From the IMG/VR virus record IMGVR_UViG_3300025138_000256, positions 1 to 28,233 of that record: a stretch of DNA of 28,233 bases. One strand, 5' to 3'. The stretch comes from a virus. Shown one piece after another: positions 1 through 28,233 of the stretch; within the stretch, counting starts at the first letter, position 1, and every line of letters begins with the position of its first letter. Both the position numbers and the translations under genes were made by a program. Under the pieces are notes generated by a model, which did not search any database, had not been told where the DNA came from, and saw nothing but the letters and a program-made list of their open reading frames with translations.

Positions 1-2798
1 GTTGTACCATCTGCACCTGAAGATCCAGATGAACCTGATGTATTACTTAAACCTGAAGCTGCGGATACACCTGAAGATCCTTGGGATCCCGAGGTTGAAG
101 AAGATCCTGAAGATCCTGCTGTACCACTACCACCTGAGTCACCTGATGAACCAACAGAACCTGAAGATCCTGATGAACCTGATGTAGCACTTGCTCCTGA
201 TTCTCCATCAATACCACTTGAACCTGTTGATCCTGAAGAACCTGAAGATCCTGCTGTTCCCGAACCTCCACTTTCACCTGAAGATCCTGTTGAACCTGAT
301 GTTGCACTATTACCACTTGAACCTGTTGTACCATCTGCACCCGAAGACCCTGCTGAGCCTGAAGTTCCTGCTAAACCTGACGCACCTGAATTTCCTGATG
401 AGCCCGTTGATCCTGAAGTTGCACTTAATCCTGAAGAACCTACTGTTCCATTAGCACCACTTTCACCTGAAGAACCCGTAGATCCGGATGTTGAGCTTTC
501 ACCACTTGAACCAGTTGTTCCATCTGCTCCTGAAGAGCCTGCTGAACCTGAAGTATCACTTAAACCTGAAGCTCCTGCTACACCACTTGATCCTGTAGAT
601 CCGGATGTTGCACTTAAACCACTTGAACCAACTGTTCCATTAGCACCACTTTCACCTGAAGATCCTGTTGAACCTGATGTTGCGCTTTCACCACTTGAAC
701 CTGTTGTTCCATCTGCACCTGAAGAACCTGATGAACCTGATGTTCCTGCTAAACCTGAAGCACTTGAATTTCCTGAAGACCCTGCTGATCCTGAAGTTGA
801 AGAAGATCCTGAGGATCCTGCTGAACCCGAAGATCCTGAAGTTGCTGCTTCACCTGAAGATCCTGTAGTACCATCTGCACCACTTGACCCTGCTGAACCA
901 GAAGTTCCTGCTAAACCTGAAACTGCTGATACTCCACTAGAACCAGTTGAACCTGAAGTTCCGCTTAATCCTGAAGAACCTACTGTTCCGTCAGCACCAC
1001 TTTCACCTGAAGAACCTGCTGATCCTGAAGTTTTACTTTCACCTGATGAACCTGTTGTTCCATCTGCTCCTGAAGAGCCTGCTGAACCTGATGTATTGCT
1101 TAAACCTGAAGCTCCTGCTACACCACTTGACCCCGTTGAACCTGAAGTTGCACTAAGACCACTTGAACCAACTGTTCCTGTACCTCCTGAGGATCCACTA
1201 GTACCTGCTGATCCTGATGTTCCATCTGCACCTGAAGATCCAGATGAACCCGATGTTCCTGCTAAACCTGAAACTGCTGATACACCTGAAGAACCTGCTG
1301 ATCCTGAAGTAGCACTTGCTCCTGAAGATCCTGAAGTACCTGCTGATCCTGAAGTTTTACTTTCACCTGATGAACCTGTAGTACCGTCTGCACCACTTGA
1401 CCCTGCTGAACCTGATGTATTACTTAAACCTGAAGCTCCTGCTACACCACTTGACCCAGTTGAACCTGAAGTTGCGCTTAATCCCGAAGATCCTACTGTA
1501 CCGTTACCACCTGATAAACCACTTGAACCTGTTGATCCTGAAGTTTTACTTTCACCCGAAGATCCTGTAGTACCATCAGCACCTGAAGATCCTGATGAAC
1601 CTGAAGTTCCACTTAAACCTGCCACGCCATCTACACCTGAAGAACCTGATGAACCGTTTGTGCCTGATTCACCACTTAAACCTGAAGAACCTGTTGTTCC
1701 ATCTGCTCCTGAAGAGCCTGCTGAGCCCGAAGTTCCACTTAAACCTGCAGCACCATCTACACCTGAAGAACCTGCTGAACCATTTGTACCTGATTCACCT
1801 GCATTACCTCCTGAACCTGTTGTTCCGTCTGCACCACTTGATCCTGATGAACCAGCTGTACCACTTAAACCTGAAGCTCCTATTGCCCCAGCTGAACCTG
1901 CAGTTCCTGATGAACCCGTTGACCCACTTGTTCCTGATATACCAGATGTTCCATTAGAACCTGCTGCACCACTAGTACCACTTGATATTTCAACATATCC
2001 TATCTTACCAGATGCTGTTGCATAAGTTAATAAAAATGGAAAATCTTGTATAGGTGCTGATTCAATTTTAAATTCATCTGTTGTTCCACTTATATCAAAA
2101 GTACTACTACCTGTTACTGCAAATCCTCCTGCAACCCCACCAACTGATCCTGTAATTTGAGCTGATCCTGAAAATGGGAAACCTTGTCCACTACCTCCAG
2201 CACTATCACTTAATGTTCTAGCAACATATTGATAAACTGAACATACAACTGTATCACCTGTAGTAGGAGATACTCCTGCATCATTAAATTGTATTACACC
2301 TGTTTTATAATCAAATTGATAATTAGCTGCATTTTGTTTAGTACCATTTACTCTAATAGTTACATTATAACCTGGTGTTGCGTCTTCTGTATCTGCATTT
2401 GATAAAGAAGGATCTGAATATTTTGGGGATATAAAACTTCCTTGTTGACCTGCTTGTATAATTTGAGGTGTAACCGCAGTTGCTGGGTTATGTCCTGATG
2501 CTGATATTAAAAAGAATACTTCTGTTTTTGTACCATTAACAACATTTGAAGGTGTTAATTGTTCTTGATGGTAATATCTTAATAAATCAGCACTACCAGA
2601 TAGTACATACTCTCCGTTTTGAGTACTTCCGGAGTATGGTAAACCAGTAGTTGGGATAGCTGCTTGGTCAATGTAGACTTCAGACGCATTGATGTCAAGT
2701 ACACTTGTGAATGCTTCTTGAGCATCCGTACTTTGTTCCATCGTATACCTCCTACTCGCAAGTAACCTATTTGATTTTTTAGTTTTATCTAATGCCAT
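1..2798 (-). CDS. Collagen-like (Gly-X-Y) tail fibre or adhesin, partial (C-terminus beyond the left edge)
   Basis: This minus-strand frame is open from the ATG at 2798 to the window edge, giving 932 complete codons and no stop. Residues 1 to about 270 form a mixed, non-repetitive N-terminal part. From residue 274 onwards the protein is almost uninterrupted Gly-X-Y triplets, with X and Y mostly Ser, Thr, Ala, Val, Asp and Asn and essentially no Pro. Occasional triplets lose Gly, as in the recurring segment GLSNTSG. Collagen-like stalks are known from phage tail fibres, so I infer a trimeric fibre, probably for adsorption. It starts 8 bases after the preceding fibre-like gene, so the two are probably co-transcribed. 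Start choice is uncertain: 2798 leaves a short gap, but an ATG at 2741 (residue 20) has a perfect AGGAGG at 2748-2753 with 6-base spacing. Because neighbours mostly lack Shine-Dalgarno sites, that match may simply be Arg-Arg codons. Confidence 0.85.
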   Translation of the reverse strand, partial: MALDKTKKSNRLLASRRYTMEQSTDAQEAFTSVLDINASEVYIDQAAIPTTGLPYSGSTQNGEYVLSGSADLLRYYHQEQLTPSNVVNGTKTEVFFLISASGHNPATAVTPQIIQAGQQGSFISPKYSDPSLSNADTEDATPGYNVTIRVNGTKQNAANYQFDYKTGVIQFNDAGVSPTTGDTVVCSVYQYVARTLSDSAGGSGQGFPFSGSAQITGSVGGVAGGFAVTGSSTFDISGTTDEFKIESAPIQDFPFLLTYATASGKIGYVEISSGTSGAAGSNGTSGISGTSGSTGSSGTAGSAGAIGASGLSGTAGSSGSSGADGTTGSGGNAGESGTNGSAGSSGVDGAAGLSGTSGSAGSSGADGTTGSSGLSGESGTNGSSGSSGVDGVAGLSGTSGSSGSSGADGTTGSSGESKTSGSTGSSGLSGGNGTVGSSGLSATSGSTGSSGVAGASGLSNTSGSAGSSGADGTTGSSGESKTSGSAGTSGSSGASATSGSAGSSGVSAVSGLAGTSGSSGSSGADGTSGSAGTSGSSGGTGTVGSSGLSATSGSTGSSGVAGASGLSNTSGSAGSSGADGTTGSSGESKTSGSAGSSGESGADGTVGSSGLSGTSGSTGSSGVSAVSGLAGTSGSAGSSGADGTTGSSGEAATSGSSGSAGSSGSSSTSGSAGSSGNSSASGLAGTSGSSGSSGADGTTGSSGESATSGSTGSSGESGANGTVGSSGLSATSGSTGSSGVAGASGLSDTSGSAGSSGADGTTGSSGESSTSGSTGSSGESGANGTVGSSGLSATSGSTGSSGNSGASGLAGTSGSAGSSGADGTTGSSGNSATSGSTGSSGESGGSGTAGSSGSSGSTGSSGIDGESGASATSGSSGSSGSVGSSGDSGGSGTAGSSGSSSTSGSQGSSGVSAASGLSNTSGSSGSSGADGT
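3..1979 (-). repeat. Collagen-like 9-base triplet-repeat tract with longer internal duplications
   Basis: The tract is built from a 9-base unit (one Gly-X-Y triplet) repeated about 220 times on the minus strand. Above this there is a longer order. The segments beginning at 511, 1051 and 1375 are about 128 bases long, nearly identical and in the same register, offset by 540 and 324 bases, both exact multiples of 9. A fourth partial copy starts at the left edge (offset 1053 from the 1051 copy). They encode variants of GLSNTSGSAGSSGADGTTG. Such repeats are expected to expand and contract by recombination, so fibre length may vary between relatives. Confidence 0.85.
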
Positions 2799-2806
2799 CC
2801 TTTATT

Positions 2807-5800
2807 TTATGCAATTGTTATATTTATACTTGTTATGGGTGTTGGATCATTTTTATATCTTATTATAACTATAAAATCTTGATCCGAACTATCTAAAACC
2901 ATACCATCTCCATTTCTCATTGGTATGTTGTAATTATTTCCACTTATACTACCCCCAACATTACCATACAGAGCAATATTTGATGTGAATGGATTTATAA
3001 ACCCATCAGCTGCTTGACTAGCAATAATAACATTATCTACTGTATTCGTAGGGTCGAAAAATCTTGGTGGGGTATAAGTTCCAGTTCCTGAACTTTTAAA
3101 TATTATTGCTGCAGACACACCGTTTGATGTTGAATTCCAAGCTTGTAAAGTAGTACCTAAACTCATAGTTACACTACCAGCTCCAGTATTTAAATTTCTT
3201 TGAAATGCTCTAGCATAATAAATATAATCCCCGGATGATGCATTTGCTGGTGACCAATAACCATATGAACCTCCAGCTTCAACTAAATATCCTGGTTTAA
3301 CTTGTAATTCTAAAGGATCTAAAATATATTCATCATATGTTGATGTTGTGAATTTATCACCACCTGCATATGTTCCTACAAGTAAATTATTATTAATTTT
3401 TATTCTATTATCTTCACCCGAGAAATTTTCAGTCCATGTTGTTGTTCCAACTAATGCACTTCCATCATACCCTTGAGCTCTACCATAGTAAGCCATTGAA
3501 CCCGAAGCTGTTAAAGCTCCAAATGTTCCTGGTTTAAAAAATTCATATGTGTTTGTATTAGTATTTATATCAACACCGTTTCTTCTCCTACATCTATCTT
3601 CTGTTGTAAATGTTGTAGGAGTAATTGTAGCTTGTCCTATATTAGTTGTACCTGTAGTACCAGCATTTACTACTAAATCACCTGCTAATTTAACAATATC
3701 ATTTTCAGTTGGAACAATTCCAATTGTTCTAGCATCTACTCCTGTTGAATCATATATGAAATTAGATGTTTGAACTGAACCACCATTTGTACTTCCTAAA
3801 TCTACACCACCTGTTCCATTATTAATTACTAATATTCCATTAGATTCAAATATTCTTGCAAATGTAGTACTGGATGCAAACATGGGATTAAATGCATTTG
3901 TAATAGATGCTGATGATTCCCAAGTAGCTGTTAATAAATAATTAGCACCTGAAAGTGATCTTGAAGTAACTGTTAATGATTGGCTACCGAAGTATCCTAT
4001 AGTAGGTGTATTTGTAGATATACCACTATTAATTGCAGTTGTTGGTGCATAAAATATTTCCTCATTTTGGGCAAAGAAATCTGAATAATCAGATGAACCT
4101 GATTGTACTGCAACCGAGGATGAGAAATAATAATAGCCTGATGATGTTACATTACTTAAACCAACACCACCATTATATAATAATTGATCAAAAACACCTG
4201 CAAATTTACCATCTTGATAAGCATCTGGAATTAAAGCATTACCTGTTTCAATATTCCCAATAGTTAAACCATTTGCTGTTCCCGGTCCTGTTTTTGATAA
4301 AAGGTGAATTGAAGTTGATATTGCTGTAACTGGACTTTTTGCTGAGTTATCATAAAATATATATTGATCTGATCCTGATACATTAAATGCTTGTCCTATA
4401 TTTCCTAAACCAAATAATTGAGTATCAGCAGATGAAGAAACAATTGTTGAACCTCCTGCTACTGATGAATATTCTTTTTTAAAAGACGTATTATTATAAA
4501 TTGGGCTAATACCACTAAATATAGTTGCACCAGGAGTTGCAAATCCTTTTGAATTTAAATAATTAATTACGTCGTTAGTACTCGATTGAGGTACACGTCC
4601 GCTAGGTGCTGTACCAGTATCAGTGTTCGATGTAGCTACGCCTAAACTTGCGTAAGTACGTGTGTTTGGTGCCGCATCTGGTGCAGATGCACTTAATAGC
4701 CCAGCCATAAATCTTACTATTTCGGCTGTATCTGTATTATGGTCAAAATTATTAAAATATGAACCATCTAAATCTGTTTTCCATGCTTTTGATGTTGGAA
4801 CTCCTACATTATCTGTGTAATGCCACATTGACTCACTTATAGTCATAGCATATTTATCTACACCACCACCTGTTCCTGCATTTGAAGCCGTTATATTAGC
4901 TCCGGTTGTTGTAAATGGTGATTGTTGTATTGTACTTCCTGTTACTTGTAGCGAAGAAGTAGTACCAAAAATAGTACCTGTTACTACATTAAATATTCCA
5001 TCTGTAGATGCTGCTGCAACATCGAATGTTATACCAGTATCACTTGTTCTTGTTATAGTAACATTTGTACCTCCAGTTAGTTTTACATCGTCAAAAACGA
5101 AAGCACTATCAGTAAGTCTTAGACTAGGATTTGTTTCACCAGTAGCCCCACTTAAAGTTATTATAGCACCACTATCACCACCACTTATTACTATATCGTT
5201 ATCACCTACTAAATATCCAGTACCTGGGTTATTTATTGTAACTGTTTGAACTCCTCCTCCTGACACTACTGTGTCAACTGTCATACCTGTTCCAGATCCA
5301 CCTGTAGTTGCTACACCTAAAGCTGAGCTATATCCTGTGCCCATAGGTGGAGAATTTACTACACCACTAGGAATAGTTCCAACTGCTAAATAATCATAAG
5401 TTGTACTACTCCCGTATGATCCTGTACTAAAGAATTGACCTGTAGTAGAGTCATACATTACTGTTTTAAAATTAGTATCTGTATTATCTGTTACCGTAGC
5501 GAATAAATTTCCACTAGCACTTACATTACCTGTAACAAAAACACCTGAACCCGTAGTTCTAAATTTTTCAGAACCACTAAAATATAATTGAACTACACCA
5601 GAAAGTGAATCTGCTGCTACCCCTCCTTTAGTTCCCCTAAAATAATTACCACCAAGATTATCTTCTAATACAAGTGAATTTGCTGCTCTTAAAAATAAAA
5701 ATCCTTGCCCTTGATCCTCTATGTAACTATTACTACTATCATGATAAATTTTTAAATCACCACCACCTCCACCAGCTTTATCACCTAATCTTATAAAAGT

Positions 5801-6169
5801 ATTATCTGGTAAAGAAATATCTCCGTTAATACCAAGTGAACCTGTTATTTGTAAATCATTTGTAGTAGCATAAAATGAACCGGTTTGAACAAATATACCT
5901 GATCCTCCACCACCACCACCTGAAGAATTTATTGTTACTACACCTTTTCCATCTGCAGGAGAAATTGTAACATTAGATCCTGCTATAATTTGGTTAACAC
6001 CAGCTTGGGCACCTCCTATATCTACACTATGGGTAACACTACTACTTGGAAAGAAAAATGAAAGAATATTTCCAGATAAAGAACTAGAATAGTAGAGGGA
6101 TTGAAAATTTCCATCTACTTCTGCGAACGTTAATTCTGAGCCTTTATTCTGTCTTAATATTATACCCAT
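2807..6169 (-). CDS. Large tail-fibre-like structural protein (1120 aa)
   Basis: The 1120-residue product is rich in Gly, Ser, Thr and Asn and poor in Cys, typical of beta-structured phage fibres. Near the N-terminus, residues 7-25 contain KGSELTFAEVDGNFQ, which resembles a short motif I know from the start of many phage tail-fibre and tail-tip proteins. A poly-Gly stretch lies around residues 84-90. A segment near residue 315 (GTGYLVGD) matches repeats in the 453-residue protein at 8938-10299. The C-terminal 200 residues are more globular, with Tyr and Trp, and could be a receptor-binding or trimerisation region. A promoter-like motif ends 10 bases before the ATG, with no Shine-Dalgarno site. 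An odd Arg-rich cluster (DRCRRRNG) occurs near residue 860. The exact place in the virion is unknown; a fibre or baseplate-attached role is inferred from composition and from the collagen-like gene that follows. Confidence 0.7.
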   Translation of the reverse strand: MGIILRQNKGSELTFAEVDGNFQSLYYSSSLSGNILSFFFPSSSVTHSVDIGGAQAGVNQIIAGSNVTISPADGKGVVTINSSGGGGGGSGIFVQTGSFYATTNDLQITGSLGINGDISLPDNTFIRLGDKAGGGGGDLKIYHDSSNSYIEDQGQGFLFLRAANSLVLEDNLGGNYFRGTKGGVAADSLSGVVQLYFSGSEKFRTTGSGVFVTGNVSASGNLFATVTDNTDTNFKTVMYDSTTGQFFSTGSYGSSTTYDYLAVGTIPSGVVNSPPMGTGYSSALGVATTGGSGTGMTVDTVVSGGGVQTVTINNPGTGYLVGDNDIVISGGDSGAIITLSGATGETNPSLRLTDSAFVFDDVKLTGGTNVTITRTSDTGITFDVAAASTDGIFNVVTGTIFGTTSSLQVTGSTIQQSPFTTTGANITASNAGTGGGVDKYAMTISESMWHYTDNVGVPTSKAWKTDLDGSYFNNFDHNTDTAEIVRFMAGLLSASAPDAAPNTRTYASLGVATSNTDTGTAPSGRVPQSSTNDVINYLNSKGFATPGATIFSGISPIYNNTSFKKEYSSVAGGSTIVSSSADTQLFGLGNIGQAFNVSGSDQYIFYDNSAKSPVTAISTSIHLLSKTGPGTANGLTIGNIETGNALIPDAYQDGKFAGVFDQLLYNGGVGLSNVTSSGYYYFSSSVAVQSGSSDYSDFFAQNEEIFYAPTTAINSGISTNTPTIGYFGSQSLTVTSRSLSGANYLLTATWESSASITNAFNPMFASSTTFARIFESNGILVINNGTGGVDLGSTNGGSVQTSNFIYDSTGVDARTIGIVPTENDIVKLAGDLVVNAGTTGTTNIGQATITPTTFTTEDRCRRRNGVDINTNTNTYEFFKPGTFGALTASGSMAYYGRAQGYDGSALVGTTTWTENFSGEDNRIKINNNLLVGTYAGGDKFTTSTYDEYILDPLELQVKPGYLVEAGGSYGYWSPANASSGDYIYYARAFQRNLNTGAGSVTMSLGTTLQAWNSTSNGVSAAIIFKSSGTGTYTPPRFFDPTNTVDNVIIASQAADGFINPFTSNIALYGNVGGSISGNNYNIPMRNGDGMVLDSSDQDFIVIIRYKNDPTPITSINITIA

Positions 6170-6179
6170 TTAATTTTAT

Positions 6180-6189
6180 TTATAAATAT
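6180..6189 (-). promoter_or_regulatory. Promoter-like motif before the large fibre-like gene
   Basis: A perfect ATATTTATAA continuing as ATAAAATTAA, ending 10 bases before ATG 6169, in the 40-base gap after the gp15-like gene. If the motif is the -10 element, the transcript leader would be only a few bases long. Confidence 0.55.
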
Positions 6190-6209
6190 TATGAATTACC
6201 ACAATATTA

Positions 6210-7169
6210 CTATTGATCTTCAAACTTCGAAAGTGAATTGTCTGTTTGAATGCCCAAACGTGGATTTGGGTTGACCCTATTATTTTGTTGTATTTGTTCT
6301 ATACCTGATACTGTTTCATTAGTAAATACTAATTGTACTGGGGTGTTAAATTTTTTATTAATTTTACTTATTTGTTTTTGTATTGTATCAGGAACAAGAT
6401 AACCATACAATTTTAAAGAAAATGTTGCTTGGACAGATCTTTCTCCTTTTTGTTCAACTTGAACTGGTGTAGCATAATTATCTATTCTAGCTCTAAATTG
6501 AAATCTTTCAGGATTACCCCAATATGAATCAGAAGCATAATTTATAGCTTCAATAATTTTATTTAATTGCTCTATATAATAAGTAGCTATGATAAAATCA
6601 TAAGTCATATTAACATAATCAGGAACAACAACGGCATAATTTGTTTTTATTGGTCTTTGGTTATTTAAAATAGCAAAATTATCATATGCATTTGAAGTAC
6701 TATATTGTTTTTGAAAAATACTTACATTATGGGGATTATTAGCATCTAATTTATTTGCTACTGTTCTTACTTTTTCAATATTATTACGTTTAAAAGTAAT
6801 TAAGGGTAACATTATTTTACCTTTTTTATCTCTATAATATCCATCTTTTTGTACTTGCTTCCACCTTTCAGGTGAACCATATATAAATGGTACTTGTTGA
6901 ACTGCCCCATTTTGAATTACTGTAGGTTGAATTACTTCTTCCATATAGTACATTATAGCTTCATCAATATCTTTAATCCCTAATGTAAAAGGTTTTGTTG
7001 TATCATCTCTAAATGATATTTGATTACCTCTATTTGGTGTATCGGCATCATTAGGATTACCAATCTCAGCAAAACCAGGTGAGCCCTCTGGAGGACTATA
7101 AGGTTCAATTTGAGAATTTAAAATTTCTCTTTGAGTTTTTGGTGTTGGTATTATTCCTCTATTAGCCAT
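6210..7169 (-). CDS. 15: gp15-like tail sheath terminator / tail completion protein
   Basis: The 319-residue protein has the layout I remember for T4 gp15, the ring protein that caps the contracted-tail sheath and joins tail to neck. VPFIYGSPERW (residues 93-103) corresponds to the VPITYAS segment of gp15. It is followed by LPLITFKR (121-128), then a central part with a YDFIIATYYIEQLNKIIEAI helix-like stretch and a late segment (SVQATFSLKLYGYLVP) like the SLTFEVNGWMYP part of T4 gp15. It is somewhat longer than T4's 272 residues, with an additional N-terminal arm rich in Pro and Asn. Its start overlaps the end of the gp14-like gene by 8 bases, and the order gp13-gp14-gp15 is the T4 order. The match is from memory of motifs, not an alignment. 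Confidence 0.7.
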   Translation of the reverse strand: MANRGIIPTPKTQREILNSQIEPYSPPEGSPGFAEIGNPNDADTPNRGNQISFRDDTTKPFTLGIKDIDEAIMYYMEEVIQPTVIQNGAVQQVPFIYGSPERWKQVQKDGYYRDKKGKIMLPLITFKRNNIEKVRTVANKLDANNPHNVSIFQKQYSTSNAYDNFAILNNQRPIKTNYAVVVPDYVNMTYDFIIATYYIEQLNKIIEAINYASDSYWGNPERFQFRARIDNYATPVQVEQKGERSVQATFSLKLYGYLVPDTIQKQISKINKKFNTPVQLVFTNETVSGIEQIQQNNRVNPNPRLGIQTDNSLSKFEDQ

Positions 7170-7758
7170 TTAATGATGGGTTTGAATTATTTCCAGTATA
7201 TAATCTTTCTTGTGTTATTCCTACTTTATCTGCTGGTACATAATGTGTTTCTACTATTACTGATATTGATGCCCCAAAATTTTCTAATCCTGGATTTTGT
7301 AATTGTGGTGCATTTGGATAATCAGGATTTTTACCTAAAAAGTATTGATTAGCATTTACGTTATCTACCTCATAATATCCTTCTTGGTATAAGATAATAT
7401 CCCCAACTTGAGGAACTAAATCTGCCCCATACTGATAATTTGTTGGATCAAAATCTAAATTAAATTCTTCCATTTTTCCTAATAAATCATCTCTTAAAAA
7501 TTTAAAAGTAGCACCCCAAGTAAAGTCAGTACCTAGGTCAGTTTCAGGAAATTCTTCATTTGATCTTTCAATTAGACAATTAAGCAAAACAGGACCCATG
7601 TAATATTTTTCCTCAGCTGCTTCACCATATAAATTCACTTTAGTTTCTTCTAATTTAAATTTATAAAATGAACACTGTTGAGTAATAACATCAGCCATTA
7701 ACTCCCTATTTAAGTGTCTAAATAGGCTTATATCTCTTGCTCCTCCAAATAATGCCAT
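7162..7758 (-). CDS. 14: gp14-like neck protein
   Basis: This 198-residue protein lies between the gp13-like and gp15-like genes, where T4-type phages keep neck gene 14. It begins with a basic, helix-prone segment (SLFRHLNRELMADVITQQ) followed by FYKFKLEETKVNLYGEA and a hydrophobic MGPVLLNCLIER stretch. I associate these with gp14 of marine T4-like phages. GDIILYQEGYYEVDNV (about residues 119-134) looks like a small beta-barrel surface of a head-completion protein. In T4, gp13 and gp14 form the neck through which DNA passes and to which the tail binds. An AGGA precedes the ATG, one of few weak Shine-Dalgarno matches here, and the gene starts 2 bases after the gp13-like stop codon. It is shorter than T4 gp14 (256 residues). 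Confidence 0.65.
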   Translation of the reverse strand: MALFGGARDISLFRHLNRELMADVITQQCSFYKFKLEETKVNLYGEAAEEKYYMGPVLLNCLIERSNEEFPETDLGTDFTWGATFKFLRDDLLGKMEEFNLDFDPTNYQYGADLVPQVGDIILYQEGYYEVDNVNANQYFLGKNPDYPNAPQLQNPGLENFGASISVIVETHYVPADKVGITQERLYTGNNSNPSLNG

Positions 7759-7759
7759 A

Positions 7760-8926
7760 TTATCCTATATAAATTGGAAAAGGTACTTTACCTAATTCTT
7801 TTTCTAAATAATCGCCTTCTACAGCTCTTCTTTCTAATAGTTTTTCTCTTGATGTTTCACCTAAATAAGCTCTTAATCTATCAATTAATTTTTCTTTTTC
7901 ACTTGTTGCAGCTGTTATCAAATCATTTGCATTCAAAGTAACATTGTCCCCTGGTATAGGAACAACTTGATATTTACCTCTTACATACCCTAACATTTCT
8001 TTACATAATGCTAAAGCATACTCAAATATCCAACTTCTACCTATTGAATTAATATCATCATAATTAGGATTAGTATAAGGTACATCGTAAATATTTGTTA
8101 TTGTACTACTACCTCCCACAACAAATGATGCACTTGAACGTTCTGAATTTAAGATATATTCAAACCACATTGATGTTGGGTGATTATGCTCAGGTATAGG
8201 AAATATTCTTAAATGGTTGTTATGCATTTCAAATGAATAATTAGCTCTTCTAATTTGATCATTGAATTCAATTTGTTGAATTACTTGTAAATCATAATTA
8301 ATAGGCATTAACATGAAATCTACCCCAGCTGGTGAATAACCAGACCAACCAAAACTATCCATCATATCCATTGTACCCATTCCAGATCCTACATAAGGGT
8401 CAAAAAATCTTAACATTGCAGGTGGTGCTTCATAAAACACCCTCATTATTTCTATATCATGACCTTTATAATGGGGTATATTTTCATCAGCCCAAGCTTC
8501 TAAATCGTAATCTTGCACACTAGATGTTAAATGTATTTCACCTTTATGCCATGTAACATTACCACCAGTTCCAGCTTCAACACCATACTGCTCTGACATT
8601 TGAATAATTCTTCCTAAGTTAGGTATTACTACAGAACTCTCTATATCCATTGTAGAAGCATCTGCTCCTTCTAATGTTAAATAATTATCTCTAACTTTAT
8701 AACCATATAACTCATTAGCATATATAGTTACTGCTTCTTCTAGAGCAGCATAAAAGTTTAAATTTTGTAATTCTATGTCTACAATAGGATATCCTAATCT
8801 TCGGGCTGCAAAAACTGCAAACTTATCTGCATCTATTTGGAACTCTATATCATTATCATAAAATCCAAAAGGTGTATCTCCTGGTGCAAATGAGCTAGAG
8901 CCGGGCCATATTGGTATATTTGCCAT
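7760..8926 (-). CDS. 13: gp13-like neck / head completion protein
   Basis: The 388-residue product contains two segments I associate with gp13-type neck proteins of marine T4-like phages: FAVFAARRLGYPIVDIEL (about residues 37-54) followed by FYAALEEAVTIYANELY, and a C-terminal SIGRSWIFEYALALCKEMLG then VRGKYQVVPIPGDNVTLN. The C-terminal region, about residues 330-375, is a charged helix (SEKEKLIDRLRAYLGETSRE). No signal peptide or membrane segment is present. The gene is followed directly by gp14- and gp15-like genes, supporting a role in sealing the packaged head before tail joining. It is longer than T4 gp13 (309 residues); the middle (residues 120-270), with many Asp, Met and aromatic residues, seems to account for this. 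Confidence 0.65.
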   Translation of the reverse strand: MANIPIWPGSSSFAPGDTPFGFYDNDIEFQIDADKFAVFAARRLGYPIVDIELQNLNFYAALEEAVTIYANELYGYKVRDNYLTLEGADASTMDIESSVVIPNLGRIIQMSEQYGVEAGTGGNVTWHKGEIHLTSSVQDYDLEAWADENIPHYKGHDIEIMRVFYEAPPAMLRFFDPYVGSGMGTMDMMDSFGWSGYSPAGVDFMLMPINYDLQVIQQIEFNDQIRRANYSFEMHNNHLRIFPIPEHNHPTSMWFEYILNSERSSASFVVGGSSTITNIYDVPYTNPNYDDINSIGRSWIFEYALALCKEMLGYVRGKYQVVPIPGDNVTLNANDLITAATSEKEKLIDRLRAYLGETSREKLLERRAVEGDYLEKELGKVPFPIYIG

Positions 8927-8937
8927 ATTTTTATTTT

Positions 8938-10299
8938 TTAACTAGTTGCGTTGTCTGAGTTAACTACTACATACTCGACGTCTGTTTTTATTCCTGTACC
9001 TGCATTACTCATTACAGATACAAATTCTATATCTTGACCCCAAAATCCATTAAACATACTACCTGTTACTTCGGGGCTTGAAAACATTAAAGATGATGTT
9101 GGTAATAAATTCATTGACCAATAACTTCTAGGACCATTTTCTGTAAAATCTGATGCTATTAAGGTAAATATTGGATAATTAGCACCCCCTAAATAAAGAG
9201 GTTCTACTGTTATTTCTTCTCCAACTTCATACCCACTTCCACCTTGATTTATTTTCGCACTTGTTATAGTTGATATTACGTTTGCGGTAGTTAAGGCTGT
9301 TAAAGTTACTTGAGATGAGTTTTGAACATCTCCAGCTGTTAAAGAAAAAGTTAAATCCCCACCTGTTATAGTTCCAAATCCCTGGTTTGTTAATTCTTGT
9401 TGTGAAATTGTAACTAATTGACCTGATTGATAAGCTGTACCTAAATTAACTGGAGTTACAGATGTTATATTTCCACCTGCTGCAACAACTGTTGCTGTTC
9501 CCCCAAACCCAGTTGCAGTATGAATCGAAAATGTTCTTGTAACATTGATTGATACTGTTGGTGTATTTCCATTAAGTGTAAATGCCTGACCCGTTACTAA
9601 TTGACCAATTCCTAAGTTACCTGCTGGTATTGTTAAAACATCCCCGGCAAGATATCCATAAGCGTCTGAAGACGATATTGTTATATCGTTTGCAAAAGGT
9701 GCTGTTAAATCAGTATTTCCAATGGTTACAGATGCTGTTGCATTTATTCCTGATCCTCCTTCTAATGGAGTTATAAATGAAAATGCATCACCTATACCAC
9801 AGTTAGTAGCATCTATACTTGTAGTCAATACATCAGCATTTTCTAAAGAAGATGATATTGTTATATCTAATGTCATACCTGAACCTGTAATAGTTGGTTC
9901 AGCGCCTGAAGCTGTTGTTGGTACATTTGTATATAATCCTATTATTCCACCATTACCTGTTCCGGCATTTAATGAAGCTGATATATCTGTTCCAGTTACT
10001 CCTTGACCATCTGGGGCTTTAGAAGATGTAAATGAAACTGCTAAAGAATATGATGTATCTAAATTAGAAATTCTAGCATATTTCATACTACTTGAAGGAA
10101 ATGTCCCAGCTGCTGGAAGAACACCATTAACATCAAATAGGTGAATGTTGGTACTACCTGGTACTGTTACTATTCTTCTATCAACATTAGTAATATTTCC
10201 TAAAGTGAAAAATGTTTCATTAAGTGTTTTTATACCCTTAACCACATGCTCTTCCTTAAGCTTTATTTGGAATTTAGTAGGTGTATTGATCGATGACAT
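8938..10299 (-). CDS. Repeat-containing putative virion structural protein (453 aa)
   Basis: I cannot assign this to a named family. The 453-residue protein is rich in Gly, Ser, Thr, Ala and Ile, suggesting beta-structure. It carries several degenerate copies of a GSGY-x-x-GD/E-x-x-T-hydrophobic unit: YGYLAGDVLTI, TAYQSGQLVTI and GSGYEVGEEITV. The C-terminal 80 residues (from about NGPRSYWSMNLLPTSS) look globular. I chose ATG 10299 instead of an ATG 24 bases upstream, because the upstream extension (MYIYNKNN) is merely the translation of the promoter-like motif at 10310-10319. The gene lies between phoH and the neck genes and probably heads a new transcript continuing into gp13-14-15. Neck whiskers, a fibre or a decoration protein are all possible. 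Confidence 0.6.
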   Translation of the reverse strand: MSSINTPTKFQIKLKEEHVVKGIKTLNETFFTLGNITNVDRRIVTVPGSTNIHLFDVNGVLPAAGTFPSSSMKYARISNLDTSYSLAVSFTSSKAPDGQGVTGTDISASLNAGTGNGGIIGLYTNVPTTASGAEPTITGSGMTLDITISSSLENADVLTTSIDATNCGIGDAFSFITPLEGGSGINATASVTIGNTDLTAPFANDITISSSDAYGYLAGDVLTIPAGNLGIGQLVTGQAFTLNGNTPTVSINVTRTFSIHTATGFGGTATVVAAGGNITSVTPVNLGTAYQSGQLVTISQQELTNQGFGTITGGDLTFSLTAGDVQNSSQVTLTALTTANVISTITSAKINQGGSGYEVGEEITVEPLYLGGANYPIFTLIASDFTENGPRSYWSMNLLPTSSLMFSSPEVTGSMFNGFWGQDIEFVSVMSNAGTGIKTDVEYVVVNSDNATS

Positions 10300-10309
10300 A
10301 TTGTTTTTG

Positions 10310-10319
10310 TTATAAATAT
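10310..10319 (-). promoter_or_regulatory. Promoter-like motif before the 453-residue structural gene
   Basis: The minus strand reads ATATTTATAA followed by CAAAAACA, ending 10 bases before the chosen ATG at 10299. It matches the copy before the gene starting at 24431 almost base for base, including the CAAAAACA that follows. There is no terminator between phoH and this site, so read-through from the upstream cassette is also likely. Confidence 0.55.
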
Positions 10320-10363
10320 ACAAAGAATGCTCCCAATTTAGAAAACCTTCCTTAAAATATTAT

Positions 10364-11098
10364 TTATTTTTTGTATTTTCCGCTACTTCCTGAGGTACCT
10401 TTAAACATACCCTTTTCTTCAGCCTCTTCATAAACCTCAATCAAATCATCAACAATAGGATCCCTATGATTTTGCATTAAAGTTATACCAGTCATTTTTT
10501 TAATTCTTCTAGCTGCTGCATATAAAAATCTAAAACCAGAATCTGCTTTACCTCTTAAATCAATTTGATGATCATCACCACAAACTATCATTTTAGATCT
10601 TAAACCAATTCTAGTTGATATCATTTCCATTTGCTCATGAGTAACATTTTGTGCTTCATCTACTATAATACATGAATCTAGAAATGTTCTACCCCGCATA
10701 AATGCTAAAGGTACTATTTCTATTTTTCCATCTTCAATTAATTTTTCAACTTTAACTTTATCAAATAAAGAATACATATTTTGGTAAATAGGTTGAATCC
10801 AAGGATCCATTTTTTCTCTTAAATCACCTGGTAAAAATCCAATTTCTTCTTTTGATACTGTAGGACGTGTAATTATAATTTTTGTATAATGTCTTCTTAA
10901 TAGTCCGTCTAATGCTATATTACAAGCTAATAATGTTTTACCTGACCCTGCTCTACCAGCTAATACTGATAGTGTATGGTCTAATATTTTTGCTTTTGCT
11001 TCTTTTTGCTCTTCGTTTAATTGTAATTTAAATTTAATAGGATTTTTAACTATTCTTTTTTTTCTAAATACCTCGTCCTTATGATGGTTCGATGTCAT
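10364..11098 (-). CDS. phoH: PhoH-like P-loop ATPase
   Basis: This 244-residue protein is a clear PhoH-family NTPase. Walker A is GRAGSGKT (residues 48-55), Walker B is IIVDEAQN (144-151), and further family motifs TRPT (77-80), GDDHQIDLRG (174-183) and QNHRD (209-213) are intact. The family is a superfamily-1-helicase-like ATPase; in bacteria it was first linked to phosphate starvation, and it is very common in marine phages, where its function remains unclear, possibly RNA processing. The length is normal for phage PhoH, which lacks the KH or PIN domains of cellular versions. Its start overlaps the end of the PSD-like gene by 20 bases, which suggests translational coupling and one transcript with that gene and the amidinohydrolase. 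No upstream phosphate box is recognisable, and no terminator follows the stop codon. Confidence 0.95.
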   Translation of the reverse strand: MTSNHHKDEVFRKKRIVKNPIKFKLQLNEEQKEAKAKILDHTLSVLAGRAGSGKTLLACNIALDGLLRRHYTKIIITRPTVSKEEIGFLPGDLREKMDPWIQPIYQNMYSLFDKVKVEKLIEDGKIEIVPLAFMRGRTFLDSCIIVDEAQNVTHEQMEMISTRIGLRSKMIVCGDDHQIDLRGKADSGFRFLYAAARRIKKMTGITLMQNHRDPIVDDLIEVYEEAEEKGMFKGTSGSSGKYKK

Positions 11099-11813
11099 TA
11101 TTCGTTTCTTTAATTTTGATTAATTTGTCAAGACCTGCATTTACATGCATTGTATCGTCTAGAATGGTCTCAAATTTATATCTAGAATCTAGAGGTAGAA
11201 CTAAATCTACTTGTGATCCCCATCTAATCAAACTGAATCTTTCGTTTTGTGTACAAAGATCCCCTTGTTGTTTAAAAGGGGCTATTACATTTACATCTTC
11301 ATCTGCTATTTGTATTATGTGGTATGTGTAATCTAAAGAAGGAACATACACTTTGTTAGACATTCTTTCATTGTACTTTAAGTACGCCATGTTGTTAGGG
11401 TTGATTACTTTATTTAAAATATCCTTCTCTACTGCTAACATTGGTTTATTAGTTGACTCTATAGGTTCCAAACGGTTGTATTTAAGCACACCACCATAAG
11501 GAATTCTATTTATATGTACATCATAAAATGACATAAATATTCCAATAACTAAAGAAGGTTTATTGTAACTACTATCACCCATTACATCTTGGATAGTATA
11601 ATCAATACCTTTTATTTCTAAAACTTGCTCACCAGGTTGAACTACTTTTTGGTATAAAATAGTACCATCTGCCGGGCTATAAAAATGTTTATAATCTATT
11701 TGGGTTGATCTTAAGGGATCTCTAAAAAAGAATGTATTACTTAATTCCCCTACTGATAATTTTGATAATTCATTTACTTCACCATTTAACCAATCTTCTA
11801 AAGTCTCAGCCAT
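11079..11813 (-). CDS. psd: Phosphatidylserine decarboxylase-like pyruvoyl enzyme (proenzyme)
   Basis: The 244-residue protein carries the ordered signature of phosphatidylserine decarboxylase (PSD), which turns phosphatidylserine into phosphatidylethanolamine plus CO2 using a pyruvoyl group made by self-cleavage. FFFRDPLR (28-35) is followed by YSPADG (45-50, Asp49), IKGIDYTI (67-74), FYDVHINRIPYGG (96-108, His100), NER (148-150) and IRWGSQVDLVLP (196-207). The Gly199-Ser200 pair is where the short bacterial/archaeal PSD form cleaves, so Asp-His-Ser are all present and the enzyme should be active. Oddly, the N-terminus is hydrophilic and acidic, with no membrane segment, so it may be soluble and could act on another carboxylated amine, as some PSD relatives do. 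Its ATG overlaps the preceding stop codon (TAATG) and its end overlaps phoH by 20 bases. Confidence 0.85.
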   Translation of the reverse strand: MAETLEDWLNGEVNELSKLSVGELSNTFFFRDPLRSTQIDYKHFYSPADGTILYQKVVQPGEQVLEIKGIDYTIQDVMGDSSYNKPSLVIGIFMSFYDVHINRIPYGGVLKYNRLEPIESTNKPMLAVEKDILNKVINPNNMAYLKYNERMSNKVYVPSLDYTYHIIQIADEDVNVIAPFKQQGDLCTQNERFSLIRWGSQVDLVLPLDSRYKFETILDDTMHVNAGLDKLIKIKETNNDIEPS

Positions 11814-12727
11814 TAAAGAAGAGATTTAAAATGATCAACTCTATTTAAATGCATTACCATACAACTTAACATAGCACCTGATTTCATATATTCTGATAAA
11901 TTAAATATTACAGGCTCCATTCCTTCATCAGAACATATTTTTTCTAATGAAGCTATTTTGTGTTTTTCACCTTCATAAAATTCATCTCCTCGTTTCATTT
12001 CAGAAACGTTTGAAGCACATAAAATCATATTACCTAATCTAACAGAATTAGCCATTCCATACATTGAGTCTTCAGCATCTATGTCTATTATGTTAGTATA
12101 GTTGCTTATTTGCGCTAACTCGGTTTTATCATACAACTCCGTACAAACCATAGTTGACCGCGTATTTAACGGGAATATACTACAATCTAAATGGTACATA
12201 TATTCATCAACCATTTTAACTTTAATAACTTTCATATCAAAATTTTCTTCCATCCAATGGTATGTTTTTATATCTGAACGAATATCATATCCTCCTATAT
12301 AAACATTATCTTTTAAATATTTTATATCTGCTTCACCTTCCCATTTATGGGGTGATATATGAGTATTATAACCCATTTGTTTAAAGAATTTTTCACCTAC
12401 ATATTCTTCACCTTGTCTTGGTGGTGAAGTATAATTAGATAATAAGATGTGATTTTCATCTTTAATATGTGGTAATTGTAGTCCTAAATTTGCTACATAA
12501 ATTAAATCTTGAAAGTTACCTTCTGCGGGTAGCAAATGTACTAAAGATTGACCAGCCATAAAATTATATAAGTCCATAAATTGCTTATATGCTTTTGGTC
12601 TGTTAATTGATAATTCTTTATTTGACATTTCCTTCATCCAAACATTATTTGGATCATCTGTTGAAAAGGTATGCGGGAAATTCATTACGTAACTTTGAAT
12701 TGGTAACTGTGAGGGAGTTTCTTTCAT
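11813..12727 (-). CDS. Amidinotransferase/DDAH-fold (guanidine-modifying) enzyme
   Basis: The 304-residue product fits the dimethylarginine dimethylaminohydrolase / arginine deiminase / amidinotransferase superfamily. These enzymes attack a guanidino carbon with an active-site Cys, assisted by a His and acidic residues. Visible motifs in order: NFQDLIYVANLGL (71-83; substrate loop), SPPRQGEE (101-108), EGEAD (130-134), GGYDIRSD (145-152), YHLDCSIFPLN (178-188; catalytic His179), AEDSMYGMANSV (218-229) and SGAMLSCMVMHLN (283-295; probable nucleophile Cys289). The catalytic set looks complete. The overall pattern is nearest to DDAH-like hydrolases, so likely products are citrulline or ornithine-type compounds, but substrate cannot be read from sequence. 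It is the first gene of the cassette: a promoter-like motif lies 21 bases before the ATG, and its TAA shares a base with the PSD start. Confidence 0.75.
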   Translation of the reverse strand: MKETPSQLPIQSYVMNFPHTFSTDDPNNVWMKEMSNKELSINRPKAYKQFMDLYNFMAGQSLVHLLPAEGNFQDLIYVANLGLQLPHIKDENHILLSNYTSPPRQGEEYVGEKFFKQMGYNTHISPHKWEGEADIKYLKDNVYIGGYDIRSDIKTYHWMEENFDMKVIKVKMVDEYMYHLDCSIFPLNTRSTMVCTELYDKTELAQISNYTNIIDIDAEDSMYGMANSVRLGNMILCASNVSEMKRGDEFYEGEKHKIASLEKICSDEGMEPVIFNLSEYMKSGAMLSCMVMHLNRVDHFKSLL

Positions 12728-12748
12728 TTTAATAACTGTTTTGTTTGG

Positions 12749-12758
12749 GTATAAATAT
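12749..12758 (-). promoter_or_regulatory. Promoter-like motif before the amidinohydrolase-psd-phoH cassette
   Basis: On the minus strand the site reads ATATTTATAC, one base from the consensus, preceded by TTAGT and followed by CCAAACAAAAC. It ends 21 bases before the ATG at 12727 and lies directly downstream of the capsid-gene terminator, so the cassette probably has its own transcript. Confidence 0.5.
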
Positions 12759-12787
12759 ACTAACTACTAACCCAGTAGCCAAATAAC

Positions 12788-12814
12788 AAAAAAAAGCCCC
12801 GCTAATGCGGGGCT
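12788..12814 (-). terminator. Rho-independent terminator after the major capsid gene
   Basis: The minus strand has an 8-base perfect GC-rich stem, AGCCCCGC / GCGGGGCT (12795-12802 with 12807-12814), a four-base loop and then eight T residues. It begins 30 bases after the gp23 stop codon. It is by far the strongest hairpin in this AT-rich window and should separate capsid expression from the downstream cassette. Confidence 0.93.
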
Positions 12815-12844
12815 CTTAATTACTATTATTTTAAAATCTTAATA

Positions 12845-14575
12845 TTAAAGAGTATTTAAACCATTAACAAAGATCTTACCATAAAATTCTGGTCTTACGA
12901 CTTTCTTAGCATAACGAGTAAGTAAACCTTTTCTTGGTGTGAAAGTGTTTGGATCGTATACTAGTGGAGTCATGATCAACGGAATATATGGAGCAAATAC
13001 AGCACCAGCTTCTAAGAACTGACCTCCTCTAAATCCTAATAGGATTGTATTTTCAGTCATGTATGGGTTCTTATAAACAGTATATCTAGAGTTGATAGTT
13101 CCAGCTTTTTGTACACCAAAAGCGTAGCTCATTTTAGCAGCATCACCATCAGAAGTACTAGCAAATCCTGGTATAGATTCGATAATAGTAGCTACTGTAG
13201 GAGAACATACTAAGAAATTAGCACCACCTCTAAGAGTTTTCTGGTGAATGATATTACTTAACTTTTGGATTTTAGTTCCTAATGTTTGGAACCATTGTCC
13301 TTGAGAGTTAAAGAATCCTAAATTCGCGTTAGCAACACCTGTTTGGTCAACTGCTAAGTTGTTTTGAGCACTCCACCACTCTGTACCAGCTGCAGCTGAT
13401 TCGATCAACATATCAAGAATTTCTAAGTCAATTTCTAATGAAATGTACTCACTCATGATTGAAGTTAATTCAGCTTCTGCATCTAGAGAATGGTAAGCGT
13501 TAAGATCTTGAGCGAACTCAGGAGTCCAAACTGCTCTTAATTTTCTAGTTTTAGCAACAATAGCCTCTGATTGCATTTGTATGTTAATCTGAGGTATAGT
13601 GATTGGGTTATTATCTCCGTTCAAGTTAGTGTTTCCATCTTCGAAATCACCTCTTTGAGCGTCATTTGTTTGCATTGTGTAAACAACTTTAATTGCACCT
13701 GGAGGCGCTGCTACACTTGTTACAAGATCAGAATCCGCAAAGAAAGCAATCACATCAACACCAGCTGATTGAGTTACTTTTGTAAATTGTGGGTACTGAA
13801 CTGTAGTTGCAGGAATAGCTGCTACTGAACCTGATAAATAGAATCCTTTTACGGCTCTAGTATCATATCCTGGTAAAGAAGCTACTGGTACTGAGAACAT
13901 ACCGATTTGCTTGTTACCTGTGTTAGCTGAAGCACCTGTACCATCTTGTACTTGTTGACCAGCAACATAAGATTGAGATACTGAAGAATCAGCTTGTAAA
14001 TCTACATACCAATCAACAGATGCTGATATAGCTGTATAAGCTAAGGATTGTGTATTGTTAATAGAGTAACCAAATCTACCTGCACCATAAAGACCACCTG
14101 CATTTGTGTTACCAAATGGAGAAGTTACGTCATTTATAGGACCTGTTTGAGTTGCTACTGTATTACCATATAATGAATTACCAGCAGTAAATGGTTCTTT
14201 TGTAGTACCATACTGGAAATCAAGATAAAATACTAGGCCAGAAGGTAAGTTCATTGGTTGAACCGAAACAAATTCCTTTGCTGCGATTTGACCAAATACT
14301 TTTCTTACTAATGGTAAAGCTACACCAGCCCATTGTGCTCCTGTTCCAGGAGTAAATGTACCAGCACCAGGAAGCGGACCACCTGTGTTGCTTTCTTCCA
14401 TTACCAACTGCTTAGCTTGGTTTTCAAGAATCATAGACATATTGTTTTTCTCAGTCTCGCTTCCGATACCTTCTAACAAACCTGTCTTATTCCATTTGTT
14501 GGCTAACCTTGCTGCATCACTTTGTAGTGACTTGTAAGGGTTAGCGCTTTCTAATAGAGAATTTAATTGTGACAT
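12845..14575 (-). CDS. 23: Major capsid protein (T4 gp23-like)
   Basis: The 576-residue protein matches the gp23 family of HK97-fold major capsid proteins in length, position after gp21-gp22, and sequence. The N-terminus contains ANPYKSLQSDAARLANKW, the region after residue 80 (QWAGVALPLVRKVFGQIAA) and VSVQPMNLPSGLVFYLDFQ (103-121) are characteristic, and the C-terminal part has TPLVYDPNTFTPRKGLLTRY. In T4, gp21 removes about 65 N-terminal residues; here an acidic Met-Glu-Glu-Ser at residues 59-62 is a plausible cleavage site. Residues 72-83 (GTFTPGTGAQWA) resemble a motif in the 297-residue protein at 17914-18807. There is no Shine-Dalgarno site; the leader is A-rich and contains a degenerate promoter-like TTAATAATAA at 14597-14606. 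A strong terminator follows. Confidence 0.95.
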   Translation of the reverse strand: MSQLNSLLESANPYKSLQSDAARLANKWNKTGLLEGIGSETEKNNMSMILENQAKQLVMEESNTGGPLPGAGTFTPGTGAQWAGVALPLVRKVFGQIAAKEFVSVQPMNLPSGLVFYLDFQYGTTKEPFTAGNSLYGNTVATQTGPINDVTSPFGNTNAGGLYGAGRFGYSINNTQSLAYTAISASVDWYVDLQADSSVSQSYVAGQQVQDGTGASANTGNKQIGMFSVPVASLPGYDTRAVKGFYLSGSVAAIPATTVQYPQFTKVTQSAGVDVIAFFADSDLVTSVAAPPGAIKVVYTMQTNDAQRGDFEDGNTNLNGDNNPITIPQINIQMQSEAIVAKTRKLRAVWTPEFAQDLNAYHSLDAEAELTSIMSEYISLEIDLEILDMLIESAAAGTEWWSAQNNLAVDQTGVANANLGFFNSQGQWFQTLGTKIQKLSNIIHQKTLRGGANFLVCSPTVATIIESIPGFASTSDGDAAKMSYAFGVQKAGTINSRYTVYKNPYMTENTILLGFRGGQFLEAGAVFAPYIPLIMTPLVYDPNTFTPRKGLLTRYAKKVVRPEFYGKIFVNGLNTL

Positions 14576-14618
14576 TTTTCTAATTTTTGTTTTTTGTTAT
14601 TATTAATTTTTAATTGAA

Positions 14619-15872
14619 TTAGATTATTCCAGCTAATTTTTTAAAGCGTGCGACCATCTCATCTGATTCAACAATAGGTTGTTTCTTAGTTTCTTTTCTA
14701 TTTGCTGCCATGTTAGAAGCACTACCTTTAGATCTAAAGCCTTCGCTTATAGATTTATTAGCTACTTTAGTTTTAACACTACCATCGATAGTTTCAAACA
14801 CAAGTTTTACTTCTTTAACATTAGTAGCTTTATCAAAAGCACCTAATACTTTAACTTTTTGTGATTCAGTTAAGTTTTTGCCACGGAACACTTTGTTCGT
14901 GTAGAGTAATTTAGCATTTAATAAATTGATTTCATTTAACTCAGTTTTTAAAGTTTTAACTGTAGCATATGCTTCAGATAATTCTTCTTTAACTTTGTCC
15001 ATTTCTTCTTTCATTTTAGAATCACCAGCAAATTTTCTTTTACCGTCAGCTTTTTCCATGTTTTCAGAATCAGCTCTACGTTGTTTCATGTCTTGCTTTT
15101 TCTTACCATGTTTAGCGCCTTCAGCATCGTCTAATCGTGCATCGTACCCTTGTTTTTCATCAATTTCCTCTTTTGCTTCGGCAACATCCACAGAAGTTTC
15201 TTCATCATCTTCTACTTCAATTTCTCCGTCTACGTCAACATCTACATCTACATCATCTTCGAATGATTCACCAGCTTCAATTTCACCGGCATTAACCATA
15301 TCTTCGATTACGTCTTCGATAAATTTCTTAAGGTCTTCTTCCGATAAGTCCTCAAGGTCGATGTCTTCATCGTCCTCATCTTCTTTTTCGTCTTCCATTC
15401 CATCTTCGTAGCCTTCTTCTTCAGCGTCAGTTTCTTCATCTTCTTTGATGTCTTCCTTGTCGTCGTCCTTTTTTGCTTCGTCAATTTCTTTGTCTTTGAC
15501 TTCCTTTAGATCTTCATCTTTTTCTAATTCTGCTAATATTTCATCTAGATTAGAGTCATCTTCTTTAAGTTTACGCATTTTTTCAGTTTCGGTCTCAGCT
15601 TTATTGTCTGATTTACGATCGTCACCTTCTTTACGTTCCTTTTTAGTCATGTACTCTTTTCCTTCTTCCATTTTAGCATCATCTTTTACTTCGTCTACTT
15701 CATCATAAGCTTCCTTCACATCTTCTTTTTCCATTTCTTCTATTTTACTAGCGAACATGGCTTGAACTTGTGGAGAGAAAGCTTCTTCTAAAGCGACTTT
15801 AGCATTTGCTATTGCAGATTCTTTGACTGCTTTAGCATCAGCGATTGCTTCTTTTAAAAAGTTTCTGTTCAT
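14619..15872 (-). CDS. 22: Prohead core scaffolding protein (gp22-like), acidic
   Basis: This 417-residue protein sits between protease and capsid genes, the T4 position of gp22, and starts with the helical segment LKEAIADAKAVKESAIANAK (residues 6-25) seen in gp22 of marine T4-like phages. Residues about 45-230 are extremely acidic, with Glu/Asp/Lys-rich helices and a Val-Asp alternating run near residues 208-213. The C-terminal third has a coiled coil (about 290-335) and ends in VARFKKLAGII. Gp22 forms the internal core on which gp23 assembles and is then digested by gp21. It is longer than T4 gp22 (269 residues), mainly through the acidic middle. AGGA precedes the ATG. The gene lies behind a terminator-like hairpin at 15992-16029, so it probably has its own promoter in the gap. 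Confidence 0.85.
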   Translation of the reverse strand: MNRNFLKEAIADAKAVKESAIANAKVALEEAFSPQVQAMFASKIEEMEKEDVKEAYDEVDEVKDDAKMEEGKEYMTKKERKEGDDRKSDNKAETETEKMRKLKEDDSNLDEILAELEKDEDLKEVKDKEIDEAKKDDDKEDIKEDEETDAEEEGYEDGMEDEKEDEDDEDIDLEDLSEEDLKKFIEDVIEDMVNAGEIEAGESFEDDVDVDVDVDGEIEVEDDEETSVDVAEAKEEIDEKQGYDARLDDAEGAKHGKKKQDMKQRRADSENMEKADGKRKFAGDSKMKEEMDKVKEELSEAYATVKTLKTELNEINLLNAKLLYTNKVFRGKNLTESQKVKVLGAFDKATNVKEVKLVFETIDGSVKTKVANKSISEGFRSKGSASNMAANRKETKKQPIVESDEMVARFKKLAGII

Positions 15873-15899
15873 TTTTCCTAAATTTTTTGTTGGGAAACT

Positions 15900-15962
15900 A
15901 CGTTTATTAAGAAACGTAATAGGGGGTTTGTATTATATTTGATGTCATATAAGAAATGACAT
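15900..15962. repeat. Two adjacent inverted repeats in the gp21-gp22 gap
   Basis: The 187-base gap between gp22 and gp21 holds two perfect inverted repeats: ACGTTT (15900-15905) with AAACGT (15912-15917), and ATGTCAT (15942-15948) with ATGACAT (15956-15962). Between them, at 15926-15940, the minus strand reads AAATATAATACAAAC, a weak relative of the promoter motif. The arrangement suggests an operator-flanked promoter or leader hairpins for the scaffold and capsid genes. It is not a terminator, since no T-run follows either repeat. Confidence 0.4.
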
Positions 15963-15991
15963 ATTACTATCATACATATATGGGGAGATAC

Positions 15992-16029
15992 GAAAAGCGA
16001 AAAGGCGCTTCAAATAAATGAAAACGCCT
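15992..16029 (-). terminator. Terminator-like hairpin after the prohead protease gene
   Basis: On the minus strand AGGCG (16025-16029) pairs with CGCCT (16003-16007), and the stem extends through TTT/GAA with one bulge. A T-rich tail, TTTTCGCTTTTC, follows. It lies about 30 bases after the gp21 stop codon, the correct position for a terminator. The T-run is interrupted by CGC, so termination may be partial. Confidence 0.6.
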
Positions 16030-16059
16030 CTTCTCGGGAATCAGGGGTAAAATCTTAAA

Positions 16060-16662
16060 TTATACAATAGGGCAAAAACCATGTGAACATAATATTTCAC
16101 CTAGTATTGTATTTACTTTTTTATAATTATTTTGTGCTTTAAATTCTTTATTTTCTCTTACTAGATGCATAAATGAATCTGGATTGGAAGGTGTTGAAAC
16201 AAAATCCCAACATAGTAATTCAAAATCATCTTGTACTTCCATTAATTCACCTTTTTGTTCTAATGTACCCATTCCTCTAGATGAAACACCAACTGTAATT
16301 CCACTTTCAACTAATGCTTTAAGTATATTACCATTTGGGGTAGGTAAAATTTCTATCTTACCCATTACATTATCTCCATCCCACCACATTTCAGATATGT
16401 TATGTGATACATTTTGTAAATTGATTACTGAGCTTTCAGGATGATCTAATTCACCCATTGCTCTATTTTCATCAACTAATACTCTATATTTATCTATTTC
16501 TCTGTCCCATAAATCTTTAGAGTAATATCTACCATTGCCATTTTTTACTTCAGCAGTAGCTAGTATACCTTCAACTAATGGAAGACCTCGTTTTGAACGA
16601 GATTCTGTTATAGTTACTCCTTTAGGTTTAAATACGTGTGTTTCTATTAGTAATTGACTCAT
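16060..16662 (-). CDS. 21: Prohead core protease (gp21-like)
   Basis: The 200-residue product carries the gp21 family pattern: NGNGRYYSKDLW (41-52), GELDHPESSVINL (70-82; catalytic His74), WWDGDNVMGKIEIL (93-106), and VGVSSRGMG (124-132; catalytic Ser127 or Ser128), then QDDFELLCWDFVSTPS (144-159). This herpesvirus-assemblin-like serine protease sits in the prohead core, digests gp22 and trims gp23 after (Leu/Ile)-x-Glu motifs, and also cleaves itself. The length agrees with T4 gp21 (212). The C-terminus ends in a Cys-containing hydrophobic tail (ILCSHGFCPIV). The gene starts 8 bases after the stop of the 413-residue gene, with no Shine-Dalgarno site, and is followed by a terminator-like hairpin. 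Confidence 0.92.
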   Translation of the reverse strand: MSQLLIETHVFKPKGVTITESRSKRGLPLVEGILATAEVKNGNGRYYSKDLWDREIDKYRVLVDENRAMGELDHPESSVINLQNVSHNISEMWWDGDNVMGKIEILPTPNGNILKALVESGITVGVSSRGMGTLEQKGELMEVQDDFELLCWDFVSTPSNPDSFMHLVRENKEFKAQNNYKKVNTILGEILCSHGFCPIV

Positions 16663-16670
16663 ATTAAATA

Positions 16671-17912
16671 TTATGCTGTTCTAAACTTACTTAAACCCGA
16701 ATAAGATTCTTTATTGTCATTTGAATTTTCATTGCTGTTATCATTTGATCCTTCATTTGACCCTGCATTGCTTTCTTCAGCAATTTCTTCATTGTCATTA
16801 TTTCTAAAAGCTGATTCTGATTTATCATTATTAGCTGCTCCAGCATAGTTAGAAGATCCTAAATCTTCGTCCATTTGTCTTTTATATGCTTTACCACACA
16901 TTTTTTCATAAACCTTTTCCATTTTATCTTTACGTTTTTCAAGAATCTTTACTTCACGTTGCATTTCTTTCATTTTAGCTTTATCAACTAATTCTGATAA
17001 ACTATCATCTTCAGTAACCATAGAAATTCTTTCATTTTTACCTTCAATAATTTCATATAAAGCTTCAATTTGAAGTTCCATAGTAGCAATTCTACCATTT
17101 TTTTCAATTTCAGCTAATTTAGTATCTGTTGTTTCTTTTTTAACTTTTTTCTTTTTTAATTTTGGCTTTTCTCCTAATGGAGACTCGTTTAGTATGTCTA
17201 GTAATGATATCATTTTATTTTCTTCTAAGGGTTGTTTAGGTGCTAAATCTGTGTATCCCGTTGAAAATACACTGGCTGACATTTTGTCTGCGTAAGCTGA
17301 TGAATCTTGTTTTTTTAACTTCTTTTTGGTTTCTTTACCATATCCTAAAGTACCACTATCTTTAATTTCATTGCCTCTACCTAATGCCGGAGCATCTTCA
17401 GTATAACCAATTCCTTGAATACCAAACTGAGCTTCCTCAGTATAATATTGTGGGTTTTTAGACATGTTTTTTATAACTAAATCAATTAATTCTTGTTTAG
17501 TTTTATCTATATTAGCTACATCCGTAAGTTCTGTAAAATAACCTTGACGGAATTGCTCACCTGATACGTTATTAATGTTTTTATCATCTTTATAATCATA
17601 TCCTTTATCTGGTGCTTGTAAATCTTTAACACCTTTAGTCATTTTTTTCTCAAGAGCTTTTACATCTTCTTCAGAAATAAGTTTCATGTTTTTATCAAAT
17701 AATTTAAACCAATCTGGATCTGCTTGAGCATTAGCTACATATAAGTTTTCTGATATAATACTACGCTTTGATAGTATTGATGCTGCTTCATCAAATTTAG
17801 CAGCGTTACGAACTAAATTTGGGTATTTAGCTTTAACTTCTTTAAGGAAAATTTCTTTACTACCTTTTCCGTTTTTTATTTGATTATATTGTTCTTGTAA
17901 TGTTTTTGCCAT
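16671..17912 (-). CDS. Putative head-associated protein (413 aa), function unknown
   Basis: I recognise no named domain. The 413-residue protein is charged and mostly helical. Residues about 118-150 (EQFRQGYFTELTDVANID then TKQELIDLVIKNM) and AQFGIQGIGYTEDAPALG (162-179) resemble segments I recall from uncharacterised proteins beside the portal and protease genes of marine T4-like phages. A Lys-rich linker (KPKLKKKKVKKE) precedes a coiled coil (about 270-345). The C-terminus has a low-complexity Asn/Ser/Gly/Glu tract around residues 380-403. It has the clearest Shine-Dalgarno site of the window (AAAAGGAG, 7 bases before ATG). Location between portal and protease suggests a prohead core or internal head protein. 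It starts 1 base after the 297-residue gene's stop. Confidence 0.65.
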   Translation of the reverse strand: MAKTLQEQYNQIKNGKGSKEIFLKEVKAKYPNLVRNAAKFDEAASILSKRSIISENLYVANAQADPDWFKLFDKNMKLISEEDVKALEKKMTKGVKDLQAPDKGYDYKDDKNINNVSGEQFRQGYFTELTDVANIDKTKQELIDLVIKNMSKNPQYYTEEAQFGIQGIGYTEDAPALGRGNEIKDSGTLGYGKETKKKLKKQDSSAYADKMSASVFSTGYTDLAPKQPLEENKMISLLDILNESPLGEKPKLKKKKVKKETTDTKLAEIEKNGRIATMELQIEALYEIIEGKNERISMVTEDDSLSELVDKAKMKEMQREVKILEKRKDKMEKVYEKMCGKAYKRQMDEDLGSSNYAGAANNDKSESAFRNNDNEEIAEESNAGSNEGSNDNSNENSNDNKESYSGLSKFRTA

Positions 17913-17913
17913 T

Positions 17914-18807
17914 TTATTCTCCTTTTAATAAGTCTTTAATATCTTTTACGTAGTCTAAAACTAAGTCAGTTGGTTTAACAACACCATATGAACCCGGGTT
18001 TTCTTTATAATACTCAGCCGTTTCATTTTTAGCATTGCTCAACATTTTATAAATATCATTTATTTCCTGTTCAATGCGATCAAATGCAGCCATTCTTTTT
18101 TGTTGAAAATCATTTGTTGATTCACCTGCTTCAAATAATTGCTTAACTATTATACCCGAGTCTTTTATTTTGCTTGGAACTAATTTATATCCAAAATCTT
18201 TTACATAAGCATTATCACTAACTCCTTTAGGACCTGCTTTAGGACCTGGTCCTAAATCACTACCTACGTTTTCTTTTACTTCCTTTTTTTTCTTTTTTAA
18301 TTTAAAAGCAAATGGGGTTGCATATTGCATCCCTGTACCTGGTGTAAATGTAGCTGATCCAGCTCCACCACCAGTTGTAGACATTTCATCTAATTCTTCT
18401 TCTGTAAGTTGACCCTTTAATTGAGCATAAAATGCTGGGTATTCTTTTCTTAAGTGAGTTCTAAATTTATTAAACTCTAATCTTAATTCATCAGCTATAC
18501 TTCTTAAGACTTCATCATCTCTTACAGACTCACCTTTAACTAAGTTATTAGCTGCATCTTTAGTTCTTTTAAGTTGTTTTACTAGTTCTGTAAAGGAAGG
18601 TAACTTAATTATTGTATGACTAACTGATCCTGTTTCTTTATTTACCTCATCGGTTTTAAAATAAGTATCACCTTTATCAGATATAAAATCTCTTTCATTC
18701 CAAGGACCATATCTTTTTTCAATCCAATCCTTTAACTTTGGATCTACATCCTTAGATTCTTTTTTTTCTAATATTAATTTAGTAATTTTCTTTATAATAT
18801 TATCCAT
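17914..18807 (-). CDS. Putative head-associated protein (297 aa) with a TFTPGTG motif
   Basis: The 297-residue protein has a Lys/Asp-rich N-terminal half with helical segments (about 70-135), then a Gly-rich hinge. Next comes ATFTPGTGMQYATPFAF (152-168), and a run of five lysines follows. The motif is shared with the capsid protein (GTFTPGTGAQWA at 72-83) and I remember similar GTG-Q-Y-ATPFAF segments in unassigned proteins of marine myophages. A C-terminal coiled coil (about 228-262) follows. Function is unknown; the shared motif and the location in the portal-protease block suggest a prohead or core component contacting the same partner as gp23. Its start overlaps the preceding gene's end by 8 bases. 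Confidence 0.65.
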   Translation of the reverse strand: MDNIIKKITKLILEKKESKDVDPKLKDWIEKRYGPWNERDFISDKGDTYFKTDEVNKETGSVSHTIIKLPSFTELVKQLKRTKDAANNLVKGESVRDDEVLRSIADELRLEFNKFRTHLRKEYPAFYAQLKGQLTEEELDEMSTTGGGAGSATFTPGTGMQYATPFAFKLKKKKKEVKENVGSDLGPGPKAGPKGVSDNAYVKDFGYKLVPSKIKDSGIIVKQLFEAGESTNDFQQKRMAAFDRIEQEINDIYKMLSNAKNETAEYYKENPGSYGVVKPTDLVLDYVKDIKDLLKGE

Positions 18808-19657
18808 GGGCTGTGTTTAATTCTTCTAACAATGAATGATATTGGAGTAAATCAACTAAATGATCACTTTTTATTATAGTTTTTTTATCTAATTCTTTAA
18901 TTAGAAATGAAACTTCATTTAATTTAATTTTAACAACCTCACTTTTTACTTTTGATGTTGATTTTTTAATAGATTCCTTAATTAAATTAACTTCATTATT
19001 ATAAAATTCTTTAAGCCTAGAAGTATTATCTACAGATTCAATAAATTCTTTAAGTATTGATTTTTGTTTATTATTTAAAGTATCATATTTAGAATTAAAT
19101 TTTTCTAGCATTACATGATACGTTAGGGTACGTAAATCTTTATCTTGGGATTTAAATTCTTCAATTAATGTATCTTTAACTGTGTTTTTATTTACAGTTG
19201 TTGAAGTTAAATACTCTAAAAGTGTTACTTTATTATCAATAATTTGATTTGGGTTAATTAATTTATCAGTATTATATGCTTCTAATAGTGTATACAAAGA
19301 TGCCTGTGCTTTATAATCATGCATTTTTGTTTTAAATAAATCTTCTACATTATAATGCTTTTTTAATTCACTAATTAAGTTATATTTTTCTTTTCTGATT
19401 CTAGTTCTGTTAAGTCTTTTAGATTGTTCTAGTACTGTAGTTAATATGGTATTTGCTTTACTATCATTCAAATTTTTAGATTTAAATACGGCTTCATACA
19501 ATTTATATTCCTTACCTAGTTCAGTATTAACAAAATGTGTTTTTAAAATTGTAATTGCGGGGGAATCTTTACCTGATAATGTTTCTGAAGTAATTTTTCT
19601 AACTACTACTTCAAATAGAATACCTGTATTCCTGAATTTTGAATGTTTTATATACAT
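18800..19657 (-). CDS. Conserved-position head-region protein (285 aa), function unknown
   Basis: This 285-residue Lys/Leu/Asn-rich, almost wholly helical protein has no motif I can name. It opens with MYIKHSKFRNTGILFEVVVR, resembling the start of uncharacterised proteins found after the portal gene in marine T4-like phages. Long amphipathic stretches (about residues 85-110 and 195-265) suggest coiled coils. I chose ATG 19657; an in-frame TTG one codon upstream is less likely. A promoter-like motif ends 14 bases before the ATG, in the 34-base gap after gp20, so it may start a transcript running through the 297- and 413-residue genes to gp21. It overlaps the following gene by 8 bases. Confidence 0.6.
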   Translation of the reverse strand: MYIKHSKFRNTGILFEVVVRKITSETLSGKDSPAITILKTHFVNTELGKEYKLYEAVFKSKNLNDSKANTILTTVLEQSKRLNRTRIRKEKYNLISELKKHYNVEDLFKTKMHDYKAQASLYTLLEAYNTDKLINPNQIIDNKVTLLEYLTSTTVNKNTVKDTLIEEFKSQDKDLRTLTYHVMLEKFNSKYDTLNNKQKSILKEFIESVDNTSRLKEFYNNEVNLIKESIKKSTSKVKSEVVKIKLNEVSFLIKELDKKTIIKSDHLVDLLQYHSLLEELNTAHG

Positions 19658-19671
19658 CAATACTTATTTTT

Positions 19672-19681
19672 TTATAAATAT
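19672..19681 (-). promoter_or_regulatory. Promoter-like motif between portal and the 285-residue gene
   Basis: The minus strand has a perfect ATATTTATAA preceded by TTTTAGT and followed by AAAAATAAG, 14 bases from the ATG at 19657. It occupies most of the short gap after the portal gene. Confidence 0.55.
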
Positions 19682-19691
19682 ACTAAAATTA

Positions 19692-21587
19692 TTACTCCTT
19701 AATATTTGATTCATCAAGAAGCGAACTTTCTGCGCTATTTTGCTCAAATACTAATTTTTTCTTTTTAGGAATAGACTTTAACATTGCTTCATGCTTAATA
19801 AAAGCAGCATTACTTTCTAATGCTAATGAACTTTTTTTAGGATCATTGTAATCTTTTTTCATCCCATCTCTGCCTAATCTATCTTTTCCAAAATTATCAT
19901 CTTGTGTATTTCGTTTAGATGCTTTTTCTTTTGGTCTACCTAATACAGTTTTTCTATCTTCTATATATTGGTTATCTTTATTTGGCTCTGGAGTATCACC
20001 TGGATTTGAATACATTCTTCCTTTACCATATAATGAAGCTAAATCATGAGGTGTACCATATGACTGGCCAGTTTCAACTGGGTCATTACCTTCTGCTTCG
20101 ATTTGTTTAATTCTAAATTCACGCTTAGCATCTTCTCTAATTAAATCTCTAAAATCGTCATACTGATCTTCACTCAAATGGAATAAATGATCGTAAATAA
20201 AATCACTTGGGAACAAATTAGTTTCAACCATTTGAGCAGCTAAATCCATTTTTTCCTTCATTAATGCTATTCTTTCTTGATCATATATAATTGAAGGTGT
20301 TGTTAAAGATAGTTCAAAATTAGCTAATTGTTCATCTTTATAACCTTGGGTATATAAATGAACTAATGCTATTTTATATAATTCTGAAACTACGATTCTT
20401 TGTATTCTTTCAATTGTACGAGCAAACCTAATATCTTGAGCTGCTAGTGTAGCTTTACCGTCTGTGTTTTCATCATAACCCATAAATGCTTTAGGCACTT
20501 TAAGAGCAGCGAATAATTTATCTCTTAAATATTCAACATCAGCAATACCATCCCACTGTAAACCATTAGCACTTTCAATTTTAGTACTTGCATCATTACC
20601 CCTAACTGGGATGTAATAATCTTCAAGTAGGTTTTGCATGTTGTATCTTAAATTATACTCACCTGTTTTTTCGTCAACATGGGGAGTACGTTTTAATTTA
20701 CTTAAAGTTTTTTCCATAAACGCGTCTACTTCATTTGGAGGTATTGCTCCAACATTCATATAGAAAATACGTTTTTCTGGTGCTCTAACAATTCTATGTA
20801 TTAACATAGCATCTTCCATCAGCACATATTGTTTAAATAATTTTCTTGCTGGTTCAATATATGATCTACCATAAGGTAAAAAATTCATGTTCGTTAATAG
20901 ACGAAAATGAGCCATTTCGTAGTTGTCAAATATAATTGCATTTTCAAATGTCCCAGTATTTGGCACATTATAGTACCCATAATCAGAAGCAGAAACACCA
21001 TCTGGTGAAAATCTATATTGTACTTCAGTTGGATTATCTTTATCTAAACCTTCTAATCTCTCGATATGGAATGCTGTATAAGGTATTACATTATAAACAC
21101 CATATTTTTCTGCAATCTCTAACTTAAGGAAAAAATCACCGTATTTAGCTAAATTTCTAACCCATGGCCAAAGATTAAATTCTATATTTAATACATCATA
21201 AAATAAATTATAAAGTATTTTTTGTATATCTTCATCAGCAGATTTAATTTGTAATACTTCACCCATATCATTTTTAAGTGTAGATTCATCTGCTATAATA
21301 TCTAATGCTGATGCTATAATGGCGTCAGTATCCATTGCATCATATTCTGAATATAGTTGTGGTCTTAGATATTGATAATTAAAATGAGATTGTTGACCCC
21401 ATAAAGAAGTACTTGAATTAGAGTAAATTCTATTAAACCTATCAACTAATGAATTAGTTTCTACTTCTCCTGATTGTTGTATCTTATTAACATCAAAAAC
21501 TTTAAGTTGGCTATCACCCACATTACGAATAATTACGTCTGTTGAGAATAGTCTTCTTAATCTTGAAAATAAACCTTTATCTGCCAT
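19692..21587 (-). CDS. 20: Portal vertex protein (gp20-like)
   Basis: The 631-residue protein matches T4-type gp20, the dodecameric portal at one capsid vertex that connects scaffold, terminase and neck. Characteristic segments include YSEYDAMDTDAIIASALDII (79-98) with ADEST after it, LWPWVRNLAKYGDFFLKLEI (138-157), IHRIVRAPEKRIFYMNVG (about 259-276), and a late GLQWDGIADVEYLRDKLF stretch followed by KVPKAFMGY and DIRFARTIERIQ. The length exceeds T4 gp20 (524) mainly through a hydrophilic C-terminal extension after about residue 510, rich in Lys, Asp and Asn. It lies 29 bases after gp17, so the sheath and tube genes found between these in T4 are absent here. A promoter-like motif ends 11 bases before its ATG. 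Confidence 0.93.
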   Translation of the reverse strand: MADKGLFSRLRRLFSTDVIIRNVGDSQLKVFDVNKIQQSGEVETNSLVDRFNRIYSNSSTSLWGQQSHFNYQYLRPQLYSEYDAMDTDAIIASALDIIADESTLKNDMGEVLQIKSADEDIQKILYNLFYDVLNIEFNLWPWVRNLAKYGDFFLKLEIAEKYGVYNVIPYTAFHIERLEGLDKDNPTEVQYRFSPDGVSASDYGYYNVPNTGTFENAIIFDNYEMAHFRLLTNMNFLPYGRSYIEPARKLFKQYVLMEDAMLIHRIVRAPEKRIFYMNVGAIPPNEVDAFMEKTLSKLKRTPHVDEKTGEYNLRYNMQNLLEDYYIPVRGNDASTKIESANGLQWDGIADVEYLRDKLFAALKVPKAFMGYDENTDGKATLAAQDIRFARTIERIQRIVVSELYKIALVHLYTQGYKDEQLANFELSLTTPSIIYDQERIALMKEKMDLAAQMVETNLFPSDFIYDHLFHLSEDQYDDFRDLIREDAKREFRIKQIEAEGNDPVETGQSYGTPHDLASLYGKGRMYSNPGDTPEPNKDNQYIEDRKTVLGRPKEKASKRNTQDDNFGKDRLGRDGMKKDYNDPKKSSLALESNAAFIKHEAMLKSIPKKKKLVFEQNSAESSLLDESNIKE

Positions 21588-21598
21588 GTTTTATTTAT

Positions 21599-21608
21599 TT
21601 ATAAATAT
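21599..21608 (-). promoter_or_regulatory. Promoter-like motif before the portal gene
   Basis: A perfect ATATTTATAA lies in the 29-base terminase-portal gap, ending 11 bases before ATG 21587. It continues as ATAAATAAA, so the minus strand here also contains TATAAATA, the T4 late-promoter sequence. Confidence 0.6.
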
Positions 21609-21616
21609 AATATTTA

Positions 21617-23197
21617 TTACCCTAATAACCATTTTATATCGTGGGATTTTCCATCTATTTTAACTTCATATGGATTTGATATATTATTACCTAATCCTGT
21701 GTATGCTCCTGTTTCTGTAGCTCTATTACTTTTAATTCCTCCTAATGCTGCTCTTGCCATATCTAAACTTTGTTGTTGAAATTTTAACGACGTGTCTCGT
21801 AGAAACATACCAATCCCAAATGACATAACCAAGTCATCGTTGTAGCCTGTTTGAGCTTCCGGTCTTCCATTTTTCCAAATAAACACCTTCATTTCCTCAA
21901 GTAAACGCTTTGAACGGATAGTTACTGATTTATCGCCAACAAATTCTCTAAATTTATTTATACAAAGTGGTCTAGTTTTCATTGACATTGTAAACCCAGG
22001 TACCATTTCTGAATTACCTTCATATACTCTTAAAAATGACTCAGCCGTTAATGCATCTGATTTTGGTGATTGATATAAGTTTCTATATCCTCTTTCTCTA
22101 ACTGCATCTAATGTTGCCCAACCTATATTAGCATTTTCTACTACTAACATTGCGTTATTAAATTCTGTAGCTAAACCAGTTAAAAAATATCCAAATTCTT
22201 TAGGTGGCATCTGTCCTTTATATTCTGCTACTTGTGTATTTGTTGCTATATCCATCACATGACATGCTGAAAAATCTTTACCATCACCTCTGGCTACATC
22301 AGCTGTAACCATATATTCTCTTGAGTAATCAGCTGCTTCCCAAATCCATAGATTTTGATCAACACCTCTTCGTTCCATTGGATCTTTAATTGTTGATTCT
22401 TTTAAAAACTCAATCCATTCAGAATGAAATACTATATCACCTGATGTACTAAAATCACAGTCACATTCTTGTGCTGCTAATCTAGGATCACCTAATAATG
22501 AGTCTTGTTCATTTCTCCATTCTTGGTCTCTTTCAGGGTGTACATACCAAGGTAATTTGATTGGGAGAAATTGATTTTCACTTGCTTCAGCATTAACCCA
22601 TGTTTTATGAAACCAATTTCCGGTACCATAAGGAGTAGATAACACTATTGCTCCACCACCAGTTGCTAGTGTTTGTTGAGCTGATGCCCATATTTCACCA
22701 ATATTATCAATGAAAGCTGCTTCATCAATCAACAGTAAAGATACTGCTTCTGATCTACCAGCATCACTTGAAGCTGATGTTGCTTTAATTATTGATCCAT
22801 TACTTAATCTTAAAGATAATTTGTTATTTTCTTCAGCTTTAATAGCAAGCCATGAAGGTAAGTTATCATACATAAACTTTACCTTAGTAACCATGTTACG
22901 TGCTGTTTCTTGCTTTGTTGCTATACATAATACATTTTTATCTTTATGAAATAACATTAACCACAATGAGTAACCAGCTGATAATGTAGATATACCTAAT
23001 TGTCTTGATTTTAATATAATTGAGTATGGATTGTCCCTAACTAAATGTAACGCTTTTTCTTGAAATGGGTATAAACCAAATTGTATTCTACCTCTTTGGG
23101 GGTGTTGAATATAACAGTATTTCTTCATAAAATGGGCAGGATCTTTAGCACATTTTAAGTATTCTTGTCTTATTATTTTTTTTATATCTTCAGCCAT
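21617..23197 (-). CDS. 17: Terminase large subunit (gp17-like)
   Basis: The 526-residue protein has both domains of a packaging terminase. The ATPase has Walker A-like SRQLGIST (64-71), Walker B LLLIDEAAF (154-162) and the coupling motif STP (187-189). The nuclease has Asp300 in TADVARGDG (298-306), Glu354 in VVENANIGW (352-360) and Asp454/455 in GYNDDLVMSF (451-460). These acidic residues correspond to the T4 gp17 metal-binding triad. The Walker A has Ile where the usual Lys stands, a variation seen in other viral terminases that use a basic residue earlier in the loop (Lys63 or Arg65 here). Length is slightly below T4 gp17 (610). The start overlaps by one base the end of the small secreted protein gene. 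It docks on the gp20 portal, whose gene follows. Confidence 0.95.
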   Translation of the reverse strand: MAEDIKKIIRQEYLKCAKDPAHFMKKYCYIQHPQRGRIQFGLYPFQEKALHLVRDNPYSIILKSRQLGISTLSAGYSLWLMLFHKDKNVLCIATKQETARNMVTKVKFMYDNLPSWLAIKAEENNKLSLRLSNGSIIKATSASSDAGRSEAVSLLLIDEAAFIDNIGEIWASAQQTLATGGGAIVLSTPYGTGNWFHKTWVNAEASENQFLPIKLPWYVHPERDQEWRNEQDSLLGDPRLAAQECDCDFSTSGDIVFHSEWIEFLKESTIKDPMERRGVDQNLWIWEAADYSREYMVTADVARGDGKDFSACHVMDIATNTQVAEYKGQMPPKEFGYFLTGLATEFNNAMLVVENANIGWATLDAVRERGYRNLYQSPKSDALTAESFLRVYEGNSEMVPGFTMSMKTRPLCINKFREFVGDKSVTIRSKRLLEEMKVFIWKNGRPEAQTGYNDDLVMSFGIGMFLRDTSLKFQQQSLDMARAALGGIKSNRATETGAYTGLGNNISNPYEVKIDGKSHDIKWLLG

Positions 23198-23577
23198 TAT
23201 CTAGGCAATGAGTAATCTATTATGTGGATTGTAACTAATGTGCCTATAAATCCACCTACAAACCCTACCCAGGGTTTTTTATACCATTTATCTACTTGAT
23301 TTAATCTATTATCATACAGTGTAATTTGATCCTTAAGAATTGAAATTTCTTTTTCTTTATAATTAAGAATTAAACTATCTTGTTGTGATAACAATGTATA
23401 ATTTTTTATTTGATACTCCAAGTCATTTATTAAAGCAGATTTAATGGAGTCTTGTTGTTTTAAAGTATCAACAGCTAAAAAAAATTCTTCTAATTCGTCC
23501 TGTGGTATTTTAACTGTATCTTGACTATAACTCTTAAGTGTTATTAACAGTGTTAAGATTAAAAATAAATATCTCAT
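23197..23577 (-). CDS. Small exported coiled-coil protein with C-terminal membrane segment
   Basis: This 126-residue protein has a Sec signal peptide (residues 1-18, hydrophobic LFLILTLLITL, probable cleavage SYS|QD), a central helical coiled-coil region (about 25-97) and one C-terminal membrane segment (WVGFVGGFIGTLVTIHIIDY, 103-122) followed by SLPR. There is no lipobox Cys. Predicted topology after cleavage is a periplasmic coiled coil anchored in the inner membrane by its C-terminus. That recalls spanin-type lysis proteins that link membranes, but the missing lipid anchor makes the assignment tentative. It overlaps gp17 and the upstream 97-residue gene by one base each, so it is co-expressed with late genes. 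A Gln after the cleavage site is typical of Bacteroidota exported proteins. Confidence 0.7.
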   Translation of the reverse strand: MRYLFLILTLLITLKSYSQDTVKIPQDELEEFFLAVDTLKQQDSIKSALINDLEYQIKNYTLLSQQDSLILNYKEKEISILKDQITLYDNRLNQVDKWYKKPWVGFVGGFIGTLVTIHIIDYSLPR

Positions 23578-23870
23578 TATTTTCTATACTTTTTCTCAAA
23601 ACTATCAATTGTAGATTTTGCGTTTTTAGTACTTTTAACTTTTGCTTTTGTTAATTTAACTTTAGCTGCTGTTTTTTTGATTTTTGCTTTTGTTGTTTTT
23701 TTATCAGCTTTAACTTTAGCTGTTTCTTTAGTAATAAAATCTAATTTTTTATCATTAGCTTTAGTTCTTTTATTAAATTCTTTTTTACTTTTACTTTGTG
23801 AAGAAAATAAAGCAATTGCTCCAACAATAACACCGCCTATTGCTAGTAAAATTTTAAATAGTTTTTTCAT
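23577..23870 (-). CDS. Small Lys-rich protein with N-terminal membrane segment
   Basis: The 97-residue product starts with a single membrane helix (KILLAIGGVIVGAIALFSS, residues 6-24). The rest is a strongly basic helical tail with repeated Lys-Ala-Lys/Lys-Val-Lys units; about 30% of all residues are Lys. The function is unknown. A membrane anchor with a long basic tail next to terminase and to another small membrane protein could be part of a lysis module (holin or spanin partner), or bind DNA or the acidic envelope surface. Its ATG lies just downstream of the 184-residue gene, and its stop overlaps the next start by one base. No catalytic motif is visible. Confidence 0.6.
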   Translation of the reverse strand: MKKLFKILLAIGGVIVGAIALFSSQSKSKKEFNKRTKANDKKLDFITKETAKVKADKKTTKAKIKKTAAKVKLTKAKVKSTKNAKSTIDSFEKKYRK

Positions 23871-23876
23871 AATTGA

Positions 23877-24431
23877 TTATAATAAAGATTCTAATTCTTT
23901 TTTCATTTTTGTTAACTCTCTTAGCCTATCAGTTAATTTTATTTTTTCAGCACCCTCAGCATCTTTCCATTTTTTAACTACTGACTTCATTTCTTTGTTT
24001 GTATCAGCTAATTTATAACCAATTTTAGATATTGGTTCTGATTTTAATTGTGATGCCGTTGGTTCATCATCATCTTCTTCTTTTAAACCTCTCATATCAA
24101 AACCAGATGCTTCACCTGCTTTTTTAAATTTAGATTTTTTTTCATTATCATCATCATCATCAAAATCTCTTTGTTTTAAAGCAGCCATAATAGCAAATAC
24201 AGCATCTTGTTCTGAGTAACCATATCTTTTAGCCATTGCTTTAATAAAACGGTCTAATGTTTTAGATACCTCTGGATTTAAAGATTCTTTTTGGAGAGAT
24301 GCTGTTGTTTCTAATTCTTTATTTAATTTAGCTTGTGCCTCAGCTTTAGCATTAATTTCATCAGCAGATTCTTCAGATAGTATTTCAATTATTTCTCCCT
24401 TTATTGATGCTTTAAATTCTGATTTTTTCAT
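23877..24431 (-). CDS. Hypothetical acidic helical protein (184 aa) upstream of terminase
   Basis: I do not recognise the family. The 184-residue protein is helical, with an Ala/Glu-rich N-terminal coil (about 20-48), a small hydrophobic helical pair around residues 57-85 (FIKAMAKRYGYSEQDAVFAI), an Asp run (DFDDDDDNEKK, about 89-99), and a C-terminal coiled coil (about 145-184). Size, acidic nature and location before gp17 would suit a small terminase (gp16) or an internal head protein, but no DNA-binding motif is obvious and two membrane-protein genes intervene. A promoter-like motif ends 16 bases before the ATG, overlapping the end of the kinase gene, so it may start the late packaging transcript. 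Confidence 0.55.
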   Translation of the reverse strand: MKKSEFKASIKGEIIEILSEESADEINAKAEAQAKLNKELETTASLQKESLNPEVSKTLDRFIKAMAKRYGYSEQDAVFAIMAALKQRDFDDDDDNEKKSKFKKAGEASGFDMRGLKEEDDDEPTASQLKSEPISKIGYKLADTNKEMKSVVKKWKDAEGAEKIKLTDRLRELTKMKKELESLL

Positions 24432-24447
24432 TGTGAGTATGTTTTTG

Positions 24448-24457
24448 TTATAAATAT
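24448..24457 (-). promoter_or_regulatory. Promoter-like motif before the 184-residue gene
   Basis: A perfect ATATTTATAA preceded by TTTCGTG and followed by CAAAAACATA, ending 16 bases before ATG 24431. It overlaps the stop codon of the kinase gene by one base. It probably starts the membrane-protein and terminase transcript. Confidence 0.55.
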
Positions 24458-24987
24458 CACGAAATAATTGCCTGTTTAACTAATTTTATACGTTCTTCTG
24501 TTGCACCTTTAATTTCAATTAAATTTCTAATTTTATGTCTATATTTAATAATTAATAATTGAATAGCTTCATCAATAGTTTTTCTGTAATCAGCATTAGT
24601 TTCCCTCACACCATTATTTTCTATTTCTACACCCTCAGGAGATATGTAAAAGATATAATCATACTCATTTAACATATTACTTGCAAAATGACAAAAATCA
24701 TTTGCTTCTATATAATTCATTGATTCAGATGATTTAGCAAATGCCATTACATCAATAATTGTCCTGTCTGTTATAATATTATCTTGTATCAATTCACTAG
24801 CTCTTTCAGCTAAAAATATAGCTTGACCCTTAACAGTAGAATCTGTATTTAATGGTATACCCATTTCCATAAGATACTTAGAACGCTCTGTTCTAGTTGT
24901 ATAATCTTTAAATTCTGGTAATTTAGCTAAAGCGTTAACTAAAGTTGTTTTACCTACTGACATTGTACCACAAAAACCTATTTTCAT
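24457..24987 (-). CDS. P-loop nucleotide kinase-like ATPase (AAA_28/NadR type)
   Basis: The 176-residue protein has Walker A GTMSVGKT (7-14), a TTRTERSKY segment (30-38) like the substrate or lid region of small kinases, and IITDRTIIDVMAFA (71-84), the DR-x-x-x-D pattern of deoxynucleoside- and ribosylnicotinamide-kinase-like enzymes. This combination resembles the AAA_28 family related to the NadR kinase domain. It therefore probably phosphorylates a nucleoside-like substrate such as a nicotinamide or deoxynucleotide precursor, but the substrate cannot be assigned. It lies in the accessory block between a 94-residue hypothetical gene and the packaging genes and has only one base between it and its upstream neighbour. 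The domain call is firm; the reaction is not. Confidence 0.75.
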   Translation of the reverse strand: MKIGFCGTMSVGKTTLVNALAKLPEFKDYTTRTERSKYLMEMGIPLNTDSTVKGQAIFLAERASELIQDNIITDRTIIDVMAFAKSSESMNYIEANDFCHFASNMLNEYDYIFYISPEGVEIENNGVRETNADYRKTIDEAIQLLIIKYRHKIRNLIEIKGATEERIKLVKQAIIS

Positions 24988-24988
24988 A

Positions 24989-25273
24989 TTATATAGTATA
25001 TCGTTCGTTTCCTAACATTATTTTTAAAACATTTTCTGGAATTGCAGAATCTACATATGGATCTAATTTAGCTACAGCTTGAGTTACATCATGCGCTATA
25101 ATAGGAACTGTTTTAATTGTTCCTTTATCTATATATTTACACTCATATAGTAAATTATCCTTAATTTTAGATAAACCTAATAATTTTACTTCTAATATTG
25201 CAGTATTTCTATCTGTTTCTAGTAGAGCAGCAGCTAATTCTTGATCCTCTTTTTTATATTTTTTTCTTATCAT
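24989..25273 (-). CDS. Hypothetical protein (94 aa)
   Basis: No family is recognised. The 94-residue protein has a basic start (MIRKKYKKED), a helical segment (about 10-32) and alternating beta-like stretches such as LLYECKYIDKGTIKTVPIIA. There is no signal peptide, membrane helix or Cys cluster. The reading frame is tightly packed (2 bases after the cupin gene, 1 before the kinase), which supports it being a real gene translated with its neighbours. A small regulatory or DNA/RNA-handling role is possible but there is no evidence. Confidence 0.55.
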   Translation of the reverse strand: MIRKKYKKEDQELAAALLETDRNTAILEVKLLGLSKIKDNLLYECKYIDKGTIKTVPIIAHDVTQAVAKLDPYVDSAIPENVLKIMLGNERYTI

Positions 25274-25275
25274 AG

Positions 25276-25689
25276 TTAAAATGGTAAACCTTCATTATTA
25301 TTTTCATCTTGTGATGCCCCAGGTAAAATCCTATAACTATCACTGTCAAAGTGTTGTGTTGATACCTCGAATATACAACTTCCTTCTTGCAAAGCCAACA
25401 TTTGGTGGGGTTGTCCTGGAATTAAGTGAATACAATCACCTTCTTTAACTATTTTAGATCTTAATTCTGCAGTTTCAGTGTCAATATATTTATATTCAAA
25501 TTCACCTTTATTAATATACCAGGCTTCATCTTTTAACATATGATAATGCATTGAAAATTGCTTATTAGCTTTAAATACTAATAATTTACCACAATATTTT
25601 TCATTGTTAATAATCCATAATTCATGACCCCAAGCTTTTTTATGAATTTCACCTTTATAAGGTAAAGCTTGTATTGTTGATTCTCTCAT
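25276..25689 (-). CDS. Cupin-fold protein, sugar-isomerase-like
   Basis: This 137-residue single-domain cupin has the metal-binding pattern of the family: His48-x-His50 in MHYHMLKDEAWYI, Glu55, and His95 in PGQPHQM. A Gly-rich turn (KGEFEY) separates the strands. The opening KAWGHELWIINNEKYCGK (18-35) and the STQHFDSDSYRI segment near the C-terminus resemble mannose-6-phosphate-isomerase-type or polysaccharide-synthesis cupins found in some marine phages. The likely role is sugar or sugar-nucleotide modification, perhaps related to host surface glycans. It is packed between two small hypothetical genes by 2-base gaps, downstream of the FAD dehydrogenase. The fold is certain; the substrate is inferred only in general terms. 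Confidence 0.8.
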   Translation of the reverse strand: MRESTIQALPYKGEIHKKAWGHELWIINNEKYCGKLLVFKANKQFSMHYHMLKDEAWYINKGEFEYKYIDTETAELRSKIVKEGDCIHLIPGQPHQMLALQEGSCIFEVSTQHFDSDSYRILPGASQDENNNEGLPF

Positions 25690-25691
25690 AA

Positions 25692-25967
25692 CTAGTTTCT
25701 ATATGTTTCACCTTTAGGAGCTGATTGCTTATACCAAGGTAAACCTTCTCTCTCTTTCATAATTTCATTATAAATTTCTTCATCATATTCAATGCCACTT
25801 AAAAAATATCCTTTTTTAAATTCGCTTTTTCTAGACATTGGAACTATTGCTGGGTTATCCCATCTATGGTGTTTAAAATGCTCTTCACCTTCCATTCTTA
25901 TTAAGTAATGTCTTGCTCCTTTATACTTAATTACTTTTTCTTCATATAGTCTTTTACCTTTACCCAT
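25692..25967 (-). CDS. Hypothetical protein (91 aa) with an HRWDNPA motif
   Basis: The 91-residue product is basic at the start (MGKGKRLYEEKVIKYKG) and contains HHRWDNPAIVP (33-43) followed 11 residues later by YFLSGIEYDEE. This resembles one copy of the HR-x-GPA / NG repeat found in many unassigned phage and bacterial proteins, with Asn replacing the usual Gly. The function is unknown. It lies 3 bases downstream of the FAD dehydrogenase stop and 2 bases before the cupin, so it is translated as part of the same accessory operon. Confidence 0.55.
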   Translation of the reverse strand: MGKGKRLYEEKVIKYKGARHYLIRMEGEEHFKHHRWDNPAIVPMSRKSEFKKGYFLSGIEYDEEIYNEIMKEREGLPWYKQSAPKGETYRN

Positions 25968-25970
25968 AAT

Positions 25971-27272
25971 TTATATTTTATTTATTAATTGTTCTGCTAC
26001 TAATGTACCTTGTGCTCCTGATACTGTTATTCCTCTTGCACTTAATGCATCACCAACAAAGTGTACATTAGGATATTTTGTTAAACTTAAATCTTTATAA
26101 TTAACTAATGGCTCAGGTGATAAGTACTTTATTTCTGGTACATACACACCCCAATCATCTCCTAATGTAGGAAATACTTTCTTCATATCATCAATAAAAT
26201 CATCAATGTATGTATAATAACCTTGAAATGCTTCTCTAATTTCATCTAATGAATCAATTTGAACAGCACTTACATCAATACCTTCAGATGTAGATGACGG
26301 TTTGCGAGTAGGACTATAAAATAATCCTGTTGCTTCTTTTTGCACTTTGCCTACTAATTCTCTAGACCATTCAAATGGATTTTCTATACCTTGTACTTCC
26401 ATTAGAATACCAAAATTAGTCATATCATTTCTAAATGCTTCATCTTTTTTAGCATGTCCATTGTATGAATGATCTCCATACGTTTCTTCAACGGCAACAT
26501 ATGCTGCATTGTTGTTTGTACAGAATGAACGTAATGATACTCCTTTGTCTTCGAATTTACGATATAATTTAAAATCATAAGATACATCAATTAATTTTTG
26601 AAAGTGTTTTTGTGGTGCTTCAAATCTAACTCCTATTTGTACTGGTTTAGGTTCAGTTGGTAAATCATATTTTTCAGCTAATACCTTACCAAAGTCAATA
26701 CCTGATTTACCTACACCAAAAATAAGTTTATCATAGTGTTGATTTATATTAGCTAGCCCTTTCTTCCATGAAACATGATTTTCTTTAAAATTAATATCCT
26801 CTACCTTAGTTTCCCAAATAAATTCAACACCATTATCAGCTAAAAAATTATACCAATTTTTACCTATTTCATGTAAGTAATCTGTACCAACGTGCCATAC
26901 TGGGAATAATCTTAATCCAAAATATGGTTTAATAAATTCTGGTTCCGCTGTAGGGTTCGAACATTGTACTTCTGAGGGGTTTGGGTGAAAACGTTTAAAA
27001 TTGTCAATTACTTGATCAAATAGCTCCATTGCTTTTTCTTCACCACAATATTTACTTAATTGACCCCCAATTGATGTGTGATAAGTTAACTTACCATCAG
27101 ACCAACCACCAGCTCCTAAAAAGCCAGTCATTACTTCTTCATAGGGTCTTCGATAAGGATCTTTACCCATATCAATAATAGTGATTTTGCCTTGAAAACC
27201 TTCATCAACTAATTTAGTGGCAGCATTTACATTTGCTACTCCTGCACCTATCATTACTACTTTATTATTCAT
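25971..27272 (-). CDS. FAD-dependent dehydrogenase (COG2509-like)
   Basis: The 433-residue protein is a two-dinucleotide-type flavoprotein. The N-terminal FAD-binding Rossmann motif is VVMIGAGVANVNAA (5-18), a GxGxxN variant. GAGGWSDGKLTYH (53-65) is the signature I associate with COG2509-type uncharacterised FAD dehydrogenases. An internal VGKSGIDFGKVLAEK region follows, and near the C-terminus FVGDALSARGITVSGAQG plus a final helix closes the flavin site. Length is near the family norm, and no residue loss is obvious. The substrate is unknown even in cellular members. It begins the accessory operon: a promoter-like motif lies 18 bases before the ATG, directly after a terminator, and it is followed at a 3-base gap by the 91-residue gene. 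A flavoprotein of this kind is unusual in a phage late region. Confidence 0.8.
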   Translation of the reverse strand: MNNKVVMIGAGVANVNAATKLVDEGFQGKITIIDMGKDPYRRPYEEVMTGFLGAGGWSDGKLTYHTSIGGQLSKYCGEEKAMELFDQVIDNFKRFHPNPSEVQCSNPTAEPEFIKPYFGLRLFPVWHVGTDYLHEIGKNWYNFLADNGVEFIWETKVEDINFKENHVSWKKGLANINQHYDKLIFGVGKSGIDFGKVLAEKYDLPTEPKPVQIGVRFEAPQKHFQKLIDVSYDFKLYRKFEDKGVSLRSFCTNNNAAYVAVEETYGDHSYNGHAKKDEAFRNDMTNFGILMEVQGIENPFEWSRELVGKVQKEATGLFYSPTRKPSSTSEGIDVSAVQIDSLDEIREAFQGYYTYIDDFIDDMKKVFPTLGDDWGVYVPEIKYLSPEPLVNYKDLSLTKYPNVHFVGDALSARGITVSGAQGTLVAEQLINKI

Positions 27273-27290
27273 CTAGACTTAATTTATTTG

Positions 27291-27300
27291 TTATTAATAT
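27291..27300 (-). promoter_or_regulatory. Promoter-like motif before the FAD dehydrogenase operon
   Basis: The minus strand reads ATATTAATAA, one mismatch from consensus, followed by CAAATAAA and ending 18 bases before ATG 27272. It begins 3 bases after the T-run of the terminator, so the operon starts immediately behind it. Confidence 0.5.
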
Positions 27301-27303
27301 ACG

Positions 27304-27337
27304 AAAAAAAAATGTGACCTCCAAATAGAAGGCCACA
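27304..27337 (-). terminator. Rho-independent terminator after the 245-residue gene
   Basis: On the minus strand TGTGGCCTTC pairs with GGAGGTCACA through a 10-base stem (with two G-T pairs) and a five-base loop, then nine T residues follow. It is about 55 bases after the stop codon of the 245-residue gene and closes that transcript. Confidence 0.9.
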
Positions 27338-27363
27338 GATCTCAAAATTGATTTTATATAGTC

Positions 27364-27382
27364 GCTCGGCTATGAATCGAGC
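27364..27382 (-). other. Short hairpin downstream of the 245-residue gene
   Basis: GCTCG (27364-27368) pairs with CGAGC (27378-27382), a 5-base stem with a 9-base loop, lying 9 bases after the stop codon and 27 bases before the terminator. It has no T-run. It may protect the 3' end of an abundant transcript, or be chance. Confidence 0.3.
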
Positions 27383-27391
27383 TGTAAGTTT

Positions 27392-28129
27392 TTAATTATC
27401 ACCATCCCAAAAAGCAGGCTGTGCTCCTTGTAATATACCATACCCAGCTCCTAACCATCTTCCGGCTGCGTTTTCATCATTCATAAGTGCAGTAATTTGT
27501 AAACCATAATCTGCCTCTGTATTTACATAATAAGCTAAATTAGATAAACCACTACCTAAAGCATTTTGTGCAAATCTAAAAGTAATTCTTGATCCTTGTC
27601 TAGTAGCAGTTCCTTGTCCATTTTTATTATTAGATAATAAACACACTGTGTAATCTGTTGATGAACCACCAACATCTCCTGCTGTTGTATATTGAGCTAC
27701 ACCTTCATCAACCGTATACATTCCATCTACATTATTTCCTGGGATTTGATTAGCAGCGGAAGCGTTAATGTTATAAGCGGCATAATTTATACAACCTATG
27801 TAATAATATCTTTTTCCATTACCTTCTAAACCACCACCATTGTTAACTCCTCCCATAAAACTTGAGGCCTGGATAGCACTAATTTCTGCACTATTTCCTG
27901 TTGAAACTACTGTTCCTGCTTTTTGATTATTTAAGGGTATGTTTGCGGATCCAATAGATGTTACGTTAGGAGTATTAATTAATGCTCCTATACCATTTGG
28001 TACTTCTAGATATTTTTCTATCCCTTCAGTTGAGTCAAACTGCCCAAATAAATTATATCCGGCATTAGCAAGTGCTGTTGTGTTTATATTTCCGTCAGCT
28101 CCTCCTCCGAAAAATGAATGTTTAGCCAT
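27392..28129 (-). CDS. Putative virion structural protein (245 aa), monocistronic
   Basis: I cannot assign a family. The 245-residue protein is rich in Gly, Asn, Ala, Ser and Tyr, with few Lys residues and an acidic end (WDGDN). It opens with a Gly-rich stretch (FFGGGADGNINTTALANAGY) and looks like a globular, beta-rich surface or tail protein. No signal peptide, membrane helix or catalytic motif is visible. It is the only gene here with both a strong promoter-like motif 19 bases before the ATG and a strong terminator after it, so it probably makes its own abundant transcript, as expected for a highly copied structural part. Tail tube, decoration or baseplate proteins are candidates; the sequence does not decide. 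Confidence 0.6.
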   Translation of the reverse strand: MAKHSFFGGGADGNINTTALANAGYNLFGQFDSTEGIEKYLEVPNGIGALINTPNVTSIGSANIPLNNQKAGTVVSTGNSAEISAIQASSFMGGVNNGGGLEGNGKRYYYIGCINYAAYNINASAANQIPGNNVDGMYTVDEGVAQYTTAGDVGGSSTDYTVCLLSNNKNGQGTATRQGSRITFRFAQNALGSGLSNLAYYVNTEADYGLQITALMNDENAAGRWLGAGYGILQGAQPAFWDGDN

Positions 28130-28148
28130 AATTTAATTTTTTATTTAT

Positions 28149-28158
28149 TTATAAATAT
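28149..28158 (-). promoter_or_regulatory. Promoter-like motif before the 245-residue gene
   Basis: A perfect ATATTTATAA continuing as ATAAATAAA, the same extended form as before the portal gene, including TATAAATA. It ends 19 bases before ATG 28129. Confidence 0.6.
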
Positions 28159-28166
28159 AATGTTTT

Positions 28167-28233
28167 TTAACAATCGCAACAAGAACAACTACAAGATTTT
28201 TTACACTTACATGCCGTACAATTACAATTTTCC
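28167..28233 (-). CDS. Cysteine-rich protein, C-terminal end only (metallothionein-like tail)
   Basis: One minus-strand frame enters from the right edge and ends with TAA at 28167-28169. The 21 complete residues visible read ENCNCTACKC then KKSCSCSCCDC, with 9 Cys in 21 positions. The Cys residues form repeated C-x-C and C-C pairs (CNC, CKC, CSCSCCDC), which is the style of metallothioneins and other metal-binding tails, and not of a structural zinc finger. The other two minus frames contain stops or no comparable pattern. The stop lies 8 bases upstream of the promoter-like motif for the next gene, a normal intergenic arrangement. Only the end is visible, so the rest of the protein could be a larger enzyme or a virion protein carrying a Cys-rich tail. 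Confidence 0.6.
   Translation of the reverse strand, partial: ENCNCTACKCKKSCSCSCCDC

Follow-up and report, generated by a model that had tools for sequence, protein, structure and literature searches.

A coupled gene pair for an ArgZ/AgrE-like enzyme and a PSD-like decarboxylase in phages: a possible arginine-to-putrescine module

Two enzyme genes in the late region of a marine T4-like phage form a coupled pair, and our analysis suggests that they might act together, as a phage module, to convert L-arginine into a small amine during the late phase of infection. The first gene encodes a guanidino-group enzyme (GME) of the ArgZ/AgrE-like arginine dihydrolase type, and the second a pyruvoyl decarboxylase of the phosphatidylserine decarboxylase family (PSD-like). 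In the mechanism that we propose, GME would hydrolyse arginine twice to give ornithine, ammonia and CO2, as ArgZ/AgrE does. The PSD-like protein would cleave itself at Gly199-Ser200 to form its pyruvoyl group, and would then act as decarboxylase on the free amino acid that GME releases; this is most likely ornithine, which would yield putrescine. The pair would be transcribed from its own late promoter beside the capsid genes, and the amine may serve as a counter-ion that neutralises the DNA during packaging and may also aid translation. This route from arginine through ornithine to putrescine is the best supported of the mechanisms we considered, and we put it forward tentatively.

The window, i.e. 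the whole stretch of DNA that was analysed, is an IMG/VR virus fragment of 28,233 nt (record IMGVR_UViG_3300025138_000256, positions 1 to 28,233). Its late region is T4-like, with a Gp23-type major capsid protein and a prohead protease recognised by family search, and with a portal and a terminase assigned from their position and their similarity to Fletchervirus genes. As described in an earlier note on this DNA, three overlapping genes lie on the minus strand between the terminator of the major capsid gene and the next late gene, namely GME (11813-12727, 304 aa), the PSD-like gene (11079-11813, 244 aa) and a gene for a PhoH ATPase (10364-11098, 244 aa). The stop codon of GME and the start codon of the PSD-like gene share one base in a TAATG junction (11811-11815, minus strand), and the PSD-like and PhoH genes overlap by 20 bases. 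The terminator, a GC-rich hairpin followed by a T-run, is at 12792-12817 on the minus strand, upstream of the pair. Elsewhere in the window, a minus-strand gene of 900 residues or more with abundant GSSG/GTSG-type repeats, which probably encodes a tail fibre, runs off the contig at 3-2798, and the long plus-strand ORF over the same interval is its antisense. A cluster encoding a P-loop kinase, a cupin and a FAD-type oxidoreductase (24457-27272, minus strand) lies upstream of the packaging genes and represents possible further auxiliary metabolism.

GME matches phrog_12759, a PHROG family of unknown function, and had no Pfam match in the family search. It matches the NCBIfam arginine dihydrolase model with an E-value of 7e-25 and 88 bits, below the equivalog cut-off of 450 bits, and scores about as well against a mycobacterial dimethylargininase model, so we use the term ArgZ-like and refrain from assigning it to ArgZ proper. 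AgrE and ArgZ were the best, and the only convincing, hits in a profile search of solved structures (E 4e-29 to 7e-26), and DDAH reached an E-value of 0.4. The AlphaFold model of GME (pLDDT 91) gave the same picture, matching ArgZ/AgrE at 3e-19, with DDAH (2e-11), the amidinotransferase SxtG (6e-11) and AstB (5e-9) farther off and agmatine deiminase also far behind. The earlier note had called the enzyme DDAH-like; both the profile and the fold comparisons place it with the arginine dihydrolases instead, and DDAH is disfavoured as its nearest relative.

The active site is consistent with this placement. An Asn at the position of ArgZ Asn71 marks the double-hydrolysis enzymes, whereas ADI and DDAH have Asp there. 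GME N80 aligns with Asn71 and is invariant in all 115 alignable sequences; structure 6juz, in which a reaction intermediate is bound covalently, carries a mutation of Asn71. R104, E130, R150, H179, D181 and C289 are likewise invariant wherever they can be aligned. R104 and R150 occupy positions that we take to hold the substrate carboxylate in ADI and DDAH, and because both are invariant, an alpha-amino acid such as arginine, and not agmatine, is the expected substrate. Judged from alignment and model, the proposal that GME acts on arginine appears well supported, and better supported than the substrate of the decarboxylase. GME thus shares with ArgZ/AgrE of the cyanobacterial ornithine-ammonia cycle (PDB 6juy-6jv1, 6lrf-6lrh) the fold, the catalytic Cys/His/Asp/Glu, the dihydrolase Asn and the carboxylate-binding arginines. 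It differs in being a single-domain protein of about 21% identity to them, lacking the ornithine cyclodeaminase domain, and in being phage-borne and coupled to a decarboxylase.

An alternative hypothesis could be that GME is an amidinotransferase, and that the product of the pair is a guanidino amine, a modified nucleotide or some small metabolite other than putrescine, which is exported in the bacterial carriers. This is the name that the enzyme bears in Campylobacter phage records, and the superfamily fold has further matches in SxtG, AGAT and the polyamine amidinotransferase HsvA (E 6e-11 to 1e-9). The bacterial copies of the pair, which are followed by MATE or ABC exporters downstream, are rare accessory genes: searches of 347 genomes of the class and 301 of the order each yielded one carrier, the query genome itself. 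We nevertheless consider an amidinotransferase unlikely, since the E-value for ArgZ/AgrE is lower by eight orders of magnitude, and since the Asn of ArgZ is invariant in the family.

The order of the two steps could also differ from the one proposed. The PSD-like protein could be an arginine decarboxylase that makes agmatine, with GME handling a related guanidino compound or separately supplying ammonia and ornithine, again for a polyamine purpose. Phage-encoded pyruvoyl ornithine and arginine decarboxylases of the AdoMetDC family are already proven (PMC9992855, PMC10407285), so a phage arginine decarboxylase of the pyruvoyl type has a precedent. Agmatine-deiminase-like (PAD_porph) enzymes are encoded by two of the pair-carrying phages. 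One of these genes is inserted between GME and the PSD-like gene (L306:9133-9996), where its product would join GME in handling such compounds; the other, in Bacteroides phage DAC19 (MT074139.1:106362-107369; L455:6339-7391), sits away from the pair. Both enzymes score far below the curated agmatine deiminase cut-off, and none was found in the eight marine records searched. Moreover, the two arginines expected to hold an alpha-carboxylate are kept in GME, which makes agmatine an improbable substrate for it, and we rate this order as less likely still than an amidinotransferase. The agmatine-deiminase-like genes and the exporters fit an arginine and polyamine theme without settling it.

Putrescine made from arginine or ornithine by a pyruvoyl enzyme is the purpose also proposed for the known polyamine metabolism of phages and viruses, i.e. 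the AdoMetDC-derived pyruvoyl ornithine and arginine decarboxylases and the viral arginase with ornithine decarboxylase (PMC9992855); the enzyme families of our pair are unrelated to these. In the survey of PMC9992855 arginase was not found in phages, and neither phosphatidylserine nor dihydrolase comes up in its main text. Neither AdoMetDC nor spermidine synthase was found in the 11 phage records searched, so it would fall to the host to supply any later polyamine step and to use or extend the putrescine. The Sulfurimonas carrier retains speA, in two pieces split across contig ends, so that the pair is not the sole putrescine route of this carrier and is accessory there; the idea that it replaces a missing speA is not supported.

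The PSD-like protein matches Pfam PS_Dcarbxylase (PF02666) over nearly its whole length, with an E-value of 1e-23 and 84.5 bits against a gathering score of 22. It stays under every curated NCBIfam PSD/ASD cut-off, reaching 79 bits where the best model requires 183, and matches phrog_12670, again a PHROG family of unknown function. With the PSD family, including PsiD, it shares the profile, the GS self-cleavage site and the DG and H active-site motifs: D49 (Asp-Gly), H100 and G199-S200 are invariant in 116 of 116 sequences, and G199-S200 is the predicted self-cleavage site. It departs from the canonical enzymes in the cleavage motif, which is invariantly GSQ in the family and GST in the canonical PSDs of two carrier genomes, in its coupling to GME, and at its N-terminus. 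A hydrophobic N-terminal segment that anchors the protein in the membrane is typical of short-type PSDs, and other PSD types are without one. Hydropathy of the first 60 residues revealed no such segment or helix in the PSD-like protein, the maximum mean value being 0.2 for the window protein and no higher than 0.8 across the family, against 2.3 for a short-type PSD relative.

A fold search with the PSD-like model, whose pLDDT of 76 is fair, returned PsiD as the sole PDB match with probability 1.00, a weak match by E-value (4e-3) and TM score (0.41); its viral matches were giant-virus PSD proteins. PsiD, a member of the PSD family according to PMC12603985, decarboxylates free L-tryptophan, and is thus an example of the family using a free amino acid. 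The model comparison suggests that the substrate of the PSD-like protein might likewise be a free amino acid.

These observations bear on another reading, in which the protein is a true phosphatidylserine decarboxylase, its action increases the phosphatidylethanolamine of the infected membrane, and GME serves some unrelated purpose. The PS_Dcarbxylase match, the retained catalytic residues and the annotation as phosphatidylserine decarboxylase in Campylobacter phages all speak for such an enzyme, which we nonetheless regard as improbable. It would have to be reconciled with the NCBIfam scores and with the lack of the hydrophobic N-terminal helix. The two bacterial genomes with the reversed pair described below each carry a separate canonical PSD, so the PSD-like protein is not their housekeeping enzyme. 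A CDP-alcohol phosphatidyltransferase of phospholipid synthesis was not found in the phages searched, and why the gene is so closely tied to that of an arginine enzyme would be left unexplained. The earlier note had guessed at one pathway that remodels an arginine-derived or amino-lipid compound. The coupling of the enzymes holds, and an arginine-derived amine is the better fit; the amino-lipid half is the weaker one, and on present evidence we do not see a lipid system here, the lipid route being disfavoured.

The coupling of the two genes was followed through 450 fetched loci, many of which come from overlapping stretches of the same contig. They contain 139 distinct GME-PSD DNA sequences, nearly all with the genes adjacent, and both genes are complete in 126. 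Loci with a single gene end at a contig edge, except for two Fletchervirus loci and one other (L449). In the latter, which has GME without a PSD-like gene, a different ORF (5628-6629), probably a homing endonuclease judging from its GIY-YIG-like look, follows directly after GME, shortly before the end of the contig. In a search of 50,697 phage records, the PSD-like gene is present in 45 and GME in all 45 of those; one more record has only a 35% partial match to GME. These counts overstate independence, because the records fall into a small number of phage lineages (marine T4-like, Bacteroides DAC-type, Fletchervirus and L306). The weight is carried by the rearrangements. The gene order is reversed in a Sulfurimonas (L299, genome G001) and a Methylococcaceae (L298, genome G002) chromosome, the two genes are on opposite strands and 1.6 kb apart in L308, and L306 has the insertion mentioned above. 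They are adjacent in DAC19, and in Campylobacter Fletchervirus both are present, unlinked. The earlier note had asked whether adjacency extends beyond close relatives; it does, and the link survives reversal, strand switch, insertion and a chromosomal location. That the two genes are genuinely coupled is strongly supported.

The protein trees of GME and the PSD-like protein co-vary (mirror-tree r 0.96), which shared descent alone would also give. Both enzymes are under purifying selection, with dN/dS of about 0.02-0.3, dS being near saturation in the more distant pairs.

Genes with a homing-endonuclease annotation or match adjoin or overlap the PSD-like gene in DAC19 and Fletchervirus (L158:9779-11299; L159:9731-11185), and homing may be directed at the conserved pair. 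In two relatives of the window phage (L007 and L018) GME is 94-97% identical to that of the window and the capsid protein only 72%, which suggests mosaic exchange or an unusual constraint on GME. Although this 97% identity and the homing-endonuclease genes beside the pair in several lineages could be read as the mark of two unconnected auxiliary genes that happen to occupy one hot spot and are carried along jointly by chance or through exchange driven by homing endonucleases, we find that reading very hard to credit, as distant lineages keep the adjacency despite other order, strand and neighbours, and Campylobacter phage records keep both genes though unlinked.

PhoH is identified by its family match (PF02562, 208 bits against a cut-off of 27, E 1e-61). 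Marine T4-like phages have it directly after the pair, some of them in a 44-49% identical version. In the Bacteroides, Campylobacter, L306 and bacterial loci, no PhoH gene was found next to the pair. A three-gene cassette including PhoH, as the earlier note had it, is hence rejected, and PhoH is a neighbour rather than a part of the coupled unit.

The GME/PSD-like junction is conserved beyond chance, with the exact 1-nt overlap kept in 103 of the 126 distinct complete pairs, and makes translational coupling of the two genes probable. The promoter-like motif of their own that had been noticed ahead of the genes is borne out. The probable late-promoter motif GTATATTTATA lies upstream of GME, the first gene of the pair (12750-12760, minus strand), and occurs nine times in the window at up to one mismatch against 3.35 expected, a count reached by no shuffle. 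Further exact copies on the minus strand (10311-10321 and 19673-19683) each stand ahead of a late gene. Among relatives, the motif TATAT[TGA]TA is found within 100 nt of the start codon in 69 of 95 distinct upstream stretches (6% in simple shuffles), and a terminator hairpin lies upstream of the pair in 81 of the 95. GTATATTTATA is a candidate for the late promoter in this group of phages.

Both enzymes have homologues in Campylobacter Fletchervirus, which are annotated as an 'amidinotransferase' and a 'phosphatidylserine decarboxylase' and in most records share 33-37% identity with the window proteins. In Fletchervirus NCTC12673 the two genes are about 42 kb apart, and the annotation never links them. 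The view that no such phage system had been described was therefore nearly right: both genes are annotated, separately and far apart, and we found no publication linking them in Campylobacter or Bacteroides phages in the literature searched. Because the Campylobacter jejuni and Bacteroides phages with both genes are isolates with known hosts, the idea is directly testable.

We speculate, with slightly more reserve than for the mechanism itself, that the pair represents a widespread phage pathway in which an arginine dihydrolase and an ornithine (or arginine) decarboxylase of the PSD fold make putrescine, and which has also moved into or from bacterial chromosomes together with an exporter. If this is true, pyruvoyl polyamine decarboxylases would have arisen a second time, independently, out of the PSD fold instead of AdoMetDC, and the pair would provide a phage arginine dihydrolase. 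It would also give a concrete function to phrog_12670 and phrog_12759, two families found in marine, gut and Campylobacter phages.

Follow-up and report, generated by a model that had tools for sequence, protein, structure and literature searches.

The 28,233-nucleotide window analyzed here is the whole stretch from positions 1 to 28,233 of IMG/VR record IMGVR_UViG_3300025138_000256, a 28 kb virus fragment. It carries a gene resembling phosphatidylserine decarboxylase (PSD), and the question it raises is what such a protein would decarboxylate in a phage. The initial annotation offered two answers, a soluble decarboxylase of another substrate or a peripheral enzyme acting on host membranes. 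Our analysis favors the former. We propose, with confidence evenly balanced between yes and no, that this member of the PSD superfamily has exchanged phosphatidylserine for a basic amino acid, with L-ornithine the likeliest, and that it is a soluble pyruvoyl decarboxylase which matures by cleaving itself.

The PSD-like proenzyme and its phage setting

The window is a contig of a T4-like phage, a placement that follows from its gp23 gene, and it also carries portal, terminase, prohead protease, PhoH and tail genes. The region around the PSD-like gene contains the following features.

10364-11098, minus strand: PhoH-like ATPase (PF02562, 1.1e-61), whose gene directly follows the PSD-like gene and shares 20 bases with it
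11079-11813, minus strand: PSD-superfamily proenzyme, phrog_12670 (PF02666; phrog_12670 at 2.5e-41; AlphaFold2 model; VIA)
11813-12727, minus strand: guanidino-modifying enzyme, arginine dihydrolase-like, 304 aa, phrog_12759, upstream and first of the pair
12792-12817, minus strand: terminator-like hairpin between gp23 and the gene pair (11 pairs, 7 GC, T run)
12845-14575, minus strand: major capsid protein gp23 (PF07068, 3.8e-76)

Three terminator-like hairpins were found in the region versus 2.2 expected by chance. The PhoH-like ATPase follows the PSD-like gene in most marine relatives and is only 45-47% identical in several loci where the pair stays conserved. Elsewhere in the window, the ORF at 24457-24987 (minus strand) matches thymidylate kinase families and, weakly, nicotinamide-nucleotide adenylyltransferase.

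The PSD-like open reading frame was correctly delimited by the initial annotation at 11079-11813; it encodes 244 residues on the minus strand, the plus strand here being riddled with stops, and the phage setting then assumed is borne out by the gp23, portal, terminase, prohead protease and PhoH genes. The search against the PSD family that had been suggested as a check returned PF02666 over residues 27-227 (E=1e-23, 84.5 bits against a Pfam cut-off of 22), and relatives from four other phage lineages also pass the gathering score. The protein fails the NCBIfam PSD equivalog cut-offs (79 bits versus 183 for the best model), and phrog_12670, to which it belongs, carries no assigned function.

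The AlphaFold2 model of the protein (pLDDT 86.5, pTM 0.87; one DAC16 row was left out of the input) superimposes on E. coli PSD at VIA Z 10.0-10.5 over 160 residues (rmsd ~4.3), on the L-tryptophan decarboxylase PsiD at Z 9.7 and 9.2, and on the Aspergillus oryzae arginine decarboxylase (PDB 9jer) at Z 8.9. These matches come from VIA realignment; Foldseek alone returned nothing below E 0.001 for this model. Since IIAGlc barrels, which share the common barrel only, score as high (Z 10-12), the PSD fold match leans on the sequence match. A PDB search with the single sequence gave no match, and one with the family profile gave significant hits to E. coli PSD only. Judged by its sequence and predicted structure, the ORF is a full-length member of the PSD superfamily.

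The residues expected to direct maturation, Asp49 in SPADG, His100 in FYDVHINR and Gly199-Ser200 in IRWGSQ, all occupy the positions given to them in the initial annotation.

11667-11669, minus strand: Asp49, matching E. coli PSD Asp90 (maturation); present in all 18 phage and all 35 cellular sequences
11514-11516, minus strand: His100, which corresponds to E. coli PSD His144; conserved without exception (18/18 phage, 35/35 cellular)
11214-11219, minus strand: Gly199-Ser200, predicted self-cleavage and pyruvoyl site; 18/18 each, aligning with the cellular GS

None of the four residues varies among 18 diverse phage relatives, some as distant as 32% identity, which excludes chance. The role of His144 in the E. 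coli enzyme has been described (PMC7952604). It had also been expected that modeling would bring Asp49, His100 and Ser200 together. The fold is indeed PSD-like and the three residues align to the PSD columns, a placement made by alignment rather than by spatial distance.

The gene pair and the partner enzyme

The stop codon of the upstream partner gene overlaps the start of the PSD-like gene by one base (TAATG), and the same overlap is present in 183 of 205 loci with complete genes. Both genes occur in 222 of the fetched loci. Most viral loci with a single gene are cut by a contig end or belong to Campylobacter phages, and the other single-gene loci are the cellular PSDs included for comparison; one locus (L215) ends ~85 bases after the partner. 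Among annotated phages, the PSD-like gene was found in 45 records (39 Campylobacter, 6 Bacteroides) at ~36% identity, and the partner in 46, namely these phages again and a single further record, a fragmented sequence. IMG/VR holds ~200 more relatives of the PSD-like protein.

Across marine, Bacteroides and Campylobacter phages the pair co-occurs at 36-38% identity in differing arrangements. The two genes are adjacent in Bacteroides phage DAC16, 43 kb apart in Campylobacter phage NCTC12673, more than 500 bases apart in locus L096 and on opposite strands in locus L089. The main splits of the two protein trees agree, and their distances correlate (r=0.95). Because the genes can be separate and yet are retained together over this divergence, they very probably work together. 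Campylobacter phage CP220, which is in the collection and belongs to the sister genus Firehammervirus, lacks the pair and was matched in neither search; CP220 and CPt10 have been reported to carry clusters of five radical SAM genes together with a putative glycine amidinotransferase (PMC2853527).

The neighborhoods of the pair differ among these phages. In NCTC12673 (L082, 5694-8185), the PSD-like gene is flanked on one side by a GroES homologue and on the other by a homing endonuclease, which overlaps the 3' end of the PSD-like gene. In DAC16 (L083, 8385-9867), ORFs resembling, by eye, dCTP deaminase and GMP reductase lie downstream of the pair, and a dUTPase-like ORF (also by eye) lies upstream.

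The partner scores 87.8 bits (7e-25) against the NCBIfam arginine dihydrolase model, below its equivalog cut-off of 450, and nearly as high against dimethylargininase, so that a citrulline-forming activity is possible. With the partner family profile, ArgZ/AgrE were the only PDB chains at E<0.001 (3.2e-26). The partner model (pLDDT 91.7) matches ArgZ/AgrE at VIA Z 34, followed by AstB (27), DDAH (26.6), arginine deiminase (~25) and agmatine deiminase (~21). Residues N80, R104, E130, R150, H179 and C289 are invariant in 23/23 sequences and map in alignments to ArgZ N71, R90, E118, R139, H168 and C264. Two of them are tied to ArgZ through PDB entry titles.

12488-12490, minus strand: Asn80, equivalent of ArgZ Asn71 by alignment; 23/23 (N71S in a PDB entry title)
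11861-11863, minus strand: Cys289, equivalent of catalytic ArgZ Cys264 by alignment; 23/23 (C264S in a PDB entry title)

The roles of the ArgZ residues are partly taken from such titles and partly presumed, and those of R90 and R139 in ArgZ itself are ones that we presume. Related ADIs and DDAHs use a pair of arginines to bind the carboxylate of the substrate (PMC11659421). By analogy, an alpha-amino acid, here arginine, would fit the partner better than agmatine. By the distinction drawn in that source, Asp181 of the partner is the ADI-type residue and not the DDAH lysine.

Substrate pocket, membrane association and lipid context

The pocket was compared between 18 phage proteins and 35 cellular short PSDs, a cellular set drawn mostly from Bacteroidota. 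Common to both groups are F29, R31, R35, P47, A48, D49, G50, F93, H100, N102, P105, G108, A127, N148, G199, S200 and P207. Five positions switch from the cellular to the phage proteins: 171 changes from G to D, 174 from A to V, 175 from R to N or D, 176 from R to V and 201 from R to Q. At 175, 176 and 201, an arginine invariant in the cellular proteins is gone from 18/18 phage sequences.

11427-11429, minus strand: Glu129, invariant in the phage family only (E in 18/18 versus mixed D/H/N in cellular proteins)
11286-11303, minus strand: Asp171-Glu-Asp-Val-Asn-Val176, replacing cellular G-x-x-A-R-R with two Arg lost and acids gained (171 is D in 18/18 phage versus G in 35/35 cellular; 175/176 are R/R in 35/35 cellular)
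11211-11213, minus strand: Gln201, the residue after the predicted pyruvoyl serine (Q in 17/18 phage versus R in 35/35 cellular)

As far as sequence can tell, the loss of arginines and the gain of acids fit a change of substrate in which a cationic amino acid takes the place of the anionic head group of a phospholipid. Position 201 is the one switched position that adjoins the pyruvoyl serine for certain, and D171, D173 and E129 may line the pocket as well.

In the phylogeny, the phage proteins form one separate group (support 100/100) whose branch measures 4.3 changes per site, and the phage gene is therefore not a recent copy of a host PSD. When genomes were scanned with the family profile, no cellular origin of the phage clade came to light: the only matches were a normal lipid PSD, which adjoins a CDP-alcohol phosphatidyltransferase-like gene, and a phage contig from a Flavobacteriales bin. 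NZWA01000018.1 (L087), a contig of this phage group at 94% identity, is binned with a Flavobacteriales genome, which gives a weak hint of the host.

The missing membrane segment pointed out in the initial annotation is supported by hydropathy: no transmembrane helix was found, the best 19-residue N-terminal value being 0.2, whereas three cellular short PSDs reach 1.9-2.7. In the model the N-terminus forms two short helices, and Trp8 and Val13 of the N-terminal helix are invariant in the phage relatives; these predicted helices could be amphipathic and mediate peripheral membrane binding. As E. coli PSD is itself monotopic, held by three amphipathic helices with no transmembrane helix (PMC7952604), the lack of a membrane helix alone leaves the substrate undecided.

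PS synthase of the PF01066 type, as distinct from PLD-type PssA, was not found in 20 large related phage records, in a search for that family that was positive in 14/14 control genomes. All 61 sampled genomes of the Bacteroidota, the host phylum, have their own PSD, and the fetched cellular PSDs adjoin pssA or a CDP-alcohol phosphatidyltransferase-like gene. Because a PSD equivalog score, the invariant arginines and a PF01066 gene, all features of the lipid enzyme, were looked for and not found, we file the protein as a PSD-superfamily member and regard the label phosphatidylserine decarboxylase as doubtful. Of the two initial alternatives, a decarboxylase of another substrate is thus favored by the arginine dihydrolase-like partner, the changed pocket and the lack of PF01066 in the 20 records. 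Peripheral action on host membranes is less favored, and is kept in view by the monotopic E. coli enzyme and the two short helices in the model.

The proposed route, its rivals and known systems

In the route that we propose, hydrolysis of host arginine by the partner would release CO2 and ammonia and leave ornithine. The PSD-like proenzyme would split at Gly199-Ser200, converting Ser200 into a pyruvoyl group, which would then form a Schiff base with ornithine and release CO2 to yield putrescine. Phage polyamines generally serve in neutralizing packaged DNA or in translation; the putrescine made here might be used for the infected cell or to neutralize packaged DNA. We infer the cleavage, the order of steps, the substrate, the product and its use, the substrate from the partner and the pocket only. 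That a PSD-derived soluble ornithine decarboxylase and an ArgZ-type dihydrolase form an arginine-ornithine-putrescine unit in diverged Bacteroidota and Campylobacter phages is a more tentative proposal, to which we give somewhat less than even confidence.

There is precedent for such chemistry. PsiD decarboxylates free tryptophan (PMC6121855), and the Aspergillus enzyme (9jer) is given as a pyruvoyl arginine decarboxylase (PMC12283126); free-amino-acid decarboxylases of the PSD fold, one of them for a basic amino acid, therefore already exist. As a counterpoint, this known basic-amino-acid member uses arginine and not ornithine. A full phage polyamine pathway was rejected because spermidine synthase and AdoMetDC were not found in the same 20 large records. 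The later polyamine steps would thus be the host's, with putrescine either the end product or a feed into the host pathway. A FAD-dependent 'dehydrogenase' (phrog_12409; 25971-27272, minus strand) is common to 37 Campylobacter phages and 11 gut phage fragments. It was considered as a third step and dropped, as no match was found in the Bacteroides phages carrying the pair.

The closest rivals to the ornithine reading are decarboxylation of arginine to agmatine and action on some other substrate. If the order were reversed, the PSD-like enzyme would convert arginine to agmatine and the partner would convert agmatine to putrescine, an order for which the PSD-fold arginine decarboxylase (9jer; PMC12283126) offers a precedent. 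We consider it distinctly unlikely, given that the partner keeps R104 and R150 (ArgZ R90/R139) whereas agmatine has no carboxylate, and that agmatine deiminases, at Z ~21, are among the weakest fold matches of the guanidino enzymes listed. Another substrate, such as citrulline, an arginine derivative, a modified base or a protein-bound group, would make the partner a deiminase or amidinotransferase. Its score for dimethylargininase and the amidinotransferase name in Campylobacter phage annotations both suit this reading, which we nonetheless think unlikely: the whole ArgZ set, Asn80 included, is preserved in 23/23 sequences, ArgZ/AgrE is the nearest fold by ~7 Z units, and Asp181 is of the ADI type rather than the DDAH lysine (PMC11659421).

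A true PSD, peripheral on the host membrane and raising PE or consuming PS during infection, would account for the PF02666 match and the maturation residues, for the two helices predicted at the N-terminus, where Trp8 and Val13 do not vary, and for a protein that, like E. coli PSD, might bind membranes without a transmembrane helix (PMC7952604); ocean virus surveys also count phage psd as a PE gene (PMC11360552). It is rendered rather unlikely by a score of 79 bits against 183, far under every NCBIfam PSD equivalog cut-off, by the loss of three cellular-invariant arginines, by the lack of a PF01066 PS synthase in the 20 large records and by the PSD already present in 61/61 host-phylum genomes, and it leaves the constant arginine dihydrolase-like partner unexplained. 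An inactive or structural PSD relic with no decarboxylase role, for which the location in a structural gene region could speak, is very improbable considering that neither the catalytic nor the cleavage residues vary between lineages whose proteins are 32-38% identical.

The ornithine reading, if true, would change how these genes are annotated. Dozens of Campylobacter phage records name the pair phosphatidylserine decarboxylase and amidinotransferase, and a global ocean survey read phage psd and pssA as phosphatidylethanolamine genes and placed amidinotransferase under creatine synthesis (PMC11360552). Should the pair make putrescine, the PE and creatine readings would be wrong for this clade, and some of the genes annotated as 'psd' and 'amidinotransferase' in phages would need relabeling as polyamine genes. 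What would be new is the proposed substrate and the route of two genes, not the gene family; neither a PSD-family ornithine decarboxylase nor such a two-enzyme route was found in the literature searched.

Among known systems, the bacterial short-type phosphatidylserine/archaetidylserine decarboxylases (PF02666, TIGR00164, NF003685) share with the phage protein the fold, Asp49, His100 and the Gly-Ser site as well as the FRDP, SPADG and NER motifs. The phage protein differs from them in having no membrane helix, in three lost arginines and gained acids, in ~20 additional residues at 60-78 and an insert at 131-142, in the lack of a pssA partner among the genes found, and in scoring below all equivalog cut-offs. 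PsiD (PDB 8x4q, 8zia) has the same fold and applies pyruvoyl chemistry to a free amino acid (Z 9.7), but is a much larger fungal relative of type II PSD with an aromatic substrate and gave no match to the phage family in PDB sequence and profile searches. The Aspergillus oryzae arginine decarboxylase (9jer, Z 8.9) shares the fold and acts on a basic amino acid; unlike the phage protein it is fungal and larger and has arginine as its substrate, and we know of no dihydrolase partner for it. The phage protein would be the second basic-amino-acid decarboxylase of the PSD fold beside it. The partner retains the ArgZ/AgrE fold (Z 34) and the six mapped key residues, but stands alone, at 22-23% identity and without the ornithine cyclodeaminase domain. 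Phages are already known to encode pyruvoyl ornithine and arginine decarboxylases that supply putrescine or agmatine, and these derive from SpeD, an AdoMet decarboxylase, and not from PSD (PMC9992855, PMC10407285). Neither report mentions phosphatidylserine or arginine dihydrolase, and the survey of virus polyamine enzymes (PMC9992855) mentions neither of the two gene families; if our reading is true, the pair would add a further, independent phage polyamine route beside the SpeD-derived enzymes.
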